A model generated the notes under the pieces. It saw nothing but the letters and a program-made list of their open reading frames with translations. It searched no databases and had not been told where the DNA came from. The translations under genes and the position numbers were made by a program. DNA of 40,168 nt from a virus, in IMG/VR virus record IMGVR_UViG_3300008219_003764, positions 1-40,168 of that record; one strand, written 5' to 3'. This document shows, one piece after another, positions 1-40,168 of this stretch (positions are counted from its first letter, which is position 1; each line of letters starts with the position of its first letter).

Positions 1-278
1 ACTCAGACCCTTACGAAAAATCTCAAATGCCGGGAGAAACACTGCTCGTTCCCATGATCTTAAGAATTCACGCAGACCAAATTCTTGCCGCGATGGTTGC
101 CGTGGAACCAGAAAACAAAGATGCAGTGATGAAGGCGGTGTACAAAGTGTTGTCGAGTGACAACTCAGATGAAGAATATTCGACCGTGACCATGCACGAT
201 GTCAATTTGAGTCTTGAAGAAGCGATTGCGTTTTCCAATGACCGGGAAAGGCCCACGAATGATGAGGATCTACATTGA
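1..278 (+). CDS. Unknown protein, C-terminal part (5' end outside window)
   Basis: The reading frame is open from the first bases of the window, so the gene probably begins upstream. In-frame ATGs at 27 and 54 are possible starts, but neither has a well-placed ribosome binding site (a GGGAG at 32-36 is too far from 54). The visible part is acidic and soluble, with no membrane segment, and ends in a very acidic tail. I recognise no family. Its TGA overlaps the TTG start of queD (TTGA at 275-278), so it belongs to the same operon as the deazaguanine genes and is probably translationally coupled to them. The visible end shows no PP-loop ATPase motif, so it cannot be called QueC from what is here. 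Confidence 0.55.
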   Translation, partial: SDPYEKSQMPGETLLVPMILRIHADQILAAMVAVEPENKDAVMKAVYKVLSSDNSDEEYSTVTMHDVNLSLEEAIAFSNDRERPTNDEDLH

Positions 279-718
279 GTTCACAAGAACCGACCTGCAC
301 AAGGAAGCTCGAGTTTGACGCAGGACATAGGCTGATAAATCACGGAGGCAAGTGTGAACATTACCACGGACACCGGTATGTGGTTGAGTTGACTTGCTGC
401 GTAGCGGAAGACGGCTCTCTTGACGGCATTGGTAGGGTAGTAGACTTCTCCGTCATAAAAGAACTGTTTGGCTCGTGGATAGACCTCAATTTGGACCACG
501 GGATGATCTTGCATGAAGACGACGATTTGGCAGACGCTTTTCTTGAGCGAAGCATGAAAGTATTCATCATGGAATGCAATCCAACAGCCGAAAATATGGT
601 AAAACTTCTGTTTTCAACGGCTTCGGATCTGTTCTCCAAGGACAATACCGGCGTTGAGATCAAGTCAGTCCGTCTGTATGAAACCCCAAACTGCTGGGCT
701 GACTACCCTGTGTCTTAA
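275..718 (+). CDS. queD: 6-carboxy-tetrahydropterin synthase QueD
   Basis: QueD converts dihydroneopterin triphosphate to 6-carboxy-5,6,7,8-tetrahydropterin, the second step from GTP to 7-deazaguanines. The 147-residue protein shows the T-fold family pattern: FDAGHRL (His18), Cys27 in GGKCEHYHGHRY with His31 and His33 completing the zinc triad, LDHGMIL (His74), PTAENM (103-108) and a C-terminal ETPNCWADY with Glu136. Length fits the family. The start is a TTG inside the upstream stop (TTGA), with GAGG at 264-267 as ribosome binding site; no in-frame ATG lies before the conserved motif. Followed by a short gap and queE. Confidence 0.93.
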   Translation: MSSQEPTCTRKLEFDAGHRLINHGGKCEHYHGHRYVVELTCCVAEDGSLDGIGRVVDFSVIKELFGSWIDLNLDHGMILHEDDDLADAFLERSMKVFIMECNPTAENMVKLLFSTASDLFSKDNTGVEIKSVRLYETPNCWADYPVS

Positions 719-758
719 CTTTTGCGGGGTCTGGGCATAAAAAAGGATTATTTAGAAC

Positions 759-833
759 ATGGACATCAGCACATTCATTGTCGGATTCTTGTGCGGAGCG
801 TCGACTTTCCTTTGGATTCGAAATTGCTGGTAA
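759..833 (+). CDS. Possible 24-codon single-pass membrane peptide
   Basis: An ATG at 759 follows an AAAGGA-type ribosome binding site (about 743-748) and opens a 24-codon frame ending in TAA at 831. The peptide begins MDIST and continues FIVGFLCGASTFLW before ending in IRNCW. That is one hydrophobic stretch with a basic residue near the C-terminus, as in phage micro-membrane proteins. It fills most of the 148-bp gap between queD and queE. It has no recognisable family and could be chance. The good spacing of the binding site and the membrane-like composition are the only support. Confidence 0.4.
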   Translation: MDISTFIVGFLCGASTFLWIRNCW

Positions 834-866
834 TACGCTGGACCGGATTCAAATTGGAGTGCTAAC

Positions 867-1547
867 ATGGACGAGAACAAAACGTACGCGATTAAAGAAG
901 TGTACTTTTCAATTCAAGGCGAGGGTGCTTATTCGGGCTGTCCCGTGGTGTTCGTCCGGTATGCGGGGTGTAACGTATGGACGGGGCGCGAAGAGGACCG
1001 CAAGCGGAACGTAGAGAAGGGCCGTTGTGCGTTGTGGTGTGACACGGATTTTGTGGGTACAGATGGTCCACTTGGAGGCAAATACACGGCATCGGAACTG
1101 GCTCACACGATAAGGAAGCTGTGGCCCAACAACAGCGAAGCCACTGCGGTAATGACTGGTGGGGAACCGTCGCTTCAAATCGACACGGAACTTGTGAAAC
1201 AAATGACTAGGCACGCAATTCGAGTCCACGTCGAAACAAATGGTTCGAATGAGCTTCCAAAGGAAGTGGCTTGGGTGACATTGAGCCCAAAGCCCCCAAT
1301 GCCGTTTGTTCCTCAGCGTTATGATGAGTTGAAAGTCGTTTGCCCAGAGTTCGACCCATTGGAATTGAACACGCAAGTTGAAACGCTTTGCGGACCCGAG
1401 CACATTTCACACAAGTACATCCAACCCCAGTGGGATGTTGATCCACGCATTTCAAGCGACAACACCGCACAGTGCATTGAGTTTTTGAAAAACAACACCG
1501 ATTGGAGACTTTCAGTCCAAACACACAAGTTCATTGGGTTGCCATGA
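867..1547 (+). CDS. queE: 7-carboxy-7-deazaguanine synthase QueE (radical SAM)
   Basis: QueE rearranges 6-carboxy-tetrahydropterin to 7-carboxy-7-deazaguanine (CDG) with a 4Fe-4S cluster and S-adenosylmethionine. The 226-residue protein has the family N-terminus (YFSIQGEGAYSG, 13-24), the cluster-loop start RYAGCNVWTGREEDR, then WCDTDFVGTDG (57-67), MTGGEPSLQ (96-104), HVETNGS and a YIQPQWD near the C-terminus. Candidate cluster cysteines are 35, 54 and 58, giving CX18CX3C, whereas well-studied QueE proteins of this class have CX14CX2C; the bases clearly encode this spacing. Start ATG has TTGGAGTG upstream. Its stop overlaps the folE start (ATGA at 1544-1547). Confidence 0.92.
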   Translation: MDENKTYAIKEVYFSIQGEGAYSGCPVVFVRYAGCNVWTGREEDRKRNVEKGRCALWCDTDFVGTDGPLGGKYTASELAHTIRKLWPNNSEATAVMTGGEPSLQIDTELVKQMTRHAIRVHVETNGSNELPKEVAWVTLSPKPPMPFVPQRYDELKVVCPEFDPLELNTQVETLCGPEHISHKYIQPQWDVDPRISSDNTAQCIEFLKNNTDWRLSVQTHKFIGLP

Positions 1548-2086
1548 ACGAATCGATCATAAAAGGAGCCGTTGAAGCGATGTTGTCTCAAATCCCACAC
1601 AATGGGGTTGAAGGCACTCTTGAAACGCCAGATCGAGTCGCTCGAATGTGGAAGGAGTTCGAGGCGAGATCAGACTTTAATTTGACGACGTTTCCTGCAA
1701 ACGGCACAGATGAAATGATCGTTTGTTCGGAGATAATGTTCTATTCGTTCTGTGAGCATCATTTGCTTCCATTTTTCGGCACTGCGGTGGTCGCGTACAT
1801 TCCAGATCCAAGTGGAAAGATATGCGGGTTGAGCAAGCTAGCTCGAGTAGTGGACAAGTTTTCACTAAGGCCGCAAACGCAAGAATATCTCACAAATCAA
1901 ATCGCGGACTACCTTTACAACCAACTGGCACCACTCGGTGCTGGAGTTGTGTTGCAAGCAGAACACTTGTGTATGTCCATGCGAGGCGTCCAGAGAACCG
2001 GCGCACAAACAACAACATCGGCACTCAGGGGGTGCATGAAAGAAGATGCGGCTTGCAGGTCAGAATTCCTGCACATCGCTTTTTGA
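1544..2086 (+). CDS. folE: GTP cyclohydrolase I FolE
   Basis: FolE opens GTP to dihydroneopterin triphosphate, the entry step for deazaguanine (and folate) synthesis. The 180-residue protein is family length. It carries the zinc ligands Cys70 and His73 in FCEHHLLPF and Cys143 in EHLCMSMRGVQ, plus GLSKLARVVD (95-104), the QEYLTNQIADYL helix and the conserved RGVQ...T-rich stretch. The ATG at 1544 overlaps the queE stop by four bases, so I prefer it to an upstream in-frame TTG at 1502. A phage copy beside queD and queE most likely raises precursor supply for DNA modification rather than folate. Confidence 0.93.
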   Translation: MNESIIKGAVEAMLSQIPHNGVEGTLETPDRVARMWKEFEARSDFNLTTFPANGTDEMIVCSEIMFYSFCEHHLLPFFGTAVVAYIPDPSGKICGLSKLARVVDKFSLRPQTQEYLTNQIADYLYNQLAPLGAGVVLQAEHLCMSMRGVQRTGAQTTTSALRGCMKEDAACRSEFLHIAF

Positions 2087-2110
2087 CGATCTGACAGCAA
2101 GGAGGAACAT

Positions 2111-3097
2111 TTGTCTGGCGACCTGAAATACCTACAAGACACACTTGCCATTTACTACAGCCATAATTGCGAAAGAAGAGCTTTGCCTTGGCGAACACCG
2201 GACTGTCCACCGGATGTGTTTTTCATGTCTTTGGCTCTTCTTGAGTACACGGACACACCGGTACTTGAATCAGAGTTCAAGGGCATTTTCACCGGAATTT
2301 CAACGTTTGGCGACTGGCTTAAGCTGACACCTGAAGCCCAGAAAAACCGCCTGAGCAACCTCCCACTTCCGTGGTATCAGAGATCAATCGTCACTTCCGT
2401 CGCGATGTGGCTGGATGGGGAAATAGGCGTTCCAGCATCCAAGTCTTCATTTGACTGGGGGTCTGCAATACCTCTGATCAAAATGGCTCGTGGTGAAACC
2501 GACACTCCACCACCAACGGATGCTCACATAATCAGGGTTGCGAGTAGGCTGAAAGGCGATCCAAAGCGATTCTTGGCGTCATTGACGATGACAAGGCATC
2601 GCAACTACGACCTGATGATCGCGCTGAAAGACATTGGCGAACTGGTTTGCCACAACACAACTCCAGCTTGCTTGGAATGCCCATTGAGCCAAGGTTGTGA
2701 ATATTCAAAAACCGACGAACACACTTCGATAACAGTCAGGTTCCAAGCCGTTGGTTTCCATCATTGGCCGGATGCCCCAGATGAAGTCATGTATTTGAGG
2801 AAAAATCATCGGCATTTGTTCAAATGCTCCGCGACGGTTCCGATTTTGAAATCGCGTCAAATCGAATTCCACATACTCCAGTCATGCTGTGACGATCTTT
2901 TGTGCAAAACGCTCAACAACATTTTTGAAACTGCGTCGTGCGAAGAGATTGGGAACGCCTTGGCATCTGCAATTTGCTCTGAATTTCCAGAAATTCCGTG
3001 GGTTCGCGTAACGGTTTCGGAAGATGGAGAAAACGACGCGACAGTCCGTCACTTTCAAGAGAGGAACAATGTTCACGTCCAAGCGCAAATCACCTGA
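2111..3097 (+). CDS. Endonuclease III/MutY-like 4Fe-4S protein fused to a T-fold-like domain
   Basis: Residues 1-200 follow the HhH-GPD DNA glycosylase plan: ALPWR (24-28, as in MutY), DAHIIRVASR (137-146, like the catalytic-Asp helix of endonuclease III, Asp137), and a 4Fe-4S loop C180-X6-C187-X2-C190-X5-C196, identical in spacing to endonuclease III. The hairpin that normally precedes the Asp helix (LPGVGRKTA in E. coli) is not recognisable, and the MutY catalytic Glu position appears to be Leu. Residues 207-312 look like a separate domain: FQAVGFHHWPDAP, NHRHLFKC, then SCEEI and TVSEDGEN. This order of His-rich strand, helix and acidic end resembles QueD-type T-folds and a family I remember from actinophages. 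TTG start with a strong AGGAGG five bases upstream. It may remove or process bases rather than repair DNA; function uncertain. Confidence 0.7.
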   Translation: MSGDLKYLQDTLAIYYSHNCERRALPWRTPDCPPDVFFMSLALLEYTDTPVLESEFKGIFTGISTFGDWLKLTPEAQKNRLSNLPLPWYQRSIVTSVAMWLDGEIGVPASKSSFDWGSAIPLIKMARGETDTPPPTDAHIIRVASRLKGDPKRFLASLTMTRHRNYDLMIALKDIGELVCHNTTPACLECPLSQGCEYSKTDEHTSITVRFQAVGFHHWPDAPDEVMYLRKNHRHLFKCSATVPILKSRQIEFHILQSCCDDLLCKTLNNIFETASCEEIGNALASAICSEFPEIPWVRVTVSEDGENDATVRHFQERNNVHVQAQIT

Positions 3098-4199
3098 AAA
3101 AATAGTGTACGTCGGCATTGAAGAGATCCCGTCGAGGTACTGCAAACATTTCAACGAGAGAATTTTAGAATCGCTTGGCAATCTGAAAGGTGTGGATGTC
3201 GCTTCAGTCACCCCGAGCTATATGTCAGAAGCCCTTGAATCACATGAGTTTTTGAGCGCAACCGGAACAATCAAATACAAAAGCAAACAAATTTCATTGC
3301 TTTGCTCGATGATACAAACCGGAGAAGTTTCAAGCGGGGATGTGATTTTGCTGGGGGACGGATGGTTCCCCGGCATCGAAGGCGTTGCTTATGCGGCGCA
3401 AATGAAAGGAATCGAACTCCATTTCGACGCCATCCTCCATGCCGGGTCATGGACAGCAAGCGATTCCGTGGCGTCGATGTCCAGAAAAACAAATGGCGAG
3501 TGGGTTAGTTGCTTCGAACGCACGTTCCTTCAACTGTTCCGGCACATCTACGTTGGAACGAACCACCACAAGCGAGAGCTTTGCCATGAACACTGGAGGG
3601 TTAACAAGTCAGGCATTGACCGAAAGGTCCATGCCACCGGATTGCCGTTCCACACGGACGACCACGTTGCTGCCAAGAGGATGCCAGCAGACGACAGGCA
3701 ACCGTTGATTGTGTTCACGGGTCGCGATCACCCCGAAAAACGCCAGACCGACGCAGTGAAATGGGCGAAACGAGCGATTCAGATCGCCGGTAGGGGCGAA
3801 TTCGTCTGGACCATGCAAGCGGGTCCAAATGGGGGTCCCTTGGACCGACCCGATTATTTGAACCTTCTTGGCAAGGCGACGTGCTGGATTTCGTTGGCGA
3901 AGCAAGAGAACTTTGGATACTCATGCTTGGAAGCGGCGCTGAATGGAGCTCTTCCAATCGCACCAAACAACAAATCTTATCCAGAGGTCCTTCCGCAAAT
4001 TCTCAATGACACGTTGAGTGAAAGGTACCCGTTTTTGTATGAAGAAAAGCAACAAGCCCTCAACATGATGATTGAGTGTTTGAAGGGAGAGAGACGTGTT
4101 GTTGATTTCAGAGATGATGTGATGAGGAAATACTGGTGGCGAGATCATGAAGCGGCGTCTTCAAAAATAGCTTCAATTTCAGCGGGGATTACGGAATGA
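3069..4199 (+). CDS. GT-B (family 4-like) glycosyltransferase
   Basis: A 376-residue protein. The C-terminal half matches the donor domain of retaining GT-B enzymes: LIVFTGRDHPEKR (213-225), a basic stretch suited to nucleotide-sugar binding, then ATCWISLAKQENFGYSCLEA with the family E-X7-E pair (Glu280, Glu288), followed by GALPIAPN. The N-terminal half has alternating hydrophobic strands (KIVYVGIEE, VILLGDGWFPG) as in acceptor domains. No membrane segment, so it is cytoplasmic. The ATG at 3069 is preceded by GAGAGGAAC and lies inside the end of the upstream gene; an ATG at 3024 lacks such a site. Position between the glycosylase fusion and dpdA suggests the acceptor could be a modified base in DNA; a cell-surface target cannot be excluded. 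Confidence 0.75.
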   Translation: MFTSKRKSPEKIVYVGIEEIPSRYCKHFNERILESLGNLKGVDVASVTPSYMSEALESHEFLSATGTIKYKSKQISLLCSMIQTGEVSSGDVILLGDGWFPGIEGVAYAAQMKGIELHFDAILHAGSWTASDSVASMSRKTNGEWVSCFERTFLQLFRHIYVGTNHHKRELCHEHWRVNKSGIDRKVHATGLPFHTDDHVAAKRMPADDRQPLIVFTGRDHPEKRQTDAVKWAKRAIQIAGRGEFVWTMQAGPNGGPLDRPDYLNLLGKATCWISLAKQENFGYSCLEAALNGALPIAPNNKSYPEVLPQILNDTLSERYPFLYEEKQQALNMMIECLKGERRVVDFRDDVMRKYWWRDHEAASSKIASISAGITE

Positions 4200-5017
4200 A
4201 AGTTTACTTTGCTGGTGGCGGGCAGGAGTCCGAGCCAATGATTGCAGAAGCAATCAACCAAAACCCGGACTTGCTAGGGCGGCTTGGGAGCCCATTGGCA
4301 GAAAAAAACATCGAGATAGACCTCTATGACGGGGCAGATTTCGTTTTGGATTCCGGGGCACACACGCTGATCAATGTTTACGGGTCTGATGCTTGGAGAC
4401 GGCATACGCCGACAAAACCAAGAACCAAAGTTCCAAAAGTGCGTGACACGTTCGACAAGTTGAAAAAACTTGCCCGCAAAATGAAAGGGCAACTTCTCTG
4501 GGTTGCCGAACTGGACATCTACGCTCTCATCCCATACGGGCTTGTTCTGGAAATGAGAAAAGAGCTTCAAGACGAAGGTCATCGCGTATTGCCCGTTTGG
4601 CACAGCATCATTCCAAACGCTTACAAGGTGTGGGATGAATGGCTGGAAGAGTTCGACTACGTTGGGTTTACCAACGACGGGTTGAAAGACGCGCCGGCTA
4701 TGGTAATGCGGGCGTATGACGCTGGCGTCAAAGTTCATGGGTTCGCAATCACCAAGACGGAAGTGTGGTATCGAGCGCCTTTGTATTCAGCGGATTCAAC
4801 GACGTGGACGAATCCTTACAAGTACGGACTCGTTGCGGACCCACGAGGAAAGTTCCAAGTTGGGAAAAGGTGGCATCCGAGCAAAGCAACGGCAAAGAGG
4901 AGGCTATCTAGAAACAGGGCGCACGATTGCGTTCCGATGGTTATCAGAAAGTACACGCAGATGGCGAGAGAAATAACTGAATTTTGGGACAGGAAAGGTG
5001 TGTCATGGGAACAGTAA
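4196..5017 (+). CDS. dpdA: DpdA-type DNA guanine transglycosylase
   Basis: The DpdA family (relatives of tRNA-guanine transglycosylase) exchanges guanine in phage DNA for a 7-deazaguanine. The 273-residue protein shows the shortened TGT plan seen in phage members: VLDSGAHTL (50-58, equivalent of TGT DSGGFQ), WVAELDIYAL (102-111), PVWHSI (133-138), YVGFTNDG, HGFAITKTEVW and a C-terminal YSADSTTW (197-204). Asp52 and Asp200 would be the general base and nucleophile. Start ATGA overlaps the glycosyltransferase stop. The neighbouring folE, queD and queE supply its likely substrate or the precursor. I cannot assign the DpdA subfamily by eye. Confidence 0.82.
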   Translation: MKVYFAGGGQESEPMIAEAINQNPDLLGRLGSPLAEKNIEIDLYDGADFVLDSGAHTLINVYGSDAWRRHTPTKPRTKVPKVRDTFDKLKKLARKMKGQLLWVAELDIYALIPYGLVLEMRKELQDEGHRVLPVWHSIIPNAYKVWDEWLEEFDYVGFTNDGLKDAPAMVMRAYDAGVKVHGFAITKTEVWYRAPLYSADSTTWTNPYKYGLVADPRGKFQVGKRWHPSKATAKRRLSRNRAHDCVPMVIRKYTQMAREITEFWDRKGVSWEQ

Positions 5018-5673
5018 GCAATATCAATGTGATCAAAGTTGACATCAACGAACTAAGACCGAACTCGTGGAATCCAAATCAAATGGACCATGAAATCTAC
5101 GAAAAAGAGCGCGAGAGCTTGGAGAAGTTCGGATACGTTCAGCCCATTACCGTCAGGCAAGTCGAGGAGTCTGCCGGGTTCGAAATCATCGACGGGTTCC
5201 ACCGTTGGAAACTGTTGAAGGAACTCGGATGGGAAGATGTCGAAGTGAACACACTCGGCAAGATAAGCGAGTCGCAAGCCAAGCAATTGACGTTGATCTT
5301 GAATCATCTTCGCGGCGAACCAGATCAAATCATGCTCGCAAAGCTGGTGGAAAACATTCAAGCAATGGATGCAGACGCACTGTTCCCGTTTTTGGAAGAT
5401 GAGTTGGACGCACTTTCAGCAATTGCAGACTTAAGCGATGCGGACATCAACCCGAATCAAGTTGGCGCAGGGGAGTTGGAAGGCCAAGCATTGGAAAACG
5501 ATCTCATTCCACTGCACATGGAACTACCTCGAGAACTGTATGAAAAGTACGTCAATGCGCGACTTAAGATTTGCGAAGAGGGAAGTACGCTGAAAGACCA
5601 TTTGACGCCGGATGAAACGGCGATTGCTGGCTTGTTGTCGGCATGGGCCGTTGCGTCTGGAACGACGGACTAA
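5005..5673 (+). CDS. ParB/sulfiredoxin-fold domain protein
   Basis: A 222-residue protein whose first 80 residues match the ParB N-terminal (ParB/Srx) fold: DINELRPNSWNPN, SLEKFGYVQPITVR, and IIDGFHRWKLLKELG (61-75), the equivalent of the ParB box II GEHRW. The rest is acidic and helical, without the helix-turn-helix of chromosomal ParB. Start ATG at 5005 has AGGAAAGG (4991-4998) upstream and overlaps the dpdA end by 13 bases. ParB-fold proteins occur in phage base-modification neighbourhoods, where they may be nucleases or NTP-dependent DNA binders; which applies here is unknown. The gene ends in a four-base overlap with the convergent tail-fibre gene, and I see no hairpin terminator between them. 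Confidence 0.75.
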   Translation: MGTVSNINVIKVDINELRPNSWNPNQMDHEIYEKERESLEKFGYVQPITVRQVEESAGFEIIDGFHRWKLLKELGWEDVEVNTLGKISESQAKQLTLILNHLRGEPDQIMLAKLVENIQAMDADALFPFLEDELDALSAIADLSDADINPNQVGAGELEGQALENDLIPLHMELPRELYEKYVNARLKICEEGSTLKDHLTPDETAIAGLLSAWAVASGTTD

Positions 5674-8657
5674 ATCTGATCCCGTCCCCAAGCAATAGAC
5701 AAAGCCGTGAGATAAATTGCCGAATTAGTACCCCCGCCATTGGTGGAAACATCGTCAACTCGGAGGTACCAAATCTGAGGGTCGTTGGTCGCAATCACCC
5801 CAGTTGGAGCGGAAGGTTCGGCACCGGGTCCAGCACCAGCGTAAATAAAAACCACGCCCTCGTTGAAAGCACTAGATAACTGCTGCCCGTGTGTACTCGT
5901 GCTCGCGCCGGTGTAAGTCACGAGAGGGATACATTCCAAATTTCCAACATCTGTTCCACCAGTCTGATCCCAATCGAACCCGTTATTGGCTGTATGGTCT
6001 AAAGAAAGATGCTGCTTTATAAGGCAAAAGCGGACTTGAGAATCTGCGATTGTGGTAGTCGTCGTGAAACGAATGTTCGCGTAAAAACCTTTGAATCTCC
6101 AATGCCCAAAGTTCGGGTTGTACGTCGCGTCGTACATAAGTGCGTTTCCAGCTTGGTAAGGAAGCGGGAAGAGGACATAATTATCTACGTTGTTGACATT
6201 CGCGTAGCCATCATTCCATGCCCACCCAATATAGTCACCAGTAATGGGTATCTCGTGGAAACGAGCGGGGATCGCAGATCCGCTGCCGTAGTACCCGGCT
6301 ACTCCAGTGGTGAGCGGAACGGGCTCATAATGTATTTTTCCTAAATTGGTCCCACCATCAGTATCTCCGATGAAATGCAAATCTGGAACTTCAACCCGCG
6401 GCCTCATCCCATCGACCGTATCCACAGCACCACCACCACGCTGGTTAATGTGAAGGTAAGCGTGGTTAACGTCTCTATGGATGTACAGTTTGTCGCCATC
6501 GACAGCGTGCCTTAAAGCCGTTATTTGAAAATCCTCGGTATCCATTCCGAGTTTAAGAGACACGCCTTCGTCATCGGCAGTCGTTGACCCGTGAGATCCA
6601 GATGCCCATTCAACGTTATGAATTTCTGACGCCCGACCGAACAAGGTAGGTGTCGAGTAGCCTTCGTATTTATAAAGGTACGTGTTTGTTTCAGTCATCG
6701 CTGTGGTCAGCGTAAAACCACTAACCGTGCTGTTCGGCTGTATGTACGTCGCCCAAACCGGCCTGTTGGCTACTTCACCAATTGTTTCGAGAGCTCTGGA
6801 TTTGTCTTTTCCGATGGCTGGGTAGCGGAAAACATCTCCCATCGTGGCTGCGGTGCCATCTGCAAAATACCCACTTCCAGTTGATAGATGCCGATTCACC
6901 CCACGGAATTGCTCGACTCTGGCTATTTGGGTGTTTGCTGCAAAGCTGTCCAAAACAACCGGGCTTACCGAAACGACGTTGAAACACCCAACTGGGAAAA
7001 ACCCATCTTCCAAAACTTCCTTGTACGTTCCGGTGGCTCCGTTAGACCACCCGTATACCGAAGCAGGTATTACGTGGAGGCGAACGGTGACCCTTGGCGT
7101 GGCTTCATATGTTGCTAACACTGCGGAATCTGGGAATGCGGGTTCACATACGGCAACGATGTAATGCCACCCGGGAGCCGTAACGATGTGCTGGAACGCA
7201 GCCCAGTTGAACTTAACCCCGTTTGTGTCTGCAAACGTTTCGTATCCAAAAGATGGAGCATTGAAGTCGTCTATTGCGTCTGGATTCAAAACCGTCGCAA
7301 GAGTTCCGAGTCCGCTGTATGGAGAACCACCTGACCCAACATAAGCTCCTGTACTTGAAACTATTTTTGAACAAATCCAATTGGACGCTTTGGATGTTTG
7401 CGTTTGGGCGATTGTCCAGTTTGGCTCGGTCAAGCCAGTTACAGTCAACCTGTTGGTTGCGGCATCGGAAATGACTACCGCCAGTGAAGCGTTCCAAAGC
7501 CTTTGCTCGTCGCTTGATCCAAGATAACTCCCTGGCTTGTCAGGTCCGCGTTGATTTTGGACTTTCCACGAACTAAACAGTCTCCAAACCAATTTGATAA
7601 GTGGCTCTGGCAAATTCGGATTACCGTCATTGTCCAAAGTTGCAGTCGTATTGAAATAAATGTCTTTCGCAAGCTGTGCGAAATTAAGACTGACGGTCGC
7701 CATGTTTGGCTGAGTCAAAAGCGCTGCCGACGCGTAGCTTATCGTTCCGGTGGCTCCATCGACTTCAGCAACCACCACATACGGTTTAACAGCAACGCCA
7801 GAGAGCGTTTCCGTGTATGTGGTCATGTTCAAGACAGCCTTGTCTGTCACGGTAAACCCGTGGCACATCACTTTGTAGTGTGCGGCTGTGGTGGAAATTG
7901 TAGTTTGGCCCATCGTGTGAGGAACAGTGACTTCAATGTTTGAGCCATCAGCATCCACAGTGCCGTGGAAAATGGCATTCCCAGTTCCGGTTGAAGTTGC
8001 GATTGTTTGAGCTTCAGTTCTCGATTGCGATGTCAGTGGCGTATCCAGCCAGATTGAAACGTGTCTCTTTGAAGTAGTGCTTGTGTTGGGCCACGCATAC
8101 CCTCCACATACGGTATTCACCCTGAAGGTTATCGTTGAGTTGCCATTGTCTGTGACGGTGTTTGGATCTCCAACCTCTCCAATTCCTTCTGCAAATCTCG
8201 TGTACTGGTATGCGCCGCTATCTGAAAGACGGGACTCAACCGGGTAATCATTCGCCCGAAGTCCGACGTGGTAGTCCTTGCCCGAATCCATTTCTATCGG
8301 GGCATCCCACAAGTCAGTAAGGCCGAAAATCGATTGACCGTTGACGTAACGAAGCATTCGGGTTTTGTAAGGGTCCGCGTTTACCACCACCCCTTGATTC
8401 CCTTCAACGGCAATTGCTTTGTAGTCCGTTGTTCCTGAAGGAAGACCGGTTGCGGTCATTATCACGCGCTGATCTGGAGGGGTGCCTGTAAGCGAAACAG
8501 TGGCGTAATTAGTGATTTGAGCGGCAGCACCTTCGAACTGAATGTTCAAGCAGTGAGCGAGAGCCGTGTCCATCCATCCAACCGTGTAGGACTTTATGTC
8601 CGAGTATCCGAATGGAACCAAATACTCTGGCCTGAACTGCTGGTGATTTGTAGCCAT
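5670..8657 (-). CDS. Large tail fibre / receptor-binding protein
   Basis: At 995 residues it is the longest product in the window and the last gene of the tail block, next to baseplate J and the gpI-like gene, as host-binding fibres usually are. It is rich in Thr, Ser, Gly, Asn and aromatic residues with frequent short beta-type strands, few Lys, and no membrane segment or signal peptide. Residues about 162-270 form a module shared with baseplate J and the major capsid protein (PNTVTDNGNSTITF ... TMGQTTISTTAAHYKV). I see no pectate-lyase, sialidase or intramolecular-chaperone motif with confidence. The ATG at 8657 follows an AGGCGAG. Called on position and composition, not on a recognised family. 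Confidence 0.6.
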   Translation of the reverse strand: MATNHQQFRPEYLVPFGYSDIKSYTVGWMDTALAHCLNIQFEGAAAQITNYATVSLTGTPPDQRVIMTATGLPSGTTDYKAIAVEGNQGVVVNADPYKTRMLRYVNGQSIFGLTDLWDAPIEMDSGKDYHVGLRANDYPVESRLSDSGAYQYTRFAEGIGEVGDPNTVTDNGNSTITFRVNTVCGGYAWPNTSTTSKRHVSIWLDTPLTSQSRTEAQTIATSTGTGNAIFHGTVDADGSNIEVTVPHTMGQTTISTTAAHYKVMCHGFTVTDKAVLNMTTYTETLSGVAVKPYVVVAEVDGATGTISYASAALLTQPNMATVSLNFAQLAKDIYFNTTATLDNDGNPNLPEPLIKLVWRLFSSWKVQNQRGPDKPGSYLGSSDEQRLWNASLAVVISDAATNRLTVTGLTEPNWTIAQTQTSKASNWICSKIVSSTGAYVGSGGSPYSGLGTLATVLNPDAIDDFNAPSFGYETFADTNGVKFNWAAFQHIVTAPGWHYIVAVCEPAFPDSAVLATYEATPRVTVRLHVIPASVYGWSNGATGTYKEVLEDGFFPVGCFNVVSVSPVVLDSFAANTQIARVEQFRGVNRHLSTGSGYFADGTAATMGDVFRYPAIGKDKSRALETIGEVANRPVWATYIQPNSTVSGFTLTTAMTETNTYLYKYEGYSTPTLFGRASEIHNVEWASGSHGSTTADDEGVSLKLGMDTEDFQITALRHAVDGDKLYIHRDVNHAYLHINQRGGGAVDTVDGMRPRVEVPDLHFIGDTDGGTNLGKIHYEPVPLTTGVAGYYGSGSAIPARFHEIPITGDYIGWAWNDGYANVNNVDNYVLFPLPYQAGNALMYDATYNPNFGHWRFKGFYANIRFTTTTTIADSQVRFCLIKQHLSLDHTANNGFDWDQTGGTDVGNLECIPLVTYTGASTSTHGQQLSSAFNEGVVFIYAGAGPGAEPSAPTGVIATNDPQIWYLRVDDVSTNGGGTNSAIYLTALSIAWGRDQI

Positions 8658-8678
8658 TGTCTCGCCTATGCTGAACTA

Positions 8679-9998
8679 TCAGCCTGTAATGGTCGCGGTG
8701 GTATGCGGACCTTCTGAAACTTCATAGTAAGTACAAAATGCTGCGTTGCCGAGTACCCCGTGAGTAACTTTGATTCCCGTGAATCCAGTGGCACTTATCA
8801 AAGTCGTCGTATCGTGCACCTTCAGAATCTCATCCCCATCTAAATACGCTGTGAAGCTGGTAACTGTCGAGCCAGATCCAAGAAGAGTTTCCACTTGAAG
8901 CACAATGCTGTGAATTGGATGCGACGGGTTGAAGTCAGTAATCACTCCATAACCGCCCGTCAAACCTTCAAACGAATCCGTAGGACCCCACGGCACCGTC
9001 ACGCTTGGACCTATCGCCGTGGACGCATGATTGAAAAATTGCAATGTTGCTTCGCCGGGACCGGACAATGTAGTCGAACCGGCCACGATGATTTGAAGAT
9101 ACACATATCCGGTAAAAGACAAGTTAGCTCTTGCTACAAGCCAAATTGTTGTCGAAGCCGAACCAACCGATACTGCGGTGTATCTAGGCACGCACTGGAG
9201 ATATGTCCGAATGAATGTGTTTGTGTACTCCGTCGCGTTTCCACCAGCGGACAAGATGTGGGTGCCGGCTCCGGGGGTTGTTCTCTCCATGAACTTTGCC
9301 CATCGATTGAATAGTGGAAGACCGGTGGCTGGATCTTCCCCATCTGGATATGTGTAGATGCCGTATTCAACCGTTCCAGCAAGGTCCACCCAATTGAAAG
9401 GACCTTGAGTCCAGTTTTCCACCAAACCAAGCCAGTTGACCCTGAGTTGATGATTGACTGGCCTTATGTCGGACAGCGCGGCTTGAGCGAACGCTTTTTT
9501 TGTGGCTGAACTTTCATCGTCAGCAACACGTACGTGGATCGTTCGAAGATCCAATGCTTCACCCGGTGCCCCAAGACCAAGAACGGGGGCTTGACCGGAA
9601 TCAAAAACATCTTTCACATCGTTGTACCCGCTGACAACGCAAGGTCTAGAAGTTGTTCCAACACCGACCGCTTCCATTCCGGGGCGCTGGTTCAAGCTCC
9701 TCCAGATTGAAATCAAGTTTTCAGAAATGCGCCTCCATCTGTCTTCTGTGTAGAAGTAATAGAGCTTTTGGGTTGAATCCAGCCCAGCTAGAGCGGCAAG
9801 AGCTTTCAACGCCACCAGCGGAACGCTTGCTGGATCTCTGAAAGTTGAGAGCTGCTTCCGCTGACGCTCTGTCAAAACCCCAATCGAAGCAACCATTTGG
9901 AACAGGGAATCCAAAAACTCTCTCGAGTCTTCGTTCTTCACCCCTCCCAGCAAGCACTGGTACAGAAAGATGGATTTTGATTGTGCGTCAGCGTTCAA
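8679..9998 (-). CDS. gpI-like baseplate protein with C-terminal jelly-roll-like domain
   Basis: Residues about 1-175 resemble phage P2 gpI-type tail proteins: a helical start, the motif RPGMEAVG (about 105-112) after an aromatic YYFYTEDRWRR segment, and a link to the fibre. The remaining residues are beta-rich (TIWLVARANLSFTG, TSFTAYLDGDEILKV, GFTGIKVTHG), reminiscent of concanavalin/laminin-G-like sugar-binding domains, which would make it part of the adsorption device. Placed directly after baseplate J and before the fibre, the classic J-I-fibre order. The start is TTG at 9998, right after the upstream TAA, with GGAG nine bases upstream; there is no early in-frame ATG. Confidence 0.65.
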   Translation of the reverse strand: MNADAQSKSIFLYQCLLGGVKNEDSREFLDSLFQMVASIGVLTERQRKQLSTFRDPASVPLVALKALAALAGLDSTQKLYYFYTEDRWRRISENLISIWRSLNQRPGMEAVGVGTTSRPCVVSGYNDVKDVFDSGQAPVLGLGAPGEALDLRTIHVRVADDESSATKKAFAQAALSDIRPVNHQLRVNWLGLVENWTQGPFNWVDLAGTVEYGIYTYPDGEDPATGLPLFNRWAKFMERTTPGAGTHILSAGGNATEYTNTFIRTYLQCVPRYTAVSVGSASTTIWLVARANLSFTGYVYLQIIVAGSTTLSGPGEATLQFFNHASTAIGPSVTVPWGPTDSFEGLTGGYGVITDFNPSHPIHSIVLQVETLLGSGSTVTSFTAYLDGDEILKVHDTTTLISATGFTGIKVTHGVLGNAAFCTYYEVSEGPHTTATITG

Positions 9999-12338
9999 TT
10001 AAGCCAACTCCGCAACTGAAATAACCGCGTTCGCTGCACTGTTTGGGTCTGGAAGTTCCCCGGTCGCCAAAACCAAATTGCTACCTGCCGCTGGAGATGA
10101 AGCCGGTGTGGACATTGTGAGTGTCAAGTCCACCAAGTTGTCTACCGCTGCAGCAACAGTCATTTTTATTTTTGAGTCGTAAATGGTCCCACCCGGATTG
10201 TGGGCAAACGTTCCGTCTTCATTGAGTGACGTTGGATTGAGATATGAAGAAAGCGCTGCTTTTACATTTCCAGCAACGCCGCCGGACTTGCCGTTTGGCA
10301 CCGTAACGGTTGCAGTAATTGTCACAACGACCGGCGTGTAGTTTATGAATGTGAACAAGCTGTTTATTGGACCAATGCCACCGTATCTGGCGAAGTTTTG
10401 CGTTGTTCCATTTACCGCAGTTCCGACCTCTGAAAGTTCAGGAGCAGTAAGCAAGGCCCCTCCGTTCCCAACAACGCGGACGGTAGCTTGATTGTACCCG
10501 CCTTGGTTTTCATAAACGATTGCCCTGTCTATAGGGCTGGAGCCATCGGCCAGTTCCATCTTTGTAAGGTGTAGATCGAGCGTCGTGGGGGTGTTTACGC
10601 CACTGACGGACCGAACGAATGCCGACCCAGCCCTTCTCGCAACCTCCATTCCTTCGGTCCCGAGTGAAGTATCTGCTTGTTTGATTTCCCAAAACCTACC
10701 CGGAGAAGGGTTCCTTATGTTTCCAAGGAACGGTTGACCCGATTTGTTTGTTGAAACAGTCAGAGCTCCAACATTTCCAGACGACTCCGCTCCAATGCGA
10801 TAAGTCATGATTATTTCGTCTGACGTTGGGGGGATTTTTCCATCGACGCCATCTCCAAACTTGACCGAAAATGTCCCGTCTGGATTTTCAATCAGCAAAA
10901 AGTTCGTTCCGTTTGGGCCTGAGCCAAACAGAGTTTCCACTTTCGAATACACCACGCTTCCGACTTCCATAGACAACGGGGAATCGTTGACAGGAACATT
11001 GCCAAGCGAAAAAATCTGGTTTGCCGTGCCGGTTGAAATTCCAAAGCTCTCTGTGATTGTTTTCCCTTGAATGCAGTCCACTGGAACCGTGTATGCGAGC
11101 GTTCCACCGGCAAGCGTTGTGTAGGCCGTATCATCTGCATCGAATGAAAGATCCGAAAAATTCATTGGCGCTGCGCCGGTAGTGGCTGTCATGCGGATAC
11201 GCATCCAGTACCCAGTGACGCCGTTGACTGACGTTGATTTCCACTCGCGCCCGCCTTGCTGTGTTTCATTCAAGTTCAAGTAAGTATCTGTTGCCGTGAC
11301 CAACTGTTGCTCTTCGAAAGGCATAACCCACCGCATCTTCGCCGTTATGTCGGCTGCCGATCCAGTCACTTCCTTGTCCCAATACCACTTGAAGGGCCTC
11401 CACTCACACGAGACAATATATTTTGTTACATCTGTAGATACTGATGTTTGTCCCAGAACAGTGGCGGTCGAAAACGATGGTCCCGTGCTGGAAACGACGG
11501 ACACGTCTTCATAAGTGCCAGTTTCCAAGCTCTTGATTCGAACAACCAGACCAACCGCATCGTTTGCATTGTAGCGCGGACCTCCAACGTAAATTGAAAG
11601 CGCGGTCGAGTAGTTCCATGAAGTATCTTGTGACCACCCGAAGAATGAATCAGCTTTGAATGTGAGCGTTCCATCGCCGTTGTTGGTGACTGAGCTTGGG
11701 TGGCCTTGTTTTGAATGGCCTTCGTAATACTCAACGCTATACTTTGCGGCAGATGTCAGCGCCGCAATCGTCACATTGAATCCCTCTGGAACAAGTGCTT
11801 CATGGCAGTAGTACAGCGCATCATTCGCAACGCTGATCGGCATGGATGCGGGCAAACCGTCGTTTGCAGAAAAAACACTGGAAAGAGACTTTAGCGTCAA
11901 TGATGGCGTTGCGCCATAAGGTATGTTTAGAAGCTGAGCAGGCATAGCTACTTGAGCAAGCGCTTCAAATTGGACACCGTTGGGCGCTCCAAAAGCCGCG
12001 TTTTTTTCAACCAATATGGAACCAGAAGGAGATTCCGTTGTGACATCTGCAAGGATCTTGATCTTGGCTGGCTTGTTTCCATCCAATGAAAAACCAGTCA
12101 AATAGCCCATTGCTATCAATGATGCTCTTCTTCGACAGTTCAGCCAGTCCATTTCCAATGCAGCCATGTCCAACATTGCTGACTGACGCTGGCCTTCATA
12201 TGAAAAAACAGAAAGCAACGCATTGAGCGGATCTTCAGGATTGTCTTCGGTATGTTCCGGCAGAAGTTGCTTCTTTAGTTCAAGAAGCATTTTGTAAATT
12301 CCATCTCTGGTGACTACCGAAAAGTAAGGCGCAGTCAT
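9999..12338 (-). CDS. Baseplate J-like protein
   Basis: A 779-residue wedge protein that would form the ring around the baseplate hub and trigger sheath contraction. Family features: helical N-terminus with EDPLNALLSVFSYEGQRQS (35-53) and the RRRASLIAMGYLTG segment, then GSILVEKNAAFGAPNGVQFEA (strand-rich entry), a later FSVKFGDGVDGKIPP typical of P2 gpJ and T4 gp6 relatives, and a C-terminal VVVTITATVTVPNG with a YLNPTS segment. It is about twice the size of P2 gpJ. Part of the excess is an inserted module at about 205-313 that is also found in the capsid and fibre proteins. ATGA overlap with the upstream gp25-like gene indicates coupling. Confidence 0.88.
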   Translation of the reverse strand: MTAPYFSVVTRDGIYKMLLELKKQLLPEHTEDNPEDPLNALLSVFSYEGQRQSAMLDMAALEMDWLNCRRRASLIAMGYLTGFSLDGNKPAKIKILADVTTESPSGSILVEKNAAFGAPNGVQFEALAQVAMPAQLLNIPYGATPSLTLKSLSSVFSANDGLPASMPISVANDALYYCHEALVPEGFNVTIAALTSAAKYSVEYYEGHSKQGHPSSVTNNGDGTLTFKADSFFGWSQDTSWNYSTALSIYVGGPRYNANDAVGLVVRIKSLETGTYEDVSVVSSTGPSFSTATVLGQTSVSTDVTKYIVSCEWRPFKWYWDKEVTGSAADITAKMRWVMPFEEQQLVTATDTYLNLNETQQGGREWKSTSVNGVTGYWMRIRMTATTGAAPMNFSDLSFDADDTAYTTLAGGTLAYTVPVDCIQGKTITESFGISTGTANQIFSLGNVPVNDSPLSMEVGSVVYSKVETLFGSGPNGTNFLLIENPDGTFSVKFGDGVDGKIPPTSDEIIMTYRIGAESSGNVGALTVSTNKSGQPFLGNIRNPSPGRFWEIKQADTSLGTEGMEVARRAGSAFVRSVSGVNTPTTLDLHLTKMELADGSSPIDRAIVYENQGGYNQATVRVVGNGGALLTAPELSEVGTAVNGTTQNFARYGGIGPINSLFTFINYTPVVVTITATVTVPNGKSGGVAGNVKAALSSYLNPTSLNEDGTFAHNPGGTIYDSKIKMTVAAAVDNLVDLTLTMSTPASSPAAGSNLVLATGELPDPNSAANAVISVAELA

Positions 12339-12727
12339 GCTACAATCTCCTCGGTGTCACTGGATTGGAGATTCAAAACCAATTCTTTGATTTCCAGCTT
12401 CCCGGTTGCGGGGTCGGTCAAAGTGATGTTTGGTCCGCTGATCAACTTTGCCCGTTTCATAAATTCCATCCTCGAGTAAAACTGGAGGATGTACTTCTTT
12501 AGCTTGTTCGGGACTGTTCCTTGAACGGTGTCAAACCCTTCCATTGGAGATCCAATGCCAAACGAGTCCACGTATGGGTCGGAACTCATCCTCGGCAAAT
12601 GAGCAATGGCAATTAGTTGCTTCAAAGATTCCCAGCCACCACCGGTCGGATTTGTAAGATCCAACCCTCCGGTATCGTTGATTTTCGGGGGCCACTTTAG
12701 ACCCACTTTTCCCTTCACTTCACTCAT
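12335..12727 (-). CDS. gp25/gpW-like baseplate wedge protein
   Basis: A 130-residue protein directly upstream of, and overlapping by four bases, baseplate J, which is where T4 gp25 and P2 gpW relatives sit. The N-terminal half contains a central helix (WESLKQLIAIAHLPRMSSDP). The C-terminal part ends in strands around GPNITLTDPATGKLEIKE, reminiscent of the gp25 ending where alternating hydrophobic residues pair with the J protein. Motif conservation is weak, so the call rests mostly on position and size. The start ATG at 12727 has no strong ribosome binding site; a six-codon frame (ATG at 12742) stops exactly at it. Confidence 0.6.
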   Translation of the reverse strand: MSEVKGKVGLKWPPKINDTGGLDLTNPTGGGWESLKQLIAIAHLPRMSSDPYVDSFGIGSPMEGFDTVQGTVPNKLKKYILQFYSRMEFMKRAKLISGPNITLTDPATGKLEIKELVLNLQSSDTEEIVA

Positions 12728-12761
12728 TGTGAGTACACTACCATGTTAAATTGGATGAGTG

Positions 12762-12805
12762 AATAAAAGCGCCGGCTAGACGCTGGCGAAACGCCCAACC
12801 GGCAC
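12762..12805 (-). terminator. Rho-independent terminator
   Basis: On the minus strand GTGCCGG (12805-12799) pairs with CCGGCGC (12775-12769) in a seven-pair stem (one G-T). It encloses a smaller GGCG-TTT-CGCC hairpin and is followed immediately by TTTTATT (12768-12762). Stem, GC content and U-run fit an intrinsic terminator. Confidence 0.6.
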
Positions 12806-12851
12806 AGCAACGGTAGTTATCACAAAAGTAGCGACAACAAGGAGGTGTTGC
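12762..12851 (-). ncRNA. Candidate small RNA of about 90 nt with an anti-SD loop
   Basis: Between the spike gene and the gp25-like gene is a 270-bp gap, the only sizeable one in the tail block. Read on the minus strand it holds, in order: a sigma70-type promoter, a hairpin CAACA-CCTCCT-TGTTG (12850-12835) whose loop is complementary to a full Shine-Dalgarno sequence, an unstructured AT-rich linker, and a two-part GC-rich hairpin followed by TTTTATT. That is the usual architecture of a bacterial regulatory RNA. The seed could pair with strong binding sites such as those of the tube or chaperone genes. Alternatively the same elements form a leader attenuator for the baseplate genes. No expression evidence. 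Confidence 0.42.
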
Positions 12852-12857
12852 GTTCAC

Positions 12858-12887
12858 ACTCTAATCCAACGATCCGCAACGTGTCAA
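12858..12887 (-). promoter_or_regulatory. Sigma70-type promoter within the tail operon
   Basis: On the minus strand a perfect -35 hexamer TTGACA (12887-12882) is followed after 18 bases by TAGAGT (12863-12858), four of six matches to the -10 consensus. Predicted start near 12851, about 65 bases before the hairpin of the terminator at 12805. Confidence 0.5.
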
Positions 12888-12997
12888 CGCAAACCCAAGC
12901 AGACCGTTATGCTTCGATTCAACGGCATTTTGACCAATTGCGAATACCAACCCATACCTAACAACCCAAACCGCCAGCATCAAGCGATTGCTTGCGC

Positions 12998-13780
12998 CTA
13001 ACTGTGACCTGAAAAATCATACCCATCTGCCTCTTCAATTACCGTTGGCTCCGCACCGGCTATTTTCACAAAATAAGAATTGAATGCCTTGTACGTTTCT
13101 CTCAAAGCATCCATAGCGGTTTCCAACGCTATCGCGTCGGTGCCTCTGGTAGTCAATTGCGTGGTGTAGTTTGTTATTGCCGTTGTCAGCGCGAGCAATG
13201 AAGCCGGTGTGCCGGGGTTTGCCGCAACGCCAGCGGACGCAGCGGCGACAAGCGTGACCCAAGCCGAAAGAGCCGACATCAGAGCCACTCCTTCCACGGA
13301 CATTTGCAACCCAAGGGAGTTGTTCCACGGTTTCAGCAATTCGTGAAGTTCGTCCAGCTTGGCTATCAAAGTGTGACCAAGGACTGCTGGTTGCGTGTTG
13401 CTTAGTGCGCCAATGTACAAGTGTGGGTGGTTGGATTCGTCTCCAAGCGCATCATCATCGAAGATGATAGCCATCGTTTTGTTTTTTGAAGTAATGACAA
13501 CGCGATCTGCGTCGAGGAGCTTTGGGGTTTCCAAATCCGTTCCAACCCAACGAAGTGCGTCACTTGGGTTGTGACTTGGGTGCCGTTCTTCGACAACTAC
13601 GCGCTCGCCAATGCGAGGAGTTGAAAATGGTCCGTTGAGAGGGAAAACGCCCTTGATGCTATCTATTATCTGATCGCCAGCGTAAGTTGGAACTTGCAAA
13701 TCACAAGTCCCGTCATCATTCACTTCGATGCAAATTCCGAGATGCTCAATGACATCTCCAAGGTCAAAACCGTCTTTCAT
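12998..13780 (-). CDS. Baseplate spike/assembly protein (gpV-like)
   Basis: A 260-residue protein between the gpD-like hub gene and the gp25-like wedge gene, the usual place for the membrane-piercing spike. The N-terminus fits an OB-fold spike domain: GDVIEHLGICIEVNDDGTCD, then LQVPTYAG and a GPFSTPRIGERVVVEE segment, where these proteins carry the P-x-G-x-x-V strand. The middle and end are Ala-rich and helical (residues about 150-250). There is no obvious histidine pair for iron binding as in the P2 gpV tip. It may be a shorter or differently capped spike, or a baseplate assembly factor. ATG with GGTGAG five bases upstream. Confidence 0.65.
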   Translation of the reverse strand: MKDGFDLGDVIEHLGICIEVNDDGTCDLQVPTYAGDQIIDSIKGVFPLNGPFSTPRIGERVVVEERHPSHNPSDALRWVGTDLETPKLLDADRVVITSKNKTMAIIFDDDALGDESNHPHLYIGALSNTQPAVLGHTLIAKLDELHELLKPWNNSLGLQMSVEGVALMSALSAWVTLVAAASAGVAANPGTPASLLALTTAITNYTTQLTTRGTDAIALETAMDALRETYKAFNSYFVKIAGAEPTVIEEADGYDFSGHS

Positions 13781-13792
13781 TCAAACTCACCA

Positions 13793-15364
13793 TCATTGCG
13801 CGCCTGCAATAGTTCCTGCCGTACCGGGCGCTTCCCACTTTTCACCACTTAGTTTATCTGCGACATTAGATGAATCCATTAATCCGGGGATTGGGGGTCT
13901 TTCGGAAATGACCCTATTTGCAACACCAGTAACCGAGTGAATGCCGTGCGTCCAAGTATGAGTCACGTCCCATATCATCCACCAACCTTCGTATTCTGGA
14001 CTCACACCAACAACGGGCTGAACCACGTATGAATCGAGCTTGTTTGTTGTTTGTATGTTTCCGAATTCGAAGTTTGCGCGTTGCCACAAATTCCTACGCA
14101 TCTCAAGCCACTTCGTGGCGTATTCAACCAAGTCGCCAGTATTTGTTGCCAATGTGCGGAATGCGATTTCCCTGCCCCACCACTCCTTCATCTCGTCGCT
14201 TCCGAGCTTGTTGAGCTTCACTGCCACTTCTTCCGCTTCAGATGTCTGCTTCGAATACTCGCCAAGAACTTCAACAAGTACGGTTGTTGAATCTGCCATC
14301 GGGTTTTTGAAGTCTGGCGCGTCACCTTTGACAGCAGAAACAAAAACCTTGAACTCTTCTTCGACGTAATCAGCAATTTCCTCCACATTTGACCCATCGA
14401 ACACCAGTGTTGGTTTTTTAGATCCGGGCTTCAACTCCATTTCTACAACACGGAATTCCCCGTCAGGAGTTGGCGCTATCAAACGAACTGCAAGCGCAAG
14501 CCCATGCGTGGAATATCTTGGAGAGAAAGAGCTTAGTGTGCAGTCACCTTGATAATCACCGGGTCCAGCACCGAACACAGAACTAGCTACGGTTGCTTCA
14601 AAATTACCCGCTCCTAGCGTATGCCTCCATTTCCACAAATGAGCCTTCCCATCGGTGTCAATGGTTTGGTCTTTCAATGAATTTGGGCGCTTGCACAGCA
14701 AAACATCTTTACCAAGTTTTGGGTCATATCGAACTCGAGGACTTGCAAACCCGTTCCTCATGCACAGCATCTTCAAGTCTGCCAAGTCAGTCGTTCCCGC
14801 CCTTTTGATCCAACTTGGTGATACCGTTTCTTTTGCCTTTCTCTTGTCCTTGGACTTTATTTTGTGGCCCTTTTTTCTGGTGATCTCAAACTGTGGGTTT
14901 TTCGGGGTTTCTTCAAACTCGATCATCAAGCCATACAACAAGGAATACTCGATAATTATCTCATGATCGTAATCTACGTTCATAAATGCTCTTGGCTGCT
15001 TGGAACCGGGGCTGATCATCCTGTGCATGGCATCATAACCTCGCACCGTCAAAGAAGGACGCCCATTGTCAGCAAAAACAGGCTCATGCCTCACGATCTC
15101 ATATCGGCCATGATGGAAGTCTATGTCTCCTTCATACCCCGACTGGAGTTCAATGAGGTTTCCAACTGCAAAGATGTTTTGGCCCAAAATGGTGAAGTTG
15201 GACTCCTCTTCGTTCCAAGCGTCAAACTCAATGGTCAGTTCGTCTGCGCCATCGGCAACGTGCTCAACGGCAATCAAGATTATGTGCTGCCAGAGCCACA
15301 TATCTTTGTCTGGAGTGTATTGTTTGCCGTTCACAGAAAGGATAAGAGATGGAGTGGCGCTCAT
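13793..15364 (-). CDS. Baseplate hub protein (gpD-like, late control D family)
   Basis: A 523-residue protein with the organisation of the P2 gpD / T4 gp27 hub. It opens with a beta-rich start (LILSVNGKQYTPDKD), then ADELTIEFDA and VGNLIELQSGYEGD, the usual strand pattern where the ligand-like groove is framed. It continues with LTVRGYDAMHRM (about 105-116) and a C-terminal WWMIWDVTHTWTHGIHSV giving the His-rich end of this family. The position, immediately before the spike gene and after the LysM-position gene, supports this. A basic KKGHKIKSKDKRKAK stretch (about 164-178) is unusual. ATGA overlap with the upstream gene. Confidence 0.78.
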   Translation of the reverse strand: MSATPSLILSVNGKQYTPDKDMWLWQHIILIAVEHVADGADELTIEFDAWNEEESNFTILGQNIFAVGNLIELQSGYEGDIDFHHGRYEIVRHEPVFADNGRPSLTVRGYDAMHRMISPGSKQPRAFMNVDYDHEIIIEYSLLYGLMIEFEETPKNPQFEITRKKGHKIKSKDKRKAKETVSPSWIKRAGTTDLADLKMLCMRNGFASPRVRYDPKLGKDVLLCKRPNSLKDQTIDTDGKAHLWKWRHTLGAGNFEATVASSVFGAGPGDYQGDCTLSSFSPRYSTHGLALAVRLIAPTPDGEFRVVEMELKPGSKKPTLVFDGSNVEEIADYVEEEFKVFVSAVKGDAPDFKNPMADSTTVLVEVLGEYSKQTSEAEEVAVKLNKLGSDEMKEWWGREIAFRTLATNTGDLVEYATKWLEMRRNLWQRANFEFGNIQTTNKLDSYVVQPVVGVSPEYEGWWMIWDVTHTWTHGIHSVTGVANRVISERPPIPGLMDSSNVADKLSGEKWEAPGTAGTIAGAQ

Positions 15365-16293
15365 GCGGTGTACTCGCTGGGTATAGAATTCCAGTCCCCA
15401 TACCCGCCTTCAAGTCCAGAAGCGTACGTTTGGAAATCAGATTCCCATTCTCCAGCGAACACATAGCTTCTCATCTTTGGTGCGCCAACATTCAGCGAGT
15501 GCCCTTTTCCGAACACCTTTACTTGAGTGCCGAACTCGTCGTCAGTGACGTGTTCATTGTAAAATCGAAGATGAAATCCTTTTTTGGGATCTCCAAGTTC
15601 CTTGTATGCAAGCCATTCGAAGGTTTCATATTCGCCTAACGTGACTAACTTCGTTTCAATTTCGCCAGTTGTCACATCCACCATCATTGGCTTCAGAACT
15701 CTTTCTGAAACCAAACTGAAAGAAACAGTGAACCCTGTATGAGACCCTGTTACGAAAAACTTCGTGTCGTTGTAGTCAATTGAGAGAGAAGTGAGGTACC
15801 CCGTGACGTAGACGCCACCCCAGTCAAATGTGATTCGTGGCTTTCTTCCGAGAGTTGGATCGAACCGGCGCATCATTTCCAGACGATCTATGATGTCTGT
15901 AACATCGTGCATACTGTGTTGAGCAGGGAAAAACCCTTCAACATCAATTCTCATCGGTTGTCCCGGGGTCGTCATAACTGACGGCTCCGGGGCAAACGTT
16001 GAAACTACGGCTACGTTTTCTTCCCACGCTTGGCGCATACTGATGGGACCGTATCCATTGAATACGAACATCTGATTGCCGCCAACTTGGAATTCTGGGA
16101 TTTCATCGGCAAAGACCAAACGCCACTCGTCTTTTGACAGTGACCCGCTGCCAAACATGGCATCGCCAATAACATCAGCACCCGAAAGAAACGGAACGCC
16201 TTGGAAAGCGCCAGAGCCAACACCGGCACCCCAGTGAAGCCCGGCAAATGTACCGGCTTCACCCTCTTTACCGCCTCCTATACTCCAGCCCAC
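15361..16293 (-). CDS. Putative baseplate hub / distal tail protein
   Basis: A 310-residue protein between the tape measure and the gpD-like hub. In PBSX-like and T4-like phages this place is held by a LysM/gp53-like or hub-connecting protein. Visible parts: a Gly-rich N-terminus, a beta-rich middle (FVFNGYGPISMRQAW, then ITFDWGGVYVTGYLTS and VTGSHTGFTVSFSLVSE) of the sort seen in tail-tube-like hub domains, and an acidic C-terminus. A canonical LysM signature is not visible. The start is GTG at 16293 with AAGGGGG six bases upstream; its end overlaps the next gene by ATGA. Confidence 0.5.
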   Translation of the reverse strand: MGWSIGGGKEGEAGTFAGLHWGAGVGSGAFQGVPFLSGADVIGDAMFGSGSLSKDEWRLVFADEIPEFQVGGNQMFVFNGYGPISMRQAWEENVAVVSTFAPEPSVMTTPGQPMRIDVEGFFPAQHSMHDVTDIIDRLEMMRRFDPTLGRKPRITFDWGGVYVTGYLTSLSIDYNDTKFFVTGSHTGFTVSFSLVSERVLKPMMVDVTTGEIETKLVTLGEYETFEWLAYKELGDPKKGFHLRFYNEHVTDDEFGTQVKVFGKGHSLNVGAPKMRSYVFAGEWESDFQTYASGLEGGYGDWNSIPSEYTA

Positions 16294-16296
16294 TTG

Positions 16297-18690
16297 CTAC
16301 CCCCTTGGCGCACCCACTTGATAAATGAACTCATCTGGGACGGGCAAGATTTCATCTCCCCTGAGAATGAAGTAGTTGCTCATGGAGTAACGCCGACCAG
16401 TCGCCGCTCCAATACCGCGCTCCTTGAGACGTATTTTCTTTTTGCTGCTTTTCGACCCGCCTTTCTTTTCGTCATCTTCGACTTTCACATTGACGGTGTT
16501 TTCCATGTTGATGTCTTGACTGAATGCTTCTTGGATATCTGCGTAACCAAGGACAATGGCTCTCCCCACTTCTTTGAAATCTTCCGACAAAGTGCTCAAG
16601 TCACGCCCAAATAGCATCTTTGACCACGGTTCGTATTTGCTTGCGAACTGACCCATCGTTTTGGCTTTGAGATCGGACCCAAGTTTTGAAGCAGCACCCC
16701 TTCCTGTTGCGTTCCACCACTTCATGCTTTCTGCTTGTTTTGCTTTGGCTTGAGCGATTCCCGTTCGAGTCATGTCCCTTTGCTGTTGGGCTGTATAACC
16801 TTTAACTCCCACAGGCTTGTGCCACTCTGCTGGGGATTGTCCTCCGGCCAAGTTCGTAAGCGATCTAAGTTTACCGGCAACAATGACCCCTTGCCTCGAT
16901 GCGAAGTCGAGCCCGCCACTTTCTTTGAAAAACCCACCAGTCATCTGGTGAAATATGTTGTCCGTTGCGCCTGTTTCAGACATGAACCCACCGGCAGCAG
17001 CCAAACCCGCCCCGGCAATAGCCCCCGGAACTGCCATTGCGCCAATGGCAGCCATTTTACCTGCGCTTGCAGCCCCAGTTGCTAGAGGCAATGACAATTG
17101 AGACCCTGCGGCAGCAGCGCCACCGATGAGTCCAGCACCTTTCATCCATGTGAACAAGGCGAAGAGCTTGCTTGCCGCCCAAATGCCTCCAACGAAGAGT
17201 ATGGCATTGCCAAGACCATTGAATGCTTCAGAAATGCCGTCGACTGCCGTCACCAAGTTACCGATCTGAACGGTCATTTCGCCAGTTACTCGCGAGAAAA
17301 CCCGAGCAAAGCCTTTCCATGCGTTTTCTCCTTTCGCCCCTCCTTCGAAGAGATCTGAAAACATATCGGCGGCACCGCTTGCCGTCCAACCCTCTACCAA
17401 ACCTTCTCCAAACGCTTTCGCGTTTGCACGGAAGCTCGGTTTTGCGTTTAGCATGGTGTCAGCGGCTTCTCCAAGATTCAGCCCCATTCCTTCCACAAGT
17501 CCGCGCCCAACTTCTGCCCATCCAACTTGGATAGCAATCATCAGTTGCTTGAACTGGAACCCGAATGTTTTTTGAATATCCTTGACCGCTTTTTCGGCGT
17601 TGTTTGTTATCCCGCCCATCTCTTTTTCAAGATCCCCAAAGGCAGATGTCATCAAAAAGTTGCCTTCCTCTCCAAGGATGTGCAGTGCACCAGCCAACGC
17701 ACGAATGTTGGGAAACAGTTTGGTGATTTCAGATATGGTCCCGCCAGTTCTTTCCTTGATCAACTCCAAAACAGGGAGGAGTCCGTATTTTTGAACCAGT
17801 GCCGCGTTTGCAGCGCCAGTCCATGCCATGCCCATTCCCCTGCCTGCTTCAGTCGCGTCCTTGGATGGCTTGATCAAAGCCATCATTATGTTACGAATTC
17901 TGGTTCCCGCTTGCTCAGAACTCATCCCGGCACGGGTCAACGCCACGTACATCGATCCGAGTTCTTCGATGCTGACGCCAAGGCGAGACGCAAAAGGAAC
18001 AACCATTCCAAGATTTGATGCGAGGTCTGGAATACGCATTTTGGCGAGCTTCATTGTTTCGAACATCATGCGCTGGGCACGATCCACACCAACAGTAGAC
18101 TCTCCATACGCATTGACGAGTGTTGTTAGCCCATCTACGGCAACTTCAACGTCCGTAAGACCGCCAACAGCAGTTTGTGCCGACTTTGTTACGAACTCCC
18201 AGACGTTCAAACCGCCTTCGCCAACACGGATGCCTGCTGAAATGGCTTGGTACAGCCCTCGAGTGATGTCACCAGTTGACTGCCCTGTGTCTACAGCCAG
18301 CTTTTTAATCTTTTCGCCAAACATATCCATAGCACTTGACCCGGGGTCCAAGAGCGTATTGACCTCTCCAATCGCAAGAGTGAAATCACCCCACGTCTTT
18401 GCAGCGTGACCGACCGCAATCCCGCCAACAGTAGCGCCAACGGCAATGCTTTGCATGAGTCCAAGGGCAGTCCTTGCAGCCACTCCGACACCAGTCATTG
18501 CCAGTTTTGCAAGAACAGCGCTTTTAGCCATACTGGACATCCCTACAGAAGCCCGGCCAGATGCGCGAAACACTCCATCCATTGAATGCGCCACTTGGCG
18601 TGACGCCATGTGCAAGGTTCTCATGTTGGAAACGGCACGGGGAATGCCGCTGACATCAATATGGCCTACAATGGAAAATCTTTTAGCCAT
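16297..18690 (-). CDS. Tail tape measure protein
   Basis: Tape measure proteins set tail length and are ejected with the DNA. The 797-residue product has the TP901-family pattern: an N-terminal helical region, an Ala/Gly/Val hydrophobic stretch (GVGVAARTALGLMQSIAVG and on) and VDTGQSTGDITRGLYQAISAG. It also has LTRAGMSSEQAGTRIRNIMM, typical of this family, and a second hydrophobic Gly/Ala-rich stretch after residue 500 (KMAAIGAMAVPGAIAGAGLA) that may enter the membrane. It follows the frameshifted chaperone genes, as expected. I chose ATG 18690 (MAKRF), overlapping the chaperone extension by eight bases; an in-frame TTG at 18705 is possible. Neither has a clear binding site. Confidence 0.9.
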   Translation of the reverse strand: MAKRFSIVGHIDVSGIPRAVSNMRTLHMASRQVAHSMDGVFRASGRASVGMSSMAKSAVLAKLAMTGVGVAARTALGLMQSIAVGATVGGIAVGHAAKTWGDFTLAIGEVNTLLDPGSSAMDMFGEKIKKLAVDTGQSTGDITRGLYQAISAGIRVGEGGLNVWEFVTKSAQTAVGGLTDVEVAVDGLTTLVNAYGESTVGVDRAQRMMFETMKLAKMRIPDLASNLGMVVPFASRLGVSIEELGSMYVALTRAGMSSEQAGTRIRNIMMALIKPSKDATEAGRGMGMAWTGAANAALVQKYGLLPVLELIKERTGGTISEITKLFPNIRALAGALHILGEEGNFLMTSAFGDLEKEMGGITNNAEKAVKDIQKTFGFQFKQLMIAIQVGWAEVGRGLVEGMGLNLGEAADTMLNAKPSFRANAKAFGEGLVEGWTASGAADMFSDLFEGGAKGENAWKGFARVFSRVTGEMTVQIGNLVTAVDGISEAFNGLGNAILFVGGIWAASKLFALFTWMKGAGLIGGAAAAGSQLSLPLATGAASAGKMAAIGAMAVPGAIAGAGLAAAGGFMSETGATDNIFHQMTGGFFKESGGLDFASRQGVIVAGKLRSLTNLAGGQSPAEWHKPVGVKGYTAQQQRDMTRTGIAQAKAKQAESMKWWNATGRGAASKLGSDLKAKTMGQFASKYEPWSKMLFGRDLSTLSEDFKEVGRAIVLGYADIQEAFSQDINMENTVNVKVEDDEKKGGSKSSKKKIRLKERGIGAATGRRYSMSNYFILRGDEILPVPDEFIYQVGAPRG

Positions 18691-18964
18691 AAACGCCGAA
18701 AGCAATCACGCCAGCTAGATTGCTTTTTCCTTCCTTTTGATCGTAGTGGAGCTTGTGCATATGCTTCCACTTTGCGTCTATCAACGCATGAACTTCACTC
18801 CTTGTGGACCTATCTACTACGCCCGGACCCAAGGCGCGAAGTTCCCACAATAATGCAGCGTATTCTTCATCACTGAGCCCTATTCCCCAAAAAAATTGCG
18901 GTCCGTCCACGCAAATTGGAGATTGTTTTCCGTTCCACACTTGGGGCAGTCGTGATTCAACCAC
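18683..18964 (-). CDS. Tail assembly chaperone, frameshift extension
   Basis: This open frame overlaps the end of the preceding chaperone gene in the -1 frame. No ribosome binding site suits its first GTG (18964), and its first 25 codons lie entirely inside the upstream gene. The part after the slippery run (from Trp26, WGIGLSDEEYAALLWEL) is what would be translated after a -1 shift, adding 68 residues to 310 of the upstream product (378 in all). It is helical and ends just inside the tape-measure start. This matches the lambda gpG/gpT and P2 E/E' arrangement: short and extended chaperones that load the tape measure. Confidence 0.75.
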   Translation of the reverse strand: MVESRLPQVWNGKQSPICVDGPQFFWGIGLSDEEYAALLWELRALGPGVVDRSTRSEVHALIDAKWKHMHKLHYDQKEGKSNLAGVIAFGVYG

Positions 18965-19818
18965 TCTGCCGGTTCACAATTCAACTGATTCACTGCATTG
19001 AAGCAATTGGTCAAGTCTTTCATGTGCATCTGAAAAACTTCCAACTCGCTCAATGTGCCCTTCAAAGGACCTTCATCGGTTCCTTTGATCGCGTTCGCAA
19101 GAACTTTTGCCTGATAGTCAACACCAACCGGAAGCTGTTTATCAGTGGCATTCAGCATGGTCATGTTGAACTGTGTGGGGCCAAGGACGACCGCTTTGGC
19201 TACGTGGTCTCTTAGCTTGACTGGGTGACGTAGATTGTAAACGGCATATGGCTGATGCTCGGAATCGTAGTCAAAGTAATGGACTTGGCGTTTTCCCAGA
19301 TCAACAGTTGGGGCTTCAACTTTGAGAGCACACGCTAGGCAATCGTAAACAACAGGAAGGCGCTGTTCACCATCTTCCAAAATGTATTGGAGATACAAGG
19401 TCATGTAGCCAATGTCGCCAGTGGGGAGTTTGGTCAACATGGCTTCTTTTTTTCGCTCTGCAAGGCCCTCCATCGGGATGCCTTCCGCACTCACGAGGTA
19501 GCGACTCAAAATCAAAGCAACTTGCTGACCGGGCGTTGCGCCTTGTTTCGACGCAGCGCGGATCTTTTGAGTTGCTTGAACTTGTTCTCTGATTGTCGGT
19601 GAGCGGAGTTCGAATCTGCCTTGGGGTGGGCCACTTCCGTCTACAGCGGCGTAGCCCATGAGGAATTTCGAGCCGTGCTCTCCAAGAGTTGTTGTGATCG
19701 GCCTATGCGTAAACGCAAATTCGCCTTTTTCCAACTCACTTGTGAGCAAATCTTCAACCGCTCGAATCACGCCCTCATCTGGACGAATTGATACAGCGGT
19801 ATTTTCAACCAAACGCAT
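18880..19818 (-). CDS. Tail assembly chaperone, short form
   Basis: A 312-residue protein between the tube and tape-measure genes. It lacks membrane segments. The body is helical with strand pairs, and the C-terminus carries clustered cysteines (NCFNAVNQLNCE, then HDCPKCGTEN), probably a zinc ribbon just ahead of the frameshift site. Its stop at 18880-18882 comes two codons after a T TTT TTT heptamer in this frame. Length is well above lambda gpG (about 140) but in line with longer contractile-phage versions that carry an extra N-terminal domain. Strong AAGGAGGG ribosome binding site before the ATG. Confidence 0.72.
   Translation of the reverse strand: MRLVENTAVSIRPDEGVIRAVEDLLTSELEKGEFAFTHRPITTTLGEHGSKFLMGYAAVDGSGPPQGRFELRSPTIREQVQATQKIRAASKQGATPGQQVALILSRYLVSAEGIPMEGLAERKKEAMLTKLPTGDIGYMTLYLQYILEDGEQRLPVVYDCLACALKVEAPTVDLGKRQVHYFDYDSEHQPYAVYNLRHPVKLRDHVAKAVVLGPTQFNMTMLNATDKQLPVGVDYQAKVLANAIKGTDEGPLKGTLSELEVFQMHMKDLTNCFNAVNQLNCEPAEWLNHDCPKCGTENNLQFAWTDRNFFGE
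18889..18895 (-). other. Programmed -1 ribosomal frameshift site (T TTT TTT)
   Basis: On the minus strand seven T residues are positioned as T TTT TTT relative to the chaperone frame (codons AAT TTT TTT GGG GAA TAG). After a one-base back-slip both tRNAs can re-pair perfectly, and reading continues TGG GGA ATA in the overlapping frame. The zero-frame stop is six bases downstream of the run's last codon. Confidence 0.8.
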
Positions 19819-19867
19819 CTACACCCTCCTTGTTGTGCCTTTCGGCAATCGAACTTTCGCGAACCGA

Positions 19868-20341
19868 CTAGCCAGCAAGGAACAGTGGATGTGTTCCAAA
19901 TACGCTGAATCTGCCAGTCATCATTCCAGCTTCCCCGTCGCCATCGGTACTGAATGCGGGAGTCGAAAACTCAATCGGGAAAATCTCGCTCATAATCACG
20001 AGCAACTTCGTCTGATCGTCACCGCTAGTGGATTGATGTTCCGAATATCCAGACAGCGTTCCAGTGACTTTGTATCCAAGGACGCCTGCTTTTACCGCTT
20101 GATACCAGAGTTCCATGAGTACGCAGTCGGTTTGATTGCCAGCGAGAATTGAAAACTCCGGGGTTTCGTGTGACTGCTTCCCGGTCGAAATCGCTTGGTT
20201 CGTCGGGGCATTGGCAATAGAAAGCGTTCTCGCCAGAGTACCGAACGATTCCAATTTAAACTCGCCCCAAGGCACAGAATTCAGCTTGAAATTAAGCGTG
20301 TTTAGCTGTGCGAAATCATGTACAGGGTTTTGCAATCCCAT
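19868..20341 (-). CDS. Tail tube protein
   Basis: A 157-residue protein immediately after the sheath gene, the invariant place of the tube gene in contractile phages, with the right size. The sequence is mostly strands with few charged clusters: LKLNSVPWGEFKLESFG-like N-terminal pieces, YKVTGTLSGYSEH in the middle and FSVFGTHPLF near the end, consistent with the single-domain beta-barrel of P2 FII / Mu tube proteins. It would polymerise into the inner tube through which DNA leaves. GAGGAGG upstream of the ATG predicts very high translation, as expected for a major virion protein. Confidence 0.78.
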   Translation of the reverse strand: MGLQNPVHDFAQLNTLNFKLNSVPWGEFKLESFGTLARTLSIANAPTNQAISTGKQSHETPEFSILAGNQTDCVLMELWYQAVKAGVLGYKVTGTLSGYSEHQSTSGDDQTKLLVIMSEIFPIEFSTPAFSTDGDGEAGMMTGRFSVFGTHPLFLAG

Positions 20342-20358
20342 TTTGCCTAAATCCTCCT

Positions 20359-23241
20359 CTAGCCAATGGCGACTGCAACGCCGCTAGTGCCGACAGTGAA
20401 CTCAATCTTCTCGGCAACACCTTTGATCCCGAGAATCGTTACCGTACAAATGACCTTACCGGCATCTTGAATTGCAGTTGGATTGTTTGACGTGTCGCAA
20501 ACGATCTGAACCGCCTCACCAAACGTTCCTCCAATGAACCACCCGGCAGCATACTTGGGTGCCAATAGAGCTTGGGTGAACCCTACAATCTCAGGCCATA
20601 CGTCAGGAATCATTTCAAACACGTACTTCTTGCTCAACACGCGGAGTTCCGCAGCAATGTGCAGCAGACAATCCCACTTGTGTGACCAAATTTGACCGGA
20701 ACCTTGAAGCTCAGGCGACCGGGCACCCCAGAGAACAATCTTCGGACCGTAATGGTTTACAGCCACAAGTCCGATTTGATTGAGAGTGTAGTCATCCGTC
20801 TCGATGCCTATTCCATTGTCATCCGTTGGCAACTTGGAAATGATTGTGGAAATGTCCGCATTCAACCCAGCGGTTGCCCGATGATAACCATTGAAGTCTG
20901 CTGCGTACTTCGCCTGCAAACCAAGAGCCGGTCCAACGATTGGGACTTGCAATTCGCCCTTGTCGAACGGATTGATTTTTGCCGTTCCCCATGCGGGCCA
21001 GTACGCACCCATCATGTTTCTCGCATCATCGGCCAATGTGATGTTCGCCAACACCCAAGCAACCGCAGCGGCTTCATTAGCAACCGTAGCGGGGACGGGC
21101 AACGTCGGCGCATAACGCCAACCCGCGGCAAACGCATAGTCAACGCCAGCATTGATTACCGCTGGAGTTGAAATCCCCGGATTTGCCAACTTGACCAGAC
21201 CGAAGTTTTCCGTAGCCATCGTATTCAAATGGCTGTCTGTGGCGTCAAAGGCGTTCTCGTATTCGTTGTTTTCACCGAGAGCTCCAAGACCATCCCTGCC
21301 GCCAGCGGGCGTCTTGTCGTACTGAATGACTGCAGTCCCACCGTCTGTCCCGTTGGTTGTCCCGGCGACATAGCCAGTGATGGTGTTCATGTTCCCAGCA
21401 CCAACGCCAATAGTGGTTCCGGGTCCAAACGAGAACGTATTCCTCATTGTCAAATGAGATGCGCCAGAAACGGTCGTAGCGCCGAAAACAGCGCGAAGAT
21501 TTGCTGCACCCAAAACCGACAACACTTCTGCGTTCAACAGAGCCGCGAGAGCGGTAGCCGTGACTGTTCCAGCGGCAACTGCGCCCAAGGTTCGGGTATT
21601 GCCCAAGTCATCGACGAAGATCATCACATCGCTTGCGCCGCCAGCAACAACATACGGACCAGCCGTTGGGGCTGTCGCGATTGCAGGCCGCGGTGCGCCG
21701 ATTTCATCGTGGATGCTGGACCCAACAGGAACTTTCAGTGTGGCTGTGTCGAGCGTGTTGTTGAGAACCCGGTACTTGAGCCGGTGATCTCCTTCAGCAG
21801 AAAGTCCGTTCGGGTAGAACCAAGCGTTCTTTTTGGAAAGACCCGGTGGCAGCGGATTGTACCAAAGCGATACCGAATTGCCGATAGACGGACCACCACC
21901 AACATTGACTTGGAATGTCGGCAAAATACCAAACATTTCCCTCAAAGGAACGTTGGTTGCGCTTGCATACCCAGCCCCGCCGTTTGTCGCATAGAACAAG
22001 GCGGTTGAGCTTCCATGAGGATAAACCGCAACTGTGAAGTTTGTTCCAGAAATGAACGTGCAACGAATTTCACAAGGAAACACGTCGGCGCTCGCCGGGT
22101 GTGTGACCGTACCTCTTTCGATGTAACAGTCATGACTTCCAACCCGCGACCACTTGTACGTGTTCACTTTGAACTGGTTGTACCCAAGCGTTGCTGTCGT
22201 CTGGTCTTGCCAGCCGTTCCCGTCCCACTCACCAAGTCCAACCCAGCCAGCGGGCTTGTATTCTTCGTTCGTCAGAGCCACGCCTGAAGCGGGGAACTGG
22301 TCAGAAGAGATTGCGATGTTGGTTTCAGCAAGCGTGTCTGACGCCGAATTTACGATTGATTGGAAATGTCGGGGCTGATTGGCTCCGTTTTCCAAATTCT
22401 CGTAACTTCCGTAGTCAACACCGTCAGCCCCAACAACAAAGCGGAACTTGTGCGCCGATATTGGGTCTTCTTCAATGCGGAGAGAGACGGACTCGGTAAC
22501 ACCAAGCTCATTTACGTTCTCAGACGAAACCCACCATGAAGCAACACCAGCCGTAAGGGCGTTCAGTGCTGTTCCGAGGAGCGTTCCAGCGGCATCGATC
22601 TTCTGAGCAAAGCTCCCATCGATTGTCACGTTGCCGGAAGTGTCGTTGGCGAGGATCGTGAATGCGTACGTGCTGCCGGGTCCGAAATGGATCGTGAATC
22701 CTTTGTACGCATCTTTTCCCCAGCCAACCGCTGACGTGGCGAATGTGTTTCCAGAGATCGGGTAAGTCCCGGTGGGGTACTCAGCGCCAAACCGAATGTA
22801 CCGGCCTCCCCTGCGACCGGGGAACGCTCCGCTCAAAGTGAAAGCGCTGTTCAGCGGAAGGGCTGGATTACCGGCAACGGTGAACTGATCTGTAATGTTC
22901 CTCTGGATGAGTCGCTGGTAGTAGCTTGTGGTCGCTTGAGTTTGGTTTCCATCGCCAACGCGGTAAGTGACCGTCCTGATTGACGAACCGGCAACCTTAT
23001 ATCCGTGCTCAATTGCGAGCGCGGTATAATCGTCCTTCATCGGAGTTCCGCGAAGGGTTCGGTAGTGATTGATTCCACCGACTACATGGCTGATTGCTTT
23101 GTCCATCGGACCCCACCGGAACGCGCCGACGTAGCACGTTGTTCCGAATGGAGAAAGAGCGCCAGCACCAGTAGGTGTAACAACGCTAACAGAAGTTCCT
23201 GCCTTTCCCGGCTTCGCTCCAACCGTATAAGTCTGCGGCAT
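20359..23241 (-). CDS. Tail sheath protein (unusually long)
   Basis: The contractile sheath subunit. At 960 residues it is much longer than P2 gpFI (about 400) or T4 gp18 (about 660). The C-terminal part is the conserved core: ADISTIISKLPTDDNG, LNQIGLVAVNHYGPKIVLWG, HKWDCLLHIAAELRVL and the final VICTVTILGIKG with GVAEKIEFTVG, the strand that interlocks with neighbouring subunits. The N-terminus (VGAFRWGPMDKAI, then GGINHYRTLRG) also fits the sheath family. Residues about 110-600 are beta-rich, Gly/Thr/Asn-rich insertions that would decorate the tail surface. AGGAG binding site upstream of the ATG; tube gene follows after 17 bases. Confidence 0.88.
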   Translation of the reverse strand: MPQTYTVGAKPGKAGTSVSVVTPTGAGALSPFGTTCYVGAFRWGPMDKAISHVVGGINHYRTLRGTPMKDDYTALAIEHGYKVAGSSIRTVTYRVGDGNQTQATTSYYQRLIQRNITDQFTVAGNPALPLNSAFTLSGAFPGRRGGRYIRFGAEYPTGTYPISGNTFATSAVGWGKDAYKGFTIHFGPGSTYAFTILANDTSGNVTIDGSFAQKIDAAGTLLGTALNALTAGVASWWVSSENVNELGVTESVSLRIEEDPISAHKFRFVVGADGVDYGSYENLENGANQPRHFQSIVNSASDTLAETNIAISSDQFPASGVALTNEEYKPAGWVGLGEWDGNGWQDQTTATLGYNQFKVNTYKWSRVGSHDCYIERGTVTHPASADVFPCEIRCTFISGTNFTVAVYPHGSSTALFYATNGGAGYASATNVPLREMFGILPTFQVNVGGGPSIGNSVSLWYNPLPPGLSKKNAWFYPNGLSAEGDHRLKYRVLNNTLDTATLKVPVGSSIHDEIGAPRPAIATAPTAGPYVVAGGASDVMIFVDDLGNTRTLGAVAAGTVTATALAALLNAEVLSVLGAANLRAVFGATTVSGASHLTMRNTFSFGPGTTIGVGAGNMNTITGYVAGTTNGTDGGTAVIQYDKTPAGGRDGLGALGENNEYENAFDATDSHLNTMATENFGLVKLANPGISTPAVINAGVDYAFAAGWRYAPTLPVPATVANEAAAVAWVLANITLADDARNMMGAYWPAWGTAKINPFDKGELQVPIVGPALGLQAKYAADFNGYHRATAGLNADISTIISKLPTDDNGIGIETDDYTLNQIGLVAVNHYGPKIVLWGARSPELQGSGQIWSHKWDCLLHIAAELRVLSKKYVFEMIPDVWPEIVGFTQALLAPKYAAGWFIGGTFGEAVQIVCDTSNNPTAIQDAGKVICTVTILGIKGVAEKIEFTVGTSGVAVAIG

Positions 23242-23258
23242 GACTCAAGCTCCTATTT

Positions 23259-24611
23259 CTACACGCTAACCGGGACATCCAAGGCCGCCACTTCAAAAGT
23301 AATGGCACTCACAGGGATGCCATCTCCAACTTGGGTCGCTTCGGCCACAAGTGCCTTTTGAACAGCGGTCCCAGCATACCATGTGTGGTATCTGAGGGCC
23401 ATAGTCGCGGTTAGCGAAGATAAAACACCACCACCTTGCGGTGATTGGAAAACATCGTCTCTTGGAACTGCAACATACACGGGCCTTGCAGTGCCTTCAC
23501 TTACCAGTGATATGCTCTTCCCAGCTTTGAACTGGGATTCAATTTTTTCCCAAACTGACCAGCAGTCTTTGGGGTCTGGCGCGTCGATCCTCAAAGAAAG
23601 ACCGAGATTCACACATTGTGGCGCTGGTATTTCCATTACCACACTATTGTCTTTTACGCCCGTTTTTCCGACGTTTTTTGTGACTTCCTTGTCGAGTGTT
23701 GTCAAAACAACTACCGGGACCTTTGCGGTCACCAAGTCTTCATGGGGCGAAGACACAACCCCAACCGTGCATTCCAAGTCCAAATGGATTCTTGTTGGCG
23801 AAGATTTGGCGTTTGCTGACAATGTGAAAACATTTGTTGAGGAATTGTAAGTTCCCGTTTCCGCAGTGCCTCTTCTGTAAGGATCGGTGTCCAGCCAGTA
23901 CGCGCTGGTAACGCTCGATACCGTATACCCATCCAGAGAAGACAGTGGTATTTCCAGAACACCAGCCGCAATAACCGCTTCAAATGACCTGTGGAACGTC
24001 AAGCTGGTAAGCCAAGGAATCAAAGTCCTATGTACGGCATCATCCGTCCAAGAATCAGCAAGTTTGTATGCGCCAGACCTTGAAGAAAGATCCAACCTCC
24101 AGAGCGATGATGCGCCATACAATTTTGGAGTTTTGGTCAAATCCGTTGTGTTGAGCTTGAACTCGAGCCCAAAGCCAGTCGTCGCAATAAGAGCTGGGTA
24201 GGCGTTTGTTTCAACTTCCGTGGGCGTGTTCCAGTTTGCATCGTCGTCCGTTACTGGAGCCCATGTCGAACCATTCCAGTAAAACGATGCCGTCCCATTG
24301 TGAACTCGGGCTTGGATCGTTGTTCCGGCGTAGTCCGATGCTTCACCGTCCGGGTCTGGCCTCGTGGAATCAAAAAACGTAAGACGTATCTTTGGGAACG
24401 ACTTCAAGTTCAAACTTACAACCGCAGGGAACACAACCCTACCGGTAGCAGGGTATTTCGATGTTGGCCCATCGAACTTCAACCGGTACGCGCTTAACCA
24501 CTTGTACCCATCGGCTGCTCTAGCGGTGCTGTCGGATTGCGTTGCGGTAAGTATTGGCGACCCATACACGCTTTGGGCTGCTTCGACTTTCATTACGGTG
24601 TCAACAAGCAC
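23259..24611 (-). CDS. Unknown tail protein (tail-terminator position)
   Basis: A 450-residue protein between the gp10/gpG-like tail completion gene and the sheath. In simpler contractile phages this slot holds a tail terminator of 150-200 residues. The C-terminal 150 residues (CWSVWEKIESQFKAGKS, then ISLVSEGTARPVYVAVP and LTATMALRYHTW) could be that domain. The N-terminal two thirds are strand-rich, with FYWNGSTWAPV and other Trp/Tyr/Gly-rich pieces, and look like a surface domain. No known family recognised. The start is GTG at 24611 with AGGGG seven bases upstream; an in-frame ATG at 24593 has no binding site. Confidence 0.5.
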   Translation of the reverse strand: MLVDTVMKVEAAQSVYGSPILTATQSDSTARAADGYKWLSAYRLKFDGPTSKYPATGRVVFPAVVSLNLKSFPKIRLTFFDSTRPDPDGEASDYAGTTIQARVHNGTASFYWNGSTWAPVTDDDANWNTPTEVETNAYPALIATTGFGLEFKLNTTDLTKTPKLYGASSLWRLDLSSRSGAYKLADSWTDDAVHRTLIPWLTSLTFHRSFEAVIAAGVLEIPLSSLDGYTVSSVTSAYWLDTDPYRRGTAETGTYNSSTNVFTLSANAKSSPTRIHLDLECTVGVVSSPHEDLVTAKVPVVVLTTLDKEVTKNVGKTGVKDNSVVMEIPAPQCVNLGLSLRIDAPDPKDCWSVWEKIESQFKAGKSISLVSEGTARPVYVAVPRDDVFQSPQGGGVLSSLTATMALRYHTWYAGTAVQKALVAEATQVGDGIPVSAITFEVAALDVPVSV

Positions 24612-24620
24612 TCTACGCCC

Positions 24621-25232
24621 CTACTTGGCAAACGCGGACTTGATCATGGCCGCTTGGACAAATTTTCCCAGTATCTTCTTAACCGCCTTCATATTTGCAA
24701 GATTGTTAAACGGTTTTTTAATGAAATGCCGAGGTGGAACCACCAAAAAGCCGGACATTGGAGACATTGATCCACCAGTCAAAAAACCGCCTTTCTTTAA
24801 TTTCGACACCTGTGCATGAAGCAGCTTTCGCATCGCGGCGTATTGTGGGAGTGTTAGATCAACCGTAAATCCATCGTGAACTGCAAGGCCAACATTTGCC
24901 CCTCCTCTAAAAAGAGATGCTCCGACAACTGCATGGTTCCACTTCAAGAGTTTATGTGAAACTGAACCCGCAAGGCGCCCTGTATCGACCAAAGGGAGAC
25001 TGCTGTTCTTCATTGCAACCGTAAGTGGTGCATTAGGCGCATAATGTCGGTCATGAATCGCACTTTTGATTCGCTTCTCCATGAACAAGCTGGCTGCTTT
25101 GAGCCCAGCGGCAACTGCTGGCTTCAATACCACTTCAACGCGCTTTGGATCGGTCATGCTCAGCCATTCGTCCATGCCTTTCATGGAATAGCCGAGTTTC
25201 ATCCTTCCGCGCATATGGCGAGGGCCAACCAT
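24621..25232 (-). CDS. Tail completion / HK97 gp10-like protein
   Basis: A 203-residue basic protein (many Lys and His) with the pattern of virion-morphogenesis proteins of the HK97 gp10 / Mu gpG type: AVAAGLKAASLFMEKRIKSA as the N-terminal helix, then LPLVDTGRLAGSVSHK (about 79-94), the diagnostic DTGRLxxS, AVVGASLFRGGANVGLAVHDG and a late FLVVPPRHFIKKPF, the P-P-R-x-F motif. It probably sits at the head-tail or tail-tip joint. Overlaps the preceding gene as TGATG at 25230-25234. Neighbours are the head-closure candidate upstream and the tail-terminator-position gene downstream. Confidence 0.72.
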   Translation of the reverse strand: MVGPRHMRGRMKLGYSMKGMDEWLSMTDPKRVEVVLKPAVAAGLKAASLFMEKRIKSAIHDRHYAPNAPLTVAMKNSSLPLVDTGRLAGSVSHKLLKWNHAVVGASLFRGGANVGLAVHDGFTVDLTLPQYAAMRKLLHAQVSKLKKGGFLTGGSMSPMSGFLVVPPRHFIKKPFNNLANMKAVKKILGKFVQAAMIKSAFAK

Positions 25233-25645
25233 CAGTCCCGCGCCTCCCTGTCAACAAGCGTCATTGCCCAATAGCTGAATCCACCCGCAGTGGACCCAGA
25301 AGCGCTTACGCCATTGATGTACAGATCCACCGTTTCAAAAGATTCAGTCGTGGAATACAACTTCCGAAGGCCAGTGACTCGATCTCCGTCCCTTGGTTTC
25401 GGGTCGGACCGGCTGTCAGCCGTTGCCCAGTCAGACCTTCTAACGGTCGCCAGATATGATGTTTTTGGAGTTGCGCCGATGTCCGTTGGCAATCGGTCTT
25501 CCCTGCGAAGTGGCTCTAGCGATGCGCGAACCGTGAAAGAGGAGTCTCTCCCGACAACGGCAACAGGACGACCAGCATACTGATCATAAACTTGATTGTC
25601 GGAAACAACTTCAACTTGTATTTCGTCAGGATCGATAAAAAACAT
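25232..25645 (-). CDS. Putative head-closure / neck protein
   Basis: A 137-residue strand-rich protein preceding the gp10-like gene, the order seen in SPP1- and HK97-like neck modules (connector, closure, gp10-like, terminator). Segments such as RPVAVVGRDSSFTVRASLE, then YLATVRRSDW and DGDRVTGLRKLYS suggest a small beta-barrel like SPP1 gp16. No signature residue settles it. I chose ATG at 25645; a TTG at 25654 overlapping the upstream stop (TTGA, the same junction type as at queD) would add three residues. Neither has a good ribosome binding site, so translation is probably coupled. Confidence 0.5.
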   Translation of the reverse strand: MFFIDPDEIQVEVVSDNQVYDQYAGRPVAVVGRDSSFTVRASLEPLRREDRLPTDIGATPKTSYLATVRRSDWATADSRSDPKPRDGDRVTGLRKLYSTTESFETVDLYINGVSASGSTAGGFSYWAMTLVDREARD

Positions 25646-25650
25646 TTGTA

Positions 25651-25935
25651 TCAAGCCGCATCTGTTCTCTCATCGATGAATTCTACAACGCCAGCATCGA
25701 CAATGACCGGGTAGTCATCGCCCATGATCTCCACCAACAAGTTTTCGATGACTTCCTTCATCTTTTCAACGTTTTCTTCAGTCATTGCCATCTGGATAAT
25801 GGCAGAAACAATCGGGGAAAGGGCAGGGTGGACATCCGACGCTTTCGATATGAGCGATTCAGCAAATGTCGCCGCAGCCGTTGTTGCCGTGCCGGTGATC
25901 TTGTCCGCAAGTTCCGATGGGGTGATGTTCGTCAT
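25651..25935 (-). CDS. Small acidic protein of unknown function
   Basis: A 94-residue, mostly helical, acidic protein between the outer spanin and the head-closure gene. It opens with MTNITPSELADKITG, an Ala/Thr-rich helix and a hydrophobic stretch (HPALSPIVSAIIQMAM) too short and polar for a clear membrane segment, followed by an acidic tail. Starts by ATGA overlap with the lipoprotein gene. Could be a lysis accessory or a neck protein; nothing in the sequence decides. Confidence 0.5.
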   Translation of the reverse strand: MTNITPSELADKITGTATTAAATFAESLISKASDVHPALSPIVSAIIQMAMTEENVEKMKEVIENLLVEIMGDDYPVIVDAGVVEFIDERTDAA

Positions 25936-26201
25936 GGCGTCATTTGACCCATCTTTATCGTTGCTGCGTTCACTTGGAACGGCACAAGGTGACCGTCGCA
26001 TTCAACCAAAACACGCCCAGCAGGGGACGGTGCTCCATCCGAAGAGGGCAAAATGCGGAATTTGAACGTTTCGCATTTGCAACGCCTCATGTTTTCGGTT
26101 TTGCCTGCCATTTCAACCGGCTCAACAATGCAAGCGGCGGGCCACGTCGCGGCACACCCAGATGCAAAAATCAAAAACACAATTACGCTGAAAAGTTTCA
26201 T
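25932..26201 (-). CDS. Small lipoprotein, probable outer-membrane spanin subunit
   Basis: An 89-residue protein with a type II signal peptide: MKLF, a hydrophobic run (SVIVFLIFASG) and Cys16, giving an ASGC lipobox that lacks the usual Leu at -3. After lipidation the chain would be anchored in the outer membrane, facing the periplasm. It overlaps the upstream TM/coiled-coil gene by ATGA. A membrane-anchored coiled-coil protein followed by an overlapping small lipoprotein is the Rz/Rz1-type spanin arrangement that fuses inner and outer membranes at the end of lysis. Three further cysteines (24, 41, 43) and a Pro-poor tail differ from lambda Rz1. Confidence 0.62.
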   Translation of the reverse strand: MKLFSVIVFLIFASGCAATWPAACIVEPVEMAGKTENMRRCKCETFKFRILPSSDGAPSPAGRVLVECDGHLVPFQVNAATIKMGQMTP

Positions 26202-26515
26202 CTTTTGATCTCTTTGACGATTGTTCTGAGCTCTACGGTCAACCGATCCAACTCAGTCAAGTTTTCGGATACTTGCTCCTGATTGACGACAATATCGACC
26301 TGACGCTCTTTTAGAGACCTGATGTCTCCAGTATTTCTCGCAACTTGGCTTTTTGTCATTTCCAAACCAGTAACAACTCCATTCACATCCTTGTGGATAA
26401 TCTTTTGACCCATTTCGATTTCAGAAAGCCAAGCGGAAATAGCCCACACAGCCATACCACCGGCAAAAAGCCATCCCACGATGGTCGGAGCGTTTTGTTT
26501 GACCCATTGATGCAT
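26198..26515 (-). CDS. Probable inner-membrane spanin (Rz-like)
   Basis: A 105-residue protein with a short N-terminal cytoplasmic piece, one membrane segment (IVGWLFAGGMAVWAISAWL, about 12-30) and a long charged helix with heptad-like hydrophobics (VARNTGDIRSLKERQVDIVV, then VSENLTELDRLTVELRTIVK). This is the N-in/C-out coiled-coil shape of inner spanins. It sits right after the endolysin and overlaps the lipoprotein gene. An alternative is a holin-like or XhlA-type protein, whose shape is similar; the paired lipoprotein favours a spanin. Confidence 0.6.
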   Translation of the reverse strand: MHQWVKQNAPTIVGWLFAGGMAVWAISAWLSEIEMGQKIIHKDVNGVVTGLEMTKSQVARNTGDIRSLKERQVDIVVNQEQVSENLTELDRLTVELRTIVKEIKR

Positions 26516-26530
26516 CTTACTACCTGTAAC

Positions 26531-27172
26531 TTACAATCTCGCAAAACCTTCCAAGCGCGTTTCCCGATCAAAATCGTGCTGAAACTTTCTGACTCTTGAA
26601 GGGAATCGTCCGACGTTGCCTTCAACGGTATACAAAATTCCGTTTTTCAAGTTTTCAACAAAACCAATGTGGCCTTGCCATGACCCCGGCCTTCCCCTGT
26701 CCCAACACACGATGTCCCCGGGCTTTGGATCTGAAATCCTTCCACCCCCACTTTTTATCACATTCCTCAAAAGCCTCTTTGCGCCATGACTCGTCTTGAA
26801 CGGGAGATCAATCTCCAGACGTTTGGCGGCTTCAAGACAGCACCACGAAACAAAACTGGCGCACCAAGCGCCATCGTCGTCGTCGTCACCGTCGTCTTTT
26901 ATGCCTTTGTACTTGGCAATGTGGGGACCACTGTTGTTGCCGCCAACTTCCCCGTTCCCAATTTCGCCAATTGCGATTTCAAGAGCGAGTGCGCCAATTG
27001 TAGACTCTGATTTCGGGAGTGATTCCAGCAAAGACGTGATGGTCTTCGCTCCACACATTCCGTCCGCTTCCAAATCGTGGTTCTGTTGCCAGAATGCAGA
27101 CAAGATTGAAATGTGTTCAGGTCCTATGTCGCCCGACTCGAGCTTTCCTTTGTTGTACTCTTCGGGCGTCAT
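26531..27172 (-). CDS. Endolysin (CHAP/NlpC-P60-like peptidase with N-terminal binding region)
   Basis: A 213-residue cell-wall hydrolase. Residues 1-55 resemble a peptidoglycan-binding helix bundle (FWQQNHDLEADGMCGAKT, like the L-x-x-D-G-x-x-G-x-x-T motif). The catalytic part has Cys104 in AWCASFVSWCC, PKPGDIVCWDRG (149-160), His168 in WQGHIGFVE and YTVEGN (181-186), the Cys-His-polar triad of CHAP/TIGR02594-type enzymes. It would cleave an amide or peptide bond in murein. No signal peptide, so release depends on the holin encoded just upstream. A run of Asp residues (93-100, encoded by a GTC/GAC repeat) lies immediately before the catalytic Cys and is unusual. Confidence 0.85.
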   Translation of the reverse strand: MTPEEYNKGKLESGDIGPEHISILSAFWQQNHDLEADGMCGAKTITSLLESLPKSESTIGALALEIAIGEIGNGEVGGNNSGPHIAKYKGIKDDGDDDDDGAWCASFVSWCCLEAAKRLEIDLPFKTSHGAKRLLRNVIKSGGGRISDPKPGDIVCWDRGRPGSWQGHIGFVENLKNGILYTVEGNVGRFPSRVRKFQHDFDRETRLEGFARL

Positions 27173-27175
27173 TTA

Positions 27176-27400
27176 TCAACCATCTGCCCCGGTGGGCTTT
27201 CCGATCACCGTGTTTGCTTTGACCCTGCCGTAGCAAGCGCCGGCTCCGGTGGCAACGAGAACATACTCCAACAAGCCCGCAACGGCATCTGGAAGCGCTA
27301 GCCAGCCGTTTTCTTGGGCAATCATCAGGGCAGCCACCACAATCGTTGCTATGCCGCTTAGAATCGTTTTGCTCTTGAGAGCATTTTTGGCCGAATCCAT
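27176..27400 (-). CDS. Probable holin (two membrane segments)
   Basis: A 74-residue protein with a charged N-terminus (MDSAKNALKSK), a first hydrophobic segment (TILSGIATIVVAALMIA), a short polar turn and a second segment (AVAGLLEYVLVATGAGACYG), ending in a Lys/Arg-containing tail. Two-segment shape, size and position directly before the endolysin (three-base spacing) fit a class II-like holin. GGAG eight bases before the ATG at 27400 favours this start over an upstream ATG at 27424, which would overlap the previous gene. Confidence 0.7.
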   Translation of the reverse strand: MDSAKNALKSKTILSGIATIVVAALMIAQENGWLALPDAVAGLLEYVLVATGAGACYGRVKANTVIGKPTGADG

Positions 27401-27402
27401 GT

Positions 27403-27735
27403 TTACCACTCCAAAAGGGTGCAAGTGATTGAATCACTAGAAGCGATGGTTGCTTCAACAATGTACGAATCTGGATGTGGGCCAACTGAAGTCACAACGC
27501 CTTTGATTGCCGTGCCTGCGGCCACAGTGAACGATGTTCCATCCACAACGGCATAAACCGAGTCATCAGTGGTGCCGACGTTTTGGTAGTACAACGCGCA
27601 ATTGTCAAAGACAGGTTTGCCTGTTGCGGTTGAGAGCTCTCGTGTCAGCGTTACCGTTGCCCCAGTCTCAGCAACATTATTGGTTCCGGTGACCGACCTA
27701 GTCGTACGATTTGCATTTCTTCCGTAGCGAGCCAT
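27403..27735 (-). CDS. Small strand-rich structural protein, unknown
   Basis: A 110-residue protein with a basic N-terminus (MARYGRNANRTTRS) followed by alternating polar/hydrophobic strands rich in Thr, Val and Ser (GATVTLTRELSTATG, DGTSFTVAAGTAIKGVVTS, ATIASSDSITCTLLEW). This is the composition of head decoration or stabilisation proteins, and it lies in the head half of the operon. No family recognised. Start overlaps the upstream stop (TAATG at 27733-27737). Confidence 0.55.
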   Translation of the reverse strand: MARYGRNANRTTRSVTGTNNVAETGATVTLTRELSTATGKPVFDNCALYYQNVGTTDDSVYAVVDGTSFTVAAGTAIKGVVTSVGPHPDSYIVEATIASSDSITCTLLEW

Positions 27736-28061
27736 TACTTACCTTTGTCCTTTGCGTTTGGACCTTTCCCGTCTTCCCACGCTTCGTTCACATCGGGTGT
27801 CGCGGGATCATCTGCGACATACGTTCCGTCTTTCTTCTTTGCTCGCCTCTTCTTTTTGGAAGATGCTTTCTTCTCTGTCTCTTTGGGTGCAGGCGGGTCT
27901 ACGTCTTCAATGGCTTCAACCCACGCATCATCCAACTCCTCGAGTTCGCATTCGTCAAGAACTTCCGTTGAAGCCAGTCGGACTGTTCTCCCGGTGGAGT
28001 TGAAACTAAAAAGAACCTCTCGGCTCTGATTCAAGTGAACGCGCTTCTTAGTTGCTGCCAT
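27735..28061 (-). CDS. Charged protein with a lysine-rich tail, unknown
   Basis: A 108-residue protein. The first 45 residues form a small ordered region (VLFSFNSTGRTVRLASTEVL). This is followed by an acidic stretch (ELEELDDAWVEAIEDVD) and then a low-complexity Lys/Ala/Asp tail (KKASSKKKRRAKKKDG). Similar short proteins with basic tails often follow connector genes in phage head modules, but I cannot assign one. Strong AAGGAAAGGA upstream of the ATG suggests good expression. Confidence 0.55.
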   Translation of the reverse strand: MAATKKRVHLNQSREVLFSFNSTGRTVRLASTEVLDECELEELDDAWVEAIEDVDPPAPKETEKKASSKKKRRAKKKDGTYVADDPATPDVNEAWEDGKGPNAKDKGK

Positions 28062-28063
28062 GA

Positions 28064-28798
28064 CTAAATTCCTTTCCTTTGCTCCTGCCTAGAAGCCTGA
28101 ACGTCTTCAATCCTCTTCGAAGAGCTGCTGATGTGATCGACGCGGTAAGACATCAGCGTTTCCCATACCCAACGCTCGGCAATCAAATTCGACTTGCCAA
28201 CCGATGAGCCCCTGAATCTGACCGTTCTACCGCCAACCCTGTGGGTGACGATATTACCAAGTTTACGCCGAAAGATCGCCTCTTCATCCCCAGCCACATG
28301 GCTATTCAAAACCACGAGGCGGGCGAGTGCCAGTTTCATGTCTTCAGGCGTCGTTCCGTCTTCGGTGACCATACCCCATGAACCAATAATGGTATACCGC
28401 AAATGGTTGCTCCATTTACTGGTCCTGTCGTATTTTTCAATCCTCGGATACACGCGAAACTCATCCCAGCCACCATCTGCCATGACGGTGGTGGAAAGAA
28501 GCGTGTAGCCAGTCGTGGCGCCTGCAGTAAGCAAGCCAGACTTGTTCTCTTCAGCAATGCTAGTGATCGAATACAACGGATACGGAACGTACAGGTCGCG
28601 AACGCCGCTTCCAAACACAATCAATGTTTTGGTTTCAGCGAAACCACGCTGACCGCCCATCGCTTTTTCAGCGATTTGAACGGCCCGCGCAGTCGCAGTC
28701 GTCAGATCGTCATCCGTTGGCGACGAAGCAGAGAATCCACACAACGCTCTAAGCGCGCCGTGGTTATCAAAATACTCCCCTACATAGTTCCTCGCCAC
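28064..28798 (-). CDS. Head-tail connector (adaptor) protein, probable
   Basis: A 244-residue protein of the adaptor type (HK97 gp6 / SPP1 gp15-like): an N-terminal helix (NHGALRALCGFSASSPTDDD), a helix with AVQIAEKAMGG, a central strand section (LYVPYPLYSITSIAEEN) of the sort common in gp6-like proteins, then TPEDMKLALARLVVLNSHVA and a basic C-terminal helix. It would bind the portal ring after DNA packaging. The start is GTG at 28798 with GGAGG six bases upstream. Confidence 0.6.
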   Translation of the reverse strand: MARNYVGEYFDNHGALRALCGFSASSPTDDDLTTATARAVQIAEKAMGGQRGFAETKTLIVFGSGVRDLYVPYPLYSITSIAEENKSGLLTAGATTGYTLLSTTVMADGGWDEFRVYPRIEKYDRTSKWSNHLRYTIIGSWGMVTEDGTTPEDMKLALARLVVLNSHVAGDEEAIFRRKLGNIVTHRVGGRTVRFRGSSVGKSNLIAERWVWETLMSYRVDHISSSSKRIEDVQASRQEQRKGI

Positions 28799-28825
28799 AG
28801 CCAGCCTCCAAGGTCATAGCGGAGA

Positions 28826-29383
28826 CTAGTTCATTTCCGTGAAGCTCGTATCCGCAAACGGAGTGGCGTTGTAGACAATGCCGTCCCACAAAGAACCAAT
28901 CCGGCGAGTGTAAGTCACGCTTTGAGTCACGGTCGTGTCTCCGGTTCGATCCATGTTGATGTCACCAAGGACAATGGCCGGATTGTCTGTTCCAATCACT
29001 CCCAAGATGGTTGCCATCGATGCCATGCCACCCAAAACCGTCGTAGAAGGCGAGCCCTTGAACGTGCCGATGTTGATTGTCCCGGTAAGCCGGTTCAGCC
29101 ACGCAACCACAGCAATGCTCAAATATCGAGCACCACCCGCAACAAGACCGGCAGCGTATGCTGCGGCAATGTTATTGTCGATGATTGGCTGGAACTGCTC
29201 ACGGTAGTGCCCATCGATCACAACGTACCCTTCACCAACGTTTGCGCGAACCGCGAGGTTTCCCGCTCCGGTGGCTTGGGTGCTTGGTGTAGTGCCGTCA
29301 GTGATGTGGAACCCATATACCTGAAACCGAGCGCCCACATCTGCGTCGGAGTGACTAATTGTCTTCAACTTGTGTGTCAGCAT
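28826..29383 (-). CDS. Unknown head structural protein
   Basis: A 185-residue protein lying between the SAP-like protein and the connector. It contains FQVYGFHITDGTTPSTQATG, YVVIDGHYREQFQPIID, an Ala-rich helix (IAAAYAAGLVAGGARYLSIA) and strand-rich pieces (GTINIGTFKG, TVTQSVTYTRRIG). The polar, Thr/Gly-rich make-up fits a virion surface or decoration protein, perhaps with a fibre-like head. No family recognised. TTTTGGAG precedes the ATG. Confidence 0.5.
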   Translation of the reverse strand: MLTHKLKTISHSDADVGARFQVYGFHITDGTTPSTQATGAGNLAVRANVGEGYVVIDGHYREQFQPIIDNNIAAAYAAGLVAGGARYLSIAVVAWLNRLTGTINIGTFKGSPSTTVLGGMASMATILGVIGTDNPAIVLGDINMDRTGDTTVTQSVTYTRRIGSLWDGIVYNATPFADTSFTEMN

Positions 29384-29404
29384 GACGATTCTCCAAAACC
29401 AGAG

Positions 29405-29941
29405 TTACTGGTCGTTCAGCGCTTCCTTGAGATCGCGCTTTAGTTCTTTCACGGTACGAGTAGCTGCATCTGGCTCCGCAACGCCCAAGTTGCTAAGTGC
29501 TCTTATGAGTTCAGTTTTTCTCAAGCCATCGACTTGAGACAGAGACGGAAGCTCATATTCTGGCGTTTCGGCGGCTTCAGAGGCTTTTTCAGCATCATTT
29601 TTCTTTGTTGCTGCTTCAGCTTCTTTCTTTGCCCTCTTGGATGCTGCGGCACTTGAGGACTTCTCGGTGAGGTAGTCACTGAGTCGCCCAATTGTCTTTT
29701 TGGCGCTGTCGTTGTCGTTGCGAGAGATTTCCCCGCGAAGAATCTCGACCTCCAACATGGCTTGGTTCCGTGCAACGTCATAATCATTCTGATCGACTGC
29801 ACGGACCAATTGCCAAGCTGGATTTGCCTCCAAGTCCCTTTGACCGTCACCACCTTCTGCAACGGTACGAGTTTCGCCACGGACCGCTCCCATGTTGGAT
29901 GCGGCCAAACACTCATAAATGCAAAGGCGTTGCGAAGCCAT
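29405..29941 (-). CDS. Helical head-module protein with SAP-like C-terminus
   Basis: A 178-residue protein immediately after the major capsid gene. The N-terminus is ordered (QRLCIYECLAASNMGAVRG). The middle is helical and rich in Ala/Lys/Glu (residues about 90-125), probably a flexible linker. The C-terminal 40 residues (SQVDGLRKTELIRALSNLGV, then RTVKELKRDLKEAL) resemble the SAP/HeH helix-extension-helix DNA-binding motif found in some phage head proteins. Could be a head completion or DNA-contacting protein. AAGGAG lies before the ATG. Confidence 0.5.
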   Translation of the reverse strand: MASQRLCIYECLAASNMGAVRGETRTVAEGGDGQRDLEANPAWQLVRAVDQNDYDVARNQAMLEVEILRGEISRNDNDSAKKTIGRLSDYLTEKSSSAAASKRAKKEAEAATKKNDAEKASEAAETPEYELPSLSQVDGLRKTELIRALSNLGVAEPDAATRTVKELKRDLKEALNDQ

Positions 29942-29951
29942 TGGCTACTCC

Positions 29952-31241
29952 TTACTCCCAGAGCATTGACGACGGGAGAACTCCATGCTGGATGACAACT
30001 GCATCCCAGTTGAAGCAACCCCAGTCCACTTCATAGTGAACGTCGATTTCCCATCGCTCAAGCTCTTGGTTCCAGTCCCGGTACGACCGAATCTGATCGC
30101 AGAATACGAGGAACATATTCTTGGGATTCAGAAGCATACTGAACGTCATGTCCGCAAGCTCAATGGTGTAGTCGGCAGCCACAGTCGAAATGGTCGACTG
30201 GCCCAGACTTCCTGCCGTGTAAATGGTGTTCACAGTGGCAGGATATGACACAACTAGCGTTTCGGACTGACCGGTCGTGAGGTTCGTCACCTTGACCCGG
30301 CGACCCGAAAAGTCCGAGCCGGACAGCAAGGTTGTCAGAACAACAGTGCAGGTCCCGTCACCATCATCGGCTACCGATGTGGGTGCAATGGCTAAGGTCG
30401 TTCCTTTGTCATTGGTCGGGATCTGCGGGAGAACCGTGAGAGGAATTCCGAGCGGAGGCGGGCCGGTTCGGGATTGAATCACGGAGTCGCGAAGATTGCT
30501 TGGAACTTGGCTGGCAGGAGCTTGGTTGAGTGTCGTCAAAGACTGACGCCAACTCTGATCAAGCCGCGATGCCATCCACCAGTTCAAGCCATCGTCATGC
30601 TTGTACTTGTCGGGAAGGGTGTCATACATGGCATCGAACATGGCACCATCGAACGCTTTGCCCGTCGCAGTGGTCGGGTAGCGAACGTTTGCGCTTGTCT
30701 TTGCCTGCTTGAAAGCACCGTCCCAACGTTTCAGAAGGCGGTTTTCTTTTGTGGATGAGCCGAGCGTGTTGTCTCCCATGACGAAAAGACGCGCAAGATC
30801 ATTGATCATGGCTTTTGCCATCATCTGCTGAATTGCGTTTCCAATCATCGGGGTTCCCGACGCTGCGGCTTCGCGGATCTCTTCAAGCGTAACGGCCCAC
30901 TTCACATGGAGCTTCTGGCAGTTGTAGCTGAGGAAATCCGGCTCAATGCGCTGGTAATCATTGGCGGCAAGGACGTTTTCCGACGTTGCTTCAGTCACCG
31001 GCTCGGTGATTGTTGCTCGAGGAATCTGACCAGCACGCTGAGACCGAACGAATCGGGTAAGATCGCTGGTCCAACCACCAAGATTCACCGTCAAGTCAAC
31101 AAGCCGCTCAACCTGTGCGCGATTTGAAAACTGACCGGCTGTGAGCGCTGATGTCTCGTTTACGCCATCGGCCTTCTGGGCAATTCCAATCTGGCTCATC
31201 ACCTGATTGGTTTCCCGCAAAATATCTCCATTCGTGGGCAT
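29952..31241 (-). CDS. Major capsid protein with an inserted beta module
   Basis: A 429-residue protein following the protease/scaffold gene. It carries HK97-fold features: helical N-terminus (DILRETNQVMSQIGIAQ), LVDLTVNLGG, a spine-helix-like segment (MIGNAIQQMMAKAMINDLAR, 132-151, next to LFVMGD), ASRLDQSWRQSL and a C-terminal LNPKNMFLVFCDQI with RYDW-like residues and EVDWGCFNWDAVVI. It is related in style to P2/PBSX-type capsid proteins, which carry no delta domain and rely on a separate scaffold. Residues 287-361 are an insertion (PTSVADDGDGTCTVVL ... LGQSTISTVAADYTIEL) shared with baseplate J and the tail fibre, probably exposed on the shell. Confidence 0.85.
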   Translation of the reverse strand: MPTNGDILRETNQVMSQIGIAQKADGVNETSALTAGQFSNRAQVERLVDLTVNLGGWTSDLTRFVRSQRAGQIPRATITEPVTEATSENVLAANDYQRIEPDFLSYNCQKLHVKWAVTLEEIREAAASGTPMIGNAIQQMMAKAMINDLARLFVMGDNTLGSSTKENRLLKRWDGAFKQAKTSANVRYPTTATGKAFDGAMFDAMYDTLPDKYKHDDGLNWWMASRLDQSWRQSLTTLNQAPASQVPSNLRDSVIQSRTGPPPLGIPLTVLPQIPTNDKGTTLAIAPTSVADDGDGTCTVVLTTLLSGSDFSGRRVKVTNLTTGQSETLVVSYPATVNTIYTAGSLGQSTISTVAADYTIELADMTFSMLLNPKNMFLVFCDQIRSYRDWNQELERWEIDVHYEVDWGCFNWDAVVIQHGVLPSSMLWE

Positions 31242-31261
31242 TGTCTTCTCCTAAAAGGCCT

Positions 31262-31648
31262 TTAGCCTTGGAAGTTGAAAGGCCCGCCTTCAAGAGCGGC
31301 CAAAGTCAACTCATTGTGGGTCTTGTTGGTAATTTCAGGTTCTCGGCTACTGGAGCCGAGCACAATCCCTTCCAACCGAGACATTGCAGCTTCAAGATCG
31401 GTCTTGGAAACAAAATCGGTCTTGACTGCTTGCGCCGCAGTGGCACCGGAAATCTTGCTTTCTGGGTCAGCGCCGTCCGCAGTTCCCATCAAATGACCAA
31501 ACTGATCACTGAGAGCATTGTCAGGCAACCCATACGCTTTCTTCACCGCAGACAGTTCTTCTTTAACAGCCGCAAGCTCATTCTGGATGGGTTCCATTTG
31601 GCTCTTAACTGCTTCCGAGATGGCGGCGGTAAGCTCGTCCTTGTTCAT
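31262..31648 (-). CDS. Candidate nested scaffold protein (internal start)
   Basis: Inside the 437-residue gene, an in-frame ATG at 31648 is preceded five bases upstream by GAGGAGG (31659-31653), one of the best ribosome binding sites in the window. The 128-residue product begins MNKDELTAAISEAV and contains a strong coiled coil (EPIQNELAAVKEELSAVKKA). This is the layout of lambda C/Nu3, where the protease gene carries a separately started scaffold. The GAG-GAG-GAC codons also simply encode Glu-Glu-Asp, so coincidence is possible. Confidence 0.5.
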   Translation of the reverse strand: MNKDELTAAISEAVKSQMEPIQNELAAVKEELSAVKKAYGLPDNALSDQFGHLMGTADGADPESKISGATAAQAVKTDFVSKTDLEAAMSRLEGIVLGSSSREPEITNKTHNELTLAALEGGPFNFQG

Positions 31649-32575
31649 CGCGTCCTCCTCAACAGAATTTTTCAAAACGTTGATGACAGTATCAGGACCA
31701 CCAAACTCTCTGGCTTTGCTCACTGCCTTAGACATGGCAATGGCTGCGCCCGAAGATAGTCCGCTGAAGTCCACCTTGCTCAAAAGATCATCCTTGAAAG
31801 CATCGCACGCCTTCGAAACGAAAACGGAGCGACTCTCTGGAGAATAATTATCGGAAGCAAGCACATTGAGAGTAACTTCCCAAAGTAAAGAAGATCCATT
31901 GTCGAATGATTTATAGATTTCTTCAACTTGAGAGAGTTCCTCGAAAGGAATCATGTTTTCTTTTGCCTCAGATTCAAAACCCGAAAACAAAGAACTCATG
32001 AAGTTCTTCACCTTGCCCCTGAATGACATTGACCATGAAGGGTTGTCAACAGGAATTGGAATGGTGAGTTCCGTTCCAGCACCGACTGGGTCGTCAACTT
32101 CAGAAGGAACAAACGAATCTTCCGTGGTTGCGCCTTTTTCAGCCACGTCTTCTTCTTCGCGTGGCTTCTTCTTCTTTCCGTACTCGTGCCAACCTTTTTC
32201 TTCAGTGGAAGCATCGTCAGACATATGCCCGTCATCCTCTACGGCATCAAGCACCGCTTTTGTCGAAAGTTTCCCCTCTCGGTGCATATCCCACGCAATA
32301 GCTGTGGCTTGTTCTGGAGATCGACCCTCAGAGATGAGAAGTCGTATTTTTTCCTGAACTTCGGGAGGGGTCTTGGCTTTGTTAACTTCAGTCGCGAGAT
32401 ACCTTTCCGATGGGGTATCCCTCTTCGCAACGGCAAGAACTCGATTGTTCGCCCCGTTCGCAACCAAGGAAAGTTCCAAAGCAGACCCATCCATGATTGG
32501 AATGAGTTGCTTAAGACGGAGAAATCCATCCTCATCTGAGAATTCCGTTCTTTTCTGACTTCTCGTTTTGGACAT
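31262..32575 (-). CDS. Head maturation / scaffold protein (XkdF-associated)
   Basis: A 437-residue acidic protein between the XkdF-like gene and the capsid gene, where scaffolds lie. The N-terminus has QLIPIMDGSALELSLVANGANN, like the 'ELSLVxxGAN' strand of XkdF-type proteins. Residues about 65-105 contain ISEGRSPEQATAIAWDMHRE, a short helical motif common in such phage proteins. After a highly charged low-complexity region (120-200) the C-terminal 130 residues are coiled coil. I chose the ATG at 32575, one base after the upstream stop, because the frame further upstream is shared with the XkdF-like gene. No good binding site, so it is probably coupled. Confidence 0.62.
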   Translation of the reverse strand: MSKTRSQKRTEFSDEDGFLRLKQLIPIMDGSALELSLVANGANNRVLAVAKRDTPSERYLATEVNKAKTPPEVQEKIRLLISEGRSPEQATAIAWDMHREGKLSTKAVLDAVEDDGHMSDDASTEEKGWHEYGKKKKPREEEDVAEKGATTEDSFVPSEVDDPVGAGTELTIPIPVDNPSWSMSFRGKVKNFMSSLFSGFESEAKENMIPFEELSQVEEIYKSFDNGSSLLWEVTLNVLASDNYSPESRSVFVSKACDAFKDDLLSKVDFSGLSSGAAIAMSKAVSKAREFGGPDTVINVLKNSVEEDAMNKDELTAAISEAVKSQMEPIQNELAAVKEELSAVKKAYGLPDNALSDQFGHLMGTADGADPESKISGATAAQAVKTDFVSKTDLEAAMSRLEGIVLGSSSREPEITNKTHNELTLAALEGGPFNFQG

Positions 32576-32576
32576 C

Positions 32577-33092
32577 TTAGACGGCTGCCAGTGTATGGTC
32601 GTACTTACCACCATACGGGTCATCTGGGATTTCTGCACTAGGAATTCGAACTTCTTGCTCATGGACAAGTGCGCTGAAGGAAACGGCGGGAAGTTCCCCG
32701 TTTTCAATCTTTTCAGCAATGTCCGGTGCCCTAGCGGCGCTCAACGTGATCACCCATGCGTTCGGGTAAAAATTGGGCGACTGAACTCTATCATCATTGA
32801 TCCAACTTTCAACCACATCAACAAACTGATCTTCGCCTTGGTGATCGATCTTCACCACGCGGCAGTTTGAAATGAAGTCATGAGCAAGTTTGGTCAAATG
32901 AGATGGGAGCATGAACTCCCCATGATTGTCGATCTGATCGAGTGCCGGATCATTTGGGTCAAACGGCGTGTACACTTCATAAGTGTACTGCTTCAGCTTT
33001 GCATCCGACGTTTTCAGACGGAGCGTTACAGTAACTTCAGATTGTTTTTTACCATCTCTGGCATCCGAGACGACATAATCAGCAATGCTCAT
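32577..33092 (-). CDS. XkdF-like putative prohead protease
   Basis: A 171-residue protein resembling PBSX XkdF (peptidase S78-like): DHQGEDQFVDVVESWINDDR (84-103), NAWVITLSAARAPDIAEKIE, then NGELPAVSFSALVHE (131-145), the counterpart of the 'GELxGFSIxG' segment. His84 and Ser138 or Ser140 are candidates for the catalytic pair. It would process scaffold and capsid proteins during maturation. ATG at 33092 chosen over a TTG at 33131; GGTGCG lies just upstream. The 178-bp gap before it is rich in short repeats. Confidence 0.68.
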   Translation of the reverse strand: MSIADYVVSDARDGKKQSEVTVTLRLKTSDAKLKQYTYEVYTPFDPNDPALDQIDNHGEFMLPSHLTKLAHDFISNCRVVKIDHQGEDQFVDVVESWINDDRVQSPNFYPNAWVITLSAARAPDIAEKIENGELPAVSFSALVHEQEVRIPSAEIPDDPYGGKYDHTLAAV

Positions 33093-33270
33093 GTGACGCA
33101 CCGTATAGCGTTGAAGCTCTCCCGTCAACAAAGACTAGCGCTACCATAAGACTACCGTACACTACCGCGCAATCGGGCCTGCGGTCAACATTGTTGAATG
33201 TGCTGTACTGTTCTGTACTGTCCTGACCCACGCGCAGTCCGTATCGATACGGTATGCGAACCAAAACATT
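33093..33270 (-). promoter_or_regulatory. Repeat-rich intergenic region upstream of the protease gene
   Basis: This 178-bp gap contains, on the plus strand, three CTACC repeats with 11- and 10-base steps (33141, 33152, 33162), a CAACA-T-TGTTG palindrome (33186-33196), two tandem copies of CTGTACTGT 10 bases apart (33203 and 33213) and a perfect 14-bp palindrome CCGTATCGATACGG (33239-33252). Helical-turn spacing and palindromes suggest protein-binding sites. A TTGACC -35-like element exists, but no good -10, so the promoter is unproven. Confidence 0.45.
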
Positions 33271-34197
33271 TCATTGCTGAGCGTAAATGTAGCATCGGCA
33301 TCCAAAGTGGAATGGGGGGACGTGACCACCAAAACTAACAATGTCTTCCGGGGACTCGCGATTTGGGGAAGTTCGAGTATGCCAAGGCCATACATCTGCA
33401 AGCACTTCTGGGTTAGACGCCATGTCAATGGCACGCAAAAGAGTCTTGGCGTGCTCCACTCGAAACACCTGACCGTGCATTGGAGCGCAAATCGGGCAAA
33501 CCCGTTCATCGAGTTGCGTGTAGATGATGTAAGTTTCAATGCCAACCATGACCATCGACCGGATGACCCCAAGATTCCGCGCTGAAGCTGCTGCGTTGTG
33601 AGCCAAAAACCTGAAATAGAGATCGTCACGCTTTTGTTTCAAATTGAGAGCGTCTTTCAGTGCCGGAACCAAGTCTCTTGGATGAACACCTTTCTCCAAA
33701 ACTTCCCTGCGGACCAAATCAGCTATCTCGGGGCGCATTCGTTTTATTTTTTCGCTTACCCATAGCGGAATGCCACGCGAAAGAGCATCAACAGCCCTTG
33801 CGTCAACCATGTTGAATGAAGTCGTGATCTCCGCGACAGGAACAGTTGCGCGACCTGCAGCGTTTGCGATCCCAAGAGCTTGCTTCATTGGGTCCACAAG
33901 CTGTTCTGGGAACTCCTTGAAAGACAACGAAACAATCGCCGCAAACTCCTCTGGGAGTGTTTTGTGCAAACCACGACGCTTTGCGTATGCAATTGCTGTC
34001 GCTATGCCCGCAGCGAGAAACGCCTTGTACAGCGACCACATCTCTTCATAAAGAGACTCTCCAGCCGCTTGAGTTGGGTCTTCATCCGTTTTGGAAATCA
34101 GAGAAAACGCCATCACTTTGGCATCAGACCAAAACCAGTGTTCGTATTCCCTAAACGATCCTCTTGGTGGATTTATTTCCGTTTGACTGGTTTCCAC
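33271..34197 (-). CDS. MuF-like head morphogenesis protein
   Basis: A 308-residue minor head protein of the Mu gpF / SPP1 gp7 family, a portal-associated factor that enters the capsid. The C-terminal domain has the diagnostic pair YTQLDERVCPICAPMHGQVF (226-245) and PPFHFGCRCYIY (294-305); the four cysteines probably bind zinc. The N-terminal half is helical (FAAIVSLSFKEFPEQLVDPM). The start is GTG at 34197, overlapping the end of the upstream membrane-protein gene by 25 bases; the next in-frame ATG lies about 29 codons on and would remove part of the helical region. Confidence 0.88.
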   Translation of the reverse strand: METSQTEINPPRGSFREYEHWFWSDAKVMAFSLISKTDEDPTQAAGESLYEEMWSLYKAFLAAGIATAIAYAKRRGLHKTLPEEFAAIVSLSFKEFPEQLVDPMKQALGIANAAGRATVPVAEITTSFNMVDARAVDALSRGIPLWVSEKIKRMRPEIADLVRREVLEKGVHPRDLVPALKDALNLKQKRDDLYFRFLAHNAAASARNLGVIRSMVMVGIETYIIYTQLDERVCPICAPMHGQVFRVEHAKTLLRAIDMASNPEVLADVWPWHTRTSPNRESPEDIVSFGGHVPPFHFGCRCYIYAQQ

Positions 34198-34607
34198 TTT
34201 GGCCTGCCAAGGTCGTCCAAGTCGAATGGGACAACTTGCTGAACTGGAATAAGTGATGTTTCCTCTGGAACCGGTTTTACGGGATCGCTTTTGGCATCCG
34301 GGGATGTCGAAGCATCAACGGTGGACGTGGACCCCGCATCTGGGTCTGGTGGGGACTCCTGTGCTGGTCCGGGTGGACGAACGGCTTCTTCACACGCAAC
34401 CACCTTGGTAAAAAGAAAATCCACTTTGCTGCGTAGATCCACAATGGCTTCGTAATGACCGCCTTCAAAGGACATGGCGAAATGTTGCGTATCTTTCTGG
34501 CCCATGTAAGCGCTAAATGCGGTAAAACCGGCAATTGCGATTGCAGACCATGTTGAAAGCGTTTGTTTGGAAATTGGGCTCTGTGTTTGTGGGTCGGATA
34601 TGCTCAT
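34173..34607 (-). CDS. N-terminally anchored membrane protein, unknown
   Basis: A 144-residue protein between portal and MuF genes. Residues about 20-38 (WSAIAIAGFTAFSAYM) form one membrane segment after a short polar start. This is followed by a helical piece (ALAxx-type EAIVDLRSKVDFLFTK) and a Pro/Ser/Asp-rich tail (SPPDPDAGSTSTVDASTSPD). It resembles an inner-membrane spanin or superinfection-exclusion protein in shape, but it sits far from the lysis cassette. I cannot assign a function. Confidence 0.5.
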   Translation of the reverse strand: MSISDPQTQSPISKQTLSTWSAIAIAGFTAFSAYMGQKDTQHFAMSFEGGHYEAIVDLRSKVDFLFTKVVACEEAVRPPGPAQESPPDPDAGSTSTVDASTSPDAKSDPVKPVPEETSLIPVQQVVPFDLDDLGRPKWKPVKRK

Positions 34608-34664
34608 GGAACAAATTACCTCGTCCGTGCTTTGCGTTGCTGCGAGTGGGGGGCAAACCGTGAA

Positions 34665-36380
34665 TCAGTCGTCGAGTCCCAACAAAGAACGAACGTGCTG
34701 ATAAATCTCCTCGCCCTGCTCCGTATCGACCGACTTATCATATGTCGGCTGTCCTTGCATCATTGAAACGGCGCGTTGATAGACGCGATCACCTCGCAAA
34801 GCGGACTTTTCAACGACCTCATCCGAGATCATGTCTCCTTCCGATACCGGCTTGTTCACTTCAACGCCTGAGCGCAATCTCGACCTGAGAACTTCCAGCG
34901 GCAAGTTGGTCCACGGCTCATTTGGGACCTGCATTTCAATTCCAGAAAGTTCCTTCACCGCTTGAGACACTGCGCGGAAGGTCAACAGCGGCGTGTAAGG
35001 TGCCATTGCCATAGCCACATCGACATCGTTTGTCGTAAGTGGGCCACGGGACTTGATCTTCCAGTGCCACACCCCAAGGCGAGACAATATTTCGCCATTG
35101 AAAAACGCATCGTCTTCCCGGCGAAGTGGCGAAAACACCTGCTCTTCAGCAACCGTTTGACTCGTAATGACACTCGCTCGGGTGTATTCCTGCGCTTCGC
35201 CAGTGTATGTCGGCGGCAACCGATACGCGGAACGAACAACTGGTCGCATTGCTTTTTGGTAATCCAAAACCAACCGGTGAGTGAGTTCGCTTTGGAGATC
35301 ATCGACGTGGACAACGTTACCACGGCGCTTACCAGCACTCGTGTCGTCTTCCCAAGGGTCTTCTGGGTTGGCTGCGACTGCTTCAGCAAACAATACTCCG
35401 AATGATTGCTGCAGCCCTCGCGTATTGTTCAGTGCGTCTTGGAGTTTCTTCCTCGACCTCGACGTGATGTATCCATTGGAAGTCGTAATCAACTTCGTCC
35501 CGATGCAACCTTGTCGGAACCAGTACCACACCAGTTCACTGAACTCCCTCAACGAAGAGACTTCAGGTGCCATGTATGCCCAAGCGGGGAATCCGTAGAT
35601 TGAAAAGGAGCAGTAGCGCTTTGAATGGTGGACTTCGGTTGCTTGGCTCTCAATCGGGATTGGGTTTTCGGACCACTCTCCTGTTGTTTTGTCCAAGTAG
35701 CGTGGATCTCCAAACTCCTTGAAGAAAATGAACTTGCCTTTTGTTCCGGGGTATACGTTGCCGGGAACTTGGACGTACTTCCTGAACCGATGGATTCTGG
35801 AGAGTTTGTGGACTTTGCCGTTTCTCGGGTTCATCCAGTCTTTTTCCACCACCATCGGCTCAGACAGTCCAGCCATTCGCATGGTGAAGCCGGGAACGTG
35901 GTTCATTGCGGCAAGTTCGCCGCCCACGGTGGTTCTGAACTCCAAATACCCGTTTCCTTGTTCTTCGCGGTCCCGATCTCTCATCGCCCTGATGCTTTCG
36001 AACGTACTCGGACTGCACGATGTTGCAACGAACTTCTCGAGGATTTCCCTCTGGTCTTCAGACCCATCTGGTGGTGTATCGGGATCGTCAAACGTTGGCT
36101 CGATGTCGATTCCAAACCCGCCTTGATTGCGAGCGATTGCATCGATGCACTGCGGTACGATGTTTGACTGGGATGCGCCGATGATTAGGGAAACGAGTCC
36201 CGGATCTGGCGGTTCAATGATTCCCTTGTCGTACCAAGCGGCAAACTGTTCTTCAACATCTTGCGCTTCTTGGACTTTTACGGTGTCTTTCCCGGCATCG
36301 GCATATGGATCGCTTGATTTGGAAGGATGGCTGTCCTTGCCGGTGTCGATGAAAAACTTGTTCGCAATTTTTTCAGACAT
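34665..36380 (-). CDS. Portal protein (PBSX/P2 gpQ-like)
   Basis: A 571-residue protein between terminase/methyltransferase and MuF genes. Portal-family features: DPGLVSLIIGASQSNIVPQC and an early clip region, PGFTMRMAGL, EVHHSKRYCSFSIYGFPAWA, SLREFSELVWYWFRQGCIGT (the helical wing/stem boundary), and later VLDYQKAMRPVVRSAYRLPPTY with TRASVITSQTVAEEQVFSPL, the long C-terminal helix pattern of PBSX-type portals. It forms the 12-subunit ring at the unique vertex and docks TerL. Start overlaps the methyltransferase end by eight bases. Confidence 0.87.
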   Translation of the reverse strand: MSEKIANKFFIDTGKDSHPSKSSDPYADAGKDTVKVQEAQDVEEQFAAWYDKGIIEPPDPGLVSLIIGASQSNIVPQCIDAIARNQGGFGIDIEPTFDDPDTPPDGSEDQREILEKFVATSCSPSTFESIRAMRDRDREEQGNGYLEFRTTVGGELAAMNHVPGFTMRMAGLSEPMVVEKDWMNPRNGKVHKLSRIHRFRKYVQVPGNVYPGTKGKFIFFKEFGDPRYLDKTTGEWSENPIPIESQATEVHHSKRYCSFSIYGFPAWAYMAPEVSSLREFSELVWYWFRQGCIGTKLITTSNGYITSRSRKKLQDALNNTRGLQQSFGVLFAEAVAANPEDPWEDDTSAGKRRGNVVHVDDLQSELTHRLVLDYQKAMRPVVRSAYRLPPTYTGEAQEYTRASVITSQTVAEEQVFSPLRREDDAFFNGEILSRLGVWHWKIKSRGPLTTNDVDVAMAMAPYTPLLTFRAVSQAVKELSGIEMQVPNEPWTNLPLEVLRSRLRSGVEVNKPVSEGDMISDEVVEKSALRGDRVYQRAVSMMQGQPTYDKSVDTEQGEEIYQHVRSLLGLDD

Positions 36381-37068
36381 TTACGATACCAATGTTAGCG
36401 GCGCATACCTTGTAGTCATTCAGCAGCACCTTATCATATGGAGTCACAGAATAGAGGATTCTGTGCGAAATGGGTTCTTCATCCAAGTCCCAAACTTGGT
36501 AGAACTTGTGATCCAAGATCACCGTCCCAATCAAATGGGTCAAATGGAACGGCTCGATCTTCAAGTTTTCAGGAACATACCCGGCACCATCGCAAACCCC
36601 GACGCTTTCAAAATCGCGTGACTCATTCGTCGGTGGTGGTGGATAGCTGTCTGCTGACGTTATCAGGAAGCGAGCTCTTGTGGAGCAGATTGTTTCGATG
36701 AGTCCAAGGACATCACTGTTTGAAAGATGCTGAAACACGTCCTTGCAAAAAACAATGTCTGCTTGCGGCAAGTCCGTTGGATTCCGTCCGATCACATGGA
36801 ACTCGGTTTCGGGGCACTGCTCTTGGTTGTAAGCAATGGTTTCCGCATCGATGTCCACTCCGATGTATCTGGTGGGTCTAATGTCACAACTTTCCATCCA
36901 GCCACGCGCTCCACAGCCAAAATCCAGCAGTGTGTGTGCCGCAACAGCGCGAGCGAACAATGGGAGCCAGCATCTTAGTTCCATCGTTGTTTCATATGAG
37001 CTTCCCGGCCTAAGTTGCAGCCAGTTACCCAAGAAAGAGTTTTGTGTTTCGACATTATTCAGCATCAT
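36373..37068 (-). CDS. Class I SAM-dependent methyltransferase
   Basis: A 231-residue protein with the Rossmann methyltransferase motifs in order: LLDFGCGARGWMES (motif I, about 47-60), RYIGVDIDAETIAYN (motif II with the acidic Asp), DIVFCKDVFQHLS (motif IV-like, about 104-116) and ARFLITSADS. DNA-methyltransferase NPPY/DPPY motifs are absent, so a small-molecule, RNA or protein substrate is more likely than a normal DNA base. It is inserted between TerL and the portal, with overlaps on both sides (14 and 8 bases), so it is co-translated with the packaging genes. Role unknown. Confidence 0.75.
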   Translation of the reverse strand: MMLNNVETQNSFLGNWLQLRPGSSYETTMELRCWLPLFARAVAAHTLLDFGCGARGWMESCDIRPTRYIGVDIDAETIAYNQEQCPETEFHVIGRNPTDLPQADIVFCKDVFQHLSNSDVLGLIETICSTRARFLITSADSYPPPPTNESRDFESVGVCDGAGYVPENLKIEPFHLTHLIGTVILDHKFYQVWDLDEEPISHRILYSVTPYDKVLLNDYKVCAANIGIVNV

Positions 37069-38896
37069 CGCCAGTCCTCACATCGACTTTGAAATCGCCA
37101 AGTTTGAATGTTTCTCGGAATTTGTGGGCAACTCCCTCTTTCCTCAAACGCTCTGCCTTCATCATTGCTGGGCGCAGCACGGACCACAAATGCCACAAGG
37201 CCATGACGGTATCCCCTCTACGCCCTTGTGGGAAGCGGTGCAATTCTTCTACGATTGCTTCCATCATTCGTCGTCCGTATTCATCTCCGCACCACATGAT
37301 GACCTGCCCATTGGCAAATGGTCTTTGTAGTGCCGGGACCCCTTTGTAGAGATCGTTCACTTCCACGCCAGTTGTTCTTCCGACAACCGGGATACCCGTT
37401 TCTTCTCGGATCGTGTGAATATGAACGTGCCCCGCATGGTTGGCTTCAATTACCACCACATCGGGCTCAAGCAAAGCGGCATTTGCTGAGATCATCTCAT
37501 CCATTTCGAGAGGGTTGAGCCCACGGTTGCGAATCAGATGGCATAAATGAAGGTTCCCGTGGATGTCAACGGCTCCAGTGATTCCAGCATTGAAAGACGT
37601 ACGTTTCTTTTCTGCATGGCGCTTGTTGTCCACGAATGCCAAGTCCCATCCTTGGGCGACGACGATGAACTCACCGCCTTTTTCGACGGGAAGTAGTGGC
37701 ATGATTGGCGTTTCCCTATCCGCACCTCGTCCCATTGCTGCACGGAGCCAGTGCATTGGGAACACGGTGGTGCTGTCGTCCATCGGTTCATTTTGATACT
37801 CGGTGGACCATGCGAGTGGCGGGATGCTCTTTTTTCTTCTGAGAAGGAGATGTTTGGGCCACTTTGCTGGAAATGCAACTTCACCGGCTTTTTGGTCGAG
37901 TGTGTCTTCGTCTGGCAACGCCTTGTACTTCCGGCGCACGTACCCTTGGAATTCACCAGCCGTATCAAGCAGTCGGGCCAAGACGGAATCGTAGTGGAGG
38001 ATGGTGCCCCATGCGACCATCATGAACTCGCCCTCGATGCCGAGTCCGATCACTTCCTCAGAAATCTTTCTAGCTGCCTTGTTTCTCAATTCCGTGGTGG
38101 TGATTGTCTTCTTGTCGTCGATGTCATCCAGCAAAACCACATTGGGTCGGGATTCGCCCTCAACAAGGCCACGGAAAGCCGTATCCATGCCCGCGCACAC
38201 TATTCGTGACCCGTCGGCTGTGATAAGATCATGGTCAGACCATTTGATCCCGCGACCATATGTTCTTAGGTCGCCGTAGTCTTCCGCAAGCTCTTGATTT
38301 CGTTCAAGTTCTACGCGGATTGCGCGAACACGATCCGCAGCCTGCCACTCGGTGGCACTGATGATCACGATGAATGGTCGTTGGTCGATCTGACGCTCGC
38401 CGTTTTCGTCGTCGTAGCCGAAGAGATCGAACTTCTTCCAGTTGCATAAAAGGTACAAAGGCCATGCGAACCCCAACAAAGTGCTTTTGCCGTGACCACG
38501 GGGGAGAGCGTACGCACCGTATCGATCAGCACCGGGAAAACGTACGGGATCGGGTTCTTCCCGATTCAAAAAACACGAAAGGTCAGCAACGACACGCTGG
38601 TGCATGGATGCCGGTTGACGGTTCACTTGTCGCGGTATGTAACGTCGGCACCAACGGAAAAAATCCTCGGTCGAAGCGATTTGTTCGAGTCGCGCAAGGT
38701 CGCGTTCCATGCCACGGAGAGATACGAAGAAATCACCGGAAAGACCGGATTTGCGCGACAGTTCAGCAGAGAGTTGGTTCATGCGACCGCGCAATGAAAC
38801 GCCGGCTCGGCCCAACGACTCCCAAGATGGTTCCCAATCACCATCCAAAATGGCATGGCTCAATGGTGGGGTGGGGTCAGTCATCGGGTTGGGCAT
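37055..38896 (-). CDS. terL: Terminase large subunit
   Basis: The packaging motor and nuclease, 613 residues. ATPase: Walker A ALPRGHGKST (130-139), Walker B VVLLDDIDD (253-261), coupling motif MVAWGT (293-298). RNase H-like nuclease: QGWDLAF with Asp418, VVIEANHAGH with Glu484, and GDTVMALWH with Asp562. The first ~75 residues form an extra helical N-terminus. ATG at 38896 overlaps the small-subunit gene by 20 bases; a second in-frame ATG at 38884 (overlap of 8 bases) is equally plausible and would remove four residues. Its C-terminal end overlaps the methyltransferase gene. Confidence 0.93.
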   Translation of the reverse strand: MPNPMTDPTPPLSHAILDGDWEPSWESLGRAGVSLRGRMNQLSAELSRKSGLSGDFFVSLRGMERDLARLEQIASTEDFFRWCRRYIPRQVNRQPASMHQRVVADLSCFLNREEPDPVRFPGADRYGAYALPRGHGKSTLLGFAWPLYLLCNWKKFDLFGYDDENGERQIDQRPFIVIISATEWQAADRVRAIRVELERNQELAEDYGDLRTYGRGIKWSDHDLITADGSRIVCAGMDTAFRGLVEGESRPNVVLLDDIDDKKTITTTELRNKAARKISEEVIGLGIEGEFMMVAWGTILHYDSVLARLLDTAGEFQGYVRRKYKALPDEDTLDQKAGEVAFPAKWPKHLLLRRKKSIPPLAWSTEYQNEPMDDSTTVFPMHWLRAAMGRGADRETPIMPLLPVEKGGEFIVVAQGWDLAFVDNKRHAEKKRTSFNAGITGAVDIHGNLHLCHLIRNRGLNPLEMDEMISANAALLEPDVVVIEANHAGHVHIHTIREETGIPVVGRTTGVEVNDLYKGVPALQRPFANGQVIMWCGDEYGRRMMEAIVEELHRFPQGRRGDTVMALWHLWSVLRPAMMKAERLRKEGVAHKFRETFKLGDFKVDVRTGDDAE

Positions 38897-39536
38897 CCAA
38901 GTACAGTCCGATCATGTGATTCAACCCACCAAGACGTTCGAGGTGGTTGACTAGAGACCGAGCAACTTCGGTTGTCGAACGTTCGTCCCGGTATTCCGCA
39001 TCTTCACCCCCAGAACCCGGTCCACCCCCTTCCAATTGCCATTTCAAACGCATCAACCGTTCCACATCTCCAACATTCGTCTTCGTATCGGCAACCGTCC
39101 ACGGGACTTTTGCATCAAAACGTGCTGAACACTTGGGACACGATGCCTTAATGGAAGGAGACTTGCGGGTAGCCAGATCGCGAACTGAGCGAGCCAGCAA
39201 TCCTTCTACTACCCGCAAGTCTGTTGGAGAGGTGTTCCCGTCACCAGTCTTTTGGGGGGGTGGGGGTGCTGGTGCGGATTCTCCAATGGAAGGGCCGATT
39301 GCAGGGGTGCTTTCGGTCTTGGGTGCCTTGGCCTCGGCCTTTTGCCGTTTGGCGGCTTCGGCAGATTTCGATAGCTGGGAGTCGTGCTCACGTAAACGCT
39401 CTTGCCAACCGAACATACGCGACCACTGACGAACGGTAACCTCATGCACACCGATTACCGGCGCAACCTTACGGGTGCTGCGGAGCTTCGTGTATAAGTC
39501 GAATGCGCGTCGGTGCCGTGGGGTTTCTTCTGCCAT
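38877..39536 (-). CDS. terS: Terminase small subunit, probable
   Basis: A 219-residue protein directly upstream of and overlapping terL. The N-terminus carries a helix-turn-helix of the phage terminase type (AFDLYTKLRSTRKVAPVIGV, then HEVTVRQWSRMFGWQERLRE). A Pro/Ala-rich linker follows, then a region with one CPKC pair (Cys-X2-Cys) and a helical C-terminus. It would recognise the packaging site on DNA, which often lies next to its own gene. I prefer ATG 39536 over an in-frame TTG at 39572, because AGGA lies about ten bases upstream and the conserved part begins there. Confidence 0.75.
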   Translation of the reverse strand: MAEETPRHRRAFDLYTKLRSTRKVAPVIGVHEVTVRQWSRMFGWQERLREHDSQLSKSAEAAKRQKAEAKAPKTESTPAIGPSIGESAPAPPPPQKTGDGNTSPTDLRVVEGLLARSVRDLATRKSPSIKASCPKCSARFDAKVPWTVADTKTNVGDVERLMRLKWQLEGGGPGSGGEDAEYRDERSTTEVARSLVNHLERLGGLNHMIGLYLDAQPDD

Positions 39537-39694
39537 GACGCCAATCCTGCAACGCGGTAATGTTGCTGTCAAGAACTGGTAGCCTTACACCCTGCTGTAG
39601 CGTGCTAGCAATTTGTGGGTACCCAGGAGCGCATCATGCAAGTTCCGTGCAAGTTTCACCGAATTCCGAAAGTAATTTCGGTGTGGTGTAACCC

Positions 39695-39711
39695 GGAAAG
39701 AATCGTGCCAA
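39695..39711 (-). promoter_or_regulatory. Sigma54-like promoter element pointing to terS (imperfect)
   Basis: On the minus strand TTGGCACG, a full match to the -24 element, is followed after four bases by TTTCC where TTGCW is expected. The -12 G is replaced by T, so activity is doubtful. It would start a leader of about 150 bases before terS that contains the CACCGAA/TTCGGTG inverted repeat. Confidence 0.25.
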
Positions 39712-39754
39712 AAAATGCGATCCGGTCACAGTGTATGCGGGCCGTTGCGGGATC

Positions 39755-39928
39755 AGACCGGCCGCGGATTGCCCCGGGCAGAGGTCGGCATTCAGAGCCG
39801 TGGGCACGGTCAGAGCGGGAGCGTGAACACCCCAGACCGGGGGCACGCGATCAAACCACAGGCCCCCCGATATGGTGCGCCGAATTATTTTCGATTACAG
39901 ACCGGACCAGACAGAGCGCGGAGACCGG
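39755..39928 (+). repeat. Four copies of AGACCGG, with other short repeats
   Basis: AGACCGG occurs at 39755, 39834, 39899 and 39922. GAGCGGGAG occurs at 39813 and 39971, and ACCGAGCGG at 39931 and 39967. Several direct copies of 7-9 base words in about 230 bases is far above chance and resembles iterated protein-binding sites such as terminase recognition sites. Confidence 0.5.
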
Positions 39929-40130
39929 AGACCGAGCGGCCCCAGATGGGAGGTGGTCACAACCGAACCGAGCGGGAGATGTGGTGCGATCCCGCGTTAC
40001 CATCCGGGGCCGACCGATCGCGAGTCCCGTTCGCACCGTCAACCGGCGAACCCCGACCCGATCGGCCGACCGTACCGACTGGTACAATCAGAGGATCCGG
40101 CGTAACCAAACCAAGAGATAAACGTACGCG

Positions 40131-40147
40131 TTGGCATAGTGATTGCA
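40131..40147 (+). promoter_or_regulatory. Sigma54-like promoter pointing out of the window
   Basis: TTGGCATA, four bases, then TTGCA. The invariant GG and GC are present exactly 10 bases apart; only the C and G after TTGGCA differ from consensus. It would read rightward, beyond position 40168, away from terS. Confidence 0.35.
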
Positions 40148-40155
40148 TTGTTCAA

Positions 40156-40166
40156 TTGGCATGCCA
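40156..40166. repeat. Second TTGGCAT copy in a 10-bp palindrome
   Basis: TGGCATGCCA (40157-40166) is a perfect palindrome. It also repeats the TTGGCAT that opens the sigma54-like element 25 bases upstream, so it may be a binding site for a regulator of that promoter. Confidence 0.35.
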
Positions 40167-40168
40167 TA

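What the first reader, a model, noticed from the sequence alone, without database searches (positions are those of the whole stretch)
2111..3097. Endonuclease III-like 4Fe-4S domain with a missing hairpin, fused to a QueD-like domain
The 4Fe-4S cysteine spacing (CX6CX2CX5C) and the catalytic-Asp helix DAHIIRVASR match endonuclease III/MutY. However, the DNA-gripping helix-hairpin-helix is not recognisable and the MutY Glu site is Leu. The C-terminal 105 residues have a His-rich strand, NHRHLF and SEDGEN in T-fold order. I do not know of this fusion. It could excise a base, hold a modified base, or couple base removal to deazaguanine chemistry.
Basis: partly seen in the sequence, partly recalled or inferred. 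Interest (0 to 1): 0.75.

Follow-up and report, generated by a model that had tools for sequence, protein, structure and literature searches.

The report
Glycosylase-fold and T-fold DNA-modification fusion
A phage gene in a 7-deazaguanine DNA-modification operon joins a decayed MutY-type DNA-repair domain to a QueD-fold enzyme of that pathway, in a combination found in no other virus sampled here and suggesting that the second enzyme may be brought to bases inside DNA.

Summary
ORF 2111-3097 is one 328-residue protein (TTG start behind AAGGAGG; identical in three other assemblies of the same phage). Residues 1-200 are a MutY/MIG-type HhH-GPD domain keeping the 4Fe-4S cysteines (C180/187/190/196) and catalytic-Asp helix (D137). 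It has lost the MutY Glu (L41) and about five hairpin residues that its nearest phage homologues retain. Its model matches MIG and MutY, with the caveat that MutY rows were in the alignment. Residues 206-315 are a confident T-fold (best PDB match QueD) but not QueD: they belong to phrog_17812, usually a stand-alone gene beside folE/queE/queD, with no clear queC in most genomes checked. QueD's catalytic Cys is replaced by an invariant Leu. Context points to tailoring of 7-carboxy-7-deazaguanine, most likely the decarboxylase called DpdL (recalled, not verified). The HhH-GPD fusion was seen in this phage only, in none of 231 other loci; elsewhere the T-fold is fused to DpdA, PIG-L-like or HNH domains. 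Best reading: the glycosylase fold is a non-excising DNA- or base-binding module that brings the T-fold enzyme to DNA. New variant of a known kind; mechanism inferred.

The parts
2099..2105 (+). ribosome-binding site AAGGAGG, 5 nt before the TTG start
   Evidence: sequence
2111..3097 (+). fusion gene, 328 aa, stop included
   Evidence: open frame, identical in L001, L002, L003
2111..2710 (+). N-terminal MutY/MIG-like HhH-GPD domain, residues 1-200
   Evidence: NCBIfam mutY E 9e-7; phage homologues L253, L260, L258; AF2 pLDDT 83.7 and Foldseek to 1kea and 1kg2
2231..2233 (+). Leu41 at the position of the MutY/MIG catalytic Glu
   Evidence: alignments A6 and A9
2435..2488 (+). degenerate helix-hairpin-helix, residues about 109-126, shortened by about 5 residues
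   Evidence: alignment A9; pLDDT below 50 at residues 109-114
2519..2521 (+). Asp137, the retained catalytic-Asp position
   Evidence: invariant in A6 and A9
2648..2698 (+). 4Fe-4S loop C180-x6-C187-x2-C190-x5-C196
   Evidence: invariant in A6 and A9
2726..3055 (+). C-terminal T-fold domain, residues 206-315 (phrog_17812 family)
   Evidence: PHROG E 8.5e-15; AF2; Foldseek QueD
2759..2815 (+). Zn-type His triad H217, H233, H235
   Evidence: invariant in alignments A3 and A4
2855..3022 (+). other invariant pocket residues R249, E252, S276-C277-E278, E304
275..718 (+). QueD
   Evidence: PTPS E 1.1e-28
867..1547 (+). QueE
   Evidence: TIGR04508 E 2.7e-60, below cut-off
1502..2086 (+). FolE
   Evidence: PF01227 E 8e-57
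3069..4199 (+). GT4-type glycosyltransferase, conserved companion of the T-fold family
   Evidence: PF00534 E 4.6e-4, below cut-off; conserved neighbour; profile matches solved group 1 glycosyltransferases
4196..5017 (+). DpdA-like DNA guanine transglycosylase
   Evidence: phrog_887 E 2.7e-17

Best explanation
The gene encodes a base-tailoring enzyme of the phage's 7-deazaguanine DNA-modification pathway. Shown by comparison: the operon has FolE, QueD, QueE and a DpdA-like transglycosylase but no detectable QueC, so on established pathway knowledge its last soluble base should be 7-carboxy-7-deazaguanine (CDG). The C-terminal T-fold belongs to a phage family that nearly always sits with these genes, keeps the Zn-type His triad and pocket glutamates of the T-fold, and lacks QueD's catalytic Cys. 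Inferred: it alters the CDG carboxylate, most likely decarboxylation to 7-deazaguanine (the step called DpdL). Inferred: the N-terminal MutY/MIG fold no longer excises bases; it binds DNA, or an extrahelical deazaguanine, and holds the T-fold at DNA so that tailoring occurs on or next to DpdA's product. MutY's Glu protonates N7 of the purine; 7-deazaguanine has no N7, so loss of that Glu fits a change from excising to holding.
For: T-fold fold and family; FolE in 54, QueE in 39 and any of FolE/QueE/QueD/DpdA in 57 of 59 family loci with full flanks; no QueC in the window, its 63-kb sister contig and 10 of 12 named phages at the reporting threshold, the other two giving short partial matches; the same T-fold is fused to a DpdA-like domain in L226 and to an HNH/endonuclease VII-like domain in phage MA9V-3. 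N-domain fold and residues; loss of Glu and hairpin relative to its nearest phage homologues.
Against: No biochemical data. The HhH-GPD fusion is known from one phage only, so no selection test is possible. The hairpin, the main DNA-backbone grip, is damaged, which also weakens DNA binding. D137 and the Fe-S loop are kept, as in active glycosylases. The domain arrangement was not modelled with confidence (pTM 0.44). The window T-fold lacks one His that at least 90% of members have. The DpdL name rests on memory.
Confidence: 0.42

Rival explanations
1. The N-domain is a vestige: a phage MutY-like repair gene became joined to the T-fold gene and is decaying. The protein works as an ordinary stand-alone T-fold enzyme on free CDG before DpdA inserts it.
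For: Loss of Glu and hairpin; the T-fold is stand-alone in most of 231 other loci; the nearest N-domain relatives lie in contigs without folE or dpdA.
Against: Four Cys, D137, R142, R146, D174 and the helical core are all intact in an uninterrupted frame, not what long neutral decay gives.
Confidence: 0.25
2. The N-domain is still an active glycosylase with altered chemistry that removes a wrong or unmodified base, coupled to deazaguanine handling.
For: D137 and the Fe-S loop are conserved; best solved match is the MIG thymine-DNA glycosylase.
Against: Glu replaced by Leu and hairpin shortened; DpdA-type transglycosylases already exchange bases without leaving abasic sites.
Confidence: 0.12
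3. The T-fold is not a decarboxylase but prepares the deazaguanine for glycosylation by the neighbouring glycosyltransferase, giving a sugar-bearing base.
For: A homologue of the window's glycosyltransferase is near the T-fold in 40 of 59 loci, often as the next gene; PIG-L-like + T-fold fusions in L036, L201, L209 and L228.
Against: About a third of loci show no such glycosyltransferase nearby, including Cellulophaga phage phiST. PIG-L matches are weak (E 0.002-0.006). I know of no glycosylated DNA deazaguanine.
Confidence: 0.25

Closest known systems
MutY adenine glycosylase / MIG thymine-DNA glycosylase (HhH-GPD superfamily, 4Fe-4S class)
   Same: helical fold, PWR motif, catalytic-Asp helix, CX6CX2CX5C cluster loop
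   Different: no catalytic Glu, hairpin shortened, no MutY C-terminal 8-oxoG-reading domain but a T-fold in its place
phrog_17812 T-fold family, probably DpdL (7-carboxy-7-deazaguanine decarboxylase, Cui et al. 2023; recalled, not verified)
   Same: all 52 aligned members including the window match the PHROG; same invariant residues; same gene neighbourhood
   Different: usually stand-alone and about 115-130 aa; the window copy carries a glycosylase fold and lacks one nearly invariant His
QueD / 6-pyruvoyl-tetrahydropterin synthase
   Same: T-fold, Zn-type His triad, C-terminal pocket Glu
   Different: catalytic Cys replaced by an invariant Leu, LDHH motif not conserved, below the Pfam PTPS cut-off; the operon has a separate real QueD
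Glycosylase-type helical domains of phage thymine hypermodification enzymes (5-hmdU DNA kinase and amine-transferase families, Iyer et al. 2013; recalled, not verified)
   Same: works-like precedent: a glycosylase-type fold used in phage base modification without excision
   Different: no Pfam match to those families here; different partner enzyme and different base

Membership tests
MutY/MIG HhH-GPD glycosylase | 4Fe-4S cysteine loop CX6CX2CX5C | tested here: met
   C180/C187/C190/C196 invariant with MutY/MIG
MutY/MIG HhH-GPD glycosylase | catalytic Asp after the hairpin | tested here: met
   D137 invariant
MutY/MIG HhH-GPD glycosylase | catalytic Glu (E. coli MutY E37) | tested here: not met
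   L41 in the window; Glu kept in L253, L260, L258
MutY/MIG HhH-GPD glycosylase | helix-hairpin-helix motif and Pfam HhH-GPD match | tested here: not met
   hairpin shortened; no PF00730 match
MutY/MIG HhH-GPD glycosylase | overall fold | tested here: met
   AF2 pTM 0.79, Foldseek 1kea E 3.1e-5, TM about 0.7; MutY rows were in the alignment
MutY/MIG HhH-GPD glycosylase | base excision activity | not testable with these tools
   needs an enzyme assay
QueD/PTPS | T-fold with three His | tested here: met
QueD/PTPS | catalytic Cys and Asp-His pair | tested here: not met
   Cys position is invariant Leu; LDHH not conserved
phrog_17812 | profile match | tested here: met
   E 8.5e-15, 52 of 52 members
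DpdL | sequence match to the published DpdL | not testable with these tools
   paper not held
DpdL | FolE-QueD-QueE-DpdA pathway without QueC | tested here: met
   window operon, no QueC in the 40-kb record and its 63-kb sister; records may be incomplete
DpdL | CDG decarboxylase activity | not testable with these tools
   needs an enzyme assay
glycosylase-type domains of thymine hypermodification enzymes | Pfam match | tested here: not met
   Pfam scan at E up to 10 gave only EndIII_4Fe-2S at 0.11 for residues 1-204

The most novel reading that the evidence does not exclude
The fusion is an in-DNA deazaguanine tailoring enzyme: a retired glycosylase fold flips or holds the deazaguanine placed by DpdA and presents it to a Zn T-fold active site, so the base is altered after insertion rather than before.
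Probability: 0.25. Interest if true: 0.75.

Novelty: new variant of a known kind. Interest (0 to 1): 0.52.

Why it matters
Whether phage 7-deazaguanine tailoring happens on the free base or on DNA is, to my knowledge, not settled for all enzymes; PMC6884629 says so explicitly for Gat-QueC. A natural fusion of the tailoring domain to a DNA-glycosylase fold makes that question directly testable, and would be another case of a repair glycosylase fold reused for base modification. The survey also gives phrog_17812, annotated 'unknown function', a strong pathway assignment.

Tried and rejected
Full-length and N-domain searches of IMG/VR returned only the same phage plus stand-alone T-folds; L248 first looked like an independent fusion but is the same contig as L003. 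A genome-contig search with the N-domain found no relative. Two alignment searches failed for lack of conserved stretches and were replaced by degenerate DNA patterns. MutY-like hits in the 'Listeria phage' and 'Enterococcus phage' records look like bacterial contamination and were not treated as phage relatives. The C-terminal tail of L253 resembles half a T-fold but scores near zero: inconclusive. The first AF2 job left the N-domain unresolved because it had a single sequence there. BFVD gave no viral fold match for the N-domain. The PIG-L profile found nothing at threshold in whole records. A combined alignment of both domains was worse than the separate ones and was not modelled. The published DpdL paper, the 7-deazaguanine review and Iyer 2013 were not held.

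Full report
Observation. The window carries one open frame at 2111-3097(+), 328 aa, with a TTG start 5 nt after AAGGAGG. It lies in a tight operon: QueD 275-718, QueE 867-1547, FolE 1502-2086, this gene, a GT4-type glycosyltransferase 3069-4199, a DpdA-like transglycosylase 4196-5017 and a ParB-like gene 4984-5673. The gene is identical in three other assemblies of the same phage, one of them 63 kb, so the fusion is not an assembly slip. Codon third-position GC is the same in both halves (0.52 and 0.51) and close to that of the neighbours. Internal in-frame TTG codons at 2672 and 2684 exist, but no clear ribosome site precedes them.

N-terminal domain. Residues 163-205 match NCBIfam mutY at E 9e-7, below its cut-off. 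tblastn aligns residues 2-201 to MutY, MIG and related proteins at about 22% identity. A DNA pattern for the MutY iron-sulphur motif found three phage proteins that are true relatives (phmmer E 1e-15, 1e-15, 3e-12): L253, L260 and L258. In the alignment these keep the MutY/MIG Glu (VEGLLAQT, VEGLTAQT, VEGALPRT) and a hairpin (GIGPYT, GVGPYT, GVS-YT). The window has Leu at the Glu position (SLALLEYT, L41) and lacks about five residues of the hairpin (FDWGSAI-----PLIKMARGE). D137, R142, R146, D174 and C180/C187/C190/C196 are invariant. With an alignment of these relatives plus viral-contig MutY/MIG proteins, AlphaFold2 gives pLDDT 83.7 and pTM 0.79, with pLDDT below 50 only at residues 109-114, where the hairpin should be, and at the end. 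Foldseek's best solved matches are thymine-DNA glycosylase MIG 1kea (E 3.1e-5) and MutY 1kg2 (5.0e-5), TM about 0.7. MutY rows in the alignment favour that outcome; the earlier single-sequence model was all-helical but of low confidence. Pfam HhH-GPD (PF00730) does not match. The contigs of the three relatives have no folE or dpdA; L258 sits among Mre11-, Rad50- and RecA-like genes by reading of the ORFs. So the domain probably came from a phage DNA-maintenance gene rather than from deazaguanine phages.

C-terminal domain. Residues 206-312 match phrog_17812 (unknown function) at E 8.5e-15. All 52 aligned members match that PHROG and no Pfam family convincingly. The AF2 model has block pLDDT of about 83-96, and Foldseek gives E. 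coli QueD (2.9e-5) and archaeal PTPS (4.5e-5). Profile comparison with phage QueDs gives E 2.5e-5 at probability 75. Invariant residues are H217, H233 and H235 (Zn-type triad), R249, E252, S276-C277-E278 and E304. QueD's catalytic Cys is replaced by an invariant Leu (L229), and its LDHH motif is not conserved. It is therefore a T-fold enzyme but not QueD. The window copy lacks one His, at position 247, found in at least 90% of members.

Family context. Two DNA-pattern scans and named phages gave 231 loci other than this phage. Of 59 with at least 3.5 kb on both sides, 54 have FolE, 39 QueE, 30 QueD, 40 a homologue of the window's glycosyltransferase, and 57 at least one of FolE/QueE/QueD/DpdA. 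The loci were chosen by the T-fold motif alone, so the neighbours are independent evidence. QueC was not found in the window, in its 63-kb sister, or in most named phages; Vibrio phage D479, one IMG/VR contig and Xanthomonas phage X1 gave short partial matches. On established biochemistry (PMC13329287, PMC6884629), FolE-QueD-QueE without QueC ends at CDG. This context fits the 7-carboxy-7-deazaguanine decarboxylase named DpdL by Cui et al. 2023; that paper was not held, so the identification is from memory and unverified.

Fusions. HhH-GPD + T-fold was seen in this phage only. The T-fold is also fused to a DpdA-like domain (L226), to PIG-L-like domains (L036, L201, L209, L228; weak profile matches), to an HNH/endonuclease VII-like domain (Chryseobacterium phage MA9V-3) and to an unidentified N-terminal part (Vibrio phage Bakedbeans gp176). 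Several partners act on DNA or its bases, which supports action in DNA modification but does not prove that the T-fold works on DNA.

Mechanism. Shown by comparison: pathway membership of the T-fold, the identity of the N-domain, and the loss of its Glu and hairpin. Inferred: CDG decarboxylation, and use of the N-domain as a non-excising module that brings the T-fold to DNA or holds the flipped base. In MutY the Glu protonates N7 of the purine (established mechanism); 7-deazaguanine has carbon there, so loss of the Glu is what one would expect of a domain that binds deazaguanine, although simple decay predicts the same. Rivals are a vestigial N-domain, an altered active glycosylase, and a T-fold that prepares the base for glycosylation.

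Verdict. It is a new variant of a known kind: a new domain combination of two known folds in a known pathway. Interest is moderate because the combination makes the free-base versus in-DNA question testable, but it rests on one phage lineage and on inference for function.

Noticed in passing
window 3069-4199; L006, L007, L018, L036, L085, L096, L201, L228 and others: A GT4-type glycosyltransferase is a conserved neighbour of the T-fold family (40 of 59 loci with full flanks), hinting at sugar-bearing deazaguanine in phage DNA.
   Followed up: partly
L036 1548-2465(-), L201 4841-5734(-), L209 1-588(+), L228 3174-3950(+): The T-fold domain is fused behind a PIG-L-like (de-N-acetylase-like) domain in four contigs; profile matches are weak.
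   Followed up: partly
L226 2151-3254(+): A DpdA-like transglycosylase and the T-fold domain in one reading frame.
   Followed up: partly
L012 4476-5357(+), Chryseobacterium phage MA9V-3; L009 4254-5405(+), Vibrio phage Bakedbeans gp176: Two further T-fold fusions: an HNH/endonuclease VII-like N-terminal part, and an unidentified 250-residue N-terminal part.
   Followed up: partly
L258 3975-4640(-) and 8818-9891(-): A phage contig with a stand-alone MutY-like protein related to the N-domain also encodes an adenylosuccinate synthetase homologue (PF00709 E 8e-49), possibly a PurZ-type 2-aminoadenine enzyme.
   Followed up: no
L020 and hits H82-H92 (Pseudomonas phages Paride, PA5oct, MIJ3 and relatives): These large Pseudomonas phages carry the same T-fold gene; in Paride it lies near a QueE-like gene and a glycosyltransferase homologue, so they too may carry deazaguanine DNA.
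   Followed up: no
L008 7930-8754(+) and L013 5001-5252(+): MutY genes in records named Listeria phage LM 4-11-1 and Enterococcus phage Efs 1-1-1 look like bacterial sequence in unverified phage assemblies.
   Followed up: no
L276 5544-6476(+): In a gut MAG the T-fold is N-terminal in a 311-residue frame with about 180 further residues of unknown kind, next to a DpdA-like gene.
   Followed up: no
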